From the NCBI RefSeq assembly GCF_031453675.1, contig NZ_JAVIZX010000001.1, positions 4,362,001 to 4,426,000 on the forward strand: 64,000 nucleotides of DNA, written 5' to 3'. Of the stretch, positions 1 to 64,000 are shown piece after piece. This stretch comes from Paracidovorax wautersii (GTDB taxonomy: Bacteria; Pseudomonadota; Gammaproteobacteria; Burkholderiales; Burkholderiaceae_C). Within the stretch, counting starts at the first letter, position 1; each line of letters starts with the position of its first letter. The translations under genes and the position numbers were made by a program. Under the pieces are notes generated by a model. That model saw nothing but the letters and a program-made list of their open reading frames with translations, was not told where the DNA came from and did not search any database.

Positions 1-1
1 C

Positions 2-292
2 GGTGGCGGCCTGCTGGAAAACATTCCGCGCGTGCTGCCCGACGGCCTGGCAGCACACCTCAAAGCCGGCAGCTGGCCGCAGACGGAACTCTTCGCCTGG
101 CTGCAGAAGACCGCCGGCATCGACGACATCGAGATGAACCGCACATTCAACAACGGCATCGGCATGGTGGTGGTGGTGGCTGCCGCCGCGGCCGAAGCGG
201 TGGCCGCGACGCTGCGCGCCTCCGGCGAGACGGTCTACACCATCGGCGCCATCGCCGAGCGGGCCGCCGGCGCACCGGTCGTGGTGGCCTGA
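2..292 (+). CDS. purM: phosphoribosylformylglycinamidine cyclo-ligase (AIR synthetase), C-terminal part
   Basis: PurM closes the imidazole ring of the purine precursor, turning FGAM plus ATP into AIR in the cytoplasm. The window opens inside the gene, so only about the last 96 codons are visible. They begin in frame at base 2 with GGLLENIPRVLP. The tail carries the family-typical pattern WLQKTAGID, then MNRTFNNGIGMV, and ends with a Val/Ala-rich strand. The following permease gene starts 14 bp after the stop, so the two may be co-transcribed. The identification rests on recognised family sequence; the missing N-terminal ATP-binding half cannot be judged. Confidence 0.93.
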   Translation, partial: GGGLLENIPRVLPDGLAAHLKAGSWPQTELFAWLQKTAGIDDIEMNRTFNNGIGMVVVVAAAAAEAVAATLRASGETVYTIGAIAERAAGAPVVVA

Positions 293-306
293 CCCGGCCG
301 CACGCC

Positions 307-1392
307 ATGCAGCCGCCGGCACCGCAGGACCGCACGCCCCCTCCTCCTGCCCTGCAGGTCGCAGCGCCTTTTCAGCCCGCGACACGCGGCGTGCGCATCG
401 CCAGCCATGTGCTGGTGGCCTGCGCCCTGCTGCTGGTGATGTGGCGCGGGCTGCTGCCCGGGCTGCTGTGCGTGTGCCTGGGCTTTCTGCTCACCCGCTG
501 GCTGGCCCCGCGCTTCGTGGCGCTGCGCCGCCGCCTGCCCGGACGGGCCGGGATGCAGGCCGGCCAGGCGCTGGCTGCCGCGGTCGTGATGCTGGCGCCT
601 CTGCTGCTCGTGGTGCTGGCGCTGTCGCAATCGCGCAGCTATATCGTCGAGGCGCCCCAGCAGTACCGGGAACTGCTCGACTTCCTGGCGCGCACCGTGC
701 TGGAGCTGCGGCTGAAGCTGCCCACCGACATCGCGGCGCAGTTGCCCGAGGGCGCCGCCGAGATCCAGCGCATCATCGCCGGCTACCTGGGCGCGCAGGC
801 CGGCGCCCTGGCCATGGCGGGCCGCGCCTGGCTCACCGGCCTGCTGTATGCCTACGTGGGTCTGCTCATCGGGGCCCTGGCCGCCGTGCGCACGGTGAGC
901 GCGCAGCGCGGGCCGCTGGCGCAGGCGCTGGTGCTGCGCGTGGCCTATTTCGGCGACGCGTTCCGGCAGATCGTGGCCGCGCAATTCTGGATCGCCGCCT
1001 TCAACACGGCACTGACGGCCCTCTTCCTGCTGCTGGTCCTGCCCCTGTGGGACCTGCGCCTGCCGTACACGCCGGCCCTCATCACGCTCACCTTCGTGGC
1101 CGGGCTGGTGCCCATCGTGGGCAATCTGCTGTGCAACGTGGTCATCACCCTGGTGGGCCTGTCGGTCTCGCCCATGGCGGCGCTGGGCTGTTTGGCCTTC
1201 TTGATCCTGATCCACAAGGCGGAGTACGTGATCAACGCCAAGGTGGTGGGCCAGCGCACCCACATGGGCGTGTGGGAACTGCTGTCGGTGATGTTCGTGG
1301 CCGAGGCGGTGTTCGGCCCCGCGGGCCTGGTGGCGGCGCCCCTCTTCTACGCCTACCTGAAGAAAGAACTGGAAGCCGCACGGCTGGTGTGA
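307..1392 (+). CDS. AI-2E family (PerM/UPF0118) transporter
   Basis: A 361-residue inner-membrane protein of the PerM/AI-2E exporter family. Substrates for this family are poorly defined; autoinducer-2 export and ion-coupled exchange have been proposed for different members. After a Pro-rich cytosolic start come two close hydrophobic helices (about residues 25-65), another near residues 90-110, a less hydrophobic middle part (about 115-175), and a cluster of helices from about 180 to the end. The C-terminal half contains the family-like stretch GLVPIVGN. It lies directly downstream of purM, which suggests co-transcription but not a shared function. The substrate cannot be read from the sequence. 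Confidence 0.85.
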   Translation: MQPPAPQDRTPPPPALQVAAPFQPATRGVRIASHVLVACALLLVMWRGLLPGLLCVCLGFLLTRWLAPRFVALRRRLPGRAGMQAGQALAAAVVMLAPLLLVVLALSQSRSYIVEAPQQYRELLDFLARTVLELRLKLPTDIAAQLPEGAAEIQRIIAGYLGAQAGALAMAGRAWLTGLLYAYVGLLIGALAAVRTVSAQRGPLAQALVLRVAYFGDAFRQIVAAQFWIAAFNTALTALFLLLVLPLWDLRLPYTPALITLTFVAGLVPIVGNLLCNVVITLVGLSVSPMAALGCLAFLILIHKAEYVINAKVVGQRTHMGVWELLSVMFVAEAVFGPAGLVAAPLFYAYLKKELEAARLV

Positions 1393-1680
1393 GGCGCGCG
1401 GGCGCCTCGCAACCGGAGCGCAGCGCCAGCCGGGGCCGCCTGCGGCACCGGCCGATCCGGCCGCCCTCTTCCCACGGATGACAACGCTGCTGCGCCGGCT
1501 GCTGGCCCGGTGCGCCAGCGCCCGGCGGCAATGCATGCCGGACCCCGTCAGGCACGCCCCGCCCTCATCACCCGACCATCATGTCTGAAAATGATGGATA
1601 CTTGTCTCTTCCCGGCGCGACACCGGCCTACGGCGCTTTTAGCATAAGCGCTACCAACCATCCTCTTATGGAGCCGCGCC
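1393..1680. other. gene-free stretch of 288 bp
   Basis: No credible gene is seen between the permease and the hydrolase cassette. The distal part is richer in AT than its surroundings and probably holds the promoter of the cassette. It contains GGCGCTTTTAGCATAAGCGC near 1632-1651. This resembles the core of the short palindromic repeat found elsewhere in this window, but it lacks the flanking parts, so I treat it as a possible decayed copy. Confidence 0.4.
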
Positions 1681-2241
1681 GTGAAAACATGTCTGATAGT
1701 GATCGACGTTCAAGAATCGTTCCGCCACCGCCCCTACTCGACCGAGCGCGACATGCCGGCCTATCTTCAAGCCCAGAACGCCCTGATCGCGGGCTGCGTG
1801 GCCCGCGGCGTGCCCGTGGTGCGCGTGCTGCACACCGACGGGCCGGCTGACGCTGGCAACCCCTTTGCGCTGGAGTCGGGCCATGTCCGGCCGCTGGACG
1901 GCCTGGCCCCGTTCACGGAAGCCGCCCGCTTTCTCAAGAAGCGCCACAGCGCGCTGGTGGGCACCGGCCTGGATGTGTGGCTCACCGAGCACGGCATCCA
2001 GCGCCTCATCGTCAGCGGGATCCGCACCGAGCAATGCTGCGAGACCACCACGCGCCATGCCTCCGACCTGGGCTGGCAGGTCGACTACGTGACCGACGCC
2101 ACGCTCACCTTCGACATGCAGCAGCCCGACGGCGCACCCCTGCCGGCCGCCGACATCAAAGCCCGCACGGCCACCGTGCTGGCCGGCCGCTTCGCCACGC
2201 TGTGCACTGTGCAGCAGGCACTGGACCGGGTGGACGCATGA
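1681..2241 (+). CDS. isochorismatase-family cysteine hydrolase
   Basis: A 186-residue hydrolase of the isochorismatase/nicotinamidase-like fold. The expected Asp-Lys-Cys catalytic set is visible: Asp9 in LIVIDVQ, Lys86 or Lys87 in FLKKRHS, and Cys119 or Cys120 in TEQCCETT following the GIRT loop. Members cleave amides or vinyl ethers; which substrate applies here cannot be told. The stop overlaps the start of the next gene (ATGA), and the third gene overlaps the second, so three genes form one translationally coupled cassette with a DJ-1/PfpI protein and a GlxA-type regulator. The GTG start at 1681 follows an AT-richer region; an internal ATG (at 1690) would drop the first strand of the fold and is unlikely. 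Confidence 0.85.
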   Translation: MKTCLIVIDVQESFRHRPYSTERDMPAYLQAQNALIAGCVARGVPVVRVLHTDGPADAGNPFALESGHVRPLDGLAPFTEAARFLKKRHSALVGTGLDVWLTEHGIQRLIVSGIRTEQCCETTTRHASDLGWQVDYVTDATLTFDMQQPDGAPLPAADIKARTATVLAGRFATLCTVQQALDRVDA

Positions 2242-2897
2242 ACGCCGCGCCGATGCAAGACGCCCCTGCGGCCGCGCCGCTGGACATCGCCATCCTGGTG
2301 TTCGACGAGGTGGAAGCGCTCGACCTGGGTGGCCCGTACGAGGTTTTCACCACGGCCACGCGCATGCAACAGCGCCTGCAGCCCGGGGCCGCCGACCCCT
2401 TCCGCGTGCGCTGCGTGGCACGCACGGCCGAACCCATCCGGGCCCGGGCCGGCCTGCGCATCCTGCCGGACGCCGACTTCGCCCACTGCCCCGCACCCGA
2501 TGTGCTCATCGTGCCCGGCGGCGTGGTGGACGGGCCCCGCGCCTGCGCAGCCACGCTCGCCTGGATTGCGCAGGCCGCCGCCCACGCCCGGCTCACCGCC
2601 TCGGTCTGCACCGGCGCCTTCCTGCTGGCCGATGCCGGGCTGCTTGCCGCAGGCGCGCCGGTCACCACGCACTGGGAGGACATCGCCGATCTGCGCGCGC
2701 AGTTCCCCACGCTGGACGTGCAAGACCATGTGCGCTGGGTGGAGCAGGCGGGTGGGCGCATCGTCAGCTCCGCCGGCATCAGCGCCGGCATCGACATGAG
2801 CCTGCACCTCGTCGCCCGCCTCGCCGGACAGCCGCTGGCCGAACGCACGGCGCGGCAGATGGACTACGCATGGAATCCACATCCCACGACGGCGTGA
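2238..2897 (+). CDS. DJ-1/PfpI family protein
   Basis: A 219-residue protein of the DJ-1/PfpI (class I glutamine amidotransferase-like) superfamily. The start is the ATG that overlaps the upstream stop as ATGA. The nucleophile-elbow motif SVCTGAFLLA with its Cys is intact (about residues 124-133) and is followed by TTHW, a combination typical of the isonitrile hydratase-like branch. An early FDEVEALDLGGPYEVF segment marks the first strand and the conserved acidic position. The last 28 bases overlap the downstream regulator, whose sensor domain belongs to the same superfamily. Enzymatic activity is plausible because the Cys is kept; the substrate is unknown. Confidence 0.85.
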   Translation: MNAAPMQDAPAAAPLDIAILVFDEVEALDLGGPYEVFTTATRMQQRLQPGAADPFRVRCVARTAEPIRARAGLRILPDADFAHCPAPDVLIVPGGVVDGPRACAATLAWIAQAAAHARLTASVCTGAFLLADAGLLAAGAPVTTHWEDIADLRAQFPTLDVQDHVRWVEQAGGRIVSSAGISAGIDMSLHLVARLAGQPLAERTARQMDYAWNPHPTTA

Positions 2898-3871
2898 TCC
2901 GCGTCGTCTTCGTCCTGCTGGACGACAGCCTGGTGCTGGACTGGGCCGGCCCCGCGGAGGCGCTGCGCATCGCCAACCGCTGCCTGGTGGCGGCCGGCCG
3001 GCCGGAGCGCTTTCGCATCGAGTTCGCCGGACCGCAGGCCAGCACCCAGGGTTCGGTGGGCGTGCAGATGAGCGGCCTGGCGCCGCTGCCTGCGCATTGG
3101 ACGGAAGAGCCCACCTGGATCGTGCTGCCAGGGCAGACGGGGCAAACCATCGATGTCTCCAGCGACGCGAGCCGCGCCCTGCTCCATTGGCTGCGCGGCC
3201 AGCGGCTGGCGGCAGGCCGGCTGGAGGTGGTCAGCATCTGCGCCGGCGCCCTGCTGGCCGCCCACGCGGGCCTGCTGGCGGGCCGCCGGGCGACCACGCA
3301 CCACCAGCATTTGCAGGAGCTGAAGGCGGCCGAGCCGCGCTGCGACGTGGTGGCCAACCGCGTGTTCGTGGCGGACGGCCCCGTGCACAGCAGCGCCGGG
3401 GTGACGGCCGGCATCGACCTGACGCTGGCACGCATCGTGGACAGCTGCGACGCCGCCATCGCAGCGCAGGTGGCGCAGACCATGGTGGTCGCCGTGCGCC
3501 GCGGCCCGCACGACCCGGAACTGTCTCCCTTCCTGCACTACCGCAACCACATGCACGCCGCCCTGCACCGCGTGCAGGACGCCGTCAGCCTGCAGCCGCA
3601 GACGCCCTGGAACGTGCCCGCGATGGCCGCGCTGGCACACACCTCGCCGCGCCACCTCACCCGCCTGTTCCTGGAGCATGCCGGCATCGGCCCGCAGCAA
3701 TATTTGCGGCGCATCCGCCTGGCCAAGGCCGAGGCCGCCCTGGAAGCCGGCAGCAGCGTGGGCCAGGCCGCCGCCCTGGCCGGCTTCACATCGGACACGC
3801 AGCTGCGCCGCGCCTGGCACCAGTTCGGCCGCGCGGGCACGCCGTCCGGCGCAGGGCGCGACGTGCACTGA
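2870..3871 (+). CDS. GlxA-family AraC-type transcriptional regulator
   Basis: A 333-residue regulator. It has an N-terminal DJ-1/PfpI-like sensor (about residues 8-190, with the elbow VSICAGALLAAHAG retaining a Cys and a following TTHH) and a C-terminal AraC double helix-turn-helix (about residues 225-325, containing MAALAHTSPRHLTRLF and YLRRIRLAKAE). It starts inside the end of the preceding gene, so expression of the three-gene cassette is coupled. Regulators of this type usually control neighbouring catabolic genes; here the hydrolase and the DJ-1 protein are the obvious targets, by inference. No operator was identified. Confidence 0.88.
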   Translation: MESTSHDGVIRVVFVLLDDSLVLDWAGPAEALRIANRCLVAAGRPERFRIEFAGPQASTQGSVGVQMSGLAPLPAHWTEEPTWIVLPGQTGQTIDVSSDASRALLHWLRGQRLAAGRLEVVSICAGALLAAHAGLLAGRRATTHHQHLQELKAAEPRCDVVANRVFVADGPVHSSAGVTAGIDLTLARIVDSCDAAIAAQVAQTMVVAVRRGPHDPELSPFLHYRNHMHAALHRVQDAVSLQPQTPWNVPAMAALAHTSPRHLTRLFLEHAGIGPQQYLRRIRLAKAEAALEAGSSVGQAAALAGFTSDTQLRRAWHQFGRAGTPSGAGRDVH

Positions 3872-3954
3872 TCTAGCCGGCCGCCACTTCGATCCGGGCG
3901 CCACCATCGCGCAGGCGGTTGCCGGCCCCGCCCGCTTGCGGTTACAAACCGGGC

Positions 3955-4458
3955 ATGCAGGAGCCCGCCATCCCCCACGACGAAGACGACCGCCTGCGCG
4001 CACTGCGCGCACTGCTCATCCTGGATACGCCGCCTGAAGAACGCTTCGACCGCATCGTCGCGTTCGCCGCCGAGGAATTCGACATGCCGATGGCCTTCGT
4101 CACCCTGGTGGACGCGGAACGGCAATGGTTCAAGGCCCGCATCGGCTCCGATGTGCAGGAGACGCCTCGCAACATTTCCTTCTGCGCGCATGCGATCCTG
4201 CAGCACGAGCCCCTGGTGGTGCAGGATGCGCAGCAGGACTGGCGCTTCCAGGACAACCCGCTGGTCACCGGCGATCCGGGCATCCGTTTCTATGCCGGTG
4301 CGCCGCTCGCCCTGCCGGGTGGCCAGAGCGTGGGCACGCTGTGCATCATCGACCGCCAGCCCCGCACGCTCGACCGCGTCGGGCTGGCCATCCTGCAGTC
4401 CCTGCGCGATCTGGCGGTGGAAGAGCTGGAGCGCCAGGCGGAAGGCAAGGCGCCATGA
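3955..4458 (+). CDS. GAF domain protein
   Basis: A 167-residue soluble protein that is almost entirely one GAF domain (about residues 20-160). Recognisable family segments are LDTPPEERFDRIV near the start, FVTLVDAERQWFK, then ISFCAHAIL and RFYAGAPL, and finally GTLCIIDRQPR. Stand-alone GAF proteins with this opening are common next to signalling proteins and may bind small ligands or redox cofactors. The start chosen is ATG 3955, just before the conserved region; an in-frame start 36 bases upstream would add an unconserved Pro/Ala-rich leader. Its stop overlaps the start of the receiver-like gene (ATGA), implying a two-gene unit. Confidence 0.82.
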   Translation: MQEPAIPHDEDDRLRALRALLILDTPPEERFDRIVAFAAEEFDMPMAFVTLVDAERQWFKARIGSDVQETPRNISFCAHAILQHEPLVVQDAQQDWRFQDNPLVTGDPGIRFYAGAPLALPGGQSVGTLCIIDRQPRTLDRVGLAILQSLRDLAVEELERQAEGKAP

Positions 4459-4850
4459 GCGCGGCGTTCCAGCCCCTGCGCCAGGACATCCTGCTGGTGG
4501 AGCCCAGCTCGATGACCGGCGGCATCATCGTCTCCACCGCCCGCCAACTCGCTCTGCCCCCCGTGCGGCAGGTCAACAGCGTGCGCAGCGCCCACGCGCA
4601 GCTGAACAGCCGCCCCATCACCGGCATGATCGTGTCGCTGGAGGAGGAAGCCGAAGCCGTGGAACTGCTGCGCAAGGTGCGTGCCGCGGAATTTCCGGTC
4701 CGGCCCGACATGCCGATCGCCATCACCACGGCCCAGGTCGACAGCGGCACAGCCGAGCAGCTCAAGGCGCTGCGCGTGCGCCGCATCCTGCTCAAGCCGT
4801 TCAAGGTGCACAACGTCATCACTACCATCGAGATGCTGGTGGCCAGCTAA
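4455..4850 (+). CDS. degenerate CheY-like receiver (pseudo-receiver) protein
   Basis: A 131-residue protein with the length and layout of a single response-regulator receiver. The opening DILLVEPSS corresponds to strand 1, but only one acidic residue (Glu16) is left of the usual acidic pair. The strand-3 position that normally carries the phosphorylated Asp reads GMIVSLEEE, with Ser61 or the following Glu in its place. The strand-4 Thr (AITTAQ, 91-92) and the conserved Lys114 in LLKPF are kept. This suggests a phosphorylation-independent receiver. It is translationally coupled to the GAF protein. No output domain is attached, so it probably acts through protein contacts (inference). Confidence 0.7.
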   Translation: MSAAFQPLRQDILLVEPSSMTGGIIVSTARQLALPPVRQVNSVRSAHAQLNSRPITGMIVSLEEEAEAVELLRKVRAAEFPVRPDMPIAITTAQVDSGTAEQLKALRVRRILLKPFKVHNVITTIEMLVAS

Positions 4851-4899
4851 GGCAACCCACCGCAGCGGACGGCGTATACGGCAGCGTGCGCAGCGGGCT

Positions 4900-5814
4900 T
4901 CAGTAGATCTCGGGCACGTACATGCTGGCCGGCACGGGCTGGCGCAGGTATTCGGGATGGCGCACCCGCTCGGGCAGCACCACCGTGGGATGCGGCACCT
5001 CGGCATAGGGCAGCTGGCCCAGCAGGTGGGCGATGCAGTTCAGGCGCGCCTTCTTCTTGTCCACCGCCTGCACGATCCACCAAGGCGCCTCGGGAATGTG
5101 CGTGCGCTCCAGCATGGTTTCCTTGGCCTTGGTGTACTCCTCCCAGCGCACCCGGCTCTCCAGGTCCATGGGGCTGAGCTTCCACTGCTTGAGCGGGTCG
5201 TGGATGCGGCCGAGGAAGCGCAGATGCTGCTCTTCGTCGGTGATCGAGAACCAGTACTTGATGAGCCGGATGCCCGAGCGCACGAGCATCTTCTCGAACT
5301 CCGGCACCGTGCGGAAGAACTCCTCGTACTCGTCGTCGGTGCAAAAGCCCATCACCCGCTCGACGCCGGCGCGGTTGTACCAGCTGCGATCGAACAGCAC
5401 GATCTCACCGGCCGCGGGCAGGTGCGCCACATAGCGCTGGAAGTACCACTGCGTGCGCTCGCGGTCGTTGGGCGCCGGGAGTGCCGCCACGCGCGCCACG
5501 CGGGGGTTCAGCCGCTGGGTGATGCGCTTGATGACGCCGCCCTTGCCGGCGGCATCGCGCCCCTCGAAGAGGATGACCACCTTCTCGCGCGAGTGCTGCA
5601 CCCAGTCCTGCAGCTTCACCAGTTCGCCCTGCAGCCGGAACAGCTCGCGGAAGTAGCGCTGCCGCGCCGCCTTGTCCACCACCGCCATGCCACCGGCCTC
5701 GTCCACGTAGCGGTCCTCAATCTCCAGTTCCAGCTCTTCGTCGTAGCCGTCGGCAAGCTCATTGGCGATGCGCTGCATGAGGTCCTGCGCGTCGAAGGAA
5801 GTGTTGTGCAACAT
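4900..5814 (-). CDS. ppk2: polyphosphate kinase 2 family protein
   Basis: A 304-residue PPK2-family kinase that transfers phosphate between polyphosphate and nucleotides. The Walker A-like loop LFEGRDAAGKGG, the acidic Walker B segment LFDRSWYNRAG and the lid region following VMGFCTDDEY are all present, and the length fits a single-domain (class I-like) enzyme. Nucleotide preference cannot be decided by eye. It is transcribed away from zntB. A sequence matching a Pho box (two 7-mers of type TGTCAT spaced by 4 bp) lies on its own strand about 44 bp upstream of the start codon, so PhoB control under phosphate limitation is likely. Confidence 0.92.
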   Translation of the reverse strand: MLHNTSFDAQDLMQRIANELADGYDEELELEIEDRYVDEAGGMAVVDKAARQRYFRELFRLQGELVKLQDWVQHSREKVVILFEGRDAAGKGGVIKRITQRLNPRVARVAALPAPNDRERTQWYFQRYVAHLPAAGEIVLFDRSWYNRAGVERVMGFCTDDEYEEFFRTVPEFEKMLVRSGIRLIKYWFSITDEEQHLRFLGRIHDPLKQWKLSPMDLESRVRWEEYTKAKETMLERTHIPEAPWWIVQAVDKKKARLNCIAHLLGQLPYAEVPHPTVVLPERVRHPEYLRQPVPASMYVPEIY

Positions 5815-5857
5815 GGAAAAGCCCGGAAAAACGAGGCATCCATGGTGACCCGTGCCG

Positions 5858-5875
5858 ATGACAAAGCGATGACAT
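5858..5875 (-). promoter_or_regulatory. candidate Pho box upstream of ppk2
   Basis: Read on the minus strand the site is ATGTCATCGCTTTGTCAT. This is two 7-bp direct repeats, ATGTCAT and TTGTCAT, separated by 4 bp, against the known PhoB half-site CTGTCAT. It points toward ppk2 and lies 44-61 bp before its start codon. A weaker plus-strand pair (TCGTCAC, 4 bp, CTGTCAT at 5884-5901) points toward zntB. The sites were found by eye; binding is not shown. Confidence 0.6.
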
Positions 5876-5962
5876 TTTTCAGATCGTCACGAATCTGTCA
5901 TGCCGGCGGCGCACCATGGCGGGCTTCGCTGCCCGCCTTCCTCCCGCCACCGCCCACCTGCC

Positions 5963-7021
5963 ATGACCGCCCCTGCCGACGTCCTGCACCACTCCTACGG
6001 CGGGGACGCGGCCGGCCTGATCTGCGGCTACCGCATGCAACCCGGCCAGCCTGCCCAGGCCATCGACACCACGCAGGCCTGGGCCTGGCTGCAGGCGCGG
6101 GCGGTGTCCAGCCCCGTTGCGGACGGCGCGCCGGTGGACGCACAGCCCTTCCTGTGGCTGCACTTCAATCTCAGCCACGCGCAGGCCGTGCGGTGGATCG
6201 AGCGGCACGCAGGCCTACCCGACACATTCTTCGAGGCGCTGCGTGAGGGCTCGCACTCCACCCGCATCGAGCGCGACGACGACACCCTGGTCGCCGTGCT
6301 CAACGACGTGCACTTCGACTTCGCCTTCGAGCCGCTGGACTCCGCCACGCTGTGGATCGGCGTGACGCCGCACCTGGTGGTGACGGCGCGCACCCAGCCG
6401 CTGCGCTCGGTGGATGCACTGCGCACCGCCGTGCGGGGCGGCCAGTGCCCGCACTCCAGCGCCGCCCTGCTGGAGCAGCTCATGCGCACACAGGCGGACG
6501 GCCTGGTGCGCATCGTGCGCGAGGCCACCCAGCGCGTGGACCGCATCGAGGATGAACTGCTCGCCAACCGCCTCAACCATCGGCGCGCCAGGCTCGGCGT
6601 GCTGCGGCGGCTGCTGGTGCGCCTGCAGCGCCTGCTGGCACCCGAGCCGGCCGCCCTCTTCCGGCTGCTGCAGCGGCCGCCGGGATGGATGACGGAGGAA
6701 GACGCGCAGGAGCTGAGGGACGCGTCGGAAGAATTCTCCGTGGTGCTGCGCGACATGCAGGGCCTGCAGGAACGCATCAAGCTGCTGCAGGAAGAGATCG
6801 CTGCCAACGTGCAGGAGGCCAACAGCCGCACCCTGTTCGTCCTCACGGTCGTGACCGTGCTCGCCCTGCCCATCAACATCCTGACCGGGCTGTTCGGCAT
6901 GAACGTGGGCGGCATTCCCCTGGCCGACAGCGCACACGGCTTCTGGGTCATCGTCGCCCTGCTGACGGGCTTCACACTGGCAGCGGCGTGGCTGGCGCTG
7001 CGCTGGGGCCGGGACCAGTAG
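5963..7021 (+). CDS. zntB: CorA-superfamily zinc transporter (ZntB type)
   Basis: A 352-residue member of the CorA/ZntB divalent-cation channel family. The N-terminal two thirds form the cytosolic funnel with long acidic/Arg-rich helices. The last 60 residues hold two membrane helices, the first ending in the signature GMN within LFGMNVGGIPL. The following GGIP rather than the CorA-type ending favours the zinc-transporting ZntB branch. The start is ATG 5963; the open frame continues upstream but without similarity. It is divergent from ppk2 across 148 bp that carry Pho-box-like repeats. The transport direction of ZntB proteins is debated, so I state only zinc movement. Confidence 0.87.
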   Translation: MTAPADVLHHSYGGDAAGLICGYRMQPGQPAQAIDTTQAWAWLQARAVSSPVADGAPVDAQPFLWLHFNLSHAQAVRWIERHAGLPDTFFEALREGSHSTRIERDDDTLVAVLNDVHFDFAFEPLDSATLWIGVTPHLVVTARTQPLRSVDALRTAVRGGQCPHSSAALLEQLMRTQADGLVRIVREATQRVDRIEDELLANRLNHRRARLGVLRRLLVRLQRLLAPEPAALFRLLQRPPGWMTEEDAQELRDASEEFSVVLRDMQGLQERIKLLQEEIAANVQEANSRTLFVLTVVTVLALPINILTGLFGMNVGGIPLADSAHGFWVIVALLTGFTLAAAWLALRWGRDQ

Positions 7022-7046
7022 GCGGCTGCGACGCGGTAACGGTGCT

Positions 7047-7312
7047 GGGCCTGTTCACACTATTTTGGCCAGATGCGTTGCGATGCCCATGGGCCAGGCG
7101 ATAGGCGCCAAACGAAGCTGGGATGCGGCCCCAGCGAGGCTTGGCAACGCCGCGGATGGCCCGTGGGCATCGCAACCCGAAGGGAAGGCCGCCCCCGCCA
7201 GGCCACTCGTCGTTGCGTCCCTAGCCAAGGCCCCGACCTTAGCGTCGTCACGCGCCTCGATTGGCGTGGCGGGGGAGGCCTTCGCACTGGCAAAAATAGT
7301 GTGAACAGGCCC
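7047..7312. mobile_element. MITE-like element with 30-bp terminal inverted repeats
   Basis: The 266-bp stretch begins with GGGCCTGTTCACACTATTTT. It ends with the reverse complement of the same 20 bases, and the match extends to about 30 bp with one substitution and one indel. Inside are two further inverted repeats: 19-bp arms at 7077-7095 and 7158-7176 (one mismatch), enclosing a smaller hairpin at 7107-7145, and 22-bp arms at 7184-7205 and 7262-7283 (two mismatches). The whole unit could fold into two long hairpins closed by the terminal repeats. It encodes no transposase. No clear target-site duplication is visible. Its right end touches the stop codon of the next gene. Confidence 0.75.
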
Positions 7313-8166
7313 TACTCGCCCCTCGCCAGCCGCAGCTGGCGCACCCGTTGGGCCACCGCTTCCGTGTCGGGCGCGTCTTCCGCCCCGGCCAGGTAGGTCT
7401 CCAGATCGGCCACTGCAGCCGCCGTGTGTCCCTGCTCGGCGTGCGTCAGGCCGCGGTCGCGCCATTCGGCCCAGGCATCGGGCGAGAGGATGATCAGCCG
7501 GTCCAGCACGCCGATGAGCCGGGGCCCGTCCTGCTGCGCGCGGTGGATTTCCTTCAGGTTGCGCAGCATGCGCGCCAGGATGTCGCGCGCCGGCGCCGCC
7601 TGCAAATACAGGCCCAGCGGCACGTCGTAGTCGCCCACCAGGCCCTGGGTGCGCTGGAAGGGCTCCAGCCGCTCGCTGAGCTCCTCGCGCGAGAGCGACT
7701 GCCCGGTCAACGGGTCAATCACCACCTGCCCCTTGGGCAGCAACACCTTGATGAGGAAGTGGCCCGGGAACGACACGCCGTGCGCCTTCAGGCCGATACC
7801 CTGGGCCAGCTCCAGCCACAGGATCGCCAGCGAGATGGGAAGGCCCCGGCGCGTGCGCAGCACGGCGTTCAGGTAGCTGTTGTCGGTGTCGTAGTAATTG
7901 TTGAGGTTGCCGCCAAAGCCCAGGTCGCCGAAGAAGAACTGGTTGAGCGAACGCAGGCGCTGCAGCGACGAGGCGTCCGTGGGCAGGCGCCGCCGCAGCC
8001 GGGCCTGCAGCTGATCCACATCGCCGAGCAGCTGCTGCACGTCCAGCTCGGGGTAATCATCGTGGGCGATGGCGGCGGCCGCTTCGAGCAGCGGCAGCGG
8101 CTCGTCGCCCTGCACCAGGGCGGCGAAGTACTCAAGCGGCGTCGGGACGGAATAGCTCAGCGGCAT
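7312..8166 (-). CDS. SirB1-family protein (transglutaminase-like plus TPR)
   Basis: A 284-residue protein of the SirB1 family. It has an N-terminal transglutaminase-like domain of the core2 type, with the segment LNQFFFGDLGFGGN followed by YLNAVLRTRRGLPISLAILWLELA and the His-containing GVSFPGHFLIK. The C-terminal part (about 190-284) has TPR-like helical pairs. The family's biochemical role is not established. The start chosen is ATG 8166 (MPLSYSVP); the longer frame to 8220 adds a basic leader without similarity. The downstream end abuts the MITE-like element, so its terminator and 3' UTR lie within that element. Confidence 0.8.
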   Translation of the reverse strand: MPLSYSVPTPLEYFAALVQGDEPLPLLEAAAAIAHDDYPELDVQQLLGDVDQLQARLRRRLPTDASSLQRLRSLNQFFFGDLGFGGNLNNYYDTDNSYLNAVLRTRRGLPISLAILWLELAQGIGLKAHGVSFPGHFLIKVLLPKGQVVIDPLTGQSLSREELSERLEPFQRTQGLVGDYDVPLGLYLQAAPARDILARMLRNLKEIHRAQQDGPRLIGVLDRLIILSPDAWAEWRDRGLTHAEQGHTAAAVADLETYLAGAEDAPDTEAVAQRVRQLRLARGE

Positions 8167-8256
8167 GGAGGGGTGGCGCGGCAGGCGCGTGAAACCTGGC
8201 CAGCGGCCAGGCAAGGTCATGCACCAAGAAATAACATGGATGCACTGCCGCCCATG

Positions 8257-9825
8257 TCAGAGACGGCGAAACAGCTGGCGCAGCTGAAGGCCCGAAGCCC
8301 ACAGCGCGCCGAAGTAGATCACTGCCGATGCGACAAGCAGACCCGCCATCAGCGCAGCGCGCTGGCCGCTGGCGGCGCGCAGCGCGAGCCAGTCGAAATG
8401 CAGGGACGCCCACACCAGGAACAGCGACAGCAGGGCGCTGGCCGCCACCACCTGTAGCGCCATGCGCCCCCAGCCGGGGCGGGGCTTGAAACTGCCCCGC
8501 CGCAGCAGGCCGATCAGCAGCCACAGGGCGTTGACCAAGGCCCCGATACCGATTGAAAGGGCCAGACCGGCGTGCGCCAGCCAGGGAACCAGGACCAGGT
8601 TGAGCAATTGGGTCACCACCAGCACGAAGATGGCAATGCGCACCGGGGTGCGGATATCCTGGCTTGCGTAATACCCGGGTGCCAAGACCTTGATGGCCAC
8701 CAGCCCCACCAGCCCCGCACCGTATCCAGCCAGCGCGAGCGCGATCTGCCCTACGTCACGGTCCTGCAGCGCGCCATGGTGGAACAGCGTCGCTACGAGC
8801 GGTTGGGCGAAGGTCAGCAGTCCCACGGCGCATGGCACGGACAGCACCACGACGATGCGCAGCCCCCAGTCCAGCATGCTGGAATAGCGCTCCGTGTCGC
8901 CGGCCGCCCGCGCGGCCGACAGCTGCGGCGTGAGCACCACGCCCAGCGCCACGCCCAGCAGCGAGGTCGGGAACTCCATGAGCCGGTCCGCATAGAAAAG
9001 CCAGGTGACGCTGCCCGGCGCCAGGTAGGACGCGATCTGCGTATTGATCATGAGCGAGATCTGCGCCACACCCACGCCCAGCAGCGCCGGCCCCATCAGG
9101 CGCAGGATCTGGCGCACCTGCGCGTCCTGGGCGGCCCTGCGCACGGCACCCCAGGTCACGCCGATGCGCGGCAGCAGACCCAGGCGGTGCAGCGCCGGTA
9201 TTTGCACCGCCAGTTGCAGCACGCCGCCCAGCATCACCCCTGCAGCCATGGCGAAGATGGGCTCGATGCCCCGCGCCGCCAACTGCGGCGCGCCCAGCCA
9301 GGCCGCGGCGATCATCGCCATGTTCAGCAGCACCGGTGTCGCGGCGGAAACGACGAACCGCTTCCAGGTATTGAGCACGCCGGCGGACAGCGCCACCAGC
9401 GACATGAAACCGATGTAGGGGAACATCCACCGGGTCATGAGCACGGCGGCGTCGAAGCCCGCGGGGCTTTGCCGCATGCCGCTGGCCAACGCCCAAACCA
9501 GCACCGGCGCGCCGACCACGCCCAGCACGCAGGTCAGCAGCAGCACCCAGAACAGCACCGTCGCCACGTGCGAGACGAGCACGCGCGTTGCCTCATCGCC
9601 GTGCCGGGCCTTGTGGCCCGCCAGCACCGGAACGAACGCCTGGCTGAAGGCGCCTTCGGCGAACAGCCGGCGGAAGAGGTTGGGAATGCGGAACGCGACA
9701 TTGAAGGCGTCGGTCAGTGCATTGGCGCCGAACATCGACGCCATGAGCAGATCGCGCACCAGCCCCGTCACGCGGGAGGCCAGGGTCAGCAGGGAAACGG
9801 TGGAGGCGGCTTTGAACAGTGACAC
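8257..9825 (-). CDS. murJ: lipid II flippase MurJ
   Basis: MurJ (MviN) moves the peptidoglycan precursor lipid II across the inner membrane. The 522-residue protein is highly hydrophobic, with about 14 predicted membrane spans and the family start SLFKAASTVSLLTLASRVTG followed by RDLLMASMFGAN, where conserved Arg residues line the cavity. Segments such as NLFRRLFAEGAFSQAFVPV are characteristic. Translation appears to start with GTG at 9825. The gene is divergent from rpsT, an arrangement seen in many beta-proteobacteria. Length and motifs indicate an intact, probably essential gene. Confidence 0.96.
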   Translation of the reverse strand: MSLFKAASTVSLLTLASRVTGLVRDLLMASMFGANALTDAFNVAFRIPNLFRRLFAEGAFSQAFVPVLAGHKARHGDEATRVLVSHVATVLFWVLLLTCVLGVVGAPVLVWALASGMRQSPAGFDAAVLMTRWMFPYIGFMSLVALSAGVLNTWKRFVVSAATPVLLNMAMIAAAWLGAPQLAARGIEPIFAMAAGVMLGGVLQLAVQIPALHRLGLLPRIGVTWGAVRRAAQDAQVRQILRLMGPALLGVGVAQISLMINTQIASYLAPGSVTWLFYADRLMEFPTSLLGVALGVVLTPQLSAARAAGDTERYSSMLDWGLRIVVVLSVPCAVGLLTFAQPLVATLFHHGALQDRDVGQIALALAGYGAGLVGLVAIKVLAPGYYASQDIRTPVRIAIFVLVVTQLLNLVLVPWLAHAGLALSIGIGALVNALWLLIGLLRRGSFKPRPGWGRMALQVVAASALLSLFLVWASLHFDWLALRAASGQRAALMAGLLVASAVIYFGALWASGLQLRQLFRRL

Positions 9826-9882
9826 CGGCGGGAGTGTATGCGCTCATGCAGAAGCGCCGGGCGGCGTCCGCAAGCGGGAGCA

Positions 9883-9911
9883 CTGCCGTGCCGCGCGGTC
9901 TGGTCTATAAT
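9883..9911 (+). promoter_or_regulatory. sigma-70 promoter of rpsT
   Basis: A perfect -10 hexamer TATAAT (9906-9911) lies 17 bp downstream of CTGCCG (9883-9888), a weak -35. The gene start is 47 bp further on, preceded by AAGGA at 9945-9949, a good ribosome binding site. A strong -10 suits a ribosomal protein gene. Confidence 0.65.
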
Positions 9912-9958
9912 CGCCGGCTTTGCTGACAACATCCGCAGACACTTAAGGAACCGACATC

Positions 9959-10258
9959 ATGGCATCTGCCAAGCCCAAGAAAAAGAACCCCCGTCTGGCG
10001 TCCGGCCGCAAGCGCGCCCGCCAAGACGTCAAGCTGAACGCTGCGAACACCTCGCTGCGCTCCAAGTACCGTACCGCGGTCAAGAACGTCGAGAAGGCCG
10101 TCGTGGCCGGCGACAAGACCAAGGCCACCGAACTGTTTGCGAAGATGCAAGCCGTCGTCGACACCATCGCCGACAAGGGCATCTTCCACAAGAACAAGGC
10201 TGCTCGTGACAAGAGCCGCCTGTCCGCCAAGGTGAAAGCCCTGGCCCTGGCCGCCTGA
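9959..10258 (+). CDS. rpsT: 30S ribosomal protein S20
   Basis: A 99-residue, strongly basic protein that binds 16S rRNA in the small subunit. The opening [22 protein letters not shown] and the Ala/Lys-rich helical remainder are typical of S20, including the conserved [16 protein letters not shown] stretch. A ribosome binding site (AAGGA) lies 9 bp before the ATG. A TATAAT -10 lies in the divergent region shared with murJ. A strong terminator follows about 80 bp after the stop, so it is monocistronic. Confidence 0.97.
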
Positions 10259-10340
10259 CCTTTCAGGCAAACAGCCCGGGCGGCCACAGACCTGTGACCG
10301 CCCGCCGTTTGTAACGGGTGCGCTGCCAGCAAAAAACGAG

Positions 10341-10363
10341 AAACCGCCTTCGGGCGGTTTTTT
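10341..10363 (+). terminator. rpsT terminator (intrinsic)
   Basis: The stem AAACCGCC pairs with GGCGGTTT around a TTCG tetraloop and is followed by further T residues (total run TTTTTT). An A run precedes it, so the structure could also terminate on the other strand. Confidence 0.88.
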
Positions 10364-10630
10364 CGTTGGGGCGCCCGATCCTGCGCACCCCGACTTCGCC
10401 AGCCCCGCTGCCCTCCTGGAACTTTCAGCACCGCAAGCTGACTCCCGCTCCGCGGCTCGGGCCGCCCGGACAGCAAGCCCCTCCCTTCACAGCCACCACC
10501 TGGTCAAGTGCAAAGTGGTGCACCGCCCCATAGCAGAGTCCGCACTAACACCAATTGACTATCGTCAAAAAAACAGCAGACGGGGACAATCCACACGATC
10601 AAGAAGGCCCCTTGCGAAGGGCCTCCGAAG

Positions 10631-10656
10631 CCCGCACGCGCCTGCGGGCTTTTTTC
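10631..10656 (+). terminator. terminator-like hairpin in the mqo leader
   Basis: CCCGCA pairs with TGCGGG across a short loop and is followed directly by a T run (GGGCTTTTTTC). A weaker hairpin (AGGCCC with GGGCCT) lies just upstream at about 10605-10622. It sits about 20 bp before the mqo start codon, so any mqo transcript starting further upstream must read through it. Attenuation is possible; alternatively it ends an unseen upstream transcript. Confidence 0.6.
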
Positions 10657-10676
10657 ACTCCCGTCTGGAAGAAGTC

Positions 10677-12374
10677 ATGAAGAAATCGATCAAAGCAGGA
10701 CTGGGTGCCCTTGTGGTGCTGGTCCTGGCCTCGGTACTGTTTTTATTTTGGCCGCTGTTTCCCCGCTCGGTGCCGCCCGCGGAGAACGACAAGCCCGTGG
10801 ACGTGGTGATGGTCGGCGCCGGGGTGATGAGCACGACCCTGGCCACCTACCTGCAGGAACTGCAGCCCGACTGGAAGATCGAGGTGTTCGAGCGGCTTGA
10901 CGGCGTGGCCCTGGAGAGCTCCAACGGCTGGAACAACGCCGGTACCGGCCACTCCGGTTTCGCCGAGCTGAACTACACGCCCGAGCTGCCTGACGGCTCC
11001 ATCGAAACCAAGCGCGCCGTCGGCATTGCCGAGCAGTTCGAGGTGTCCCGCCAGTTCTGGGCGCACCAGATCGGCCGCGGCCACATGCAAAAGCCCCAGA
11101 GCTTCGTGAACGCCACGCCGCACATGAGCTTCGTGTGGGGCGACGCGAACATCGAGTACCTGCGCAAGCGCCACGCCGCACTCACCAAGAACCCGCTCTT
11201 CTACGGCATGGAGTTCTCCGAAGACCAGGCCAAGATCAAGGAATGGGCGCCCCTCGTGATCGAAGGGCGTGATCCGCAACAGAAGGTGGCCGCCACCTAC
11301 ATGCCCCTCGGCACGGACGTCGATTACGGCAGCGTCACCAACCAGCTGATGCAGAGCCTGAAGAGCAGCCCCAACTTCCAGCTGAACCTCCGCCACGAAG
11401 TGCGCGCCCTGCGCCAGAACGACGACAAGACCTGGAACGTCACGGTCGCCAACCTGGCCGACGGTGCGAAGGAAAAGACCATCAAGGCGAAGTTCGTCTT
11501 CGTCGGCGCCGGCGGCGCAGCCCTGAAGATGCTGCAGGCCTCCGGCATTCCCGAGGCACGCAACTACGCGGGCTTCCCCGTGGGCGGCGAATTCCTGGCC
11601 ATCGAGAACCCTGCCATCACTTCGCGCCACGGCGTAAAGGCCTACGGCAAGGCCGCCGAAGGCTCGCCTCCGATGTCGGTGCCCCACATCGACGCCCGCA
11701 AGCTCGACGGCAAGGATGTGGTGCTCTTCGGCCCCTTCGCGCTGCAGTCCACGAAGTTTCTCAAGCAGGGCTCCTGGTTCGACCTCTTCTCGTCGATCAA
11801 CCACGACAACCTGGGCGGCATGCTGCGCGTGGGCATCCACAACCTGGATCTGGTGCGCTACCTGGTGCAGCAGGCGGCATTGACGGATGACGACCGGCAG
11901 CGCGCATTGCAGGAGTACTTCCCCAACGCCAAGCGTGAAGACTGGCGCCTGGCCGTAGCCGGCCAGCGCGTGCAGGTCATCAAGCGCGATCCCAAGGAAG
12001 GCGCCGTGCTGCAGTTCGGCACCGAGATCGTGACCGACAAGGACGGCACCATCGCCGCGCTGCTGGGGGCGTCGCCAGGTGCGTCCACCGCGCCGCACAT
12101 CATGATCAACCTCATGACCAAGGCCTTCCCCCAGCAGATGACCGACGCCGGCTGGAAGCCTCGCCTGCAGCAGATCGTGCCTTCCTATGGCCGCAAGCTG
12201 AACGAAGACGCCGCGCTGACCAACGAGATCCGCCGCATGACCAGCACCGCGCTGCAACTGCCCTACCTCGACGTGCCCGTGAGCCTGACCGGCACGACCG
12301 CGCCCGCCGCGCTGCCCAAGGCCGCCCCGCAGGCACCGGTTCGACAGCAGAACAAGGAAATGCAGGCCCTCTGA
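10677..12374 (+). CDS. mqo: malate:quinone oxidoreductase with N-terminal membrane segment
   Basis: Mqo is an FAD enzyme that oxidises malate to oxaloacetate and passes electrons to quinone at the membrane, serving the TCA cycle. The 565-residue protein has the FAD-binding start [16 protein letters not shown] (residues about 40-56), then [15 protein letters not shown] and, further on, [10 protein letters not shown], all family landmarks. Unusually, it begins with a short basic start and a hydrophobic helix ([24 protein letters not shown]), i.e. a membrane anchor or uncleaved signal, whereas classical Mqo is peripheral. The Pro/Ala-rich tail is also longer than usual. ATG 10677 is preferred because it begins this helix and follows the leader hairpin. 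Confidence 0.93.
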
Positions 12375-12413
12375 GCTCCGCCAACGACGGCCTCCGAGGC
12401 CGCCGTGCCCAGC

Positions 12414-12453
12414 ACGCCCCGCCGCTGCCCGATGAGGCAGCCCGGGGCGTTTT
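12414..12453 (+). terminator. mqo terminator (intrinsic)
   Basis: ACGCCCCG (12414-12421) pairs with CGGGGCGT (12443-12450), with an inner GCTGCC/GGCAGC stem, and is followed by a short T run. It lies about 40 bp after the mqo stop and just before the MATE gene. Confidence 0.72.
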
Positions 12454-12474
12454 CCATGGCGCCGCCGCCTTCTC

Positions 12475-13858
12475 ATGCACAACGCTTCCCCGAATCCGCT
12501 CACACACGGCCCCGTGGCGACCACGCTGGTGCGGTTTGCCCTGCCCGTGCTCGGCGGTTACGTGCTGCAGTCGCTGGGCCATTCCCTGCATGCCGCCTGG
12601 ATCGGGGGAACACTCGGGCCCGCCGCGCTGGCCGCTGCGACACAAGCGAACAACCTGTTGTTCGTGCTGATCGCCATCGTGTTCGGCATCAGCCAGGCAG
12701 CCGGCATCCTGGTGGCACAGGCGATGGGCGCTGGGGACAGGGAACGGGCGCGGCGGGTCGCCGGCACCGGCGCCAGCCTCTTCGCGCTGGGCGCGGTCGT
12801 GATGGGTGCGGCCGCGTGGCTGCTGGCGCCCGCACTGCTGAGGGCCCTCCGCACGCCACCGGACATCGCCCCGCTGGCGCAGTCTTACCTGCGCTGGCTG
12901 CTGCCCGCGCTGCCGGTGCAGATGCTCTTCATCTTCGCCAGCGCCGTGCTGCGCGGCGCCGGTGACGCGCGCCGGCCGTTTCTCTGTCTGCTCGGCGGCA
13001 TCGCACTCGATGCGCTGCTGGCTCCGGCCCTCATCCGCGGCATCGGGCCCCTACCGCCGCTGGGCATGGCCGGCTCCGCCGTGGCACTGTTGCTGTCACA
13101 GGCCGCGGCCCTGGCAGCCCTGCTCGTGTGGGTACGGAGACAAAACCACCCCCTGTGGATCGGCGGAGAGGCCCGCGAATGGCTGCGCCCTGACGTGCGC
13201 ACCGCGGCGGCCCTGCTGCGCACCGGTCTTCCGATGGGTCTGCAGATGATGGCGGCGGCAGCCAGCCTGGTGGCGCTGCTGGCCGTGGTGAACCGACAGG
13301 GCGCGCTGGCTACGTCGGCCTACAGCGCGGCGCTGCAGCTATGGACCTACGTGCAGATGCCTGCGATGGCCATCGGCGCTGCCTGCACCAGCATGGCGGC
13401 GCAGTGCGCGGGCGCAGGCGAGTGGCACCGCATCGGCCGCGTCGCCCGCGCCGGACTGGTCTGGATGGCGCTTGCGACGGGGCGCGCTCATCGCCCTGAC
13501 CCTGCTGCTGGATGCGCCATTGCTGTCACTGTTCCTACCGCAGGGCGGCCCCGCATTGGCCGCCGCGCAGGCGATCAACCGCCAGGTGATCGGATCGTTC
13601 CTGCTTCTGGGTGTCGGCATGGTGTTGTCCGGCGTCGTGCGTTCGACCGGGGCCGTCTGGGCGCCGCTGGCCCTGTGGGCCTTCGCCCTCTGGGGCATTC
13701 GCTTGCCCGCGGCGCTGTGGCTGCCCACTTGGTGGGGGCCCGGCGCGCTGTGGTGGAGCTTTGCCGCCAGTGCGCTGGGCTTCGCGGTGCTGTCGCTGGC
13801 GTACTACCGCTCCGGCCACTGGAAGCGCGCATGCAGGCTGCCCTGGCTGGATGTCTGA
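12475..13858 (+). pseudogene. MATE-family efflux transporter, frameshifted near 13480
   Basis: The reading frame from ATG 12475 encodes a MATE drug/Na+ antiporter: FALPVLGGYVLQSLGHS, then the family-like GGTLGPAALAAATQ and ILVAQAMGAGDRERARR. The transporter sequence continues to about residue 335 (GRVARAGLVWMALA). It then jumps by one base within GACGGGGCGCG (about 13476-13486) into the next frame, which runs GALIALTLLLDAP to WLDV and stops at 13858. Removing one base restores a protein of about 460 residues, the usual MATE length with 12 spans. Either a true inactivating frameshift or a homopolymer sequencing error in the G run is possible. The original frame stays open to 14265 but reads non-transporter sequence. 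Confidence 0.8.
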
Positions 13859-13893
13859 GATGCGGAAGGCGCCCGCCGCGGCGGAGCGAACGC

Positions 13894-14226
13894 TCAGGCC
13901 TTGGGGGGCTGCGCGGGGCTGCCGTCCGGCAGCAGGCAGGCCTCGGCCACCTGAAGGTTGTTGTCGCGCGCGAAGTTCAGCACAAAGTCCCAGGCCATGG
14001 GCTCGTGCGACTGCAGGTCGCGCTGGACGACCACGCACTTGACGCCATTCATGGTGGTGGGAACACACCAGGGCGAATAGCTCAGATGGCTGCCGGGCCG
14101 CGCGCCGCCGGGGCGGAACTGGCTCATGACCCCGGCCAGGCGCTCGGCCCAGTCGCTGGGGCGAAAGGTTCTCCCGTCGTGGGTGACGCCTTGTATGAAG
14201 ACTTCTTTGGAGGAGGGGGAAACCAT
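13894..14226 (-). CDS. DUF3579-like small protein
   Basis: A 110-residue soluble protein of unknown function that I associate with the beta-proteobacterial DUF3579 family. Recognisable parts are the start VSPSSKEVFIQGVTHDGRTFRPSDWAERLAG, the SYSPWCVPT segment, and GVKCVVVQRDL before a helical part MAWDFVLNFARDNNL. Two Cys residues occur in the middle (SPWCV and VKCVVV). It is divergent from argD across 227 bp that include a perfect 14-bp palindrome. In related genomes such a gene next to argD is, from memory, common, but no function follows from this. Confidence 0.7.
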   Translation of the reverse strand: MVSPSSKEVFIQGVTHDGRTFRPSDWAERLAGVMSQFRPGGARPGSHLSYSPWCVPTTMNGVKCVVVQRDLQSHEPMAWDFVLNFARDNNLQVAEACLLPDGSPAQPPKA

Positions 14227-14285
14227 CGGGGTCGGGGTCGTTGGAAGGCGCGCGGCATGGGCTGACGCGATCCGCGCATTCTAAC

Positions 14286-14299
14286 TCTTATATAAGAGC
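14286..14299. promoter_or_regulatory. perfect palindrome CTCTTATATAAGAG between divergent genes
   Basis: A 14-bp perfect inverted repeat in an AT-rich patch, about 60 bp before the DUF3579-like gene and about 155 bp before argD. The form suggests an operator for a dimeric regulator. Which regulator binds it is unknown. Confidence 0.45.
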
Positions 14300-14453
14300 T
14301 GACCCCCTCAAAGACCCCGCGCACCGGGTCTGGCGCGCATGGCTGTGATGCGGATTCCTCAACAGCGCGCCGTGGCGCTGCGCCTAGAATCGTGCTTCGT
14401 TTTCCGGTTCACCGCGACCGGTGTACCCCACGCCTTGCCAGGAGATGTACCGC

Positions 14454-15650
14454 ATGACCGCTGCCACCCCAGCCACCTCGCCCCACGTGATGAACACCTA
14501 CGGCCGCCTACCGATCGCGCTGGCCCGTGGTCAGGGCTGCCGAGTCTGGGACGTCAACGGCAAGGAGTATCTGGATGGCCTGGGCGGCATCGCCGTGAAC
14601 ACGCTGGGCCACAACCACCCGCAGCTGGTGCCTGCCCTGCAGGAACAGATCACCCAGCTAATCCACACCTCCAACTACTACCACATCCCCCTGCAGGAGC
14701 AACTGGCCGCCAAGCTGGTGGAGCTCTCGGGCATGCAGAACGCGTTCTTCTGCAACTCCGGGCTGGAGGCCAATGAGGCGGCGATCAAGATCGCACGCAA
14801 ATACGGCGTGGACAAGGGCATCGCCAAGCCCGAGATCGTGGTCTACGAGAAGGCCTTCCACGGCCGCTCCATCGCCACCATGTCGGCCACCGGCAACCCC
14901 AAGATCTACAGCGGCTTCGGCCCGCTGGTCGAAGGCTTCATCCGCGTGCCCCTGAATGACATCGAGGCGATCAAGCAGGCCACCGAGGGCAATCCCAACG
15001 TGGTGGCCGTGTTCTTCGAAACCATCCAGGGCGAAGGCGGCATCAATCCGATGCGCGTGGAGTACCTGCAGCAACTGCGCCAGCTGTGCGATGAGCGCGG
15101 CTGGCTGATGATGATCGACGAGGTGCAGTGCGGTGTCGGCCGCACCGGCAAGTGGTTCGCCCACCAATGGGCCGGTATCGTGCCCGACGTGATGCCCCTG
15201 GCCAAGGGCCTGGGCTCGGGCGTGCCGATCGGCGCGGTCGTGGCCGGCCCCAAGGCCGCCAACGTGCTGCAGCCGGGCAACCACGGCACCACCTTCGGCG
15301 GCAACCCGCTGGCCATGCGTGCCGGCGTGGAGACGCTGCGGATCATGGAGCAGGACCAGCTCATCGACAACGCCGCCAAGGTGGGTGCGCACCTGCGTGC
15401 CGCGCTGCAGCAAGCGCTGGGCAGCCTGCCGGGCGTGAAGGAAATCCGCGGCCAGGGCCTGATGCTGGGCATCGAGCTGGACAAGCCCTGCGGCGCGCTG
15501 ATCGGCCGCGCGGCCGAAGCCGGCCTGCTGCTGTCCGTCACCGCAGACAGCGTGATCCGCCTCGTGCCGCCGCTGATCCTCACCACCGCCGAGGCGGACG
15601 AGATCGTCGCCAAGCTGACCCCGCTGGTCCAGGCCATCCTGGCCGAATAG
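14454..15650 (+). CDS. argD: acetylornithine aminotransferase
   Basis: ArgD is a PLP enzyme that aminates N-acetylglutamate semialdehyde in arginine synthesis. The 398-residue protein shows class III aminotransferase landmarks: GLGGIAVNTLGHNHP, FFCNSGLEANEAAIKIAR, FHGRSIATMSATG, the PLP aspartate in MMIDEVQCGVGRTG, the catalytic Lys in PLAKGLGSGVPIGA, and GTTFGGNPLA. ATG 14454 is chosen because AGGAG at 14440-14444 lies 9 bp before it; an earlier in-frame ATG adds only an unconserved leader. The next gene, argF, follows after 23 bp, so both arginine genes form one operon. Confidence 0.95.
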   Translation: MTAATPATSPHVMNTYGRLPIALARGQGCRVWDVNGKEYLDGLGGIAVNTLGHNHPQLVPALQEQITQLIHTSNYYHIPLQEQLAAKLVELSGMQNAFFCNSGLEANEAAIKIARKYGVDKGIAKPEIVVYEKAFHGRSIATMSATGNPKIYSGFGPLVEGFIRVPLNDIEAIKQATEGNPNVVAVFFETIQGEGGINPMRVEYLQQLRQLCDERGWLMMIDEVQCGVGRTGKWFAHQWAGIVPDVMPLAKGLGSGVPIGAVVAGPKAANVLQPGNHGTTFGGNPLAMRAGVETLRIMEQDQLIDNAAKVGAHLRAALQQALGSLPGVKEIRGQGLMLGIELDKPCGALIGRAAEAGLLLSVTADSVIRLVPPLILTTAEADEIVAKLTPLVQAILAE

Positions 15651-15673
15651 AACGGCCGCACGCCATCGCACCC

Positions 15674-16594
15674 ATGAAACATTACCTGCAGTTCAACGAC
15701 CTCAGCGCCGACGAGTACGCCTACCTGTTCAGCCGTGCCGCGCTCATCAAGGGCAAGTTCAAGAGCTACGAAAAGTACCACCCGCTGTCCGACCGCACGC
15801 TGGCCATGATCTTCGAGAAGGCCAGCACGCGCACGCGCGTGAGCTTCGAGGCCGGCATGTACCAGCTCGGCGGCAGCGTGGTGCACCTGACCACGGGCGA
15901 CAGCCAGCTGGGCCGTGCCGAACCCATCGAGGACAGTGCCAAGGTCATCAGCCGCATGACCGACCTGGTGATGATCCGCACCTACGAGCAGGCCAAGATC
16001 GCGCGCTTCGCCGCCAACTCGCGCGTGCCCGTCATCAACGGCCTCACCAACGAGTTCCACCCCTGCCAGATCCTGGCGGACATCTTCACTTTCATCGAGC
16101 ACCGCGGCGACATCAAGGGCAAGGTGGTCGCCTGGGTGGGTGACGGCAACAACATGGCCAACACCTGGCTGCAGGCCGCCGACCTGCTGGGCTTCACCGT
16201 CCATGTGAGCACGCCCGGCGGCTACGAGATCGACGAGAAGCTGGCCTTCGGCGAGCGCACGCCGCGCAGCGGCTGCTACAAGGTCTTCAAGGACCCCATG
16301 GATGCCTGCCGCGGCGCCGATCTGGTCACCACCGACGTGTGGACCAGCATGGGCTACGAGGCCGAGAACGAGGCCCGCCGCCTGGCCTTTGCCGACTGGT
16401 GCGTTGACCCGGAGATGATGGCCGCCGCGCAGCCCCAGGCCCTGTTCATGCACTGCCTTCCGGCCCACCGCGGCGAGGAAGTGGAGGCCGATGTGATCGA
16501 CGGCCCCCAATCGGTGGTCTGGGACGAGGCCGAGAACCGCATGCACGTGCAGAAGGCGCTCATGGAGTACCTGCTGCTGGGCCGCGTGGGCTGA
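15674..16594 (+). CDS. argF: ornithine carbamoyltransferase
   Basis: ArgF makes citrulline from ornithine and carbamoyl phosphate. The 306-residue protein has the carbamoyl-phosphate motif FEKASTRTRVSFE, the HPCQILAD motif, the Asp/Asn-rich ornithine loop WVGDGNNMANTW, and the C-terminal catalytic MHCLPAHRGEEV. This matches the usual length and layout of the anabolic enzyme. It follows argD by 23 bp and is followed by an HD-type hydrolase 27 bp later. Confidence 0.96.
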   Translation: MKHYLQFNDLSADEYAYLFSRAALIKGKFKSYEKYHPLSDRTLAMIFEKASTRTRVSFEAGMYQLGGSVVHLTTGDSQLGRAEPIEDSAKVISRMTDLVMIRTYEQAKIARFAANSRVPVINGLTNEFHPCQILADIFTFIEHRGDIKGKVVAWVGDGNNMANTWLQAADLLGFTVHVSTPGGYEIDEKLAFGERTPRSGCYKVFKDPMDACRGADLVTTDVWTSMGYEAENEARRLAFADWCVDPEMMAAAQPQALFMHCLPAHRGEEVEADVIDGPQSVVWDEAENRMHVQKALMEYLLLGRVG

Positions 16595-16621
16595 CCCCAG
16601 CCTCTTGCAGGGGCCTGCTCC

Positions 16622-17287
16622 ATGACCCGGTCACAGGAGCTGTCGCACCGCTGGCAATCGCTCGGCGCTGCCCTCGGTCGCGGCGGCGCCGCCTGGGACG
16701 CCGAAGGCGCCCGCCTGCTACGCAGCTGGGGCCGCTGGCCCCGGGCGTACCACGACACCACGCACCTGGCCGCCTGCCTGCGCCACCTCGACACGGTGCA
16801 GGCTTTGCAGCCAACACCACTGCACGATGCGCCGGCCGTGGCCGCGGCGCTGTGGTTCCACGACGCGATCTACTGGCCCTGGAGCTCGCGCAACGAAGAA
16901 CGCAGCGCCGACTGGGCCCGCCGCTTTCTCACGGTCGAGCAGCTGCCCGCAACCTGGATAGCGGCGGTCGTGCAGCACATCCTGGACACGCGCCACGGGC
17001 CAAACACCCCGACGACAGGCGATGCAGCGTGGTTGGTGGATATCGACCTGGCGATCCTGGGGCAGGACACCTCCATCTACCAGGCGTTCGAGCGCAACGT
17101 CCGCCGCGAGTACTTCTTCGTGCGCAGGGCCCGCTACGTCGCAGGACGCGGGGCCGTGCTGCAGTCGTTCCTGGAGCGCCCCCACATCTACGCCACCGAA
17201 TGGTTCCGCAGCCGCTATGAGGCAGCGGCTCGCCGCAACCTGGCGTGGGCGCTGGAGACCCTGCGCAGCGGCCAGCGGCCGGCGTAG
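16622..17287 (+). CDS. predicted HD-domain metal-dependent hydrolase
   Basis: A 221-residue protein resembling the predicted metal-dependent HD phosphohydrolases. Metal-binding candidates are the His residues in YHDTTHL, the HD pair in WFHDAIYW, and an Asp in VDIDLAILG, in the order expected for the fold. The rest is helical and rich in aromatic and Arg residues. The substrate is not known for this family. It is probably the third gene of the argDF operon (27 bp gap), which suggests only co-expression. Confidence 0.72.
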   Translation: MTRSQELSHRWQSLGAALGRGGAAWDAEGARLLRSWGRWPRAYHDTTHLAACLRHLDTVQALQPTPLHDAPAVAAALWFHDAIYWPWSSRNEERSADWARRFLTVEQLPATWIAAVVQHILDTRHGPNTPTTGDAAWLVDIDLAILGQDTSIYQAFERNVRREYFFVRRARYVAGRGAVLQSFLERPHIYATEWFRSRYEAAARRNLAWALETLRSGQRPA

Positions 17288-17308
17288 TCCCGACGTTCGG
17301 CCACCGCC

Positions 17309-17572
17309 CTACCGCTTGTCCAGCTCGCGCGGCGCCGATCGCGCTGGCATCGCGACGGGCCTCTCGCTTCCGGACGCCGCGGAGCCCTCCCCGGAACCGC
17401 AGGTGCCGCAGCTGCTGCAGCCGCCATCGCTGCCGCTCCCGCAACCCGGCGCCTGGGCCAGGCCGGGATGTACGCGGCCGAGGGGCTGTCGCCAGCGCTG
17501 CGGCAGGTAGCGCCAGGCCACGTAGAGCACGGCTGCGGCGACGATCAGGCCGACGATGATGTTCTGGACCAT
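17309..17572 (-). CDS. small Cys-rich membrane protein associated with FeoB
   Basis: An 87-residue protein with one N-terminal membrane helix (IIVGLIVAAAVLYVAWRYLP) and a cytosolic Gly/Ser/Cys-rich segment CGSGSDGGCSSCGTCGSG. It ends seven bases short of feoB on the same strand, as its third gene. Such proteins occur as the last member of feo operons in place of FeoC; the Cys cluster may bind a metal or Fe-S centre (inference). The tail (about residues 60-87) is unremarkable. Confidence 0.75.
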   Translation of the reverse strand: MVQNIIVGLIVAAAVLYVAWRYLPQRWRQPLGRVHPGLAQAPGCGSGSDGGCSSCGTCGSGEGSAASGSERPVAMPARSAPRELDKR

Positions 17573-17578
17573 GGCGGT

Positions 17579-19498
17579 TCAACCTCCCCCGAGTGCCAAC
17601 GCGATGCGGTAGGTGACGAAGCTGGCGGCATACGCCAGTGCGAACAGGTAGCCCGTCATGATGAGCGGATAGCGCCAGCTGTTGGTCTCGCGCCGCACGG
17701 CGGCGATGGTGGAGATGCACTGCGGCGCGAAGATGAACCACACCAGCAGCGACAGTGCCGTCGCCAGCGACCAGTTGCCGGCGATCAGTGGCCCCAGCTG
17801 CGCCGCGGCATCGTCGCCCGTCGCAGACAGGGCATACACCGTGCCCAGGGCGCCCACGGCCACCTCGCGGGCCGCCATGCCCGGCACCAGCGCGATGCTG
17901 ATCTGCCAGTTGAAGCCGATGGGCGCGAAGAGCACGGCGAGGACGCTGCCGATGCGGCCGGCAAAACTGTACTCGATGGCTGGTCCCGTGGCGCCTTCGG
18001 GAGCGCCCGGGAACGACGACAGGAACCACAGCAGGATGGTGACGGCCAGGATGATGCCGCCCACGCGGCGCAGGAAGATCAGCGCCCGCTCCCACAGGCC
18101 GATCGCCAGACCGCGCAGGCTGGGCCAGCGGTAGGCGGGCAGCTCCATCAGCAGCGGCGTGGCGCCGGCGTTGCGGCGTGCCAGCTTGGCCACGGCCGCC
18201 ACGGCCATGGCGCTGACGATGCCGCCGATGTAGAGGCCGAACAGCACCAGCCCCTGCAGGTTGAACACGCCGGCCACGGTCTGCTCGGGAATGAAGGCGG
18301 CGATCAGCAGCGCATAGACCGGCAGCCGGGCGGAGCAGGTCATGAGCGGGGCGATCATGATGGTCACCAGCCGGTCGCGCCAGTTGGGGATGGAGCGCGT
18401 GGCCATCACGCCCGGGATGGCGCAGGCAAAGCTCGACAGCAGCGGAATGAACGAACGGCCCGACAGCCCCACGGAGCCCATCACACGGTCCAGCAGGAAG
18501 GCGGCCCGCGGCAGGTAGCCCGAATCCTCCAACACTAGGATGAAGAAGAACAGGATCAGGATCTGCGGCAGGAACACGACCACCCCACCGGCGCCAGCGA
18601 TGACACCATCCGTGAGCAGGCTGCGCAGCGTGCCTTCGGCCATGTGGGCGTTGATCCAGGCGCCCGCCCAGGCCGTGGCACCCTCGATCCAGCCCATGGG
18701 CGCCTCGGCCCAGCTGAACACGGCCTGGAACATCAGGAACAGGGTGGCGGCCAGCAGCAGCATGCCCCAGACGGGGTGCAGCACGATGGCATCGATGCGG
18801 TCGTCGCGGCGCAGGCTCACCTGGGGCTCGCGCACGGCCAGGTCCATGATGCGGCGCACTTCCTGGTGCAGTTGCATCACCTGCTGCTGCGCAGGGACTT
18901 CGGACTCGGAAGCAGGTGCGGCGGCCTGCGCACGCGAGGCGGCCAGCGCGGCCGGCTGCACCTGGTCAAGCCATTGCACCAGCTCACGCGCGCCGCCGGC
19001 ACGCACGCCGACGGTGGCGATCACGGGCATGCCCAACTCGCGCGCCAGCACCTCGCGGTCGATGGCGATGCCCTGGCGCTCGGCCATGTCGCTCATGTTG
19101 AGTACCAGCACCATGGGCAGGCCCAGCGCGCGCGACTCCAGCACCAGGCGCAGGTTCAGGCGCAGGTGGGTGGCGTCGGTGACGCAGACCAGCAGCTCGG
19201 GCGCCGGTTCACCGGCACGGCGGCCGGTGACGATGTCCCGCGTGACGGCCTCGTCCACGCTCTGCGCATGCAGGCTGTAGGCGCCCGGCAGATCGAGCAC
19301 GCGCACGCGGCGCCCGCCGGTGGTGACCAGGGTGCCCTCCTTGCGCTCGACGGTCACGCCGGCGTAGTTGGCGACCTTCTGGCGGGCGCCCGTCAGCAGG
19401 TTGAACAGCGCCGTCTTGCCGCAGTTGGGGTTGCCCAGCAGGGCAATACGCAGGGGTGCCACGGCGGCGGACAGGGTGGGGTTGGTGGCCTGGCTCAT
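17579..19498 (-). CDS. feoB: ferrous iron transporter FeoB
   Basis: FeoB imports Fe2+ through the inner membrane and has an N-terminal G domain. The G motifs are clear: GNPNCGKTALFN (G1), the switch region with NYAGVTVERKEG, DLPGAYSL (G3) and LNMSDMAE (G4). The membrane part contains the two Gate-type repeats, with Cys in FACAIPGVMATR and later the LVPGMAAREVAVGALGT segment. At 639 residues it is somewhat shorter than the E. coli protein but typical of the group with a compact insertion after the G domain. Its start overlaps the feoA stop (ATGA). Confidence 0.96.
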   Translation of the reverse strand: MSQATNPTLSAAVAPLRIALLGNPNCGKTALFNLLTGARQKVANYAGVTVERKEGTLVTTGGRRVRVLDLPGAYSLHAQSVDEAVTRDIVTGRRAGEPAPELLVCVTDATHLRLNLRLVLESRALGLPMVLVLNMSDMAERQGIAIDREVLARELGMPVIATVGVRAGGARELVQWLDQVQPAALAASRAQAAAPASESEVPAQQQVMQLHQEVRRIMDLAVREPQVSLRRDDRIDAIVLHPVWGMLLLAATLFLMFQAVFSWAEAPMGWIEGATAWAGAWINAHMAEGTLRSLLTDGVIAGAGGVVVFLPQILILFFFILVLEDSGYLPRAAFLLDRVMGSVGLSGRSFIPLLSSFACAIPGVMATRSIPNWRDRLVTIMIAPLMTCSARLPVYALLIAAFIPEQTVAGVFNLQGLVLFGLYIGGIVSAMAVAAVAKLARRNAGATPLLMELPAYRWPSLRGLAIGLWERALIFLRRVGGIILAVTILLWFLSSFPGAPEGATGPAIEYSFAGRIGSVLAVLFAPIGFNWQISIALVPGMAAREVAVGALGTVYALSATGDDAAAQLGPLIAGNWSLATALSLLVWFIFAPQCISTIAAVRRETNSWRYPLIMTGYLFALAYAASFVTYRIALALGGG

Positions 19499-19812
19499 GC
19501 CACAGCGCCTTCCGGTTGGACTTCGACCAGGGCGGCCTCGTGGCGGCGCAGGGCGAAGGTGGCCTGCCCCACACGCACGGCGATCGGCTCGCCGCCGAAG
19601 AAACCCCGGGACACCACACGCACCGGCTCGCCCGGCAGGAAGCCGATCTCCATGAGCCGCAGCACCACATCCTGCTGGGCCGGCGATTCGGCGGCGCGCA
19701 GTGCAGTCACAGTGGCGGGGGTGTGGCGGGGCAAGGTGTCGAGCCCGATGGCCGGCGTCGACGCGGCGGCCCGGGCCAGGGCGGGCGCAGCGCCTTCCTG
19801 GTTCACTTTCAT
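19495..19812 (-). CDS. feoA: ferrous iron transport protein FeoA
   Basis: FeoA is a small SH3-like cytosolic partner of FeoB. The 105-residue form has an N-terminal Ala-rich extension, then the fold from about residue 35: TLPRHTPATVTALR, the family signature LRLMEIGFLPGEPVRVV, and the closing strands IAVRVGQATFALRRHEA. ATG 19812 is used: the next upstream in-frame ATG (19845) lies inside the Fur box, which would have to overlap the coding start. It is the first gene of the feoA-feoB-Cys-rich protein operon. Confidence 0.9.
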   Translation of the reverse strand: MKVNQEGAAPALARAAASTPAIGLDTLPRHTPATVTALRAAESPAQQDVVLRLMEIGFLPGEPVRVVSRGFFGGEPIAVRVGQATFALRRHEAALVEVQPEGAVA

Positions 19813-19827
19813 GGCGGAGATGTTTGT

Positions 19828-19846
19828 AATGATATTAATTCTCATT
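19828..19846 (-). promoter_or_regulatory. Fur box upstream of feoA
   Basis: AATGAGAATTAATATCATT on the feo strand matches about 17 of 19 positions of the common Fur-box form AATGAGAATTATTCTCATT. It sits 16-34 bp before the feoA start, fitting iron-dependent repression of the operon. Confidence 0.8.
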
Positions 19847-20048
19847 TTAAGACCCGATCGCTCTGGCCGCTTGATCTGCGTCAGAGACCCCAGGCTGCAT
19901 GCGCCGCTGCCGGCGATGCCATAGGCCCCTTGGCCCGCACAGGGCGGTATTCCACCATGGCCGTGCAATGGCACCGGTCTGCACTGACTCCGCGGCACAA
20001 TCGCGAGTTCCCCATGCCTGCCGACGCCGAGCATCAGATTCCGCCGCC

Positions 20049-20369
20049 ATGACCCATCCCTGCCTCAGCTGCGGCGCCTGCTGCGCCAGCTTCCGCGTCG
20101 ACTTCTCGGTGGAGGAGTTGCAGGAGTGCGGCGGCAGCGTGCCCGACGGGCTGGCCGTGCCGGTGACAGCCTTCACCGCCCGCATGCGCGGCACCGACCA
20201 CGTGCCCGCGCGCTGCGCCGCGCTCACCGGCCAGCTGGGCACGCGGGCGGCCTGCGGCATTTACGAATGGCGCCCCTCGCCCTGCCGTGAATTCGAGGCT
20301 GGCAGCGATGCCTGCAACCGCGCCCGCCAGCGCCACCAGTTGCCGGCGCTGGCCGATCCGCTGTACTGA
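20049..20369 (+). CDS. YkgJ-family Cys-cluster protein
   Basis: A 106-residue protein of the YkgJ (CxxxCxxCC) family, thought to coordinate zinc or an Fe-S centre. The cluster CLSCGACCASFRV lies at the N-terminus; later Cys residues (ARCAAL, ACGIYEWRPSPCREF) complete the usual set of eight. ATG 20049 is used because the family begins right at the Cys cluster. It is divergent from feoA, 236 bp apart, with the feo Fur box in between, so iron control is possible but not shown. Confidence 0.82.
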   Translation: MTHPCLSCGACCASFRVDFSVEELQECGGSVPDGLAVPVTAFTARMRGTDHVPARCAALTGQLGTRAACGIYEWRPSPCREFEAGSDACNRARQRHQLPALADPLY

Positions 20370-20389
20370 ACACCGGTCGCGGCCTTGCT

Positions 20390-20884
20390 TCATGCGCCGC
20401 TCGCCGGGCCTGCAGCCCCCACGGGCAACCCGCCCATCTGGCCCTTGAACTCCTGCAGCGAAAAATAGGTGTGCGCATGCCGCACCCCGGGCAGGCGGTG
20501 GAGCTTGCGCTGCAAGAGGTCGGAATAGGCGTCCAGGTCCTTGGCCACCACCACCAGCAGAAAGTCTTCCGGCCCCGAGATGCCGTGGAACATCACCACC
20601 TCGGGAATGGCGCACACGGCTTCCTCGAAGGCGCGCGAGGCGATCTCGTTCTGGTGGTCGATGCCGACCATCACGAACGCCATCACGCCGAAGCCCAGCG
20701 CCCGCCGGTTGAGCAGCGCATGGTAGCCGCTGATCACGCCGTCATCTTCCAGGCGCTTGACGCGGCGCCAGCAGGGCGACTGCGAGAGATGGGCGCGTTG
20801 CGCCAGCTCGCCGGAGGTCAGCCGGGCGTTGTCCTGCAGCGCCTCCACCAATTGCAGATCGATGCGATCGAGTTCGCCGTGCAT
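20390..20884 (-). CDS. kynR: Lrp/AsnC-family regulator of the kynurenine genes (KynR-like)
   Basis: A 164-residue Lrp/AsnC regulator. The N-terminal helix-turn-helix (LDRIDLQLVEALQDNARLTSGELAQRAHLSQSPCWRRVKRLEDDGVI) is split into two helices by residue 40. The C-terminal RAM domain carries the ligand-sensing GPEDFLLVVVAKDLDAY segment. It is divergent from kynB across 124 bp. In Pseudomonas an equally placed Lrp-type KynR activates kyn genes in response to kynurenine; the same role is inferred here from position. The symbol is given on that basis. Confidence 0.8.
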   Translation of the reverse strand: MHGELDRIDLQLVEALQDNARLTSGELAQRAHLSQSPCWRRVKRLEDDGVISGYHALLNRRALGFGVMAFVMVGIDHQNEIASRAFEEAVCAIPEVVMFHGISGPEDFLLVVVAKDLDAYSDLLQRKLHRLPGVRHAHTYFSLQEFKGQMGGLPVGAAGPASGA

Positions 20885-21008
20885 AGAAATTCCTCAAAAG
20901 CGCTCATACAGAATCAATTATCTAATCTTTAGACGCTTCATGGATAACCTAGTGACCGCGCCATGAGATAGCGAATAGGATCGCCCCAACACAGCCTTCT
21001 GTCCGTCC
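20885..21008. promoter_or_regulatory. divergent control region kynR / kynB
   Basis: A 124-bp AT-rich spacer, low in GC compared with both flanking genes, between two divergent starts. It contains AATCAATTATCTAATCTTTAG, an A/T-rich tract that could be part of an Lrp-type operator. No precise site can be assigned. Confidence 0.5.
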
Positions 21009-21653
21009 ATGCCCCCACCCTCTCGTCTCTGGGACATCTCCGCTCCCGTGCATGCCGCCAGCCCGGTCTTTCCGGGCGACACGGCCTATTCGCAGCAGTG
21101 GTGCGCCGCCATCGGGCCGGGCTGCCCGGTGAACGTCAGCGCCATCACGCTGTCCCCGCACGTCGGCTCCCATGCCGATGCCCCGCTGCATTACGACGCG
21201 GATGGCGCCAGCATCGGCCATGTGCCGCTGGAGGCCTTCATCGGGCCCTGCCGCGTGGTCCACGCCATCGGCTGCGGCCCGTTGATCACCTGGGCACACA
21301 TCGCCCACGCGGTAGAGGACGGCGCCCTGCCCTCCCGCGTGCTGGTGCGCACCTACGACCGCATGCCCGTGGACCGCTGGGACGGCCAACTCACCGCCTA
21401 CGCGCCCGAAACCATCGAACGCCTGGCCGACCGCGGTGTGGTGCTGGTGGGCATCGACACGGCCAGCATCGACCCGGCCGACAGCAAGACGCTCGCCAGC
21501 CACCAGGTGATCCGCCGCCGCGGGCTGCGCGTGCTGGAAAACCTGGTGCTGGACGACGTGCCGCCCGGCGACTACGAGCTGATCGCCCTGCCGCTCAAGC
21601 TCACCACGGCCGACGCATCGCCTGTGCGCGCCGTGCTGCGTGGGTTGAAGTGA
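21009..21653 (+). CDS. kynB: kynurenine formamidase
   Basis: KynB hydrolyses N-formylkynurenine to kynurenine and formate, the second step of tryptophan breakdown. The 214-residue protein is of the metal-dependent cyclase fold: DISAPVHAASPVFPGD at the start and the Zn-binding pattern HVGSHADAPLHY (HxxxDxPxH). It is followed by kynU and kynA on the same strand, although a 251-bp repeat-rich gap separates it from kynU, so internal transcription starts are possible. Confidence 0.94.
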   Translation: MPPPSRLWDISAPVHAASPVFPGDTAYSQQWCAAIGPGCPVNVSAITLSPHVGSHADAPLHYDADGASIGHVPLEAFIGPCRVVHAIGCGPLITWAHIAHAVEDGALPSRVLVRTYDRMPVDRWDGQLTAYAPETIERLADRGVVLVGIDTASIDPADSKTLASHQVIRRRGLRVLENLVLDDVPPGDYELIALPLKLTTADASPVRAVLRGLK

Positions 21654-21659
21654 GACACC

Positions 21660-21722
21660 CCCCTGTGGCGCTGCGCGCCTTCCCCCCGCTCTCGCCCCGC
21701 TGCGCGTGGCGGGCAGGGGGAC
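21660..21722 (+). repeat. GC-rich interspersed repeat, copy 1
   Basis: From CCCTGTGGCGCTGCGCGCCT to CAGGGGGAC the sequence matches, on the opposite strand, the stretch at 62822-62885 over about 60 bp with a few differences (shared core CTCTCGCCCCGCTGCGCG). The two lie 41 kb apart between unrelated genes. Such Comamonadaceae GC-rich repeats usually sit just after stop codons, as here (6 bp after kynB). Confidence 0.7.
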
Positions 21723-21831
21723 GCAGCCTTCGCTGCGGGGCGGCCCTTGCTCGGCTGCCCTGGCTCGGGCCGCGCCAGTCTCACGCGCTGCGGGTTGCAC
21801 GCAGCGCACTAGCAAGCGGGCACCTTTAGAT

Positions 21832-21891
21832 ATCAAGCATTTTTGACCTCCAGCGCTTACTGCATAAGCGCCAGCAGCTATCAATTTCAAA
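21832..21891 (+). repeat. short palindromic repeat, copy in the kynB-kynU gap
   Basis: One of the best-preserved copies of the family: ATTTTTGACCTCCAGCGCTT, then ACTGCATAAGCGCCAGCAGC, then TATCAATTTC. The core AGCGCTTA-N5-TAAGCGC is palindromic and is flanked by GACCTCC on one side and AGCTATCAA on the other. It ends about 14 bp before the kynU start codon. Confidence 0.75.
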
Positions 21892-21904
21892 GTACCACAC
21901 CACC

Positions 21905-23185
21905 ATGACCACCCTGAACGATTGCCGCGCGCTCGACGCCGCCGACCCTCTGCGCCCGCTGCGCAGCCACTTCGCCCTGCCCGATGGCGTGATCTACCTG
22001 GACGGCAACTCGCTGGGCGTGCTGCCCAAGGCCGCCGCCGCGCGGGTCGCCGATGTGGTGGCGCGCGAATGGGGCACGGACCTCATCCGTTCGTGGAACA
22101 CCGCCCGCTGGTTCGACCTGCCGCAGCGACTGGGCGACCAGCTGGCGCCGCTGGTCGGCGCCGGTCCCGGCGAGGTGGTGTGCACCGACAGCACCTCCAT
22201 CAACCTCTACAAGGTGCTGAGCGCTGCGCTGAACATGGCCCGCGAAGACAGCCCCGGCCGCACGCGCATCGTGAGCGAGCGCAGCAATTTCCCCACCGAC
22301 CTGTACATCGCCGAAGGCCTGTGCAAGGAACGCGGCCTGGAGCTGGTGCTGGTGGAGCCCGAAGACATCGCCGCCGCGCTGACGAGTGACGTGGCCGTGC
22401 TGATGCTCACGCATGTGAACTACCGCACCGGCGCCATGCACGACATGGAGGCCCTCACGACCGCGGCGCATGCGCAAGGCATTCTGTGCGTCTGGGATCT
22501 GGCCCACAGCGCGGGCGCCGTGCCCGTCGATCTGCACGGCGCGGGCGCCGACTTCTCCATCGGCTGCGGCTACAAGTACCTGAACGGCGGCCCCGGCGCG
22601 CCCGCCTTCGTGTGGGTGCACCCGCGCCATGCCGACCGCTTCTGGCAGCCCCTGTCGGGCTGGTGGGGCCATGCGGCGCCCTTCCAGTTCACGCCGGACT
22701 ACCAGCCCGCGCCGGGCATCACACGCTACCTGTGCGGCACGCAACCCATCATCAGCCTGTCGGCCCTGCAATGCGGGCTGGACGTGTTCACGGCGGCGCA
22801 GGCGCTGGGCGGCATGGCGGCGCTGCGCCAGAAGTCGCTGGCGCTCACCGACACCTTCATCGACCTGGTGGAGGCGCGCTGCGCCGGCCACGGCCTGGGC
22901 CTGGCCACGCCGCGCGAACACGCACAGCGCGGCTCGCAGGTCTGCCTCACCAAGGACACCGGCGCCTACGCCATCGTGCAGGCCCTCATCGCGCGCAACG
23001 TGATCGGTGACTTCCGCAAGGGCGACGGCGGCACCGGCCGGCACAAGGACATCCTGCGCTTCGGCTTCACGCCGCTGTACATCGGCTTCGAAGATGTGTG
23101 GAATGCCGTCGAGCACCTGCGCGAGGTACTGGAGACGGGCGAATGGCAGCGCCCGGAATTCAACCAGAACAACGCCGTGACCTGA
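21905..23185 (+). CDS. kynU: kynureninase
   Basis: KynU is a PLP enzyme that cleaves kynurenine to anthranilate and alanine. The 426-residue protein shows [14 protein letters not shown] near the start, [10 protein letters not shown], the acidic PLP partner in [13 protein letters not shown], and the Schiff-base Lys in [13 protein letters not shown]. The C-terminal DIVRFGF-like segment ([18 protein letters not shown]) is also typical. It is followed by kynA after 19 bp. Confidence 0.95.
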
Positions 23186-23204
23186 CCCGCAAGGCAACCC
23201 CACC

Positions 23205-24116
23205 ATGTGCCCCCACGCCCAGAACGCCCACGCCACGCCCTCTGCACCCCAGAGTGCGGAACCCACCGCCGCTGCCAGCGGCACGCCCGAATCCATCGTC
23301 CACGCCGAGCGGGCGCAGCTCGACTTCAGCCGCGACATGAGCTACGGCGACTACCTGCAGCTCGACGCCATCCTCACGGCGCAAAAACCGTTGTCGTCCG
23401 CGCACGACGAGATGCTCTTCATCGTCCAGCACCAGACCAGCGAGCTGTGGATGAAGCTCATGCTGCACGAGCTGCGCGCGGCCATGGGCCACGTGGCGCG
23501 CGACGAGCTGCAGATGGCCTTCAAGATGCTGGCGCGCGTCTCCAAGATCATGGAGCAGCTGGTGCACGCCTGGGACGTGCTGGCCACCATGACGCCGCCC
23601 GAGTACAGCGCCATGCGCCCTTCGCTGGGCCAGTCCAGCGGCTTCCAGAGCTACCAGTACCGCAGCATCGAGTTCTCGCTGGGCAACAAGAACCGCGCCA
23701 TGCTGCGCCCGCACGAACACCGCGCCGACCTGCTCGCCCAGGTGCAGGCCGCCTTCGAGGCCCCCTCGCTGTACGACGAGGCCCTGCGCCTGCTGGCGCG
23801 GCGCGGCATCGCCGTGCCGGCCGACCACCTGGAGCGCGACTGGACCCAGCCGTACCAGGAGAGCGAAGGCGTCACGCAGGCCTGGCTCACCGTGTACCGC
23901 GACCCGCAGCGCTACTGGGACCTCTACCAGCTGGGCGAAGAGCTGACCGATCTGGAAGACGCCTTCCGCCTCTGGCGCTTTCGCCACGTGACCACGGTGG
24001 AGCGCGTGATCGGCTTCAAACGCGGCACCGGCGGAACGGGCGGCGTGAGCTATCTGCGCAAGATGCTCGACGTGGTGCTGTTCCCCGAGATCTGGCAGCT
24101 GCGCACCTCGCTGTAG
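23205..24116 (+). CDS. kynA: tryptophan 2,3-dioxygenase
   Basis: KynA is a haem enzyme that opens the indole ring of L-tryptophan with O2, the first step of the kynurenine route. The 303-residue protein has an N-terminal Ala-rich extension, then [14 protein letters not shown], the substrate loop [30 protein letters not shown], and the C-terminal haem-side segment [23 protein letters not shown]. It completes the set kynB-kynU-kynA for tryptophan to anthranilate; a terminator follows 24 bp after the stop. Confidence 0.96.
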
Positions 24117-24139
24117 CCGCGCGCCACCGGTCAGAGAGG

Positions 24140-24172
24140 AACGCCCCGCATGGCTTCGATGCGGGGCGTTTT
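24140..24172 (+). terminator. kyn operon terminator (intrinsic)
   Basis: A perfect 12-bp stem AACGCCCCGCAT / ATGCGGGGCGTT with a 7-base loop, followed by a short T run. It ends the kyn transcript. Confidence 0.88.
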
Positions 24173-24365
24173 GCTTGGGACCCGGGCGGCGAACCACCTC
24201 CATACCGGCACGGCTGCCGCCGGGCCCTGCCCACAGGGGCGGATACCGCTGTGCTGTCCGTCGTTTCGCGCACGCGGGTATTCTTCGGCGCTCTGGCATT
24301 CCGCCGGTTCCATTCCCTGTCCGCCAGCCCCGGCCTCGCTTGCCGCGTCCCTTCACCTCTCACGC

Positions 24366-25598
24366 ATGCCAGCCTCCTCCCATCCTCCGCTGCCGACCAA
24401 GGAGCAGATCGCACTGCTGCCGCTGTTCGAGGGCCTGGACCTCGACCGCATCCGGCTCATCCGCACCGATGCCGACGCGGCTGCCGCGCTGCAGGCGCTG
24501 ATCGATCTGCCCGTGCTGGGCTTCGACACCGAATCCAAGCCCACCTTCGTACAGGGAGATGTGTCGGACGGCCCGCACCTGGTGCAATTCGCCACGCCGG
24601 AGCACGGCTGGCTGTTCCAGCTGACCACACCCGGCTGCCGCCGCGCCGTGCAGGCGCTGCTGGCCGCGCCGCGCCTGGTCAAGGCGGGCTTCGGCCTGGA
24701 CAACGACCGCAGCCAGCTGGCGCGTTCGCTGGGCGGCCCGGTCCACGCGCTGCTCGACCTCGACACCGTGCTGCGGCGCCTGGGCTACCCGCGGTCGATG
24801 GGCGTGAAGACGGCGATCGCGGTGCTGTTCGGCCAGCGCTTCGTCAAGTCCAAGAAGACCGGCACGTCGAACTGGGCGCGGCCGCAGCTCACCGATGCGC
24901 AGCAGCGCTACGCCGCGAACGACGCCTATGCCGCGCTGCGGGTGTACGAGGCGCTGCACGCCGCGCCGACTTCGCGTGCGCTGCTGGAGCAGTTGGGATC
25001 GGGTGATCAAGCCGCCGCCGCGCGGGCCGTCGCCCCCAGCGAGCGCCAGGCCCGGCCGGTGCGCCAGGCAGGCAGCGATGCCAGGCCGGCGGCCACCATC
25101 GCTGCCAACAAACAGACCCGCGCCTCTGCGGGGCAGGCGCCTGAGGCCGATGCGCGGACCGCTGCTGCCGCCCCGTCCTCCGGCGCGCAAGGTCTGCACG
25201 TCCGCCAAAGCGTGCCGGTGCTGCGCGTCGATGGCGTGGACGAAGCCCTGCGCTTCTACGTCGGGCTGCTGGGTTTTTCGGTGGACTGGCAATGGGTCGA
25301 TGCGCATGCTGCCGTCGAACCGGCGGCAGCGCCCCGCCCGGCCGACATGCCCGACACACCCCGCTACCTGCAGGTATCGCGCGCAGGCTGCGTGCTGCAC
25401 CTCTCGGAACACGAGCGCGACGGCGCGGCCGGCGCCACCGTGGTGCTGCGCTGCGAGGGGCTGGTGGCTTTTCACGCGGAACTCACTGCGCGCGGCTACG
25501 CGACCCGCCGGCCGGGCGTGGAGAAGGTGCCGTGGGGCGGCGACCTGATGACGCTGACCGACCCGTTCGGCAACCGGCTCCGGTTCGTACAGGAGTGA
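24366..25598 (+). CDS. DEDDy 3'-5' exonuclease fused to a VOC/glyoxalase domain
   Basis: A 410-residue two-domain protein. Residues about 20-200 form an RNase D-like exonuclease with all catalytic positions present: Asp54 and Glu56 (GFDTES), Asp114 (GLDNDRSQL) and Tyr182/Asp186 (YAANDAY). A Lys/Trp-containing segment KSKKTGTSNWARPQL precedes the last motif, as in plant-type and bacterial stand-alone members. An Ala/Gln/Arg-rich linker (about 205-275) leads to a C-terminal VOC domain (279-410: RQSVPVLRVDGVDEALRFYVGLLGF, then GCVLHLSEHE, and DPFGNRLRF), similar to bleomycin-resistance/glyoxalase proteins. I know no characterised protein with this pair. There is no frame break between the domains. 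ATG 24366 is chosen at the family start. Confidence 0.82.
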   Translation: MPASSHPPLPTKEQIALLPLFEGLDLDRIRLIRTDADAAAALQALIDLPVLGFDTESKPTFVQGDVSDGPHLVQFATPEHGWLFQLTTPGCRRAVQALLAAPRLVKAGFGLDNDRSQLARSLGGPVHALLDLDTVLRRLGYPRSMGVKTAIAVLFGQRFVKSKKTGTSNWARPQLTDAQQRYAANDAYAALRVYEALHAAPTSRALLEQLGSGDQAAAARAVAPSERQARPVRQAGSDARPAATIAANKQTRASAGQAPEADARTAAAAPSSGAQGLHVRQSVPVLRVDGVDEALRFYVGLLGFSVDWQWVDAHAAVEPAAAPRPADMPDTPRYLQVSRAGCVLHLSEHERDGAAGATVVLRCEGLVAFHAELTARGYATRRPGVEKVPWGGDLMTLTDPFGNRLRFVQE

Positions 25599-25679
25599 AG
25601 GGGCGGCCTCCACAGCCCTGCGTGCGCCATCGCCCATCGGTCAGCGCCCGGTCAACGCCGCCTGCCGCCCGCGCCCTCG

Positions 25680-25743
25680 TTTGCTATATTATTTATAGCT
25701 AATGGCGATTGATCCATGGGCGCCAGAGAACGATTGGGCTTGA
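25680..25743 (-). repeat. short palindromic repeat, copy at the adenine deaminase 3' end
   Basis: TATAGCTAATGGCGATTGAT, CCATGGGCGCCAGAGAACGA and TTGGGCTTGA follow the family pattern in reverse orientation: the AGCTA side, a GGCG...CGCC core and the CAAAT-GGC side, partly decayed. It lies just 3' of the minus-strand gene's stop codon (25748). Confidence 0.55.
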
Positions 25744-25747
25744 ATCC

Positions 25748-26866
<1,119 letters not shown>

Positions 26867-26948
26867 TCAGGGTCCGCACCGCCATCCGACCCTGGATTTG
26901 GCCTGCGCACGGCATTCCCGGCGTCCGCATGCCTCAAAAGGCCGCGCG

Positions 26949-26967
26949 ATTGAGAATTACTACCATT
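26949..26967 (+). promoter_or_regulatory. Fur-like box upstream of the ECF sigma gene
   Basis: ATTGAGAATTACTACCATT agrees with about 15 of 19 positions of AATGAGAATTATTCTCATT. It lies 50-68 bp before ATG 27017 and suits iron control of the sigma/anti-sigma/receptor set. Confidence 0.65.
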
Positions 26968-27016
26968 TATACTTTTGCCTTTCGGTTGTTCCGTGCCGCT
27001 GTACGCCCCAGCCTCC

Positions 27017-27523
27017 ATGCCGTCCGCACCCTCTTCTGGCCACCCCGATCTGGAAACCCTCTTCCGCCAACACCATGCGTGGCTGTTCGGCCGGTTGCTG
27101 CGCCGCGCGTCCAACCATGGCGATGCGGAAGACGTGGCGTCAGAGACCTTCCTGCAGATCGGCCAGGACCCGGCGCGCACGGACCTGCGCGATCCGCGGG
27201 CCTTTCTCACCACGGTGGCCAAGCGGCTGCTGTTCCAGCTGTGGCGGCGCCAGGATCTGGAGCGGGCGTATCTGGACACCCTGCGCGGGCGCCCCGAGGC
27301 GGCCGCGCTCTCGCAGGAAGACCACGCCATGTGGATCGAAGCCATCGCGCAGATCGACCGCGTGCTGGCCGCCTTGCCATCCCCGGTCAGGACCGCCTTT
27401 CTGCTGTCACGTCTGGACGGGCTGAGCTACCCCGAGATCGCCGCGCAGCTGGGCGTTTCGCTCGCCACCGTCGAGCGCCACATGCAGCGGGCGCTGCTGC
27501 AATGCCTGCGCCACGCGCCGTGA
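27017..27523 (+). CDS. FecI-type ECF RNA polymerase sigma factor
   Basis: A 168-residue extracytoplasmic-function sigma factor. Region 2 is seen in LFRQHHAWLFGRLLRRASNHGDAEDVASETFLQI (split around residue 30) and region 4 in LDGLSYPEIAAQLGVSLATVERHMQRAL. This is the iron-starvation (FecI) group, and the FecR-type and TonB-receptor genes follow directly. ATG 27017 is preferred over an upstream TTG (26975) because it leaves the Fur-like box free and starts close to region 2. It should direct transcription of the receptor gene. Confidence 0.88.
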   Translation: MPSAPSSGHPDLETLFRQHHAWLFGRLLRRASNHGDAEDVASETFLQIGQDPARTDLRDPRAFLTTVAKRLLFQLWRRQDLERAYLDTLRGRPEAAALSQEDHAMWIEAIAQIDRVLAALPSPVRTAFLLSRLDGLSYPEIAAQLGVSLATVERHMQRALLQCLRHAP

Positions 27524-28491
27524 ACGACGAGGCGCTGCAGGCCGCCGTGCAATGGCGTGTGCGGCAGGAAGCCGGCCGTTTCGATGCGCAGGCGCAGCGC
27601 CGCTTCGAGCAATGGCTGCAGGCCGATGCACTGAACCGCCAGGCCTGGGAGCGCGTGGGCGCCACGGTGCTGGAGGGGCCCCTGGCCACCGTGCGCGCCT
27701 GGCACGGCCGGGGGGACGCCGGCAGCGGTGCCAGCGCCGCACAGGCCGTGGAGCAGACCCTTTTCCGGGCCCGGCGGCGGCGCACGCTGCGCGGTGCGCT
27801 GGCCGTCGCCGGCATGGCCGGCACCGCCGGCCTGATCGCGCAGCGGCAGGTGCCGCTGGACGAACTCTGGGCCGACGTGCACACCCGCACGGCAGAGCGC
27901 CGCACGTTCGCCTGGTCCGACGGGGCTGCGGCCCTGCTGGATGCGCGCTCCGCCGCGGACACCTCCCACACGGCCGAAGGCCGGCGGTTCATCCTACGGG
28001 CCGGGGCACTGGTGGCCACGCCAGCACGCGGGCAGTCCGTGACGGTGGAGACGGCCTACGGCACGGCCGTGGCCCACGCCGGCCGCCTGGCCTGCCGGCT
28101 GCAGGGCGACGGGCTGGAAGTCGTTGCGCAGGAACAGGGCGCGCTGCTGCGCACCCCGGCCGGCCAGACCGCCCGCCTGCAAGCCGGCGACGGCGCGCAT
28201 CTCTCAGCGCGCGGGATCGAGCGCATCGCAGGGCCTGCGCTGGCGCGCACGGCCTGGCAGCGCGGCATGCTGGCGGCCGAGGACTGGTCCGTGGGCGAGG
28301 TCATCGACGCCGTGCGGCCGTACACGGCCGGCTTCCTCCAGGTGTCCGCCGCCGCCGCCCGCCTGCGCGTGTTCGGTGTCTTCCGGCTGGATGCCGACGA
28401 GGTGCTCGACGGCCTGGCCTACCTCCTGCCCCTGAAGATCGTGCACCTGGGGCCGTGGCTGCGGCGCGTGGACGTCGCCGCACCGGCCTGA
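27520..28491 (+). CDS. FecR-type anti-sigma regulator
   Basis: A 323-residue membrane regulator. It has an N-terminal cytosolic part with the DUF4880-like pattern VQWRVRQEAGRFDAQAQRRFEQWLQADALNRQAWERV, a membrane segment near residues 80-100 (LAVAGMAGTAGLI), and a periplasmic FecR domain to the end. It relays the state of the outer-membrane receptor to the ECF sigma factor. GTG 27520 overlaps the sigma stop (GTGA), which argues for coupling; an ATG 18 bp upstream (27502) is also possible. The receptor gene follows 112 bp later. Confidence 0.85.
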   Translation: MNDEALQAAVQWRVRQEAGRFDAQAQRRFEQWLQADALNRQAWERVGATVLEGPLATVRAWHGRGDAGSGASAAQAVEQTLFRARRRRTLRGALAVAGMAGTAGLIAQRQVPLDELWADVHTRTAERRTFAWSDGAAALLDARSAADTSHTAEGRRFILRAGALVATPARGQSVTVETAYGTAVAHAGRLACRLQGDGLEVVAQEQGALLRTPAGQTARLQAGDGAHLSARGIERIAGPALARTAWQRGMLAAEDWSVGEVIDAVRPYTAGFLQVSAAAARLRVFGVFRLDADEVLDGLAYLLPLKIVHLGPWLRRVDVAAPA

Positions 28492-28603
28492 CGGCTGCGC
28501 GTATTTGCGGACCTGCGGAAGTGCGGGCACAGCAAAAAACATGAGGGGATTGGCCGCCGTCGCGCCACAAGCATGAACGAACCGATCACCAAGGAAGCCG
28601 TTC

Positions 28604-31126
28604 ATGCCCCTGACCTCCCTCCATCGCACGCGCCTGCAGCCGCTGGTCTGCGCCCTGCTGCTGACCTGCGCCGCCTGGCCCGCCTTCGCCCAGCCGACCC
28701 CCTCGCCTGCCGCCAGCGCGCCGGGCGCTCTCGACATTCCCGCCGGTCCGCTCACGGACACGCTCACCCGCATCGGCCAGCAGACCGGTCGCACCATCGT
28801 CGCCGACCCCGCGCTGCTGGCCGGCCAGCGCGCGCCCGCCGTCCGAGGCGCACTGGCCCCGCGGCAGGCCGTGGGACAAGCGCTGGCTGGCTCCGGCCTG
28901 GCGGTCGACGAAGGCCCGAGCGGCGCCCTGCGCATCCGGCTGCGGACGCCGGCAGACGGGGCCGACCGCCCCGCCCCCGCTGCAGCCACGCCCATCGCCG
29001 GCGATGCCACCACCGCCGCCCCTGCGGGGGCTGAAACGGCGGCCACGCTCGCCCCGGTGGTCGTGGCCGACCGGCGGCTCGGCGGCTCGCTGATGCAGCC
29101 CACCCGCCAGGTCACCGTGATCGAAGCGCAAGAGCTCGACGACCTGCGGGCCAGCGCGCCCAACCTGGGCGCCCTGCTGACCAAGGCCGTTCCGGGCCTG
29201 TCCGACTCCAGCCGCAACCTGACCGACTTCGGCCAGACCCTGCGAGGGCGCAACGCGCTGGTCATCGTGGACGGCATCCCGCTCAACACCAACCGCGACA
29301 GCTCGCGCAACCTGGTCAACATCGACCCCAGCCGCATCGAACGGGTGGAAGTGGTGCGCGGCAGCAGCGCCATCTACGGCAGTGGCGCGACGGGCGGCGT
29401 GATCTCCGTGACCACGCGCCCGGTCGGCGGGGAGCCGGTGGCGCAGACCACGGTAGGCCTGGATGCCGCGCTGTCCCATCTGGACCGCCATGGCCTGGGA
29501 GGGCAAGTCCAGCACTACTTCTCGGGCCGCGGCGATGTCGTCGATTACGAGCTGGACCTGTCCGGGCGCCGCATCGGTGGGGCCTATGACGGCCACGGCG
29601 ACCGCGTGGCGCCGGACGCCAGCCAGGGCGACCTGTTCGACTCCAACCACTACAGCGTGGGCGGCAAGCTGGGCCTGCGCATCGATGCGGACCAGCGCAT
29701 TCAGATCGCGGCGAGCTATCTGCGGGCGCACCAGCACTCCGACTACGCCAGCGACCCTGCCGTCAACAGCGCCCCGCTGGGCAGCGCGGCGGCCCGGGCG
29801 CTGCGCGGGCTGTCGCTGGCAGACCAGAACCAGGTGGAGAACACGCTGCTGAGCGTGGGCTACGACCACAAGGACCTGGGGGGCAGCAGCTTGTCGGCGC
29901 TGCTCTATGGCCGGGACAACTTCACCCGGTTTGCACCGGCCGATCTGCGCACCAACGTGAACCGTGGCAACAACGTGGACCAGGTGATGCAGAACAACAA
30001 GGTCTTCGGCGGGCGGCTCACCATCGACACCCCGCTGGATGCACAGCAGGCCACTCGCCTGGTGTGGGGCGCGGACTTCATCGAAGAGCGCAGCAACATG
30101 CCGCTGGACGTGTTCGATCCGGCGGCCTACGACGCCAGCGGCGGCCTGGTGTTCCGGCCCATCCGCCGGCTGACGTACATGCCCTGGACGACGACGCGCA
30201 GCCTGGGCGCCTTCGGCCAGCTGCAGCACCGCTTCAGCGACCGCTGGTCCGCCGAGGGCGGCCTGCGCTACGAGCGTGCGCAGGCTAGCTTCGACGACTT
30301 CCAGCCGCTGTCCCAGTCGCGCCGCCCGAACCCGGCCACGGTGAGCGGCAGCAAGGTCAGCTACGACGCCCTGCTCTACAACGCGGGCGTGTCCTTCAAG
30401 CCCGTGCGCAACCACGAGGTGTACGCCTCGTTCAGCCAGGGCTTCGATCTGCCGGACATCGGCCTGCAGGTGCGCAATGCCGGCGCGGCGTTCGACATCA
30501 ATGCGTCCGACCTCGAACCGGTGGAGACGGACAACTTCGAACTGGGCTGGCGTGGCAGCGTGGGCGATACGGCCGCCACGCTGGCGGCGTTCCACTCCCG
30601 CTCGGACCTGGGCGCCATCCAGTCCTTCAACAACGGCCTGCGCCTGCAGCGCACGCGCGAGCGCATCCGCGGCATCGAAGCGACCATCGACCACTACGGC
30701 ACGGACTGGTCGACCGGCGGCACGCTGACCTGGATGCAGGGCCGTGAGACGCCGCAGGGCGCGGCGCAAGACCAGATCATGACCGGCTACCGCATCCCGC
30801 CGCTGAAGGTCACCGCCTATGTGCAGTACCAGTCCGGCGAACGCTGGAGCGTGCGCACGCAGCTGACCTGGTTCGGCGCACGCGACTACCGCCTGCCCGA
30901 CGGGCGCACCCAGTTCGCCCGCGCCGACGTGCACAGCTACTACACGGTGGACATCGTCGGACGCTGGCGCATCGACCCCAAGAACTCGGTGACCGTGGGG
31001 GTGCAGAACCTGTTCAACCGCTACTACCTGCCGCTGTACAGCCAGCTCATGCGCAGTGGCCGCAACGACAGCCGCCTGCCCGCGGCGGGCGCGGTGCTGA
31101 CGGCCAGCTACACGCACCGCTGGTGA
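28604..31126 (+). CDS. TonB-dependent transducer-type siderophore receptor
   Basis: An 840-residue outer-membrane receptor. It has a signal peptide ending near AWPAFAQ. A STN (secretin/TonB N-terminal) signalling domain follows (about residues 40-115, ALDIPAGPLTDTLTRIGQQTG), the part that contacts FecR. The plug domain (about 155-270) has VVVADRR, PGLSDSSRN and RIERVEVVRGSSAIYGSGATGGVI, and the beta-barrel ends in an aromatic residue (YTHRW). AAGGA at 28591-28595 gives a good RBS. The ligand cannot be named; a ferric siderophore is likely. It completes a FecIRA-type set. Confidence 0.92.
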   Translation: MPLTSLHRTRLQPLVCALLLTCAAWPAFAQPTPSPAASAPGALDIPAGPLTDTLTRIGQQTGRTIVADPALLAGQRAPAVRGALAPRQAVGQALAGSGLAVDEGPSGALRIRLRTPADGADRPAPAAATPIAGDATTAAPAGAETAATLAPVVVADRRLGGSLMQPTRQVTVIEAQELDDLRASAPNLGALLTKAVPGLSDSSRNLTDFGQTLRGRNALVIVDGIPLNTNRDSSRNLVNIDPSRIERVEVVRGSSAIYGSGATGGVISVTTRPVGGEPVAQTTVGLDAALSHLDRHGLGGQVQHYFSGRGDVVDYELDLSGRRIGGAYDGHGDRVAPDASQGDLFDSNHYSVGGKLGLRIDADQRIQIAASYLRAHQHSDYASDPAVNSAPLGSAAARALRGLSLADQNQVENTLLSVGYDHKDLGGSSLSALLYGRDNFTRFAPADLRTNVNRGNNVDQVMQNNKVFGGRLTIDTPLDAQQATRLVWGADFIEERSNMPLDVFDPAAYDASGGLVFRPIRRLTYMPWTTTRSLGAFGQLQHRFSDRWSAEGGLRYERAQASFDDFQPLSQSRRPNPATVSGSKVSYDALLYNAGVSFKPVRNHEVYASFSQGFDLPDIGLQVRNAGAAFDINASDLEPVETDNFELGWRGSVGDTAATLAAFHSRSDLGAIQSFNNGLRLQRTRERIRGIEATIDHYGTDWSTGGTLTWMQGRETPQGAAQDQIMTGYRIPPLKVTAYVQYQSGERWSVRTQLTWFGARDYRLPDGRTQFARADVHSYYTVDIVGRWRIDPKNSVTVGVQNLFNRYYLPLYSQLMRSGRNDSRLPAAGAVLTASYTHRW

Positions 31127-31140
31127 ATCGGCGCAAAAAA

Positions 31141-31166
31141 AGGGCTGCCTTGTGGCAGCCCTTTTT
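31141..31166. terminator. bidirectional terminator between receptor and BMP genes
   Basis: AGGGCTGCC pairs with GGCAGCCCT around a TTGT loop, with an A run before and a T run after. It lies between two convergent genes and can serve both. Confidence 0.9.
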
Positions 31167-31205
31167 GATCCCACGCCGTGCGTCCAGCGCACGGCACGCA
31201 GCGGC

Positions 31206-32366
31206 TTACTTCTTGTCGCCGCCGGGCACGCTGCCTTCCACGCCCTTGACGTAGAAGTTCACGCCGCCCAGGAACTTGTCGTCCGCCACGGCGTCCTTGG
31301 CCAGGATTTCCTTGCCGTCCTGGCCGACGATCGGGCCCTTCCAGATCACGAAGCTGCCGTCCTGCAGGCCCTTCTTCACTTCGTCGACCTTGGCCTTGGT
31401 TTCGGCCGGCACGTCTTCGGCGATGGACACCATGTCGATCGCGCCTTCCTTCACGCCCCACCAGCTCTGGCCGGTCGTCCAGGTGCCTTCCAGCGCATCC
31501 TTGGTGGCCTTGATGTAGTACGGGCCCCAGTTGATCACGGCCGAGCCCAGGTGGGCCTTGGGGCCGTAGGCGGTCATGTCGGAGTCCCAGCCGAAGGCGC
31601 GCTTGCCCTTTTCCTGCGCCGTCTTCAGCACGGCGGGGGAGTCGGTGTTCTGGAACAGCACGTCGGCGCCGCCGTTGATCAGCGAGGTGGCGGCTTCCGT
31701 TTCCTTCGGCGGGCTGAACCATTCGTTCACCCACACCACCTTGGTCTTGATCTTGGGATTGACCGACTGCGCGCCCAGCGTGAAGCTGTTGATGTTGCGG
31801 ATCACCTCGGGAATCGGCACCGAGCCCACCACGCCCAGCGTGTTGGTCTTGGTCATGGCACCGGCGATCACACCGGCCATGTAGGCGCCTTCGTAGGTGC
31901 GGCTGTCGTAGGTGCGCACGTTCTCGGCCGTCTTGTAGCCGGTGGCGTGCTCGAACTTCACATCCTTGAAGTCGGGCGCGATCTTCTGGATGGTTTCCAT
32001 GTAGCCGAAGGTCGTGCCGAAGATCAGCTTGTTGCCCTGGCCGGCCATGTCGCGCAGCACGCGCTCGGCGTCGGCAGATTCCGGGACACTTTCCACGAAG
32101 CTCGTCACGACCTTGTCGCCGAATTCCTTCTCGATCGCCTTGCGGCCGTTGTCGTGGGCGAACGACCAGCCGCCGTCGCCCACCGGGCCGACGTAGGCGA
32201 ACGCGATCTTCAAAGGCTCGGCCTTGGGTGCCGGCGCGGCCGCGGCAGGTGCGGCGGCGGGCGCCGGTGCGGGCTCTTCCTTCTTGCCGCAGCCGGCCAG
32301 CGCGGCAGCCGCCACGGCGGAGAGCGCAGCCACCTTGAGCAGGGAGCGCTTGGAGATGTCGTTCAT
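31206..32366 (-). CDS. BMP-family ABC transporter substrate-binding lipoprotein
   Basis: A 386-residue periplasmic binding protein of the basic membrane protein (PnrA-like) family, which binds purine nucleosides in known cases. It has a lipoprotein signal with lipobox ALAGC (Cys about 25), an Ala/Pro-rich tether, then IAFAYVGPVGDGGW, FVESVPESADAERVLRDMA and the FGWDSDMTAYGP loop. An AGGAA ribosome binding site precedes ATG 32366. It is the last gene of the importer set, separated by 79 bp from the permease gene upstream. Confidence 0.92.
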   Translation of the reverse strand: MNDISKRSLLKVAALSAVAAAALAGCGKKEEPAPAPAAAPAAAAPAPKAEPLKIAFAYVGPVGDGGWSFAHDNGRKAIEKEFGDKVVTSFVESVPESADAERVLRDMAGQGNKLIFGTTFGYMETIQKIAPDFKDVKFEHATGYKTAENVRTYDSRTYEGAYMAGVIAGAMTKTNTLGVVGSVPIPEVIRNINSFTLGAQSVNPKIKTKVVWVNEWFSPPKETEAATSLINGGADVLFQNTDSPAVLKTAQEKGKRAFGWDSDMTAYGPKAHLGSAVINWGPYYIKATKDALEGTWTTGQSWWGVKEGAIDMVSIAEDVPAETKAKVDEVKKGLQDGSFVIWKGPIVGQDGKEILAKDAVADDKFLGGVNFYVKGVEGSVPGGDKK

Positions 32367-32445
32367 GTCGATTCCTCTTTAGGGGTGTGTTGAAAGCGGG
32401 GAGAGCGTAACAAAAACAGGTGGCGAACGGCCGGCAAACCGGCCA

Positions 32446-33366
32446 TCAGGACCCGGGATAGAACGGCTTGCCCAGCGAGGCCGGCATGTTCACGCGGATC
32501 CAGGTCGGATTGCGCGAGATCAGTGCCAGCACCACGATGGTCGCCAGGTAGGGCAGCATGCTCAGCAACTGGCTCGCTACCTCCACCCCCGTGGCCTGCA
32601 GGTGGAACTGCAGCATCGTCACGCCACCGAACAGATAAGCCCCAAGCAACACCCGTGCCGGGCGCCAGGTGGCGAAGGTGGTGAGCGCCAGCGCGATCCA
32701 GCCGCGCCCGGCCACCATGCCCTCCACCCACAGCGGCGTGTACACCGTGGAGATGTAGGCACCCGACAGCCCGCACAGCGCCCCGCCCACCATCACCGCC
32801 GCCAGGCGGATGCGGCGCACCGGGTAGCCCAGGGCATGGGCCGACTCGGGCGACTCGCCCACCGAGCGCAGCACCAGGCCGGCGCGCGAGCGGTACAGGA
32901 ACCAGATCAGCGCAGCCACCAGCACCATGGTCAGGTACACGATGGGATGCTGGCGAAACAGCGCGGGCCCCGCCAGCGGAATGTCGGACAGCACGGGAAT
33001 GGCGTACTTGGGCAGCTCCGGCAGCTTGGCCTGGACGTAGTTGATGCCGACGAAGGCGGAAAAGCCCACGCCGAACAGGCTCAGCGCCAGGCCGGTGGCG
33101 TACTGGTTGGTGTTGAGCCAGATCACCAGCACGCCGAAGACGCCCGCCAGCAACGCGCCGGCCGCCATGCCGGCCGCAAAGCCCAGCCAGGTGTTGCCCG
33201 TGTGGACCACGGTGGCAAAGCCCGCGATGGCGGCGCACAGCATCATGCCCTCGGCGCCCAGGTTCACGATGCCGGACTTTTCGTTGATCAGCAGGCCCAG
33301 CGCCGCGATGGCGAGGACGGTGCCGGCGCTGAGCGTGGAGCCCAGCAGCAGTGCGTAGGACTCCAT
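32446..33366 (-). CDS. ABC transporter permease (nucleoside importer, second subunit)
   Basis: A 306-residue inner-membrane permease of the BPD_transp_2 (branched-chain amino acid/sugar) type. Typical segments include LAIAALGLLINEKSGIVNLGAEGMMLC and the cytosolic coupling loop SVGESPESAHALGYPVRRIRL that contacts the ATPase. ATG 33366 overlaps the stop of the preceding permease gene (TGATG). About eight to nine hydrophobic helices are evident. The partner genes make a complete BMP-type importer. Confidence 0.9.
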   Translation of the reverse strand: MESYALLLGSTLSAGTVLAIAALGLLINEKSGIVNLGAEGMMLCAAIAGFATVVHTGNTWLGFAAGMAAGALLAGVFGVLVIWLNTNQYATGLALSLFGVGFSAFVGINYVQAKLPELPKYAIPVLSDIPLAGPALFRQHPIVYLTMVLVAALIWFLYRSRAGLVLRSVGESPESAHALGYPVRRIRLAAVMVGGALCGLSGAYISTVYTPLWVEGMVAGRGWIALALTTFATWRPARVLLGAYLFGGVTMLQFHLQATGVEVASQLLSMLPYLATIVVLALISRNPTWIRVNMPASLGKPFYPGS

Positions 33367-34445
33367 CAGCGGGCTCCCTGGCTGGTGCGGCCCACCCAGC
33401 GGATCCGGTAGGCGATCAGCGTGTCGCACGCCAGCAGCGTGAACAGCAACAGCCCCTGGAATACGCCGGTGAGCGATTTGGGCAGGCCCAGGCGCGACTG
33501 CGCCAGTTCGCCGCCGATATAGAACATGCTCATCAGGAGGGCCGAGAAGACCATGCCCACGGGATGCAGCCGCCCGACGAAAGCCACGATGATGGCCGCG
33601 AAGCCGTAGCCCGCCGGCACATAGGGCGTGAGCTGGCCGATGGGCCCGGCCACCTCCAGCGCGCCCGCCAGCCCTGCGGCGCCGCCCGAGACCAGCAGCG
33701 CCGTCCACAGCGCGCGGCGCGAAGAGAACCCCGCATACCGCGCCGCCGCCGGCGCCAGGCCGCCCACCTGCAGGGCGAAGCCGGCCCGCGTGCGGAACAG
33801 GAACACCCACAGCGCGGCTGCCCCGGCCAGGGCCAGCAGCAGGCCGATGGTCACGCGCGAGCCCTGCATGAGCTTGGGGATCTGCGTCACACGCTCGAAG
33901 GTCTTGGTCTGCGGGAAGTTGTAGCCCATCGGGTCTTTCCACGGCCCGTAGACCAGGTAACCCAGCACCAGCGTGGCCACGTAGACCAGCATCAGGCTCA
34001 CCAGGATCTCATTGGCGTTGAACTTGTCGCGCAGCAGCGCCGTGATGCCGGCCCACGCCATGCCGCCCAGCACGCCGGCCAGCAGGATGGCGGGCACGAT
34101 CCACGGCCCGGTGGTCTTGTCGGCCAGCAGCGCCATGCCGCCTGCCGCCACCGCGCCGATCACGAACTGCCCTTCGGCGCCGATGTTCCACACGTTGGAG
34201 CGGAAGCACACGGCCAGCCCCAGCGCGATGAGCAGCAGCGGCGTGGCCTTGACCATGAGCTCGCCGATGGCGTACTGCGACTTGATGGGCTCCCAGAAGA
34301 ACACCTGCAGGCCGCGCACCGGATCCTTGCCCAGCGCGGCGAACAGGGCCACGCCGATGAGCACCGTCACCGCCAGGGCGAGCAGCGGCGAGCCGTACGT
34401 CCACAGCCGCGAGGCCTGGGGACGTGGTTCCAGCTTAATGGACAT
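33366..34445 (-). CDS. ABC transporter permease (nucleoside importer, first subunit)
   Basis: A 359-residue permease with a cytosolic N-terminus and eight or more hydrophobic helices. It contains LLIALGLAVCFRSNVWNIGAEGQFVIGA, the hallmark of this permease type, and a coupling loop near GGLAPAAARYAGFSSRRALW. ATG 34445 (MSIKLEP) is taken as start; its beginning overlaps the end of the ATPase gene by 11 bp. Together with the second permease it forms the heterodimeric channel. Confidence 0.9.
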   Translation of the reverse strand: MSIKLEPRPQASRLWTYGSPLLALAVTVLIGVALFAALGKDPVRGLQVFFWEPIKSQYAIGELMVKATPLLLIALGLAVCFRSNVWNIGAEGQFVIGAVAAGGMALLADKTTGPWIVPAILLAGVLGGMAWAGITALLRDKFNANEILVSLMLVYVATLVLGYLVYGPWKDPMGYNFPQTKTFERVTQIPKLMQGSRVTIGLLLALAGAAALWVFLFRTRAGFALQVGGLAPAAARYAGFSSRRALWTALLVSGGAAGLAGALEVAGPIGQLTPYVPAGYGFAAIIVAFVGRLHPVGMVFSALLMSMFYIGGELAQSRLGLPKSLTGVFQGLLLFTLLACDTLIAYRIRWVGRTSQGAR

Positions 34446-36030
34446 GGGCGGCCCCTCCCGGTGCGGCGGCGCCGTCCATGCGGGCCAAGTGCGACTGCAC
34501 GTCCGCATGCCACAGGCCGCTCATCCATTCGCCGATGCGCTCGACCGTGGCGTCGGCGCGGTCCACCGACGGCGACAGGTGGCCCTTGGCCACCACGTGC
34601 AGCCGGTCGCAGATCTCGAACAGCTCGTCCAGCTCCTCGCTGACCACCAGCACGGCGCAGCCGGCGTCGCGCAGGGCCAGGATTTCGCCGCGGATCTGCG
34701 CGGCCGCCCCCACGTCCACACCCCAGGTGGGCTGGGACACGATGAGCAGCTTGGGGTTCGCGTCGATCTCGCGCCCCACGATGAACTTCTGCAGGTTGCC
34801 GCCGGACAGCGACTTGGCCGCGGCATGCGGCCCGCCCGCCTTGACATGGAAGCGCTCGATGATGGCGCGGGCATGCGCGGCCAGCGCGCCGGTGCGGATC
34901 CAGCCGCCCCCGCCGACGCAGTTGCTGCGCGTGAGCAGCAGGTTGTGCGCCAGGCCCATGGTGGGCACGGCGCCGCGGCCCAGCCGCTCCTCGGGCACGA
35001 AATGCAGGCCCAGGGCGCGGCGCTGGCGCGGGTTCATGCGGCCCACGGGCCGGCCGCCGACCTGCACCGTGGCCTCTGCGGCGCGCGTGTCTTCGCCCGA
35101 CAGCGCGTACATCAGTTCCTTCTGGCCGTTGCCGGAGACGCCGGCGATGCCGACGACCTCGCCCGCGCGCACTTCGAACTCCATGTCGATCAGGTCCACG
35201 CCGAACTGGTCCGCCCGCGGCAGGCTCAGCGACTGCACGCGCAGCACCGCTGCGCCCGCCTGCACCGGCCGGTGGGTGAGCGCCGGCGGCTCGGCACCGA
35301 TCATCATGCGCGACAGCGAGGCGTTGGTTTCCTCCGCCGGGTTGCAGACGCCTGTCACCTTGCCGCCGCGCAGCACCGTGCAGGCCGTGCACAGCGCGCG
35401 GATCTCGTGCAGCTTGTGGCTGATGTACAGGATGCTGCAGCCTTCGCTGGCCAGCTTGCGCAGCACCACGAAGAGCTTCTCGACCGCCTGGGGCGTGAGC
35501 ACCGACGTGGGCTCGTCCAGGATCAGCAACTTGGGATTGGTGAGCAGCGCGCGGATGATCTCCACCCGCTGCATCTCGCCCACCGACAGCGTGTGCACCG
35601 GGCGGTGGGGATCGATGTCCAGGCCGTACTCCGCGGCGGTGGCCGTGATGCGGCGCGTGACCTCGGCCAGTTGCAGGCTCTTGTCCAGGCCCAGCCAGAC
35701 GTTCTCGGCCACGGTGAGCGTGTCGAACAGGCTGAAATGCTGGAACACCATGGCGATGCCCAGCGCCCGCGCCTCCTGCGGGTTGCGGATCTGCACGGGC
35801 CGGCCGTCGAAGTGCATCTGGCCTTCGTCGGGCTTGACGGCGCCGTAGATGATCTTCATCAGGGTGGACTTGCCGGCGCCGTTCTCACCCAGCACGGCAT
35901 GCACCTCGCCGGGCTGCACGGTGAGCGACACGCCGCTGTTGGCGACGACCGCCGGGTAGCGCTTGGTGATGCCCGTCAGCTGCAGACGCGGCACCACGGC
36001 ACCCGGCGGCGGGGTGGGGGAAGAATTCAT
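34435..36030 (-). CDS. ABC transporter ATP-binding protein (two nucleotide-binding domains)
   Basis: A 531-residue ATPase with two tandem nucleotide-binding domains. The first has Walker A GENGAGKST, signature LSVGEMQRVE and Walker B LLILDEPTS. The second has a degenerate A loop (GVSGNGQKEL), signature LSGGNLQKF and a Walker B-like LLIVSQPTWGVD in which the catalytic Glu is replaced, as is usual in this sugar/nucleoside importer class. It is the first gene of the four-gene importer operon. A LysR gene on the same strand ends 82 bp upstream. Confidence 0.93.
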   Translation of the reverse strand: MNSSPTPPPGAVVPRLQLTGITKRYPAVVANSGVSLTVQPGEVHAVLGENGAGKSTLMKIIYGAVKPDEGQMHFDGRPVQIRNPQEARALGIAMVFQHFSLFDTLTVAENVWLGLDKSLQLAEVTRRITATAAEYGLDIDPHRPVHTLSVGEMQRVEIIRALLTNPKLLILDEPTSVLTPQAVEKLFVVLRKLASEGCSILYISHKLHEIRALCTACTVLRGGKVTGVCNPAEETNASLSRMMIGAEPPALTHRPVQAGAAVLRVQSLSLPRADQFGVDLIDMEFEVRAGEVVGIAGVSGNGQKELMYALSGEDTRAAEATVQVGGRPVGRMNPRQRRALGLHFVPEERLGRGAVPTMGLAHNLLLTRSNCVGGGGWIRTGALAAHARAIIERFHVKAGGPHAAAKSLSGGNLQKFIVGREIDANPKLLIVSQPTWGVDVGAAAQIRGEILALRDAGCAVLVVSEELDELFEICDRLHVVAKGHLSPSVDRADATVERIGEWMSGLWHADVQSHLARMDGAAAPGGAAHVH

Positions 36031-36071
36031 GCGGGCGATTGTCTCTTAGTTTGGCGGGGGCCCCATGCAGT

Positions 36072-36120
36072 GAAAACCGCAGTGGGGCAAGCGCCTGGGG
36101 CGCCAAAAGCTATCATTTTC
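36072..36120 (+). repeat. short palindromic repeat, partial copy at the LysR 3' end
   Basis: GCGCCTGGGGCGCCAAAAGC followed by TATCATTTTC shows the palindromic core and the AGCTATCA side of the family; the other side is weak. It overlaps the last codons and stop of the minus-strand LysR gene (stop at 36113). Confidence 0.5.
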
Positions 36121-37042
36121 GGAGCGTCGAGGCCACCGCCTTCACGCCTTCGCGCAGCCAGGCCGCTGCCGCCGAATGGTGCGAGCGGGCATGCCAGAGC
36201 TGGTAGTACATGAGGCGGGGAAAGGGCACGGGGCACGGCAGGATGGCCAGCGGCAGCTGGCGCGTGTAGCGCTCGCAGAACTGCCGGCCGGTGGTGAGCA
36301 CAAGCAAGCTCGATGCCACCATCTCCGGGATCAGGCTGAAATGCGCGCAGCGCGCGGTGATGTGGCGGCGCAGCCCCAGCGCATCCAGGTGGGCGTCGAT
36401 GACCCCGCGGGCGCCGGGATGGGTGGGCGTGGGCGCGATGTGCTCGGCCGCCAGCCAGCCATCGGCATCCCAGCCCCGGCGCACGGCCGGATGGGACTGG
36501 CTGACCAGGCTCACCACCTCGTCGCCGAACAGCCGGGCCATGTGCAGGTCTTCGGGCGGCTGGGGCCAGTTGCCGATGACGACGTCGACGTCGCCCTGCG
36601 CCAGGTGCGCGTGGTAGTGGGCGTCGGGCGACAGGGGCAGGATCTCCACCGGGCACAGCGGCGCCTCGGTCTTCAGGTGGGCCATCAGCCGGGGCAGGAA
36701 GAGCGGGTCCAGGTAGTCGCTGGCGGCAATGCGGAAGGTGCGCGTGGCCGTGCGCGGGTCGAAGCCGCGGGCGTCCGAGAACAGCCCTTCCGCCGCACGC
36801 AGGATGCTGGCCGCCGGCTCCACCATGCGCAGCCCGGCCTCGGTGGGCAGCATGGCCGCGCCCGAGCGCACCAGCAGCGGGTCGCCCGCCAGGTCGCGCA
36901 GGCGGCGCAGCGCGGCCGACACGGCGGGCTGGTGCATGCCCAGGCGCACGGCGGCACGCGAAACGCTTCGTTCAGTGAGCACGGTATGCAGCACCCGGAT
37001 GAGATGGAGGTCGATCTTGTCGAAAAGGATGTGGTCTCTCAT
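36113..37042 (-). CDS. LysR-family transcriptional regulator
   Basis: A 309-residue LysR regulator. The winged helix-turn-helix is at residues about 8-66 (DLHLIRVLHTVLTERSVSRAAVRLGMHQPAVSAALRRLRDL, read in two pieces). The effector domain starts at about residue 95 with TFRIAASDYLDPLFLPRL, a form close to the NodD/LeuO-like subgroup. It lies upstream of, and on the same strand as, the nucleoside importer operon, which it may control (inference). The C-terminal end is overlapped by a short repeat copy. Confidence 0.88.
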   Translation of the reverse strand: MRDHILFDKIDLHLIRVLHTVLTERSVSRAAVRLGMHQPAVSAALRRLRDLAGDPLLVRSGAAMLPTEAGLRMVEPAASILRAAEGLFSDARGFDPRTATRTFRIAASDYLDPLFLPRLMAHLKTEAPLCPVEILPLSPDAHYHAHLAQGDVDVVIGNWPQPPEDLHMARLFGDEVVSLVSQSHPAVRRGWDADGWLAAEHIAPTPTHPGARGVIDAHLDALGLRRHITARCAHFSLIPEMVASSLLVLTTGRQFCERYTRQLPLAILPCPVPFPRLMYYQLWHARSHHSAAAAWLREGVKAVASTLRK

Positions 37043-37252
37043 ACGCGGTGGGGCATGCGTCTCATAGGGCAACGCGTATGCCGCGCTGCAGAAGCTTCTG
37101 CACGGCGGTGCCGGCGTGCGGTGCAGGGGCCAGTGGGCTGGCGCAAAAAGCCAATGTACACGCCGCCCGCAGGTTGAATGACAGGAGCCGTGCACCTGCA
37201 GGCCAGGCCAGATGCTGTACCTCGACCCCGGGCGGGCGTCCGTCGCCTTGGC

Positions 37253-37900
37253 TTACATCTCATCGATCGGGGTGGACCGGGCGTCCACGCCGGTTGCGGC
37301 CTTCCCCGCCGATGCGATGGCGAAGCGGTCGCCCGTGCGGAGGTAGAAGCTCGCGCCGAACCGCCCCACCGGATGGAAGTTTTGCAGCCGCACGCGCCAG
37401 AGTTCGGTATCTACCAGCCCATCGCGCACGGCCAGCCACTGGACGCGGCCGATGAACACATAGCGGCTGGGCGTCTCCAGCGTCTCGTGCAGCACGCATT
37501 CGAACGCCACGGGCGCCTCGGCGATGCGCGGCGGCGCCACGCTGCGCGACGGCACGGCAGTCAGCCCCGCGTGCAGCAGCTCGCTCTGGTCGGGCGGCAG
37601 GCTGTCGCCACAGGCATGCATGCGCTCGGCCATGGCCTCGTCAGTGATGTGGACGACGAACTCGCCGGTGCGCAGGATGTGCGCGGCGGTGTCCTTGAGC
37701 GCGCCGTCCTGCAGGCGGTTGATGCTGACCATGACGATGGGCGGGTCCTCGCCCACCATATTGAACATGCTGAACGGGGCGGCGTTGACGGTGCCGTCGG
37801 GGCCGAGGGTGGTGATCAGCGCGATCGGGCGGGGGACGATCAGGCTGGCCATCAGCTTGTAGCGCTGGTGGGGGGTGAGGGGGGAGAAGTCGATGTCCAT
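37253..37900 (-). CDS. flavin reductase-like FMN-binding split-barrel protein
   Basis: A 215-residue protein of the flavin reductase-like (FMN-binding split barrel) group. The FMN-site pattern is LMASLIVPRPIALITTLGPDGTVNAAPFSMFNMVGEDPP near the start, followed by KDTAAHILRTGEFVVHITDEAMAERM. Members reduce or simply bind FMN/F420-like cofactors; the electron partner is not visible. It stands alone between the LysR gene and the large palindrome, 210 bp from LysR with nothing recognisable in between. Confidence 0.82.
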   Translation of the reverse strand: MDIDFSPLTPHQRYKLMASLIVPRPIALITTLGPDGTVNAAPFSMFNMVGEDPPIVMVSINRLQDGALKDTAAHILRTGEFVVHITDEAMAERMHACGDSLPPDQSELLHAGLTAVPSRSVAPPRIAEAPVAFECVLHETLETPSRYVFIGRVQWLAVRDGLVDTELWRVRLQNFHPVGRFGASFYLRTGDRFAIASAGKAATGVDARSTPIDEM

Positions 37901-37942
37901 GGGGTGGTGGGAAGCAGAAAGCTTGCCTGAGGCTTTCTCTTT

Positions 37943-37999
37943 GGGTCAAATTGGCTTCTGGCGCTTATCTGGTAAGCGCTTGTAGCTATCATTTTGAAT
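37943..37999 (+). repeat. short palindromic repeat, copy upstream of the flavin reductase gene
   Basis: TCAAATTGGCTTCTGGCGCT, TATCTGGTAAGCGCTTGTAG and CTATCATTTTGA form a complete copy of the family: CAAAT-GGC side, GCGCTTA...TAAGCGC core and AGCTATCA side. It lies between the start of the flavin reductase gene and the large palindrome. Confidence 0.78.
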
Positions 38000-38020
38000 A
38001 GTGCTGGGTGATTACTTCTC

Positions 38021-38692
38021 GGGGCCGGGTCTCGCCCCGGCGGGCGAGGTGCTTTTCTTTGCTTCGCCAAAGAAAAGTACCCAAAAGAAAGGCGACCCTG
38101 CTGTCTGCGTCCCTCCGCTGCGCTACGGGCAACCTGCGGTGCTCGGTCGCGGGGCGGCGCCGTGGAACTCGCTGCGCGCTGGCGCGCTTCGCTCGGACAG
38201 CCACGGCGAGTCAGATCACGAAGCGGGTGTGTCCTGCGGCACCCCCGCCCGCCCCGCGCCCTGTGCTCCTCGGCGCATACAGAAGGGCGTTGGGAGTCCG
38301 CACGGGCCATCGCTGCGCTCGGCCCTTGTGGGGCGGCGTGCGTGTGCTCTGCGATTGCGCAGGCGCGCAGCGCCGCTAACGCCAGGCCGAGCGCAGCGAC
38401 GGCCCGCGTGGGGCGTTCGGGTTCCCTTCTGCCCGTGCCGAGAAGCGGAGCGCAGGCAGGGCGCATGCGCGTCGGAGCGCGCATGCCTCGTGAACTGACT
38501 CGCCGTGGCTGTCCGAACGGAGCGCTGCAAGCGCGCAGTGAGTTCCACGGCGGCCCTGCCTGCGCGAGCATCGCAGGCTGCCCCGTAGCGCAGCGCAGGG
38601 GACACGGGCAGCAGGGTCGCCCTTTCTTTGCTTACTTTCTTTCGGCGAAGCGAAAGAAAGTGAGTGCGCCGCCGGGCGCACATCCCGGCCCC
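38021..38692. repeat. imperfect palindrome of about 670 bp
   Basis: The left half (from GGGGCCGGG at 38021) and the reverse complement of the right half (ending CCCGGCCCC at 38692) match along nearly all of their length. Shared blocks include GGCGACCCTGCTG near the outside, CGGACAGCCACGGCGAGTCA in the middle (about 38197-38216 versus 38495-38514), and CATCGCTGCGCTCGGCC-like sequence close to the centre at about 38355. A-rich/T-rich pieces built on CTTTCTTT lie near both ends. Open frames occur on both strands but mirror each other and resemble no protein. The form recalls large intergenic repeats seen in Burkholderiales genomes. Confidence 0.8.
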
Positions 38693-38784
38693 GGGCAGCA
38701 AACGCCCCCTAATAACTAAATAGGAACCCGCCTTTGCTCTGCCACAGGCCATCCACGCCCCACCAAAAGGTACATTCCACCTCC

Positions 38785-40242
38785 ATGCCCCCAGCAGGCC
38801 CCCTCCCCCCGGAGCCCCACCCGCCCGACATCAAAGGCTGGTGCCCCGGCGCTCTCCAGCCCATGCCCTCGGGCGATGGCCTGGTCGTGCGCGTGCGCCC
38901 GCCCCTGGGCCGGCTCACGCTGCGCCAGGCCGGGCGGCTGGCCCGGCTGGCACGCACCCACGCGTCGGGCGTGCTGGAGCTGTCCAGCCGCGCCAACGTG
39001 CAGCTGCGCGGCGTGGCGGAGGCGCGGCATGCCGGCGTGCTGCGCGCCCTCGCGGGGTGCGGTCTGCTGGATGCCGACGTGCAGCGCGAGCGGCGCCGCA
39101 ACCTGGTGGTGGACCCGCTCCACCGGCCCGGTGACGGCGTGACGGAGCTGGCCCAGGCGCTCTGGCAGGCCCTTGCCACCCCGGACGACACCCTGGACGC
39201 CCTGCCGGCCAAGTTCGGCTGGTCCATCGACGGCGGGCACGGGGCCGGGCTGCAGGCGGTCTCGGCAGACATTCGCTTCGAGCGGGTGCCGCAACACCCC
39301 GCTGCCCAGGGAAGTCCCCATGGCGATGGCAGCAGCGCAGCCACCGCCTGGCGCGTACGGCCGGATGGGCTGCCCTGGGCCATGGTCGCCCCCAATGCCG
39401 TACAGGCCGTGGCGGCGGGCTTGGCGCTGGCGTGCTGGTTTGCCCGGCGTTGCCAACAGCAACAGCAACAGAAGAAGATTGAAGGGCGCCGGCCGGGACG
39501 CCTGGCCGCCTGCGCGCCCGAGATCGAACGCCTCGTGGCAGCAGACGACGGCGCCCCCGCCTGGCCGCCTGGGCGGCCCCCCGGAGTTGCTTGGCAAGCG
39601 GTGGAGCAGCCAACGCCGTCCACCCCAGACACAACCCACGCGGCCCCCCCCACACCGGGCCGCGTGCCCAGCGTCGGCTGGCTGGCAGGCGCCCCGCTGG
39701 GCCGGCTGCAGGCCACCGCATTGGCCCGTTTGGTCAGGGCATTGCAGGCGGCCGGCGGCGCGGCAGAGGGCTACGGCCTGCGCGCGACCCCCTGGCGCAT
39801 GCTGCTGATCGAATGGCCGCGGGCACCGGACAGCGACGGGGGCGCTGGCGGCGGCAACGGCATGCGCCAGCCACCGCAGCTTCCGCCAAGCACCGGGCTG
39901 GACCACGCAGCCGACTGGATCACCCAAGCGGCGGATGCACGGCTGCGCGTGTCGGCCTGCACCGGCGCGCCCGGTTGCCCCCAGGCGCAGGCGCCCACGC
40001 AGGCCCTGGCGCTGGCCCTGGCGCCGCACGTGCCCGCAGGCGCGCACCTGCACGTGAGCGGCTGCGCCAAGGGCTGCGCACGGCAAGCCCCGGCCACCGT
40101 CACGCTGCGGGCCGAGCCATCGCCTTGCGGCAGTCTGTTTGCCGTGGTGCGCGACGGCAATGCCAACGGTGAGGCCCGGGAGCGGCTGCAGGCGGCCGCT
40201 GTGCAAGACAATCCCGGGTTGCTGTTCGAAAACCAGAATTGA
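38785..40242 (+). CDS. cobG: precorrin-3B synthase
   Basis: CobG uses O2 to hydroxylate and ring-modify precorrin-3A to precorrin-3B, the step that defines the aerobic B12 route. The 485-residue protein has nitrite/sulphite reductase-like half domains ([33 protein letters not shown]) and the Fe-S/sirohaem-type Cys set in [10 protein letters not shown] and [11 protein letters not shown] low-complexity linker with six Gln (about residue 224) and Pro-rich sequence (about 255-290) makes it longer than typical. ATG 38785 is chosen over an upstream start (38734) without similarity. It overlaps cobH (TGATG). Confidence 0.9.
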
Positions 40243-40871
40243 TGCTGCACCGCTACGAAACCGATGGCGCCGAGATCTACCGGCAGTCCTTTGCCACCAT
40301 CCGCCGCGAGGCCGACCTGGCCCGCTTCACCTCCGTGGAAGAGCGGGTGGTCGTCCGCATGATCCACGCGGCCGGCATGGTCGAGCTGGCGCCCCACGTC
40401 CACTTTTCCACCGGCATGGCCGAAGCCGCGCAGCAGGCGCTGCAGAACGGCGCGCCCGTGCTGTGCGACGTGCGCATGGTCAGCGAAGGCATTACCCGCT
40501 CGCGCCTGCCGGCCCACAACCCCGTCATCTGCACGCTGCACGACCCCGAGGTCGCAGCGCTGGCGCAGCGCATGGGCAATACCCGGAGCGCCGCCGCGCT
40601 GGAGCTGTGGCGCCCCCACCTGGCGGGCGCCGTGGTCGCCATCGGCAACGCGCCCACGGCCTTGTTCCACCTGCTCAATCTGCTGCAGGACCCGGACTGC
40701 CCGCGCCCGGCGGCCATCGTCGGCTGCCCCGTGGGCTTCATCGGCGCGGCGGAATCGAAGGAGGCCCTGATGCAGGATCTGCCCGTGCCGGCCATGATCG
40801 TGCGCGGGCGCCTGGGCGGCTCGGCCATGACGGTCGCCGCCATCAACGCGCTGGCCAGCCATGCCGAATAG
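40242..40871 (+). CDS. cobH: precorrin-8X methylmutase
   Basis: CobH moves the C11 methyl group to C12, giving hydrogenobyrinate. The 209-residue protein carries the family segments VVRMIHAAGMVELAPHV (with the active-site His), VLCDVRMVSEGITRSRLP, and GNAPTALFHLL, and ends with the CPVGFIGAAESKEAL loop. The start codon overlaps the cobG stop and its end overlaps cobI by 11 bp. Confidence 0.95.
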   Translation: MLHRYETDGAEIYRQSFATIRREADLARFTSVEERVVVRMIHAAGMVELAPHVHFSTGMAEAAQQALQNGAPVLCDVRMVSEGITRSRLPAHNPVICTLHDPEVAALAQRMGNTRSAAALELWRPHLAGAVVAIGNAPTALFHLLNLLQDPDCPRPAAIVGCPVGFIGAAESKEALMQDLPVPAMIVRGRLGGSAMTVAAINALASHAE

Positions 40872-41622
40872 CGTGGTGACACCCGCAGCGGGCGTCGTCT
40901 GCGTGGGCCTGGGCCCGGGCGACCCGGAACTGATGTCCGTGAAGGCCGACCGGCTAGTGCGCGGCGCGCGCCACGTGGCGTTCTTCCGCAAGAAGGGCCG
41001 GCCCGGCAAGGCGCGGCAACTGGTCGACGGCCTGCTGGCGCCCGGCACGGCCGAGTACCCGATGGAATACCCCATGACCACCGAGATGCCGGTGGACAGC
41101 CCCGACTACGTGGCCCAGCTTGCCGCGTTCTACGACGACTGGTGCGCGCGCCTGGAGACGCTGGCCCGCACCGAGCAGGTCGTTGTGCTGTGCGAGGGCG
41201 ATCCGTTCCTCTACGGCTCCTTCATGCACCTGTACACCCGCTTGCGCGAGCGCGCGGCCGTGCGGCTGGAAGTCGTGCCCGGCATTCCCGGCATGGTGGG
41301 CTGCTGGCACGCCACGGGAGAGCCCATCACCTGGGGCGACGACGTACTGAGCGTGATGACCGGCACCCTGCCGGAGGACGAACTGGTGCGCCGCATGCAG
41401 TCGGCCGAAGCGCTGGTGGTGATGAAGGTGGGCCGCAACCTGCCACGCATCCGCCGCGCGCTGGAGCGCACGGGCCGGCTCGATGCCGCCTGGCTGGTGC
41501 AGAACGGCACCACGGCGCAGCAGCAGGTCGCACGCCTGACCGAGGTGGAGGGCGACGCCTGCCCCTACTTCGCCATCGTGCTGGTGCACGGCCAGGGCCG
41601 CCGGCCGGAGGCCGCATGGTGA
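40861..41622 (+). CDS. cobI: precorrin-2 C20-methyltransferase
   Basis: CobI adds the C20 methyl group to precorrin-2 with S-adenosylmethionine. The 253-residue protein has the tetrapyrrole methyltransferase opening VGLGPGDPELMSVKA, the CEGDPFLYGSFMHL motif, and VVPGIPGMVGCWHATG. It overlaps cobH and cobJ, consistent with a tightly packed operon. It is the entry enzyme for the pathway segment encoded here. Confidence 0.94.
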   Translation: MPNSVVTPAAGVVCVGLGPGDPELMSVKADRLVRGARHVAFFRKKGRPGKARQLVDGLLAPGTAEYPMEYPMTTEMPVDSPDYVAQLAAFYDDWCARLETLARTEQVVVLCEGDPFLYGSFMHLYTRLRERAAVRLEVVPGIPGMVGCWHATGEPITWGDDVLSVMTGTLPEDELVRRMQSAEALVVMKVGRNLPRIRRALERTGRLDAAWLVQNGTTAQQQVARLTEVEGDACPYFAIVLVHGQGRRPEAAW

Positions 41623-42455
41623 CGACGAATGCCCCCGCGCGCACCGGCCGCCTGGCCATTGCGGGCCTGGGCCCTGGCGCCCTGGATCAGATCACCCCGG
41701 AAGTGGCCGCTGCCTTGCAGGGCGCCACCGATGTCGTCGGCTACCTGCCCTACGTCGCCCGCGCCAGAGCGCTGGTGGAACAGGCCGGCGGCAGCCCCGC
41801 CGTGGCCTGGCATGCCTCCGACAACCGCGTGGAACTGGAACGCGCCCAGCACGCCCTGGCGCTGGCCGCTGAGGGCCGGCAGGTGGTGGTCGTATCGTCC
41901 GGCGACCCCGGCGTGTTCGCCATGGCCGCAGCAGTGTTCGAGGCCATTGAGCACGCCCCGGCGGAGCAGTCCGCGGCATGGCAGATGCTCGACGTACAGG
42001 TGCTACCCGGCATCACCGCCATGCTCGCCGCAGCGGCCCGTGCCGGCGCACCGCTGGGCCATGACTTCTGCTGCATCAATCTGTCGGACAACCTCAAGCC
42101 CTGGGCCGTGATCGCGCGGCGCGTGCAGCTGGCAGCCGAGGCCGACTTCGCCATGGCCTTCTACAACCCGCGCTCGCGCAGCCGGCCCGAAGGGTTTGTG
42201 CGCCTGCTGGAGCTGCTGCGCGCGCAGTGCGAGCCCACGCGCCTGATGGTCTTCGCGCGGGCCGTGTCCACGCCCGAGGAACACCTCCACGTCTGCACGC
42301 TGGCCGAGGCCACGCCCGAGATGGCCGACATGCGCACCGTGGTGCTCGTGGGCAACAGCACCACACGGCAGGTGGGGCGCTGGGTCTACACCCCGCGCTT
42401 CTATGCGCCGGAAGCGGCCGAGATCGCTGCACCCGCCCCAGGCAGCGCGCCATGA
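41616..42455 (+). CDS. cobJ: precorrin-3B C17-methyltransferase
   Basis: CobJ methylates C17 and contracts the ring, forming precorrin-4. The 279-residue protein begins with LAIAGLGPGALDQITPEV, then has VVVSSGDPGVFAMAA, VLPGITAMLAAAARAGAPLGHDFCCINLSDNLKPW, and FYNPRSRSRPE, all diagnostic. ATG 41616 overlaps the end of cobI. Its last 55 bases overlap, on the opposite strand, the end of cobK. Confidence 0.95.
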   Translation: MVTTNAPARTGRLAIAGLGPGALDQITPEVAAALQGATDVVGYLPYVARARALVEQAGGSPAVAWHASDNRVELERAQHALALAAEGRQVVVVSSGDPGVFAMAAAVFEAIEHAPAEQSAAWQMLDVQVLPGITAMLAAAARAGAPLGHDFCCINLSDNLKPWAVIARRVQLAAEADFAMAFYNPRSRSRPEGFVRLLELLRAQCEPTRLMVFARAVSTPEEHLHVCTLAEATPEMADMRTVVLVGNSTTRQVGRWVYTPRFYAPEAAEIAAPAPGSAP

Positions 42456-43183
42456 GCGATCCAGTGCAGCACGGCAGCCACGTCTTCGGTACGGGCGCGC
42501 TCGGGCAACACCGGGCGCTGCACCATCACGATCGGCAGGCCCAGCGCGCGCGCAGCCTCCAGCTTGCCGCGCGTGGCCTCGCCGCCGGCGTTCTTGGCCA
42601 CCAGCCAGCCGATGCGGTGCGTGCGCAGCAGCGCCTCATCGTCATGCGCGCTGAAGGGGCCGCGCCCCAGCACCACCGTGGTGTCGGGCAAGGGCAGACT
42701 GCCCGGCTCGGGCGCATCCACCAGGCGCAGCAGATAGTGGTGCGCGGGCCGCTCCGCGAAGGCCGCGAGCTGCTTGCGCCCCACGGCCAGGAACACGCGG
42801 GCGGCCTCTTGTGGCAGCGCCGCAGCGGCGCCAGCCATGTCGGGCACTTCGATCCAGCGGTCGCCGGCCTGCGGTTGCCAGGGCGCGCGCTCCAGAGCCA
42901 GCAACGGCGTGCCGGTCGCATCGCAGGCCGCGCAGGCATTGCGGCTCATCTGTGCGGCGAACGGGTGCGTGGCGTCCACCACATGGGTGATGCGCTCGCT
43001 CCGAATGAATTGCGCCAGCCCTTCCGCACCGCCGAAGCCGCCGATGCGCGTGGGCAGCAGCTGTGCCACGGGCGACTGGGTCACGCCGGCGTACGAGAAG
43101 ACCGCGGGCACGCCGCCGCGGTGCAGCGCCTGGGCCAACTGGCTGGCGCCGCTGGTACCGCCCAGCAGGAGAACATGCGTCAT
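42401..43183 (-). CDS. cobK: precorrin-6A reductase
   Basis: CobK reduces precorrin-6A with NADPH. The 260-residue protein has the start VLLLGGTSGASQLAQAL and the family segments VVDATHPFAAQMSRNA and the VFLAVGRKQLAAF region. It is the only cob gene on the minus strand. Its start codon shares bases with that of cobL (CATG at 43181-43184) and its 3' end overlaps cobJ, so promoter sequences for cobK and cobL must lie inside each other's coding regions. Confidence 0.93.
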   Translation of the reverse strand: MTHVLLLGGTSGASQLAQALHRGGVPAVFSYAGVTQSPVAQLLPTRIGGFGGAEGLAQFIRSERITHVVDATHPFAAQMSRNACAACDATGTPLLALERAPWQPQAGDRWIEVPDMAGAAAALPQEAARVFLAVGRKQLAAFAERPAHHYLLRLVDAPEPGSLPLPDTTVVLGRGPFSAHDDEALLRTHRIGWLVAKNAGGEATRGKLEAARALGLPIVMVQRPVLPERARTEDVAAVLHWIAHGALPGAGAAISAASGA

Positions 43184-44375
43184 GGCTGATCCGTGGTTGA
43201 CATTGGTGGGCCTGAACGAGGACGGGCTGGACGGCCTGACGCCCGCCGCCCGCCACGCGCTGGACCAGGCCGAGGTCGTCTTCGGCGGGCCGCGCCATCT
43301 GGCACTGGCCCGGGTGGGCGAGCGCGGCAAGCCCTGGCCCGTGCCGTTCGACATCGCTCCCGTGGTGGCGCTGCGCGGGCAGCGCGTGGTGGTGCTGGCG
43401 TCCGGTGATCCGTTCTGGTTCGGCGCGGGCGGCAGCCTCGCCGCGCACCTGGCACCGCACGAGTGGCGCTGCCACGCCCAACCCTCGACATTCTCGCTGG
43501 TCGCCGCCCGCCTGGGCTGGCGGCTGGAGGCCACCGACTGCCTGGGCCTGCACGCCAGCCCCGTGCAGCAACTGCTGCCGCGCCTGGCACCCGGCGGGCA
43601 AGCCATCGTGCTGCTGCGCGATGGCCCCGCCGTCGCCGCCCTGGCCGACTGGCTGGTGCGCGAAGGCTGGGGCGACAGCGCCCTGTGGGTGATGGAATCC
43701 GTCGGCGGCCCGCGCGAGCGCTGCCGCACCATGGCGGCGGCCGAAGCGGCCGCGCAGCTCTCGCAAGACCCGGCACACGCTCCCGTCGCCGTCGCGCTGC
43801 GGGCCCAAGGCGGCACAGCCCTGCCCCAGGCCGCCGGCCGGGCCACCGACTGGTTTGCACACGACGGCCAGATCACCAAGGCCCCGGCCCGCGCGCTCAC
43901 GCTGGCGGCCCTGGCGCCCCGGCGCGGCGAGCGGCTGTGGGACATCGGCGGCGGCTCCGGCTCGGTGGCGGTGGAATGGTGCCTGGCCGGTGGTGCGGCC
44001 ATCAGCGTGGAGCAGCACGCGGCGCGGGTGGACAACATCCGCACCAATGCCCAACGCTTCGGGCTGCACCACCAAATGCAGGTCGTGCACGGCCTGGCGC
44101 CCGAGGCGTTGGCGGGCTTGCCCCCGCCGCAGGCCGTGTTCGTGGGCGGCGGCTTCGACGACGCTGTCTTCGCCGCACTGCAGACTCTGATGCCCGCCGG
44201 CTGCCGCCTGGTCGTCAACGCCGTCACGCTGGAGACCGAAGCACTGCTGGCGCAACTGCACGCCGCGCACGGCGGCCAATTGCTGCGGCTGGAACTTGCC
44301 AGCGCCGAGCCGCTGGGCCGCATGCGCAGCTGGCAGGCCGCCCGCCCGCTGGTGCAATGGAGCTGGCAGCGATGA
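43182..44375 (+). CDS. cobL: precorrin-6Y C5,15-methyltransferase (decarboxylating)
   Basis: CobL methylates C5 and C15 and removes the C12 acetate carboxyl. The 397-residue fusion has an N-terminal CbiE-like methyltransferase (LTLVGLNEDGLDGLTPAARHAL, VVLASGDPFWFGAG, QPSTFSLVAARLGW). Its C-terminal CbiT-like domain starts near residue 225 (ITKAPARALTLAALAPRRGERLWDIGGGSGSVAVEW). Its ATG overlaps the cobK start on the other strand and its stop overlaps cobE (ATGA). Confidence 0.94.
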   Translation: MADPWLTLVGLNEDGLDGLTPAARHALDQAEVVFGGPRHLALARVGERGKPWPVPFDIAPVVALRGQRVVVLASGDPFWFGAGGSLAAHLAPHEWRCHAQPSTFSLVAARLGWRLEATDCLGLHASPVQQLLPRLAPGGQAIVLLRDGPAVAALADWLVREGWGDSALWVMESVGGPRERCRTMAAAEAAAQLSQDPAHAPVAVALRAQGGTALPQAAGRATDWFAHDGQITKAPARALTLAALAPRRGERLWDIGGGSGSVAVEWCLAGGAAISVEQHAARVDNIRTNAQRFGLHHQMQVVHGLAPEALAGLPPPQAVFVGGGFDDAVFAALQTLMPAGCRLVVNAVTLETEALLAQLHAAHGGQLLRLELASAEPLGRMRSWQAARPLVQWSWQR

Positions 44376-44845
44376 ACCCGGCCGGCGGCCACCATGCCTG
44401 CGTGGTGCTGGGCATCGGCCTGCGCGCGCAGGCGGACGCTGCCGCCCTGCAGGCGCTGTGGCAACAGGCGCAGGCCGAGGGCCGTGACGCCTTCTGCGCC
44501 GTCGCATTGCTGGACACCAAGGCCGCACACCCCGCGCTGGCCGAGTGGCTGCGCGGCGCAGCGCCCGGCGCCGCCGTCATCGCCGTGCCCGCTGATGCCT
44601 TGCCCGTACAGCCCGTCCACACCCAATCCCCCCGCCTGCACGCCCGCTACGGCACCGGCAGCGTGGCCGAGGCCGCCGCCCTGTCCGCCGCCGGGCCCGG
44701 TGCGCAGCTGCTGCAGCCGCGCCGCGTGGCCGATGACGGCAGCGCCACGCTGGCCGTCGCCCTGCGCCAGGCCGGTCCCCTGCACTGTTGTCTTGCAGCG
44801 CGCGCCCCCTGTGCCGCTGCATCCGAACCAGGAACCCCTCCATGA
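44372..44845 (+). CDS. cobE: CobE/CbiG-C-like cobalamin biosynthesis protein
   Basis: A 157-residue protein of the CobE (CbiG C-terminal) family, required for B12 synthesis in aerobic producers although its exact step is not settled. Key segments are [20 protein letters not shown] near the start, then [14 protein letters not shown] and [15 protein letters not shown]. It sits in the operon between cobL and cobM with ATGA overlaps on both sides. Confidence 0.9.
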
Positions 44846-45690
44846 CCGTCCATTTCATCGGCGCCGGCCCCGGCGCTGCCGACCTCATTACCGTGCGCGG
44901 GCGCGACCTCATGGCCGCCTGCCCGGTCTGTCTGTATGCAGGCTCGCTGATTCCGCGCGATCTGCTCGCGCACTGCCCGCCCGGTGCGCGCATCGTCAAC
45001 ACCGCGGCCATGAGCCTGGACGACATCGTGGCCGAGATCGAGACCGCGCATGCGCAAGGCCACGACGTGGCACGGCTGCACTCGGGTGACCTATCGGTCT
45101 GGTCCGCCATGGGCGAGCAGCTGCGCCGCCTGCGTGCGCTCGGCATTCCGTACACCGTCACGCCCGGCGTGCCGTCGTTCGCCGCTGCGGCGGCCACGCT
45201 GGGGGCCGAGCTGACGCTGCCCGGCCTGTGCCAGTCGGTGGTGCTCACGCGCACCTCGGGCCGCGCCACCTCCATGCCCGAGGGCGAGAACCTCGCAGCG
45301 TTTGCCGCCACCGGCGCGGTGCTGGCCATCCACCTGTCCATCCATGTGGCCGAAAAGGTGCAGGCCGAGCTGCTGCCGCACTACGGAGCCGACTGCCCCG
45401 CCGCCATCGTCTGGCGCGCGAGCTGGCCTGACGAAACCGTGGTGCGCACCACAGTCGGCGCACTCGCCCAGGCTGTGGCCGCCAGCATGGAACGCACCGC
45501 GCTCATCCTGGTGGGCCGCAGCCTGCAGGCCGAGGATTTCGCCGAAAGCCGCCTGTACGCTGCCGACTACGACCGCCGCTACCGCCCGCTGGGCACCGAG
45601 CCGCGCTTTCCCGCCACCGATGTGCAGAACAACCCAGCGCTGGACACGGCCCGCGATGAGCCGTTGAACGACGGCGCCCCCCGCGCATGA
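44842..45690 (+). CDS. cobM: precorrin-4 C11-methyltransferase
   Basis: CobM methylates C11 of precorrin-4 to give precorrin-5. The 282-residue protein shows [55 protein letters not shown], and [23 protein letters not shown] with [13 protein letters not shown], all strongly conserved in this enzyme. ATG 44842 overlaps the cobE stop (ATGA); a longer frame upstream has no similarity. Confidence 0.96.
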
Positions 45691-46502
45691 CCGCTGTACA
45701 CCCCTTGCCGCCCGTCGCCCTCACGCTGATCGGCATCGGCACCGGCAACCCGGACCACCTCACGCGCCAGGCCGTCACGGCCATGCACGCGGCCGACCTG
45801 ATCCTGCTGCCCCACAAGGGCGAAGACAAGGCCGAGCTGGCCGCCCTGCGCCAATCGCTGTGCAATGCGGTGCTGACAGCGCCCGCCCCGCTGGGCCCCG
45901 TGGTGGCCGGCTTCGACATGCCCGTGCGCCGCAGCGAAGGCGACGACTACCTGGCGCAGGTGGACGAATGGCATGCCGCCATCACGCGCTGCTGGCAGGC
46001 CAGCATCGCCCAGGCCGTGGCGTCGGGCCTGAGTGCAGGAACCGATGGCGCGCCCCTGCGCGTGGCCCTGCTGGTGTGGGGCGACCCCGCCCTGTACGAC
46101 AGCACGCTGCGCATCGCCGCGCGCATGCAGCCCGCACCGGTCAGCGTGGAGGTGGTGGCCGGCATCACATCGGTGCAGGCCCTGGCGGCCGCGCACGCCA
46201 TCGCCCTCAACGAGATCGGCCAGCCTTTCGTGGTGACCACCGGCCGTCAGCTGCGCGACCACGGCTGGCCCGCAGGCGTGGACACCGCCGTGGTCATGCT
46301 GGACGGGCTGTGCAGCTTCACCACCCTGCCACCCGACGGCCTGCACCTCTGGTGGGGTGCCTACCTGGGCATGCCGCAGCAGATGCTCGACAGCGGCCCC
46401 CTGGCCGAGGCCGGCCCGCGCATCCAGGCCCGCCGCGCCCAGGCACGCGCGCAGCACGGCTGGATCATGGATATCTACCTGCTGCGCCGCACGCCCGGCT
46501 GA
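45687..46502 (+). CDS. cobF: precorrin-6A synthase (deacetylating)
   Basis: CobF methylates C1 of precorrin-5 and releases the acetyl unit; it occurs only in the aerobic pathway. The 271-residue protein has [54 protein letters not shown], and [20 protein letters not shown]. It is the last gene of the cob run and overlaps cobM (ATGA). With cobG through cobM it gives nine genes covering precorrin-2 to hydrogenobyrinate except none for SUMT (cobA). Confidence 0.95.
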
Positions 46503-46673
46503 CGCGGCCCCGCCCTGCCGCACGTGAGGGCGCGCGGGCATTCTCCTTGCATGCCCCATAGCGCAGCAGGCATCCCCGCTATACGCTCACGCGGATGGAC
46601 TTGCCTCGCAATGCGCGTACCCTCTTGCCTAGAAACCATTGAACCACCCGCCCGCCCCACGGGCCGCCCCTGC

Positions 46674-48341
46674 ATGACCACGCCTTCCCGTCCGCTTCGC
46701 TTCATCCGCCGTGGCCAACCCGTCACCCTGCACGGCGTGCCGCCCGACCGCACGCTGCTGGAAGTGCTGCGCGAAGACCTCGGCTCCACCGGCACCAAGG
46801 AAGGCTGCGGCGAAGGCGACTGCGGGGCCTGCACCGTGGTGCTGGGCGAGGCGCGCGGTGGCCAGGTGCACTACCAGGCGGTCAACAGCTGCATCCGGCT
46901 GGCGCATTCGGTGGACGGCATGGCCCTGTGGACCGTGGAGGACTTGGCCGAAGACCCGCTCATCCAGCCCGCGGCGCAGGCCGCCGCGGCGGATGCCCAA
47001 GGCGCAGCGCAGGGCGGCACTCCCATCCACCTGCACCCCGCGCAGGAGGCCATGGTGCAGTGCCATGGCTCGCAGTGCGGCTTCTGCACGCCCGGCTTCG
47101 TGATGAGCCTGTTCGGGATGTACCAGAAGTACGTGGCCCCCACGCTCCCCGCTGTGCGTGGTTCGCTGCCCCCCGAGGGGGCGCAACCCGCCTTGGGGCG
47201 GCCCGGCGGCGGGTTGACTGCAGCCCCCACGCTCACTGCTGCCGGCACAGACGCGCCGCGGGCCTGCCCGCCCCAGGCCATCACCCGCGCGCTGGCCGCC
47301 GAGGAGCTGTCGGGCAACCTGTGCCGCTGCACCGGCTACCGGCCCATTCTGGACGCCGCGCAGCAGATGCAGCACCTGCCGCCCATGCAGGTGCAGGAAG
47401 AAATTCTGCTACAACAAATGGAGCTACTCGCGCTTACCCCGCAAGCGCCAGAGGCCGATTTGGCTTATATCGCACCCACCACCCTGCCGGCGCTGCTGGC
47501 GGCCCGCAGCGCCTTCCCGGATGCGCAGATCGTCGCCGGCGCCACCGACGTGGGCCTGTGGATCACCAAGCAGCACCGCCGCTTCGCCCGCATGCTTGAC
47601 GTCACCCGCGCGCAGGAGCTGCGCCGCGTGCGCGAAGCCGACGGCGCGCTGGTCATCGGCGCGGCAGTGTCGCTCAGCGATGCCTTCGCCGCCCTGCGCC
47701 AGCACTGGCCGCAGCTGCACCGCTTCCACGCACGGTTCGCTGGGCTGCCGGTGCGCAATTCGGGCACGCTGGGCGGCAACGTGGCCAATGGCTCGCCGAT
47801 CGGCGATTCCATGCCGCTCCTGATCGCGCTGGGTGCCAGCGTGGTGCTGGCCAGCGTGCGCGGCGAACGCGCGCTGCCGCTGGAAGACCTCTACACCGGC
47901 TACCGCCAGAACGTGATGGCGGCCGACGAACTGCTGGTGCGCATCGCCGTCCCCCTGCCCGGCGCGGGCGAGACGATGGCGGCGTACAAGGTGTCCAAGC
48001 GCACGGACGATGACATCTCGGCCGTCTGCCTGGTGCTCAACCTCGCCATCGACGGCGGCACCGTGCAACGCGCACGCATCGGCGCAGGCGGGGTGGCCGC
48101 CACGCCGGCCCGCGCCCGGCAGGCCGAAGCCGCTCTCGTCGGCCAGCCCTGGACGGCGGCTACCGTGGAGCGCGCCGCTGCCGCGCTGCAGGCCGAGTTC
48201 CAGCCCATCAGCGACATGCGCGCCAGCGGCGCCTACCGCCGCACGGTGCTCGGCAGCCTGATGCAGCGCTTCTGGCTGGAGAGCCAGGGCGGGCCGCAGC
48301 CGGCGTCGCTTGACCAGTTTGCGCTGGAGGTGGTGGCATGA
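46674..48341 (+). CDS. xdhA: xanthine dehydrogenase small subunit (2Fe-2S and FAD), with repeat-derived insertions
   Basis: XdhA passes electrons from the molybdenum centre through two Fe-S clusters to FAD. All cluster Cys motifs are present: GCGEGDCGACTVV, CHGSQCGFCTPGFVMS and NLCRCTGYRP; the FAD domain has GATDVGLWITKQ and RNSGTLGGNVANGSPIGDS. At 555 residues it is longer than the usual roughly 480-500. One insertion (about residues 155-190, bases 47141-47225) lies between the second and third Cys motifs and reads as a GC-rich repeat (CCCCCCGAGGGGGC). A second block (244-265) is a copy of the short palindromic repeat. The frame stays open. The gene overlaps xdhB (ATGA). Confidence 0.93.
   Translation: MTTPSRPLRFIRRGQPVTLHGVPPDRTLLEVLREDLGSTGTKEGCGEGDCGACTVVLGEARGGQVHYQAVNSCIRLAHSVDGMALWTVEDLAEDPLIQPAAQAAAADAQGAAQGGTPIHLHPAQEAMVQCHGSQCGFCTPGFVMSLFGMYQKYVAPTLPAVRGSLPPEGAQPALGRPGGGLTAAPTLTAAGTDAPRACPPQAITRALAAEELSGNLCRCTGYRPILDAAQQMQHLPPMQVQEEILLQQMELLALTPQAPEADLAYIAPTTLPALLAARSAFPDAQIVAGATDVGLWITKQHRRFARMLDVTRAQELRRVREADGALVIGAAVSLSDAFAALRQHWPQLHRFHARFAGLPVRNSGTLGGNVANGSPIGDSMPLLIALGASVVLASVRGERALPLEDLYTGYRQNVMAADELLVRIAVPLPGAGETMAAYKVSKRTDDDISAVCLVLNLAIDGGTVQRARIGAGGVAATPARARQAEAALVGQPWTAATVERAAAALQAEFQPISDMRASGAYRRTVLGSLMQRFWLESQGGPQPASLDQFALEVVA
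47141..47225 (+). repeat. GC-rich repeat-like insertion inside xdhA
   Basis: The tract holds the palindrome GCCCCCCGAGGGGGC and CCTTGGGGCGGCCCGGCG, the sort of sequence otherwise seen between genes here (compare GCGGGGCGGCCCTTGCTCGG at about 21736-21755). In XdhA it adds about 30 residues, rich in Pro, Gly and Ala, where other XdhA proteins have only a few. Assignment to the repeat family is by resemblance only. Confidence 0.5.
47405..47466 (-). repeat. short palindromic repeat inside xdhA
   Basis: Read on the minus strand: AAATCGGCCTCTGGCGCTTG, CGGGGTAAGCGCGAGTAGCT, CCATTTGTTG. It keeps the GGCCTC side, the GCGCTT...AAGCGC core and the TAGCT side of the family. Translated in frame it gives part of QMELLALTPQAPEADLAY in the linker between the Fe-S and FAD domains. 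Confidence 0.7.
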
Positions 48342-50791
48342 ACCAGCGCGACACCCTGCCCGGCGCCGCTTCCACGCCGCCCGCCCCCTTGAGCCGCGAT
48401 GCGGGCGACGACCCGGTGGCCGCCCGCGCCGACGCCCACGGCGCCATGGGCCGGCATGCCCCGGCCCCAGCCTCAGCCCACGTGGACCGTGCCCCGGTGC
48501 GCGAGCAATCCATGGGCCGCTCGCAGTTCCACGAAAGCTCACGCGCCCAGGTCGCCGGGGCGGCGCACTACATCGACGACCAGCCCGAAGTGAAGGGCAC
48601 GCTGTACGCGGCACCCATCCTCTCCACCGTGGCCCACGGCCGTCTCAACGGCGTGGACCCGGCCGCCGCACTGGCCCTGCCCGGCGTGCGGGGCCTGGTG
48701 CTGGCGGGCGACGTGCCGGGCGACCGCATGCTGGCCGCCTTCGCGCACGACGAACCCGTGTTTGCCGAAGGCACGGTGCAGCACATCGGCCAGGTCATCG
48801 GTCTGGTGGTGGCCGACTCGGTGATGGCCGCACGCCGGGCTGCGCGCCTGGTGCAGCTCGACATCACGCCGCTGCCTGCCGTGCTGACGGTGCAGCAAGC
48901 GCTGAAGGAAGAGCACTTCGTGCTGCCCCCCGTGTTCGTGCGGCGCGGCGACGCGCAGGCGGCGCTCGCCAGTGCCCCGCACCGCCTGCAGGGCACGCTG
49001 GAGGTGGGTGGGCAGGAGCACTTCTACCTAGAAGGCCAGATCGCCTACGCCATTCCGTTGGAGCAGCGCCAGTGGTGCATCCACTCCAGCACCCAGCACC
49101 CGGGCGAGGTGCAGCACTGGGTGGCGCACGCGCTCGGCATCGACAACCACGCCGTGCGCGTGGAGTGCCGGCGCCTGGGCGGCGGCTTCGGCGGCAAGGA
49201 GACGCAGGCCGGCCACCTGGCCGTGTGGGCCGCCGTGGCGGCGCACAAGTTCGGCCGCGCCGTCAAGCTGCGCCTGGACCGCGACGACGACTTCATGGTC
49301 ACCGGCAAGCGGCACCCGTTCGCCTATGAATGGGACGTGGGCTTCGACGGCACCGGCCGCATCACGGGCTTGAAGCTCACGATGGCGGCCAACTGCGGCT
49401 TCAGCGCCGACCTGTCCGGCCCCGTGGCCGACCGCGCGGTGTTCCACAGCGACAACGCGTACTTTCTTGAACACGTGGATATCGCCTCGTACCGCTGCAA
49501 GACGCACACGCAGAGCCACACGGCCTTCCGCGGCTTCGGTGGCCCGCAGGGCGTGATCGCCATCGAGACCATCGTGGGCGACATCGCCCGCACGCTGGGG
49601 CTGGACGCCTTCGACGTGCGCATGCGCAACCTGTACGGCACCACCGAGCGCAACGTCACCCACTACCAGATGCCGGTGGAGGACAACATCCTGCATGAGA
49701 TGCTCCCGCAATTGGAGCAGTCCTCCCAGTACCGGCAACGGCAAGCGGCCATTGCGGCATGGAATGCGGCCAACCCGATCCTGAAGCGTGGCATCGCCAT
49801 CACGCCGGTCAAGTTCGGCATCAGCTTCACGGCCACGCTGTTCAACCAGGCCGGCGCGCTGGTACACGTGTACACCGACGGGAGTGTGCAGGTGAACCAC
49901 GGCGGCACGGAGATGGGCCAGGGCCTGCACACCAAGGTGGCGCAGATCGTGGCCGACGAGCTGGGCGTGCCGTTCGAGCGCGTGCTGGTCACCGCCAGCG
50001 ACACCAGCAAGGTGCCCAACGCCAGCGCCACGGCCGCATCGAGCGGCACCGACTTGAACGGCCGCGCGGCGCAATTCGCTGCACGCAACGTGCGCGACAA
50101 CATTGCGTCGTTCGTCTGCGGGCAGGACGGCTGCGGCGCCGGCTCCATCCAGTTCGTGGGCGGCAAGGTCATCTCGCCCCACCGCGAGCGCGACTGGGCC
50201 GACGTGGTGAAGGAGGCCTACGCCAACCGCATCCAGCTGTGGAGCGACGGCTTCTACCGCACGCCCAAGATCCACTACGACAAGGCCACGCTCACCGGCC
50301 GGCCGTTCTACTACTTCGCCTACGGCGCGGCCTGCACCGAGGTGGCCATCGACACCCTGACGGGCGAGAACCGCGTGGTGGCCGTGGACATCCTCCACGA
50401 CGTGGGCCGAAGCCTGAACCCCGCCATCGACATCGGCCAGATCGAGGGCGGCTTCGTGCAGGGCATGGGCTGGCTCACCACCGAGCAGCTGGTGTGGAAC
50501 GACAAGGGCCACCTGGCCACGCACGCGCCCAGCACGTACAAGATCCCGGCCACAGGCGACATTCCCGAGCACCTGCGGGTGCAGCTCTGGCACGAGCCCA
50601 ACCGCGAGGACAACGTGGGCGGCAGCAAGGCCGTGGGCGAGCCGCCGTTCATGCTGGCCATCAGCGTGTACGAGGCCCTGCGCAATGCGGTGGCGGCCGG
50701 GCGCGGGGGCGCGGCGGATGCGCCCGTGCAGCTCGTGGCGCCAGCCACGGCCGAGAACGTGCTGCGCGCGCTGGGCCGCCTGGCCGGCTGA
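48338..50791 (+). CDS. xdhB: xanthine dehydrogenase large (molybdopterin) subunit
   Basis: XdhB holds the molybdenum cofactor and oxidises hypoxanthine and xanthine to urate. The 817-residue protein has an Ala/Pro-rich start, then the Moco segments GQEHFYLEGQ, LGGGFGGKETQ, AFRGFGGPQG, EMGQGLHTKVAQ, NASATAASSGTDLNG, and the catalytic Glu in KAVGEPPFMLA. It overlaps xdhA by four bases. The cofactor-insertion gene xdhC, often next, is not in the window: an unrelated chloride channel gene follows after 141 bp. Confidence 0.96.
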   Translation: MNQRDTLPGAASTPPAPLSRDAGDDPVAARADAHGAMGRHAPAPASAHVDRAPVREQSMGRSQFHESSRAQVAGAAHYIDDQPEVKGTLYAAPILSTVAHGRLNGVDPAAALALPGVRGLVLAGDVPGDRMLAAFAHDEPVFAEGTVQHIGQVIGLVVADSVMAARRAARLVQLDITPLPAVLTVQQALKEEHFVLPPVFVRRGDAQAALASAPHRLQGTLEVGGQEHFYLEGQIAYAIPLEQRQWCIHSSTQHPGEVQHWVAHALGIDNHAVRVECRRLGGGFGGKETQAGHLAVWAAVAAHKFGRAVKLRLDRDDDFMVTGKRHPFAYEWDVGFDGTGRITGLKLTMAANCGFSADLSGPVADRAVFHSDNAYFLEHVDIASYRCKTHTQSHTAFRGFGGPQGVIAIETIVGDIARTLGLDAFDVRMRNLYGTTERNVTHYQMPVEDNILHEMLPQLEQSSQYRQRQAAIAAWNAANPILKRGIAITPVKFGISFTATLFNQAGALVHVYTDGSVQVNHGGTEMGQGLHTKVAQIVADELGVPFERVLVTASDTSKVPNASATAASSGTDLNGRAAQFAARNVRDNIASFVCGQDGCGAGSIQFVGGKVISPHRERDWADVVKEAYANRIQLWSDGFYRTPKIHYDKATLTGRPFYYFAYGAACTEVAIDTLTGENRVVAVDILHDVGRSLNPAIDIGQIEGGFVQGMGWLTTEQLVWNDKGHLATHAPSTYKIPATGDIPEHLRVQLWHEPNREDNVGGSKAVGEPPFMLAISVYEALRNAVAAGRGGAADAPVQLVAPATAENVLRALGRLAG

Positions 50792-50932
50792 GCGGCCGAG
50801 CGCGGCGCACGGGGCGGCGGCCCCGCGCCAAGGGGGCTGGCCGGCCCGCTGGGCCCGGCCTTGTCCTGCGCGGCGCCCGCCAGCGCAGCGGGCAGAATCG
50901 GGCAGGTTGCCGCCTGCCTGCCCTCCACGCCC

Positions 50933-52369
50933 ATGCACCAAGAACCCGACTTCGCCCACAACCTGCGCCAGGAGCTGCGCGACGGCCGGCGCTGGCTGGA
51001 CCGCAGCATCGTGCTGGCCTATGCCGTGGCGGCCGGGCTGTGCGTGGTGGCCTTCACGCTCATGGCCGATGCGGCCTTCGAGGCCTTCATGCACCTCTTC
51101 CACTGGCAGGGCGGCTGGGCCGTGCTGCTGTGGATGCCGGCCGTCACCGCTGGCACGGTCTGGCTCACGCGGCGCTGGGCGCCGGGCGCCGCCGGCTCAG
51201 GCATTCCGCAGGTGATGGTGGCGCTGGAGCCGTCACTCGCGCCGTCGCTGCGCAGCCGCTTCGTCTCGCTGTGGCTGTCGGTGTGCAAGATGGTGCTGGC
51301 CACGGCCGGCTTTGCGGCGGGGCTGTCGATCGGGCGCGAAGGGCCGTCCGTGCAGGTGGCGGCGGGTGTCATGCACCATGCGCGCCGCTGGCTGGGCCCG
51401 CAGTCGGGCATCAGCAGCCACGCGCTGCTGGTGGCGGGCGGCGCGGCCGGCATCGCCGCGGCCTTCAATGCGCCGCTGGCCGGCGTGGTGTTCGCCATCG
51501 AGGAGCTGTCGCGCAAGCTGGAGTCGCGCTCCAGCGGCCTCATCATCGCGGCCATCGTGCTGGCCGGGTTGATGGGCGTGTCGGCCTTCGGCAACCTGAG
51601 CTACTTTGGCCGTATCCAGGTGCCGCGCCTGTCGTGGGATGCGCTGCTGCCCGGCCTGTGCGTCACCCTCGCCTGCGGCGTGCTGGGCGGCGTGTTCGCC
51701 AAGCTGCTGGCCGCGTCGCTCACGCAGGCCCCCGAGCGGCTGAACCGGCTGCGCGCACGCTTTCCCATCCGCTTCGCAGCGGCCGGCGCGCTGGTGATCG
51801 CCGTCATCGGACTGGTCACCGGCGGGGCCACGTTCGGCTCGGGCTCCGAGGCGGTCAAGCACATGCTGGCCGGCGAGGCCGACACCCCGGCGCTGTACGT
51901 CACGCTCAAGTTCGTGGCGACCTGGCTGTCGGCCTGGGTGGGCGTGCCGGGCGGCATCTTTGCGCCGTCGCTGTCCATCGGCGCGGGCGTGGGCCACAAC
52001 GTGGCGGCGGTGGTGGGCGGCGACATCGGCCCGGCGCTCATCGCCATGGGCATGGCGGCGTTTCTGGCCGCGGTGACGCAGGCGCCGCTCACCGCCTTCA
52101 TCATCGTGATGGAGATGGTGGACGGCCACGCCATGGTGCTGAGCCTGATGGCATCGGCCATGCTGGCGAGCCTGGTGTCGCGCATGCTGGCCCGGCCGCT
52201 GTACGAGACGCTGGCGCTGTACATGCTCAGCACCGTGCAGCCGGCGGCAGCGGAGCCGGCGCAGCCACAGACCGCGCCGCCGCAAACCGAGGCCGATCCC
52301 GCGCCCGCGACAGCCCCCGCTTCTGGCGCTGGCGTGCCTGGGGAGCCGCAAGACACCGGCCACCGCTGA
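50933..52369 (+). CDS. ClC-type chloride/proton exchanger
   Basis: A 478-residue ClC protein with about 16-18 membrane helices. Anion-site motifs are intact: GSGIPQ (Ser), GREGPSVQ (gating Glu) and GGIFAPSLSIGAG; the second Glu that marks exchangers rather than channels is present in FAIEELSRK. The C-terminal Pro/Ala-rich tail (about 435-478) has no CBS domains. ATG 50933 is used; a longer frame upstream lacks similarity. It is not functionally linked to xdhAB. Confidence 0.9.
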   Translation: MHQEPDFAHNLRQELRDGRRWLDRSIVLAYAVAAGLCVVAFTLMADAAFEAFMHLFHWQGGWAVLLWMPAVTAGTVWLTRRWAPGAAGSGIPQVMVALEPSLAPSLRSRFVSLWLSVCKMVLATAGFAAGLSIGREGPSVQVAAGVMHHARRWLGPQSGISSHALLVAGGAAGIAAAFNAPLAGVVFAIEELSRKLESRSSGLIIAAIVLAGLMGVSAFGNLSYFGRIQVPRLSWDALLPGLCVTLACGVLGGVFAKLLAASLTQAPERLNRLRARFPIRFAAAGALVIAVIGLVTGGATFGSGSEAVKHMLAGEADTPALYVTLKFVATWLSAWVGVPGGIFAPSLSIGAGVGHNVAAVVGGDIGPALIAMGMAAFLAAVTQAPLTAFIIVMEMVDGHAMVLSLMASAMLASLVSRMLARPLYETLALYMLSTVQPAAAEPAQPQTAPPQTEADPAPATAPASGAGVPGEPQDTGHR

Positions 52370-52492
52370 ACCGGCCGGGCGCACAGGGGCATTCCAGCGC
52401 CCCGTAAAATTCGCCCCGGGTGCAGCACATATGGGGTGCGGCAGGTACAGCGAAGGTCGGGCCGCCTCGCGGCCTCTTACTGCCTTATTCCC

Positions 52493-53758
52493 ATGCACCT
52501 GTCCATGGAGCCCGTCGCGGCTCTTCTCTTCGCCCTCGCGCTCGTCCACACCTTCACTGCCCCGCACTTCGAGCGGCTGGCCCATCGCTTTCCGCGCCAC
52601 GCCGGCGCCCTGCACTTCCTGGGCGAGGTGGAGGCGGTCTTCGGCCTCTGGGCCATCGTGCTCATCGCTGCCATGGCCGTGGTCGAGGGCGGCCCGCAGG
52701 CCGTGGCCTACGCCGAATCGCGCAACTACACGGAGCCGCTGTTCGTCTTCGTGGTGATGGTGATCGCGGCCTCCCGCCCCATCCTGCACACGGTGGAGGC
52801 CGCCGTGCGGCAGGCCGCACGGTGGCTGCCCCTGCCCCGCCCCATCGCTGCCGCCTGGCTCGGGCTGGCCGCAGTGCCGCTGCTGGGCTCGCTCATCACC
52901 GAGCCCGCGGCCATGACCATCGCCGCGCTGATGCTGGCGCCGCAGATCTTCCGCCCCGCCGTGCCCGAACGCCTCAAGTACTTTGCGCTGGGCGTGCTGC
53001 TGGTGAACGTGTCCATCGGCGGCACGCTCACCGCGTATGCGGCACCGCCGGTGTTGATGGTGGCCAAGACCTGGGGCTGGGACAGCGCCTTCATGCTGGC
53101 CCACTTCGGCTGGAAGGCCGCGCTGGCGGTGTTGGTGAACGCCACGCTGGCGACCTGGGCCCTGCGCCGGCACCTGCCGCATGCAGACGCGCCCGCCACC
53201 GCCGCGGCGGCTGCAACGCGCCCGCCCGTGTCCTGGCCGCTCACGCTGCTGCACATCGCGCTGCTGGCGGGCGTGATCGCTGCGGCCCACCACCCGGTCC
53301 TCTTCCTCGCGCTGTTCCTGCTGTTCCTGGGCCTGGCGCACGCCTACCGCCCTCACCAGGACCGGCTGGTGCTGCGCGAGGGGCTGATGGTGGGCTTTTT
53401 CCTCGCCGGTTTGGTGGTGCTGGGCGGCCTGCAGCAGTGGTGGCTGCGGCCCCTGGTGGAAGGCATGGAGCCGCTCGCCCTGTTCTTCGGCGCGCTGGCG
53501 CTGACGGCGGTGACCGACAACGCGGCACTCACCTACCTGGGCTCGCTGATCGAGGGGCTTTCCGCCGACGCCCGCTACCTGCTGGTGGCCGGCGCCGTGG
53601 CGGGCGGCGGCCTCACGGTGATCGCCAATGCGCCCAACCCGGCCGGCGTGGCGCTGCTCAAGGGCGGCTTCCGCGGTCAGTCCGTGGGAGCGGCTGCACT
53701 GCTGGGTGGAGCGGCCGTGCCGACCGCGGTGGCGGCTGCGGCCCTGTGGCTGCTGTGA
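52493..53758 (+). CDS. putative Na+/H+ antiporter family membrane protein
   Basis: A 421-residue, very hydrophobic protein with about 11-12 spans that resembles the putative Na+/H+ antiporter group sometimes called Na_H_antiport_3. Recognisable parts are APHFERLAHRFPRHAGALHFLGEVEAVFGLWA at the start, GSLITEPAAMTIAALMLAP, and the paired acidic/Asn segment ALTAVTDNAALTYLGSLIEGLS near the end, followed by GLTVIANAPNPAG. ATG 52493 is used. It follows the ClC gene by 123 bp; no experimental role is known to me for close relatives. Confidence 0.75.
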   Translation: MHLSMEPVAALLFALALVHTFTAPHFERLAHRFPRHAGALHFLGEVEAVFGLWAIVLIAAMAVVEGGPQAVAYAESRNYTEPLFVFVVMVIAASRPILHTVEAAVRQAARWLPLPRPIAAAWLGLAAVPLLGSLITEPAAMTIAALMLAPQIFRPAVPERLKYFALGVLLVNVSIGGTLTAYAAPPVLMVAKTWGWDSAFMLAHFGWKAALAVLVNATLATWALRRHLPHADAPATAAAAATRPPVSWPLTLLHIALLAGVIAAAHHPVLFLALFLLFLGLAHAYRPHQDRLVLREGLMVGFFLAGLVVLGGLQQWWLRPLVEGMEPLALFFGALALTAVTDNAALTYLGSLIEGLSADARYLLVAGAVAGGGLTVIANAPNPAGVALLKGGFRGQSVGAAALLGGAAVPTAVAAAALWLL

Positions 53759-53781
53759 AGGCCGCCTTCCAGCGCAATTTG

Positions 53782-53838
53782 AGGCAAAAGAGGCCTCCAG
53801 CCCAGTCAGTGAAAGCGCTACCAGCTATATTTTTTTAT
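53782..53838 (+). repeat. short palindromic repeat, copy after the antiporter gene
   Basis: GGCAAAAGAGGCCTCCAGCC, CAGTCAGTGAAAGCGCTACC and AGCTATATTTTTTTATA carry the GGCCTCCAGC side, AAGCGC and the AGCTAT side. The left half of the core has decayed. It sits about 25 bp after the antiporter stop and 33 bp from the end of the convergent gene. Confidence 0.65.
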
Positions 53839-53871
53839 AGCACAACGATTCCTGGGCTCGGAGGGGAGCGC

Positions 53872-55950
53872 TCAGGCGGAGCGGCTCTGGAACACCTGGT
53901 TGCGCCCGCGCCGCTTGGCTTCGTAGCAGGCCATGTCGGCGGCGCGCAGCAGCTGCATGACGTCGTCCTGCCCCGGCGCCATCACCACCATGCCGATGCT
54001 GGCGCTGACGAGGAAGCTGCGCCCCTGGTAGGACGGCTGCCAGCCCGACAGCGTGCTGCGGATCAGCTCGGCGATCTCCGCGCCGCGGCTGGGCGAGCAG
54101 CTGGGCAGCACCACGGCGAACTCGTCCCCCCCGAGCCTGGCCGCCCAGCCCACATTGCGCACCAGCTCTTCGACCATGCGCGCGACATGGCGCAGCACGT
54201 CGTCGCCCGCGTCGTGCCCCGCGATGTCGTTGACCACGGTGAGGTGGTCCAGGTCCATGAAGAGCACCACCAACGCATGGTCCTCGGCGCTGCCAGCGCC
54301 TGCCGGCACCGCCCGGGACCGCTCGGCGCGGTCGGTCATCAGTTCCTGCAGCCGCCCGCAGAAGGCGCCGCGGTTGAGCAGTTGCGTCAGAGGATCGTGC
54401 CCGGCAAGCCACCCCTGCAGCTGGCGCGCCTCCCGCGCGGCCGTGATGTCTTCCAGAATCCACACCGTGCCGGCCACGCCACCCTGCTTCGGCGTCCTGC
54501 GGCCCAGCACATGGGCCCAGACGGCGCTGCCATCCTTGCGCAGGAACCGCAGCTCTCCGTCGAAGGCGCCATGGGCCGCGAACTCCTGCCGCACGCGGCG
54601 GGCGGCCCGTGCGTGCTCCTCCTCCGAGGCATAGACCACCCGGGCGCTGCGGCCGATCAGCTCCTGCGGCCCGTAGCCCAGCATGCGGCTGGCCTGCAGG
54701 CCCATCACCTCCAGCCGCCCGCCGCGCGTGACGGCGATGCCCACCGGCGCGTGGTCCAGGATGGACTGCAGCTGCCCGGCCATGGCGGCGGCTTCGTCGC
54801 GCTGCAGCGACTGCTGCGCCAGCATGTGCGTGCAGACCTGCACCAGCGCATCCACCTCACCCACGGCGCTCGGCCAGGGCTCGCCCGCCTGCGCGGACTG
54901 GCCTGCCACGATCTGCTGCGCCCGCGCCCGCAGCTGCGCCAGGGACCGGGCCATCCAACCCATGCCGGCGGCCGTGAGCAGGCCGATCAGCGCCACGCCA
55001 GCGGCCGCGGCCCACCAGGCGCGGCGCTGTGCGCCCTGCAGCGGCGCGAGCATGGCCTGCGAGTCGCTCACCCGCGCCACCATCCATTGCGGCAGCGGCA
55101 TCCCGGCGATGCTGACCACATGCCCGGAGACCGTCTCGGTGAAGCTGCGCCCCGTCAGCGGCTGCTCCTGGCGCCGCCACCGTTCATAGACCTCGGCCAG
55201 GCCGGGCTCGTCGCGCACGTGGCCCGTCACGCGCTCCTGGCGCGGGTGCGACAGGATGGTGCCGTCGCGGGTAAAGACGATGAGGCGTGACTCCTCGCGG
55301 GCCGGCAGCGCCATGGACTGCGGCAGCAGCCCCTGCGACTGCAGGCGCAGCACGCCGGCCACGGCGCCCATGACGCCGCCGCCGTCGCTGCGGTGCAGCG
55401 GCATGGTGAACATCACCCGCGCATCGTTGAAGCGCGATCCGATCAGACCGGACACCAGGGGCTTGCCATCCACCAGCGTGCGCAGCAGGTACTCGCGCTC
55501 GGCAGGGTCCAGGCCCGAGGCTTTTTCGAGCCGGCCGAACTGCAGGTTGACGCTGAGGTGGCCATCGTGCCGCGCGACCTGCATCGCATCGAAGAAGCGC
55601 ACGGCGGGCAGCCCCTGCTGCAAAAGCCATTCGAGCGACGCCGGAGAGTCGAGCATGCCGGGCGTGATGCCTTCGACCACCGATCCGAGCACCCGCTGGC
55701 TCTGCTCGATCTTGCTGGCCAGCAGACGGGCAACCACCTCCACTTCATCGCTCTGCTGGTTCACCAGCCGGTGCATGGCCTCTTCGCCGGAGGCGCGCGA
55801 GACCAGCCACGCCGCGGCGGCGCCGGCCAGCACCACGGCCAGCAGCGCCACCAGCATCAGCTTGCGCACGAGCGGGCCTGGCGCAAGCCATTCGGGCAGG
55901 TCGTCGGGTTCGCTCTCGAGCGCCAGGTCGGCGTGCGCTGGCGGACTCAT
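53872..55950 (-). CDS. membrane diguanylate cyclase (sensor, PAS, GGDEF)
   Basis: A 692-residue signalling protein making cyclic di-GMP. A first membrane helix lies at about residues 32-52, then an extracytoplasmic sensor of dCache type (to about 300), a second helix (AWWAAAAGVALIGLLTAAGMGW), a coiled region, a PAS domain (about 390-500, VGIAVTRGGRLEVMGLQASRMLGY) with a PAC-like end, and a C-terminal GGDEF domain with the intact motif RLGGDEFAV. No RxxD inhibitory site is seen at the usual distance. ATG 55950 (MSPPAHAD) is used; the longer frame is Arg/Pro-rich and unlike a signal. Confidence 0.88.
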   Translation of the reverse strand: MSPPAHADLALESEPDDLPEWLAPGPLVRKLMLVALLAVVLAGAAAAWLVSRASGEEAMHRLVNQQSDEVEVVARLLASKIEQSQRVLGSVVEGITPGMLDSPASLEWLLQQGLPAVRFFDAMQVARHDGHLSVNLQFGRLEKASGLDPAEREYLLRTLVDGKPLVSGLIGSRFNDARVMFTMPLHRSDGGGVMGAVAGVLRLQSQGLLPQSMALPAREESRLIVFTRDGTILSHPRQERVTGHVRDEPGLAEVYERWRRQEQPLTGRSFTETVSGHVVSIAGMPLPQWMVARVSDSQAMLAPLQGAQRRAWWAAAAGVALIGLLTAAGMGWMARSLAQLRARAQQIVAGQSAQAGEPWPSAVGEVDALVQVCTHMLAQQSLQRDEAAAMAGQLQSILDHAPVGIAVTRGGRLEVMGLQASRMLGYGPQELIGRSARVVYASEEEHARAARRVRQEFAAHGAFDGELRFLRKDGSAVWAHVLGRRTPKQGGVAGTVWILEDITAAREARQLQGWLAGHDPLTQLLNRGAFCGRLQELMTDRAERSRAVPAGAGSAEDHALVVLFMDLDHLTVVNDIAGHDAGDDVLRHVARMVEELVRNVGWAARLGGDEFAVVLPSCSPSRGAEIAELIRSTLSGWQPSYQGRSFLVSASIGMVVMAPGQDDVMQLLRAADMACYEAKRRGRNQVFQSRSA

Positions 55951-56238
55951 GGCGCCGCCTCCACGGTGCCGCGCTGCAGGGCCGGGGCCGCGCAGCGGGC
56001 ACCGCCGCTGGCGCCTGCCGGCCGGCACTGTCCCGGCGCAGCCTGCGGGCGGAATCGGGCGGGGCGGGCGGGCAAGGCGCGGTGCATGGAGGGCGTATCG
56101 GGCCGAGTGGTCTTGCGGCCAATATACGCAGCGCACCCCGATGGGGAGTTGGGTGGAACCCTCAATCAGGCCAAGGAAAACCCTGACCGTGAAGCCACGC
56201 GCAAGGGAGGCGCAAAGCCGGCCGCGGCAACGCGCCGC

Positions 56239-56862
56239 TCAGCCGCTGGCGACCATCTGCAGGGCGCGCGGCTCCGGCAGGTTGAGCACGTTGCCGGTGC
56301 CGGCAATCAGGCCGTGCTCGCGCAGATGGCGCAGCACGCGGGACAGGGTTTCGGGCGCGATGCCCAGCTGCGCGGCGATCAGGCGCTTGCGCTGGTGCAG
56401 CGTCACGCACAGGCTGCCGTCCGCACCGCGCTGCGCGTGGCGCAGCAGCCACTGGGCGCAGCGCGACTCGGCGTCCTGCGCCAGGCGGCTCACCGCCAGT
56501 TCGGTCTGCTGGCAATAGCCCGCCGCCATGTCGCGCACCAGGCTGCGGGCCAGCGGCGGCAGCGTGTCGATGCCGCGCCGGAACTCCTCGACGGGGATGC
56601 GGCGCAACTGCACGCGGGTGTCGGCCACCATGTCGACCGCGCAGGGCTGGTCAAGCAAGGCCGATGCGGCGTCGAGCCAAAAGGGGCCCTCCACCACGCC
56701 CAGCTGGTGGCGCATCTGGCCGTCCTCGCGGACCCCCAGCAGCACCCGCCCGCTATCGAGATACAGCACCGACACGGGCTGCTGGTGGCGTTGGCGCAGC
56801 ACCTCGCCGGCAGCAGCCACCTCGGTCTGGGCAGGTTGTTCAAGAGAGGGCATGGGGAACAT
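56239..56862 (-). CDS. Crp/Fnr-family transcriptional regulator (FNR-type recognition helix, no Fe-S cysteines)
   Basis: A protein of about 207 residues with an N-terminal cyclic-nucleotide-type sensor barrel and a C-terminal helix-turn-helix LIAAQLGIAPETLSRVLRHLREHG. The E-xx-SR pattern (ETLSR) matches FNR-type DNA reading. No N-terminal Cys cluster occurs, so it is not an O2-sensing Fe-S FNR; a haem-NO (Dnr-like) or other sensor is possible. An FNR-like box TTGAGCGAAATCAA lies at 56898-56911, 36 bp before this start, suggesting autoregulation. ATG 56862 or 56853 are both possible; the 56898 start would overlap the box. Confidence 0.82.
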   Translation of the reverse strand: MFPMPSLEQPAQTEVAAAGEVLRQRHQQPVSVLYLDSGRVLLGVREDGQMRHQLGVVEGPFWLDAASALLDQPCAVDMVADTRVQLRRIPVEEFRRGIDTLPPLARSLVRDMAAGYCQQTELAVSRLAQDAESRCAQWLLRHAQRGADGSLCVTLHQRKRLIAAQLGIAPETLSRVLRHLREHGLIAGTGNVLNLPEPRALQMVASG

Positions 56863-56897
56863 GGGCTCGACTGTGCCGCCCCGCGGCCCCCGCGGCA

Positions 56898-56911
56898 TTG
56901 AGCGAAATCAA
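56898..56911 (-). promoter_or_regulatory. FNR-like box TTGAGCGAAATCAA
   Basis: Nine of ten half-site bases of TTGAT-N4-ATCAA are matched (TTGAG instead of TTGAT). The site is upstream of the Crp/Fnr-family gene, whose recognition helix fits this sequence. Confidence 0.6.
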
Positions 56912-57130
56912 ATCCCATGCAGGGTTTGCATAGCCCCCTGGCGCGGGGGAGCCGGCGACGTGACGGCGGCACGCAGCAGGGGCCGCCTTGGTGGCTGCGG
57001 CAACGCCACCAAGGCACGTGGGCGCCCTCTTCCCAAGCGCCGCATGGCACGGCCGGCGCCTTCGCCCAACGACCCGAACGGAGCCGCTGGGGCGGGGGCA
57101 GCCCGTCGCGCGGATCCGGCGGCTCCATCA

Positions 57131-57189
57131 TGAAGCCAAAACACCCTCCAACCCCCTACCATCAAGCGCATGCAGCTACAAAATCAATA
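57131..57189 (+). repeat. short palindromic repeat at the glycerate kinase 3' end
   Basis: GAAGCCAAAACACCCTCCAA, CCCCCTACCATCAAGCGCAT and GCAGCTACAAAATCAATA follow the CAAA...CCTCCA side, one half of the core (AAGCGC) and the AGCTA side. It covers the last codons of the minus-strand glycerate kinase gene (stop at 57176), so its final residues come from the repeat. Confidence 0.6.
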
Positions 57190-58531
57190 GCGCACGGAAG
57201 TCATTGACGTTGGTGTGCGTCGGGCCGGTCACGACCAGGTCGCCCAGCGCCTCGAAATAGCCGTAGGCGTCGTTACGGTCCAGGTGGTCTGCCAGCGCAC
57301 GCTGTGCGGCTGCGGCGCGCGCCAGCGTGTCGGGCGCGACGAAGGCGCCGGCGTTGTCCTCCACGCCGTCGATGCCGTCGGTATCGGCCGCCAGGCCCCA
57401 CACATCCGCCACGCCCTGCAGCCCCTGGGCCAGCCCCAGGCAGAACTCCCCGGCGCGCCCGCCGCGGCCGCGCGGGGCCCCTTCGGCCCGCGCACGCACC
57501 GTCACCGTGGTCTCGCCGCCGCTGAGGATGACGCAGGGCCGCGCGAAGGGCTGCCCCCGCAGCGCCACGGCCCGCGCCAGCGCGGCGTGCACGCGGCCCA
57601 CCTCGCGCGACTCGCCTTCCATCTCGTCGCTGAGGATGTGCGCGTCGATGCCGCAGGCCTGCGCGGCGCGGGCGGCAGCCTGCAGCGACTGCTGCGGCGT
57701 GGCGATCATGTGCACGGCATGGCCGGCCAGGCGCGCATCGCCGGGCTTGGGCGTCTCCAGCGCGCCGGATTGCAACTGCTGCCGCACGGAATCGGGCACC
57801 TCGATGCCGTAGCGCTGCAGGATGCGCAGCGCTTCCTCGCAGGTCCCCGGGTCGGCCACGGTCGGGCCGCTGGCGATCACGGAAGGGTCGTCGCCCGGCA
57901 CATCGCTGATGGTGAGCGTGACCACGCGCGCCGGCGCGCAGGCCGCGGCCAGGCGCCCGCCCTTGATGCGCGAGAGGTGCTTGCGCACGCAGTTCATCTC
58001 GGCAATGCCTGCGCCGCTTTCCAGCAGCTGGCGGTTGATGCGCTGCTTGTCGGCCAGCGACAGGCCTTCGGCCGGCAGCGTGAGCAGGGCGGAGCCGCCG
58101 CCGGAGATCAGGCACAGCACCAGGTCGTCCGGGCCCAGGCCCTGCACCGACTGCAGGATGCGCTCGGCCGCCTGCAGCCCGGCGGCATCGGGCACGGGAT
58201 GGGCCGCTTCGACCACCTCGATGCGCTGCGCCAGGCCCGCAGGACGCGGCGGCACGTGGCCGTAGCGCGTGACCACCAGGCCGCTGAGCGGCGCATCGGC
58301 AGGCCACAGCGCCTCCACGGCCTGGGCCATGGCGCCGCCCGCCTTGCCCGCACCGATGACCACGGTGCGGCCGGGCGGCGGCGCGGGCAGGTGCGGGGCC
58401 AGGGTGTGCAGCGGCTGGGCGCTGTGCACGGCCACGCGGAACAGGGCCTGCAGGAACGCGCGCGGCTGGCTGCGCCAGTCAGGCAGGTCGGCGCTCACAG
58501 GCGCGGCAAGGGGGTTCGGGGTATCGGACAT
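57176..58531 (-). CDS. glycerate 2-kinase (MOFRL/TtuD type)
   Basis: A 451-residue kinase of the MOFRL family, phosphorylating glycerate to 2-phosphoglycerate; older annotations call it hydroxypyruvate reductase (TtuD). Landmarks are GAGKAGGAMAQAVE near the start, VLCLISGGGSALLTLPAEGLSLADK, CVRKHLSRIKGGRLA, TISDVPGDDPSVIASGPT, and the MOFRL-domain segment CVILSGGETTVTVRA with LAADTDGIDG. ATG 58531 is used. It would connect tartrate/glycolate products to glycolysis. Its 3' end lies within a short repeat copy. Confidence 0.88.
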   Translation of the reverse strand: MSDTPNPLAAPVSADLPDWRSQPRAFLQALFRVAVHSAQPLHTLAPHLPAPPPGRTVVIGAGKAGGAMAQAVEALWPADAPLSGLVVTRYGHVPPRPAGLAQRIEVVEAAHPVPDAAGLQAAERILQSVQGLGPDDLVLCLISGGGSALLTLPAEGLSLADKQRINRQLLESGAGIAEMNCVRKHLSRIKGGRLAAACAPARVVTLTISDVPGDDPSVIASGPTVADPGTCEEALRILQRYGIEVPDSVRQQLQSGALETPKPGDARLAGHAVHMIATPQQSLQAAARAAQACGIDAHILSDEMEGESREVGRVHAALARAVALRGQPFARPCVILSGGETTVTVRARAEGAPRGRGGRAGEFCLGLAQGLQGVADVWGLAADTDGIDGVEDNAGAFVAPDTLARAAAAQRALADHLDRNDAYGYFEALGDLVVTGPTHTNVNDFRALLIL

Positions 58532-58611
58532 GCGTACATTGTGCGATGCCCGCGGCACCGTCACAGTGCCGTCACCAAGCCCGCCTACAGTGCCGGCTGT
58601 CACGTTGACGG

Positions 58612-60525
58612 ATGCATGGGATGGATGATTTGAAGCGCCGACGGTTCGATGCCGTCGTGGCGACCCTTTCGCCGGCGGCGCGCGAGGGCCGCGGGCCCCT
58701 GGCCCACCTGATGCGCGAAGGCCGGCTGCACTGCGTCTTCCAGCCGCTGGCCGACCTGCGCACCGGCGCCATCTATGCGCACGAGGCGCTCATCCGCGGC
58801 CCGGAGGACTCCCCCTTGCACACCCCCGATGCGCTGCTGGACGGCGCCCGGCGCGAGCACCTCCTGCAGGACTTCGAGCTGCTGTGCGTGGCGACCGCGC
58901 TGCTGCAATGGAGCGCGCAGGGCCGCGGTGGACGCATCTTCGTGAACATCAGCGCCGACGCGCTGGTGAGCGCCGTGGCCCTGTGCGGCGCCGGGGTGGG
59001 CGAGGCCCTGCGCAGCCTGGGCGTGCCCGCGCGCATGGTGGTGCTGGAGATCACCGAACACGAGCGCGTGAGCGACATGGCCCTGCTGCGCAGCGCGCTC
59101 AAGCAGGTGCACGCGGCGGGCGCCCGTCTGGCGCTGGACGATTTCGGCGACGGCCATTCCAGCCTGCGCCTGTGGGCCGAGGTGAAGCCCGACTTCGTGA
59201 AGATCGACAAATACTTCATCCGCGACATCGCCGCGCATTCCGAGAAGCTGCAGATGCTGCAGGCCATCAAGGGCATCGCCGACGTGTTCGGCACCACACT
59301 GGTGGCCGAGGGCATCGAGACGCAGGAAGAGCTGCTCGCCCTGCGCGATCTGGACATTCCCTACGGCCAGGGCTACCTGCTGGGCCGGCCGGCGCGCGCG
59401 CCGCATGCCGCCATCGCCGAGCCCGCGCTGAGGGCCCTGAGCGACCGGCGCGTGGCCGTGCTGCCCACGCTGGGCCAGAGCGTGCGCCCGGGCATCCTGC
59501 GCAGCCTGCCGGTGGTGCCGGCGCCGGCCGTGGCGCCGGACACGCCCAACGACACCGTCGCCGGGCTGTTCAAGAGCCACGCCGATCTGCACGCCGTGGC
59601 CGTGCTGGAAGATGCGCGCCCGGTGGCGCTCATCAACCGCCAGCAGTTCATGAACCACTACGCCACGCTGTACTTCCGCGAGGTGCACGGCCGCAAGCCC
59701 TGCGCGGGCTTCGCCAACCACGCGCCGCGTGTGGTGGAACTGGACTGCGACGTGGAGCAGCTGGTGGGCATCCTCACCTCCCAGGACCAGCGCTACCTGA
59801 ACGACGGCTTCATCGTCACCGACAACGGCCGCTACGTGGGCCTGGGCACGGGCGACCAGCTGGTGCGCAGCGTGACCGAAGCGCGCGTGGAGGCGGCGCG
59901 CCACGCCAACCCGCTGACCTTCCTGCCCGGCAACATTCCGATCAGCCTGCACATGCAGCGGCTGCTGGACAGCGGGACCGAGTTCGTGGCCTGCTATGCC
60001 GACCTGAACCACTTCAAGCCGTTCAACGACTACTACGGCTACTGGCGCGGGGACCAGATGATCCGCCTGGTGGCGCGGCTCGCCGTCACGCACTGCGATG
60101 CGCAGCGCGACTTCGTGGGCCACGTGGGCGGCGACGACTTCATGCTGCTGTTCCAGAGCGACGACTGGCTGCAGCGCTGCCAGCGCATCGTGGGCGAGTT
60201 CGCCCAGGAAGCCCTGGCGCTGTTCGACGACGGCGCGCGCAAGGCCGGCGGCATCTGGGCCGAGGACCGGCACGGCGTGAAGCGCTTCTTCAGCTGCACG
60301 ACGCTGTCGATCGGCGCCGTGCGCATCGCGCCGGGCAGCATCCACCACGCCGAAGAGGTGGCCAACCTGGCGGCGCTCGCCAAGCACGACGCCAAGCAGT
60401 CGCCGCAGGGCATAGCCTGGCATGCTACCGGCCGGGCTGCGCCCCGCGCTGCCGGTCTGCCCCTGCCGCACGCACCGCAGCACGCACAGCCCGCCACGCA
60501 GGCCGGCCGCGCCGTGGCGGTCTGA
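58612..60525 (+). CDS. EAL-CBS-GGDEF protein (probable c-di-GMP phosphodiesterase)
   Basis: A 637-residue soluble protein with domains in an unusual order: EAL first (about 35-275), two CBS motifs (about 300-430), GGDEF last (about 440-610). EAL catalytic positions look intact: Glu58 (HEALIRG), FVNIS, EITEHE, DDFGDG, VKIDK and VAEGIET. The GGDEF motif is changed to GGDDF (506-510), so its synthase activity is doubtful and a regulatory GTP-binding role is plausible. CBS pairs commonly bind adenine nucleotides. It is divergent from the glycerate kinase gene by 80 bp. A Pro/Ala/His-rich tail ends the protein. Confidence 0.86.
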
Positions 60526-60633
60526 CGGTCCGAGCGCGCGCCCGCACACGCTCCCACCGCAAAGACATTGCGGCGGGCAGGCCCACGCCGCGCCCGGCAC
60601 GGGCGCAGGGCCGCGCTGCATAGAATCCTCCGC

Positions 60634-62637
60634 GTGACCGCCGAACTTTCCTCTTCCCCGCCCGCCCCCGCCCGCCGCCCCATCCGCGACCTGCCCGACG
60701 AACTCATCAGCCAGATCGCCGCGGGTGAAGTGGTCGAGCGCCCCGCTTCCGCCGTGCGCGAGCTGGTGGACAACGCCCTCGACTCCGGCGCCACCCAGAT
60801 CACCGTGCGCCTGCTGGCCGGCGGCGTGCGCCTGATCGCCGTGGAGGACGACGGCTGCGGCATTCCGCAGGAAGAGCTGCCCGTGGCGCTGCGCCGCCAC
60901 GCCACCAGCAAGATCACCAACCTGCACGACCTCGAATCGGTGGCCACCATGGGCTTTCGCGGCGAGGCGCTGGCGGCCATCGCCTCGGTGTCCGAGACCG
61001 CCCTGCTCTCGCGCCCGGCGCACCAGGCCAGCGCGTTCCTGCTGGATGCCCGCAGCGGCGAGCTGCGCCCTGCCGCCCGCAGCCAGGGCACGACGGTGGA
61101 GGTGAAGGAACTGTTCTTCTCCACCCCCGCGCGCCGCAAGTTCCTCAAGACCGACGCCACCGAGCTGGCCCACTGCGTGGAGGCCGTGCGCCGCCACGCG
61201 CTGTCCCGGCCCGACGTGGGCTTCGCGATCTGGCACGAGGGCAAGCTGGTCGAGCAGTGGCGCGCCACGTTGGCCCCCGGCACCGAGCCCTCGGACGAGG
61301 CGCTGCAGGAGGCGCTGGCACGCCGGCTGGCCGACGTGCTGGGCGAGGACTTCATCCGCGAGTCGGTGCCCGTGCGGCACCGCTCCGGCGCCGTCACCGT
61401 GACGGGCCGCGCCGGCCTGCCCGATGCCGCCCGATCGCGCCCCGACCAGCAGTTCTGCTACGTGAACGGCCGCTTCGTGCGCGACAAGGTGCTCACCCAC
61501 GCCGCGCGCAGCGCCTACGAGGACGTGCTGCACGGCCAGAAGCAGCCGGTGTACGCGCTGTACGTGCACATCGACCCGCTGCGGGTGGACGTGAACGTGC
61601 ACCCCACCAAGATCGAGGTGCGCTTTCGTGACAGCCGCGAGGTGCACCAGGCCGTGCGCCACGCCGTGGAGAACGCCCTGGCCGTGCCCCGCGCGCAGGC
61701 GCTGGCAGCTGCCGCCGAGGCGGTGCCGGCCCCTGCGGCCGGATTTGAGTCAAATCAGCCTCCAACGCCCGTCTGGCAAGCGCAGTCAGCTATCAAATTT
61801 GATGATCGGGTCGGACACAAGGTGTCCGATCTGCAGGCCTTGTGGGGCAGCCCGGCGGAGCCGGCCGTTGCCTCTCCGGCCGCCCTGCCTCCCGCGCTGG
61901 CGCAGAACGGCGGATCCACCGGTGCGGTGGTGGCCCCCTCCGGCAGTGGGGCGCCAGCCTTGTCGCCCATGCCCGCCGGGGCAGGCCCGGCGGTTGCGTG
62001 GGATGCGGCCCGTGCGCCTGCGCCCTCTGCGCAGGCCGCCGACGGCGCTGCCTGGCCCCTGGGTCGCGCCGTGGCGCAGATCCATGGCGTCTACATCCTG
62101 GCCGAGAACGCCCAGGGCCTGATCGTGGTCGACATGCATGCCGCGCACGAACGCATCGTGTACGAGCGCCTGAAAGCCCAGGTAGACGACGGCGCCCGCA
62201 TCGCCAGCCAGCCGCTGCTGATCCCCGCCACCTTCGCCGCCACCCCCGAAGAAGTGGCCACGGCGGAATCGCAGGCCGACACACTCGATCTGCTGGGCCT
62301 GGAGATTTCACCCTTCTCGCCCAAGACGCTGGCCGTGCGCGCCGTGCCCACCACGCTGGCCCAGGGCAACCCGGTGGAGCTGGCGCGCAGCGTGCTGGCC
62401 GAGCTGGCCGCGCACGACGCCAGCACCGTGGTGCAGCGCGCGCGCAATGAGATCCTGGGCACCATGGCCTGCCACGGCGCCGTGCGCGCCAACCGCAAGC
62501 TCACGCTGGACGAGATGAACGCGCTGTTGCGGCAGATGGAAGTCACCGACCGCTCCGACCAGTGCAACCACGGCCGCCCCACCTGGCGCCAGCTCAGCAT
62601 GAAGGAGCTGGACGCGCTGTTCCTGCGCGGACGCTGA
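60634..62637 (+). CDS. mutL: DNA mismatch repair protein MutL with a repeat-derived linker segment
   Basis: MutL couples MutS mismatch recognition to strand incision. The 667-residue protein has the ATPase motifs ISQIAAGEVVERPASAVRELVDNALDSGA (Glu and Asn kept), DDGCGI and MGFRGEAL, plus QFCYVNGRFVRDK. After a variable linker comes the C-terminal dimerisation domain, with QIHGVYILAENAQGLIVVDMHAAHERI. Residues about 371-390 read through a short palindromic repeat copy. No endonuclease DQHAxxExxxE motif is seen at its usual place (DMHAAHERIVYE instead), as in other non-endonuclease MutL of gamma/beta-proteobacteria. GTG 60634 is taken as start, just after a TAGAAT sequence that resembles a -10 hexamer. 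Confidence 0.94.
   Translation: MTAELSSSPPAPARRPIRDLPDELISQIAAGEVVERPASAVRELVDNALDSGATQITVRLLAGGVRLIAVEDDGCGIPQEELPVALRRHATSKITNLHDLESVATMGFRGEALAAIASVSETALLSRPAHQASAFLLDARSGELRPAARSQGTTVEVKELFFSTPARRKFLKTDATELAHCVEAVRRHALSRPDVGFAIWHEGKLVEQWRATLAPGTEPSDEALQEALARRLADVLGEDFIRESVPVRHRSGAVTVTGRAGLPDAARSRPDQQFCYVNGRFVRDKVLTHAARSAYEDVLHGQKQPVYALYVHIDPLRVDVNVHPTKIEVRFRDSREVHQAVRHAVENALAVPRAQALAAAAEAVPAPAAGFESNQPPTPVWQAQSAIKFDDRVGHKVSDLQALWGSPAEPAVASPAALPPALAQNGGSTGAVVAPSGSGAPALSPMPAGAGPAVAWDAARAPAPSAQAADGAAWPLGRAVAQIHGVYILAENAQGLIVVDMHAAHERIVYERLKAQVDDGARIASQPLLIPATFAATPEEVATAESQADTLDLLGLEISPFSPKTLAVRAVPTTLAQGNPVELARSVLAELAAHDASTVVQRARNEILGTMACHGAVRANRKLTLDEMNALLRQMEVTDRSDQCNHGRPTWRQLSMKELDALFLRGR
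61744..61803 (+). repeat. short palindromic repeat inside mutL
   Basis: TTTGAGTCAAATCAGCCTCC, AACGCCCGTCTGGCAAGCGC and AGTCAGCTATCAAATTTGAT show both outer sides of the family very clearly (CAAATCAGCCTCCA and AGCTATCAAATTTGA); the core is partly changed. Translated, it encodes part of the variable linker of MutL. The local base composition is richer in AT than the flanking coding sequence. Confidence 0.78.
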
Positions 62638-62896
62638 GGCCTACCAGCCTCCTTCGACGGCAGCCGTTGCTCGTGCCAGGATCTGTGCGATCACGGGAAA
62701 CGTCTGCAGCGCCACCAGCACCAACGGTCCATGGTCTACAGCGGCGCCACCCGTCAGACGGCCGCGGAGCAGGCCATCCCAGCAAACGCCGTGGAACCGG
62801 CTTCGCCGGGCCACTGGCGTTGTCCCCCTTCCCGCCCCGCGCAGCGGGGCGAGAGAAGGGGGAAGGCGCGCAGCGCCTCAGGGGGAAGCTCCCCAA
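62638..62896. other. gene-free stretch after mutL
   Basis: The 259 bp separate two convergent genes. They hold the second GC-rich repeat copy (62822-62885) and no credible gene. Open frames that cross it have no similarity and follow the repeat's symmetry. Confidence 0.6.
62822..62885 (-). repeat. GC-rich interspersed repeat, copy 2
   Basis: On the minus strand, CCCCCTGAGGCGCTGCGCGC, CTTCCCCCTTCTCTCGCCCC and GCTGCGCGGGGCGGGAAGGG match copy 1 at 21660-21722 over about 60 bp. It lies about 12 bp after the stop codon of the minus-strand gene that follows, the same placement as copy 1 after kynB. Confidence 0.7.
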
Positions 62897-63919
62897 TCAC
62901 TCGCGCACCTTGGCGAACTGCGCCAGCTTCTCGTACTTCACCGTTTCCTCGCCGATGAAGCGCGCCAGGTCTTCACGGCCGGTGGCAGGCACCATGCCGG
63001 CGTCTTCCAGCTTCTTGCGCACGGCAGGGTCGCGCAGCGTGTCCTGCAGCGCGGCGGACAGGCGCTGCGCGATCTCGGGCGGCAGGCCGCGCGGCGCCAT
63101 CAGCGCGAACCAGCCCACCAGCTCATAGCCCTTGAGCTGAGGGTGCTCGGCCATGGCGGGCACCTGCGGCAACGCGGCGATGCGCTGCGCGCTGGTGGCG
63201 GCCAGCGGCACGATGCGCCCGCTCTGGATGAACGGGATGGCCGCCGTGGGCGACAGCACGGCCAGGTCGAGGCTGCCGCCCGCCAGGTCGCTGGTGAGCG
63301 GCGCCACGCCGCGGTAGGGAATGTGCGCCATGAACACGCCGGCGCGCTGCTTGAACAGCTCGCCCGCGAAGTGCAGCGTCGAGCCCACGCCCGAGCTGCC
63401 GTAGCTGTACTTGCCCGGGTTGCGGCGCGCCAGCTCGACGAACTCCGCCAGGTTCTTCACCCCCAGCCGGGGGCCGGCGGCCAGCACCAGCGGGCTGGTG
63501 GCCACCAGGCCGATGGGTGCGAAGTCCTTGCGCCCGTCGTACTTCTGCGCCGGGTTCACCAGCCGCGTGGCCACCAGCTCGTTGCTGGAGCCCACCAGCA
63601 GCGTGTAGCCGTCGGCCGGGGCCGTTGCCACGCGCTGCGCGGCGATCGCGCCGGCTGCGCCGCCCTGGTTGTCGACCACGACCACGCCCTTCATGCGCGC
63701 GGCCATGGCATCGCCCACCACGCGGCCGACCAGGTCCACCGAACCACCGGCCGGGTAACCGATGACGAACTTCACCGGCTTGGTGGGGTAGTCGGCCTGC
63801 GCGGCGGCCGGGCCGGCGGCGGCGGCCGCCAAGGTGAGGGCCAGCACCATCCCCAGGGTGTTGCGGCGGCGCAGGCGGGCGGTGGCGGAGCGGGCGAAGG
63901 CAGAGGTCATGGTGTGCAT
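62897..63919 (-). CDS. Bug/TctC-family periplasmic solute-binding protein
   Basis: A 340-residue binding protein of the Bug (tripartite tricarboxylate transporter receptor) family. It has a Sec signal with Arg-rich start and a hydrophobic stretch MVLALTLAAAAAGPAAAQA, cleaved near AQA. The mature part begins YPTKPVKFVIGYPAGGSVD, with AAQRVATAPADGYTLLVGSS and IPYRGVAPLTSDLAGG typical of the fold. The membrane subunits TctA/TctB are not nearby, which is common for the many Bug proteins in this group. The ligand is unknown. ATG 63919 or 63910 are equally possible. Confidence 0.9.
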   Translation of the reverse strand: MHTMTSAFARSATARLRRRNTLGMVLALTLAAAAAGPAAAQADYPTKPVKFVIGYPAGGSVDLVGRVVGDAMAARMKGVVVVDNQGGAAGAIAAQRVATAPADGYTLLVGSSNELVATRLVNPAQKYDGRKDFAPIGLVATSPLVLAAGPRLGVKNLAEFVELARRNPGKYSYGSSGVGSTLHFAGELFKQRAGVFMAHIPYRGVAPLTSDLAGGSLDLAVLSPTAAIPFIQSGRIVPLAATSAQRIAALPQVPAMAEHPQLKGYELVGWFALMAPRGLPPEIAQRLSAALQDTLRDPAVRKKLEDAGMVPATGREDLARFIGEETVKYEKLAQFAKVRE

Positions 63920-63927
63920 GGGATGGG

Positions 63928-64000
63928 TCAGAGCGGTGCGGGGGACAGGAAGCGCTCGGCCAGCTTCACCCAGTAGGTGGCGGCCAGCGGCAGGATGCGG
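63928..64000 (-). CDS. C-terminal end of an unidentified gene
   Basis: The last 24 codons of a minus-strand gene enter the window: RILPLAATYWVKLAERFLSP, then APL and a stop at 63928-63930. It ends eight bases before the ATG of the binding-protein gene, suggesting one operon. The fragment is too short to assign; I do not name a product. Confidence 0.6.
   Translation of the reverse strand, partial: RILPLAATYWVKLAERFLSPAPL

Follow-up and report, generated by a model that had tools for sequence, protein, structure and literature searches.

A gene-free, imperfect palindrome of about 670 bp lies ahead of the cob operon of Paracidovorax wautersii, and it raises the question of what kind of element it is and what keeps it in place. 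The preliminary description of the locus argued that such a structure is normally deleted, and that its presence speaks for maintenance, recent formation or a protein acting on it. The window below is the whole analysed stretch of 64,000 nt; positions are counted from its first letter.

The palindrome and its copies in the genus

The palindrome is real. Its two diverged arms of 336 nt are 78.6% identical over 323 aligned positions, and the local inverted-repeat score is 224 for 38021–38692 versus at most 39 in 101 other 672-bp pieces of the window. The repeat listing of the window gives identity blocks at 38184–38259/38450–38525 (74%), 38127–38183/38527–38583 (79%), 38111–38129/38582–38600 (95%) and 38298–38324/38385–38411 (89%). 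The conserved element is slightly wider, approximately 38019–38705, with the ends set by eye on alignments of the six copies from this genome and of 27 copies. The flavin reductase gene (minus strand, 37253–37900, PF01613) is situated to the left. To the right lies a plus-strand gene with a nitrite/sulfite reductase half domain (NIR_SIR_ferr), which from the context we take to be cobG, and the position before the cob operon is as first described. The locus is also gene-free, as had been claimed: ORFs of up to 185 aa occur, but none of the frames of the module (see below) stays open throughout the 149 module copies compared. The two best remain open in 114 and 111 of them, the reading frames being broken by indels between copies. 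Protein coding was rejected, since no frame is open throughout this set. The features of the element are as follows.

38019–38705, no strand: whole palindromic element; conserved ends GCTTCCCGGGGCCGGG-like and CCCGGCCCCGGGAAGC-like, by eye on alignments
38031–38287, plus (module orientation): left module; right limit set by the closing stem; the opposite strand is predicted to fold best
38424–38681, minus: right module, inverted
38288–38423, no strand: palindrome centre; inner inverted pair 38298–38324/38385–38411
38031–38048, plus: outer GC hairpin H1 of the left module, with a T-rich run next to it; terminator-like for transcripts coming from the left
38664–38681, minus: outer GC hairpin H1 of the right module; terminator-like for transcripts coming from the right
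38046–38099, plus: core of the left module, 77.2 bits to the covariance model R1, of which this row is one of 43 training sequences; stem 38048–38061/38068–38081, loop 38062–38067
38082–38095, plus: purine tract CAAAAGAAA and tail; the tract mirrors the stem strand, the tail GGCGA pairs with the loop TCGCC; putative pseudoknot/triplex part
38096–38109, plus: closing stem P2/P3, 5' side (CCCTGCTGTCTGCG)
38274–38287, plus: closing stem P2/P3, 3' side (CGCATACAGAAGGG)
38613–38666, minus: core of the right module, 66.9 bits to R1; stem type C (CTTTCTTTCG); purine tract 38622–38630, tail 38617–38621
37961–37989, plus: short separate repeat (GCGCTTATCTGGTAAGCGCTTGTAGCTAT) adjoining the left end, as it does in most other copies in the genome

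The short repeat has the form GCGCTTAT..TAAGCGC..AGCTAT, followed by ATTTTTGA. Besides 37961–37989 it occurs at 21853 and 1633 of the window and at further places in the genome. By eye, it adjoins the left end of five of the six copies of the palindrome in this genome and stands inverted at the right end of two.

A search for other copies of the arm, which had been proposed at the outset, demonstrated that the palindrome is one of six full-length copies in the genome, which is a single contig of 4.57 Mb. In one orientation, the other five share 82–87% identity with the window copy; since all six match the query on the opposite strand as well, each is itself a palindrome. The proposed comparison with sister strains gave a divided answer. 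The element itself is present in all 17 genomes of the genus sample (16 of 16 apart from our own), but the window site carries no palindrome in four relatives (G003, G005, G006 and G016), and the flavin reductase region of these four also lacks cobG. The latter gene was found in one of the 17 genus genomes. Matches of some length were obtained in 24 of 40 relatives, and the scan of named genomes with a one-arm pattern yielded 109 stretches, mostly in Acidovorax, Paracidovorax and other Comamonadaceae. The retrieved loci contain 99 complete palindromes (at least eight of them the same copy counted twice) with an arm identity of 74–86%, 79.5% on average, and the order of arms is always plus, then minus.

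Forty-nine palindromes were available with flanks, 48 from the genus and one from G020. Thirty-eight of them fall into eight groups sharing both flanks, and 11 stand alone; the largest group comprises ten loci at a urt-type site (labelled by eye). Most palindromes are therefore old, with the window site counting among the young or special sites of the genus. The window copy sits where a conserved region meets the species-specific cob genes. Another copy of the same genome (2493293, L151) is located between cobW and cobN; two of the six copies thus border cob genes, which look acquired. The copy at 2.128 Mb is missing in 16 relatives within 1.5 kb past the conserved left gene. No exact empty site was recovered in the relatives examined for the window copy and the 2.128 Mb copy. 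Partial copies were seen to stop at contig ends (e.g. L157, L158, L161, L162, L209 and L210). Such truncation is seen at many contig ends; the palindrome thus interrupts assemblies, and counts of copies from draft genomes are underestimates.

Structure, covariation and pairing of the module

Each arm contains a module with a constant order of parts: an outer GC hairpin, a stem of 14 bp capped by a six-base loop, a purine tract and a tail, followed by CCC(C), the start of a closing stem that ends in GGG(G) some 70–230 bases further on. The module is about 200–330 nt long. The outer GC hairpin is missing in AT-rich carriers. Alignment A2 contains 43 rows from 46 modules; two modules were excluded for a shift of one base and one as degenerate. 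In A2, 94.4% of the 774 cells of the stem and the loop-tail helix are paired. The shuffle tests of the covariation, the loop-tail complement and the mirror rule described below overstate significance because the rows include related sequences; with this reservation, the covariation on A2 is 0.400 versus 0.124 after shuffling, none of 500 shuffles being as high, and it does not exceed 0.11 when the partners are slid. Two-sided changes are observed at all four loop-tail pairs of A2. The loop-tail complement amounts to 218 of 265, compared with the shuffled maximum of 175, and loop and tail vary jointly (CTTGTCC with GGACA, CTTCGCC with GGCGA, GTGGCC with GGCCA). For the closing stem, five of 40 modules were dropped beforehand; the duplexes of the remaining 35 modules with their own partners total −817.5 kcal/mol versus a minimum of −600.6 in 5000 permutations, a result that is favoured because the 3' partners had been picked as the best-pairing ones. 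By eye, hairpin loops bearing GGA, which we presume to be CsrA-like, are present on the reverse strand in several GC-rich families and in none of the AT-rich ones.

The purine tract equals the 3' strand of the stem read backwards. This mirror rule holds at 770 of 792 positions in 99 distinct hits, whereas the best of 2000 shuffles reaches 709. By stem type, A goes with AAAAGAAA in 72 of 74 cases, B with AAAGAAAA in 43 of 44, and C with AAAGAAAG in 32 of 33. Outside the set from which the rule was formed, CAAGAGAAAG is accompanied by AAAGAGAA in three loci, CAAAGAGAAG by AAGAGAAA in one, and CAAATGAAAG by AAAGCAAA at seven of eight positions in four rows; rows with CAAACGAAAG agree at six or seven of eight. 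A triple helix calls for such a mirror copy, which plain base pairing does not require. On the opposite strand the tract reads as a run of pyrimidines that is parallel to, and in register with, the purine strand of the stem. Triples of the U.A-U and C+.G-C types occur in known pseudoknots. By the sequence rule, the covarying loop-tail helix and the register-matched third strand of the module together have the make-up of an H-type pseudoknot with a triple helix, and we infer that an intramolecular triple helix may form within the module. Folding energies are lower on the reverse strand in 23 of 26 modules, the G-U counts in this comparison being about equal. Over the 99 distinct hits, A-C cells number 35 and G-U cells six. 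These observations weakly suggest that the folded strand is the one opposite to the module orientation; the choice is weak because the G-U counts are equal elsewhere and a single pair accounts for 24 of the 35 A-C cells.

The relative orientation of modules was tallied for 150 aligned hits (of 176 found) from 94 sources. Among 54 pairs of neighbouring modules, 47 are plus-minus, three minus-plus, two plus-plus and two minus-minus, while 49 entries are solo, some of these at the end of a contig or locus. Across the families, modules thus typically pair inverted and in a single order. The preliminary description allowed that the palindrome would be an accident if its arms were copies of a common single-arm repeat in many orientations. 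The arm did turn out to be a common repeat with solo copies in other lineages, but the orientation is fixed (47 of 54), so that randomly oriented independent insertions do not explain the palindrome.

At four sites shared within the genus, the identity of the arms within a copy is 0.789, 0.818, 0.799 and 0.808, and that of opposite arms from different species is 0.807, 0.821, 0.805 and 0.813; the former is the higher in 10 of 45, 12 of 28, two of 15 and four of ten species pairs, respectively. As the identity within copies does not exceed that between species, the arms are neither homogenised nor co-evolving. Both ends have the same stem type in eight of 48 copies, the expectation being 16.5; 19 of 5000 shuffles are as low, with the copies being related. 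The independent evolution of the arms and the rarity of same-type ends fit selection that acts on each module and disfavours a perfect palindrome. Hence, among the options named initially, maintenance is preferable to a recent accident, given the 38 of 49 palindromes at shared sites and the fixed order of the arms, but the preserved unit is the module. The palindrome as such is not maintained, because the two arms of a copy resemble each other no better than opposite arms from different species do.

Distribution beyond the genus

The 47-bp stretch at the end of the arm has 89–94% matches in records of Pasteurella multocida and Aeromonas caviae. In Pasteurella an inverted pair of 421 bp, with this stretch at one end, lies between dapF and a DUF484 gene; the inner sequence of the pair is different and AT-rich. 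The stem pattern with a free loop was found in 18 of 398 genomes of the phylum, and the reversed control gave none among the matches listed; a longer pattern was found in 17 of 369 genomes of the class. The covariance model R1 describes the 54-nt core and was built on 43 sequences, and its E-values are rough. It matches 103 of 369 genomes of Gammaproteobacteria at E ≤ 0.01. At E ≤ 0.0001 it matches 71 of 398 genomes of the phylum, 44 in the class and 27 outside it; these 27, with weaker candidate matches, all belong to one family (f51).

Paraburkholderia caribensis has at least 40 pieces in one record, and the arms of one of its copies (L411) are 92.6% identical. The unrelated genome G536 contains 11 copies with inverted repeats directed outward at their ends, and ten of these copies resemble one another right up to the far end, which suggests that the element may disperse in other hosts too. 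A solo module on a plasmid of Ilyobacter (Fusobacteria; L412, 2994–3045) scores 61.4 bits, suggesting a possible transfer between phyla; the record has six such places in all. Other solo modules are situated between dnaN- and recF-like genes (L293, 2278–2331, by eye) and between aceF and lpdA of B. cepacia (L414). No match to the element was found in phages, and one viral contig carries a solo module. No RNA family of Rfam 15 reached its gathering threshold in the window and 29 further loci (30 sources). TwoAYGGAY was considered and rejected: it reached 42.3 bits against a threshold of 43 at one locus (L288) and was absent in 20 further loci. No account of the module was found in the open-access literature.

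Interpretation and comparison with known systems

We favour, as the moderately probable explanation, that the palindrome belongs to a dispersed family of non-autonomous repeats similar to MITEs or BIMEs, each consisting of two inverted folding modules and recognised as a folded single strand. Each module would fold when its strand becomes single in replication, transcription or transposition. It would adopt an H-type pseudoknot to which a pyrimidine-motif triple helix of eight layers lends stability, most probably on the strand that runs against the module orientation, and a factor of mobility or maintenance would recognise this fold. Two modules lying inverted would yield the palindrome, whose arms would afterwards drift separately, each constrained by its own fold. 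Weak termination of transcripts from either side would be a likely side effect. A bolder version can be put forward tentatively: this would be a new family with a natural eight-layer pyrimidine-motif triplex in a pseudoknot, the third strand covarying letter by letter, that multiplies as a folded single strand and produces palindromes by copy-back of the folded 3' end, near-perfect when new (P. caribensis, 92.6%) and diverged when old (the Acidovorax group, about 79%).

The copies are short, non-coding and dispersed, as those of a MITE should be (six full copies, no conserved frame), and the arms form terminal inverted repeats, with further outward inverted ends in G536. No target-site duplication was seen by eye in the flanks of the G536 copies, and no transposase with the ends of the element, nor an autonomous partner, was found among the element loci examined. 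The inverse orientation of paired units (47 plus-minus of 54 pairs) is that of REP/BIME elements. A GTAG-type tetranucleotide at the foot of a 20–50 nt palindrome is absent; the foot columns 3–6 vary with compensatory changes. A count by hand gave genes of Y1/REP (RAYT) transposases in 76 of the 103 carriers, compared with 165 of the 266 non-carriers; these numbers do not support dependence on RAYT, and as some carriers lack the Y1 transposase, it does not seem to be required. Most copies in the genus are old residents, so that activity here would be putative. An autonomous version was also sought between widely spaced modules. The IS256-like transposase gene in L213 (4596–5855, by eye) is located within a palindrome and was read as a later insertion, and the pairs in L281, L317, L285, L355, L356 and L363 enclose various cargo with no common protein. 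The modules of these six pairs lie 1–3 kb apart with accessory genes between them, as if carried as cargo; by eye these include PAAR-like, methyltransferase-like and membrane protein genes.

Some of the same evidence would suit a structured RNA family, in which the module is a functional RNA (an sRNA or an RNA domain) copied by ordinary duplication, an inverted pair giving two divergent RNAs. Pyrimidine-type triplexes occur in RNA pseudoknots, and the covariation, the pseudoknot, the bias of stability towards one strand and the spread over the class all agree with such a role. We nevertheless regard it as somewhat unlikely: no promoter-like site was found in or beside the window copy, solo modules have no fixed orientation to neighbouring genes (by rough gene calls), no Rfam family reaches its threshold, and near-identical copies at many sites look mobile. 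Slightly less likely still is a bidirectional terminator or insulator kept at gene ends. The outer hairpins, each with a T-rich run inward, are the only two terminator-like sites in the scan, and the genes flanking 48 copies are plus-minus in 25 cases, minus-minus in 11, plus-plus in nine and minus-plus in three (with noisy gene calls). However, two sites are within chance (1.1 in shuffles, s.d. 1.3), the outer hairpin is absent in AT-rich carriers, the mirror rule is left unexplained, and copies lie inside apparent operons, among urt-type genes (L150, by eye), between cobW and cobN (L151) and next to dapF in Pasteurella. The earlier idea that the palindrome separates the cob operon from the genes on its left is plausible, the same region of the four relatives being devoid of both the palindrome and the cob gene, but an insulating role is only putative.

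The two readings closest to the preliminary description fare worse. It implied that the long palindrome itself functions, as a cruciform or one long RNA hairpin. Palindromy is present in 99 of 99 complete copies with 74–86% identical arms (at least eight counted twice), yet the arms do not co-evolve at the four shared sites and same-type ends are avoided. Mismatches between the arms include 1472 G-U and 1489 A-C in the 99 copies, which are not oriented by transcription; without a G-U excess, no strand is favoured for a long hairpin, and a long-hairpin RNA was rejected on this count. We consider a function of the palindrome itself very unlikely. As for a single-arm repeat having inserted twice side by side by accident, solo modules do exist (49 tallied entries without a neighbour), but the fixed order (47 plus-minus versus three minus-plus) and the whole palindromes common to up to ten loci at each of eight sites make it extremely improbable.

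The element is apparently a widespread, undescribed repeat, and its conserved unit seems to be the module rather than the palindrome. A family present in 103 of 369 genomes of the class, for which Rfam has no match at threshold and the literature searched no description, would constitute a large annotation gap; the element also breaks short-read assemblies and yields spurious open reading frames. If the triple helix is real, natural covariation would document a triplex in bacteria, and the variants found in nature could serve to test the rules of triplex formation in vivo; paired modules would test the tolerance of cells to long palindromes.

In the triple-helix pseudoknots of telomerase RNA and SAM-II, a stem has a pyrimidine loop lying against its purine strand, adjacent to a loop-tail helix. 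The module would share with them the pyrimidine run along the purine stem strand beside the loop-tail helix; it differs in its eight layers and in being a dispersed bacterial repeat, an RNA form of which is putative. We know of neither a pseudoknot nor a mirror-tract rule in REPs. Among the bacterial repeats, BRE, found via small RNAs, is likewise a repeat of Comamonadaceae (and Bordetella) and mostly intergenic; it is set apart by its description, being about 90 bp long and often tandem, with no inverted pair mentioned (PMC3110155). The R-repeats of P. fluorescens are also intergenic and MITE-like, with a bias to lie between gene ends (tail-repeat-tail); most of the listed R families are shorter, exceptions being R26 (352 bp) and R200 (320 bp) (PMC2718517). 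QMITE1 of Coxiella burnetii is the nearest bacterial MITE by description and is reported to have no relatives in other genomes (PMC5896051). Compared with BIMEs and REPs (PMC8266576), the module is larger (200–330 nt versus 20–50), has no fixed GTAG foot and occurs in carriers without a Y1 transposase. According to the same text, BIMEs and the REPs associated with TnpA-REP resemble the element in that they pair two palindromic units inversely around a linker and are dispersed between genes, and their units are thought to be recognised as folded single strands (PMC8266576).

Follow-up and report, generated by a model that had tools for sequence, protein, structure and literature searches.

The xdhA gene in the window (by which we mean the whole 64,000-nucleotide stretch of the Paracidovorax wautersii genome analysed here) contains two palindromic blocks and raises the question of where they come from and whether they are read as protein. 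A sequence-only reading of this DNA took both for repeat-derived insertions, the first of them at an unexpected place close to an Fe-S cluster ligand. We followed both blocks through this genome, the genus and the family. In our view, block 1 is, with a probability of roughly 0.85, an insertion of R1, a non-autonomous palindromic element of ~84 bp that preserves the reading frame, survives in genes as loop peptides and changes in number by whole units.

The two blocks in xdhA

The following features are referred to below (window coordinates).

46674..48341, + strand: xdhA, xanthine dehydrogenase small subunit (2Fe-2S, 2Fe-2S, FAD), 555 aa; from TIGR02963, Pfam and the structure model.
47136..47264, + strand: inserted segment (block 1), 129 nt or 43 codons, APTLPAVRGSLPPEGAQPALGRPGGGLTAAPTLTAAGTDAPRA; from an alignment of 25 XdhA sequences, loop lengths and the AlphaFold2 model.
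47136..47212, + strand: R1 core, a palindromic repeat unit like the Betaproteobacterial repeat element (BRE), sense, LPPEG frame; model R1, E 6e-11.
47223..47245, + strand: truncated second R1 unit in tandem, start-to-start distance 87 nt; direct repeat D4.
47406..47466, + strand: R2 (block 2), second dispersed palindromic repeat, translated as LLQQMELLALTPQAPEADLAY; 71.4 bits, E 4e-15.
48338..50791, + strand: xdhB, molybdenum subunit by position and sequence, 817-aa ORF, context only; from the ORF list.

The xdhA reading frame is uninterrupted and is followed directly by the intact xdhB frame. Its product scores 556 bits against TIGR02963 (curated cut-off, 467) and has the Pfam domains Fer2, Fer2_2, FAD_binding_5 and CO_deh_flav_C. 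All eight Fe-S cysteines (C45, C50, C53, C73, C135, C138, C217 and C219) are invariant in an alignment of 30 XdhA sequences, and the earlier statement that cysteine ligands and frame are preserved was therefore correct. An AlphaFold2 model of the subunit (mean pLDDT, 79.7; pTM, 0.81) matches XdhA of Rhodobacter capsulatus (2w3r/1jro) with a TM-score of 0.85, normalised by target, and the XDH fold is retained in the model despite the insert. XdhA with the insert presumably still works.

The GC-rich palindromic tract described between the Fe-S cysteine motifs is real and belongs to the R1 family. Its 77-nt core scores 84.8 bits against the R1 model in a search of the window and is 91 to 92% identical to R1 copies in unrelated genes by BLAST. 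The nearest copy (91% identity, same frame) lies within a FemAB-like gene at position 4084450 of this genome, where a full and a partial unit are arranged as in xdhA. The addition of residues was also seen rightly, although the block comprises 43 of them (residues 155 to 197) and not about 30. These 43 codons are missing from XdhA in 16/16 genus relatives. The loop from QCGFCTPG to NLCRCTGY, that is, from the CxxC helix to the CxC helix, has 73 residues here and 30 in all of these relatives, so that the length comparison proposed earlier identifies block 1 as extra sequence. Among the genomes examined, the R1 insert in xdhA is unique to this one. No Rfam family matched positions 46600 to 48400 at E values up to 1, and the single-sequence folding energies of both blocks are ordinary compared with dinucleotide shuffles (z about −1).

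The same loop is variable in the Fe-S domain of xanthine dehydrogenases and aldehyde oxidases. In 80 named relatives it has 26 to 50 residues (mode, 30), and a relative from another genus (L018) has 55, including an unrelated Pro-rich stretch, which indicates that the site tolerates length. Long unrelated extensions in homologues, the observation that was to speak for an ordinary loop, thus do exist (50 to 55 residues); they are shorter than the 73 residues found here, whose additional sequence derives from a dispersed repeat. Residues 162 to 196 are modelled as a disordered loop (pLDDT < 50) between helix 139-154 and helix 205-211. Although the insert is near Fe-S ligands in sequence, it would join the protein at the distal end of a helix of 16 residues, at a distance of ~24 Å as estimated from helix length, and its placement appears less surprising in the model than in the sequence. 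Hence, the tolerated in-frame insertion stands, and the surprise about its site is reduced by the model and by the variable loop lengths of homologues.

Block 2 has a different history. It is a full-length copy of R2, of which this genome contains at least 147 (150 candidates were scored), and the palindromic repeat reported before the FAD domain is thus confirmed. That it is an inserted block is not: the linker has 63 residues with R2 and a median of 65 without it, and R2 occupies the identical xdhA position in other Comamonadaceae (L068, 66 bits; L071, 49; L077, 38; L076, 34; L036, 31). With no gain in length and several genera sharing it, a second insertion in this strain was rejected, and R2 in xdhA is better described as an old, shared replacement of linker sequence without added length. 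R2 is mainly extragenic; among its best 30 copies only one is in a gene, namely, the copy in xdhA. In two genera (47406-47466; L068:729-789), the linker copy is close to the genomic consensus, perhaps by gene conversion. Further R2 copies of 24 to 50 bits are found in the window at 21835-21895 (−), 37943-38004 (−), 61747-61807 (−), 25681-25741 (+) and 1615-1676 (−). Another copy (L047:1933-1993, about 344727-344787 of this genome) is close to the only Y1_Tnp (RAYT-like) gene of the genome (E 8e-6). R2 may be the REP of this RAYT-like protein, with a chance proximity of about 10% as estimated from copy density.

Spread of R1 and its place in genes

A covariance model built from ten copies, together with retrieved genome stretches, gave the genome-wide counts. 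R1 is present in 16 copies in this genome, where the block 1 core itself has 18 BLAST matches, i.e., 17 further places, in 17/17 genomes of the genus (1 to 25 copies each) and in 66 of the 150 family genomes searched. The unit has a core of 76 to 79 nt, a spacing of mostly 81 to 87 nt and a GC content of 0.67 to 0.88. In 102 distinct copies, standard pairs fill 92.5% of the pair cells. Changes on both sides affect 146 cells, compared to 41.5 in shuffles, and slid controls give much lower values; these double-sided compensatory changes indicate that the hairpins are maintained. A literature search with the R1 sequence string found no match. One member of the genus (G010; 25 copies; L221-L237, L271) is unlike its relatives in that most copies are outside genes and have a lower GC content; its R1 family has possibly expanded recently.

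The main point beyond the earlier reading is that numerous further genes, in this genome and across the genus, contain R1 in frame. We called a copy in-gene by codon statistics on both flanks and an open element, with family matches, independently of the genome annotation. By this measure, 12 of 13 arrays (14 of 16 copies) in this genome have flanks that are coding in one frame on both sides, without a stop, and so do 53 of 85 unique arrays in the genus, which differs clearly from the one in-gene copy among the best 30 of R2 (Fisher p 1e-8). In a genome this dense in coding sequence, in-gene placement is no more frequent than chance would give; what is unusual is the lack of any avoidance of genes, together with the selection of frames. 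As judged from Pfam and NCBIfam matches, the hosts in this genome are acetoacetyl-CoA synthetase (two sites), a spermidine synthase of the PRK03612 type, the FemAB-like protein, an RND adaptor, a heavy-metal P-type ATPase, AmgK, RecG, an RNB ribonuclease, SsuD and XdhA; an HI0933-like protein was added by homology to L186/L189. Glycine dehydrogenase, UvrA, AcrB-type pumps, methionyl-tRNA formyltransferase (Fmt), ValRS, RecQ and threonine synthase are hosts in relatives. From sequence, R1 thus appears to be inserted in frame in xdhA and in at least nine other enzyme or transport genes.

Where orthologues of RecG, RNB, HI0933-like, SsuD, AmgK, the P-type ATPase and FemAB were found in three relatives (G004, G006 and G014), they lack R1. 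For RecG, RNB, HI0933-like and SsuD, comparison at the DNA level shows that the net insertion amounts to precisely 84 nt, or 28 codons. In spermidine synthase, the same site holds two units in this genome and a single unit in G006; at one acetoacetyl-CoA synthetase site, the number is one in this genome, two in G014 and zero in G004. Because the counts differ between species at the same site, units are gained or lost whole. The inserts are between conserved motifs: in RecG after DEQH and before SATPIPRT, in AmgK after HRDFxxxNLM and before GVLDFQDA, and in the P-type ATPase before MVGDGVNDAP. Furthermore, alignments to solved structures of RecG, SsuD and an AmgK-like kinase are interrupted where the insert lies.

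Several species have insertions at the same site in the HI0933-like, AcrB-type, Fmt and spermidine synthase genes. Since many in-gene insertions are common to species, those are not recent. Target-site duplications were not recognisable at R1 sites against the divergent orthologues. An assembly artefact or a pseudogene was rejected, as relatives sequenced independently have insertions at the same sites and no frame is broken. A large array is in an AcrB-type RND pump gene (L239:2512-3008; G001:C28:272511-273007), where six units follow each other in frame in exact 84-nt steps and add roughly 168 residues; ten genomes of the genus have R1 at this pump site, with one to six units.

Reading frames and the proposed origin

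Each of the six frames of R1 is free of stops in 65 to 73 of 74 copies. The 53 in-gene arrays include shared insertions, and frame use was therefore computed on 23 independent gene sites. In sense orientation, the LPPEG frame is used eight times and the other two frames never; in antisense orientation, AP.GGS is used 12 times, PLGGQ three times and PPRGAA never (p 3e-6; Monte Carlo, 1e-5). The used frames are rich in Pro, Gly, Ala and Ser, the unused ones in Cys, Trp or Arg. All 15 spacings of tandem units in genes are divisible by three, compared with 6 of 12 outside (one spacing, 85 by nhmmer and 84 by cmsearch, was taken as 84). That only three of six nearly stop-free frames are used implies, as far as sequence can tell, a filter on the peptide at the protein level, and R1 is probably translated as part of its host proteins. 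An orientation bias was dropped as a candidate: the antisense excess of 41 versus 12 arrays shrinks to 15 versus 8 independent sites (p 0.21).

We propose that a full unit, being a hairpin-forming sequence of 28 codons that is almost stop-free in six frames, would neither shift nor truncate the frame into which it inserts. The insertions that survive in genes would be those read as Pro/Gly/Ala/Ser-rich, presumably disordered loop peptide, and selection would keep the copies that serve as flexible linkers in loops. Units would then duplicate or be deleted in tandem by whole steps of 84 to 87 nt, via recombination or slippage. In xdhA, and in this lineage alone, one full and one truncated unit would have added 43 residues to the CxxC-CxC loop of the second 2Fe-2S domain. 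The model takes R1 to be mobile and its peptide to be made, both of which we infer.

Four other explanations have to be weighed against this model. According to the first, slippage or drift produced residues 155 to 197 within a low-complexity loop that tolerates change, and the likeness to other loci reflects base-composition bias. The variable loop length among relatives would fit, up to the unrelated Pro-rich loop of L018, but the high identity of the core to copies in unrelated genes, the covarying palindrome and the 84-nt empty sites elsewhere do not; as a source of the block 1 sequence, loop extension is refuted and has next to no probability left, although the tolerance of the site is still true. 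R1 might also be untranslated. Ribosomes bypass the mobile bypassing elements of yeast mitochondria, and GC-rich covarying hairpins within coding sequence could in the same way be bypassed, or be removed from mRNA or protein. However, a skipped element needs neither a length rule nor a frame preference, and since multiple-of-three lengths and preferred frames are both seen, we regard bypass or removal as very improbable.

A less remote idea is that the units have been domesticated, as a linker or as a DNA or RNA hairpin with a selected function, e.g., an mRNA hairpin that tunes expression. Consistent with it are the same-site insertions kept across several species and the preservation of the hairpin by compensatory changes; it is nonetheless improbable, as R1 is patchy among orthologues and the hairpin loop encodes a freely varying peptide (APSGGS/APLGGS/APPGGS). 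Finally, R1 could be a REP or REPIN mobilised by a RAYT-like Y1 transposase. Like these, it is a short, dispersed, hairpin-forming palindrome, it occurs in tandem, and each of the 17 genomes has exactly one Y1_Tnp gene. REP elements are extragenic by definition, whereas R1 is mostly in genes; no R1 was found within 1.5 kb of the Y1_Tnp gene in the five genomes examined, which ties no transposase to R1, and its copy number ranges from 1 to 25 beside a single such gene per genome. R2, which behaves more like REP and has one copy near the Y1_Tnp gene of this genome, fits slightly better. RAYT as the mover of R1 was rejected for lack of linkage, and the REP/REPIN explanation as a whole is unlikely.

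Relation to known repeats and meaning

R1 is likely the published BRE, as matched by description and not by sequence. BRE are 75 to 91 bp long and GC-rich (69%), with tandem units separated by few or no bases; their copy number varies between strains, and they occur in Comamonadaceae including Acidovorax, Delftia and Polaromonas (Hot et al. 2011, PMC3110155). R1 agrees in unit size, high GC content, tandem arrangement and variable copy number (2 versus 1 versus 0 between species), and it is likewise a repeat of Comamonadaceae, in all 17 genomes of the genus and with few copies in Acidovorax. In A. citrulli AAC00-1, four BRE were reported (PMC3110155), and the R1 model finds four copies in P. 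citrulli DSM 17060; in Polaromonas JS666, the model finds 8 compared with 29 reported BRE. BRE are usually in intergenic regions, with some copies entirely within coding sequences (PMC3110155), whereas nearly all R1 copies of this genome are in genes, a difference of tendency and not a strict criterion; in G010, most arrays are intergenic. New relative to the BRE paper are the in-frame rule, the choice of frame, the 84-nt empty sites and the host genes.

In its behaviour, R1 resembles the Rickettsia palindromic elements (RPE). As far as the summary in PMC10969869 of Ogata et al. (2000, 2002) describes them, RPE are palindromes of about 150 bp in AT-rich genomes that lie in frame in unrelated protein genes and are read as protein. 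R1 is also palindromic, in frame within unrelated ORFs and empty in orthologues, a likeness of behaviour for which we claim no homology; with 84 bp, a high GC content and tandem expansion, it differs from the RPE of that summary, which have another host and composition. We lean toward the view, though with considerable reserve, that the Comamonadaceae harbour a coding palindrome of 28 codons, GC-rich and free of stops, which invades conserved housekeeping genes (RecG, RecQ, RNase, tRNA synthetase, efflux pumps and XdhA) and there places disordered linkers of expandable length beside catalytic motifs. It would be selfish DNA that builds protein as RPE do, of a second lineage independent of them, and its hosts would be free-living bacteria whose genomes are large.

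For the family, R1 explains odd loops in proteins of Comamonadaceae, and a gene with a GC-rich palindromic tract need be neither a pseudogene nor the product of an assembly error. Repetitive DNA that is translated within working proteins is rare in bacteria, and R1 is probably a case of it. In-frame translated palindromes are best known from Rickettsia, where an AT-rich genome, an intracellular life and relaxed selection could be blamed; their probable presence in GC-rich Comamonadaceae suggests a more general route from repetitive DNA to protein sequence, and sister species with zero, one or two units in one enzyme make this route testable.
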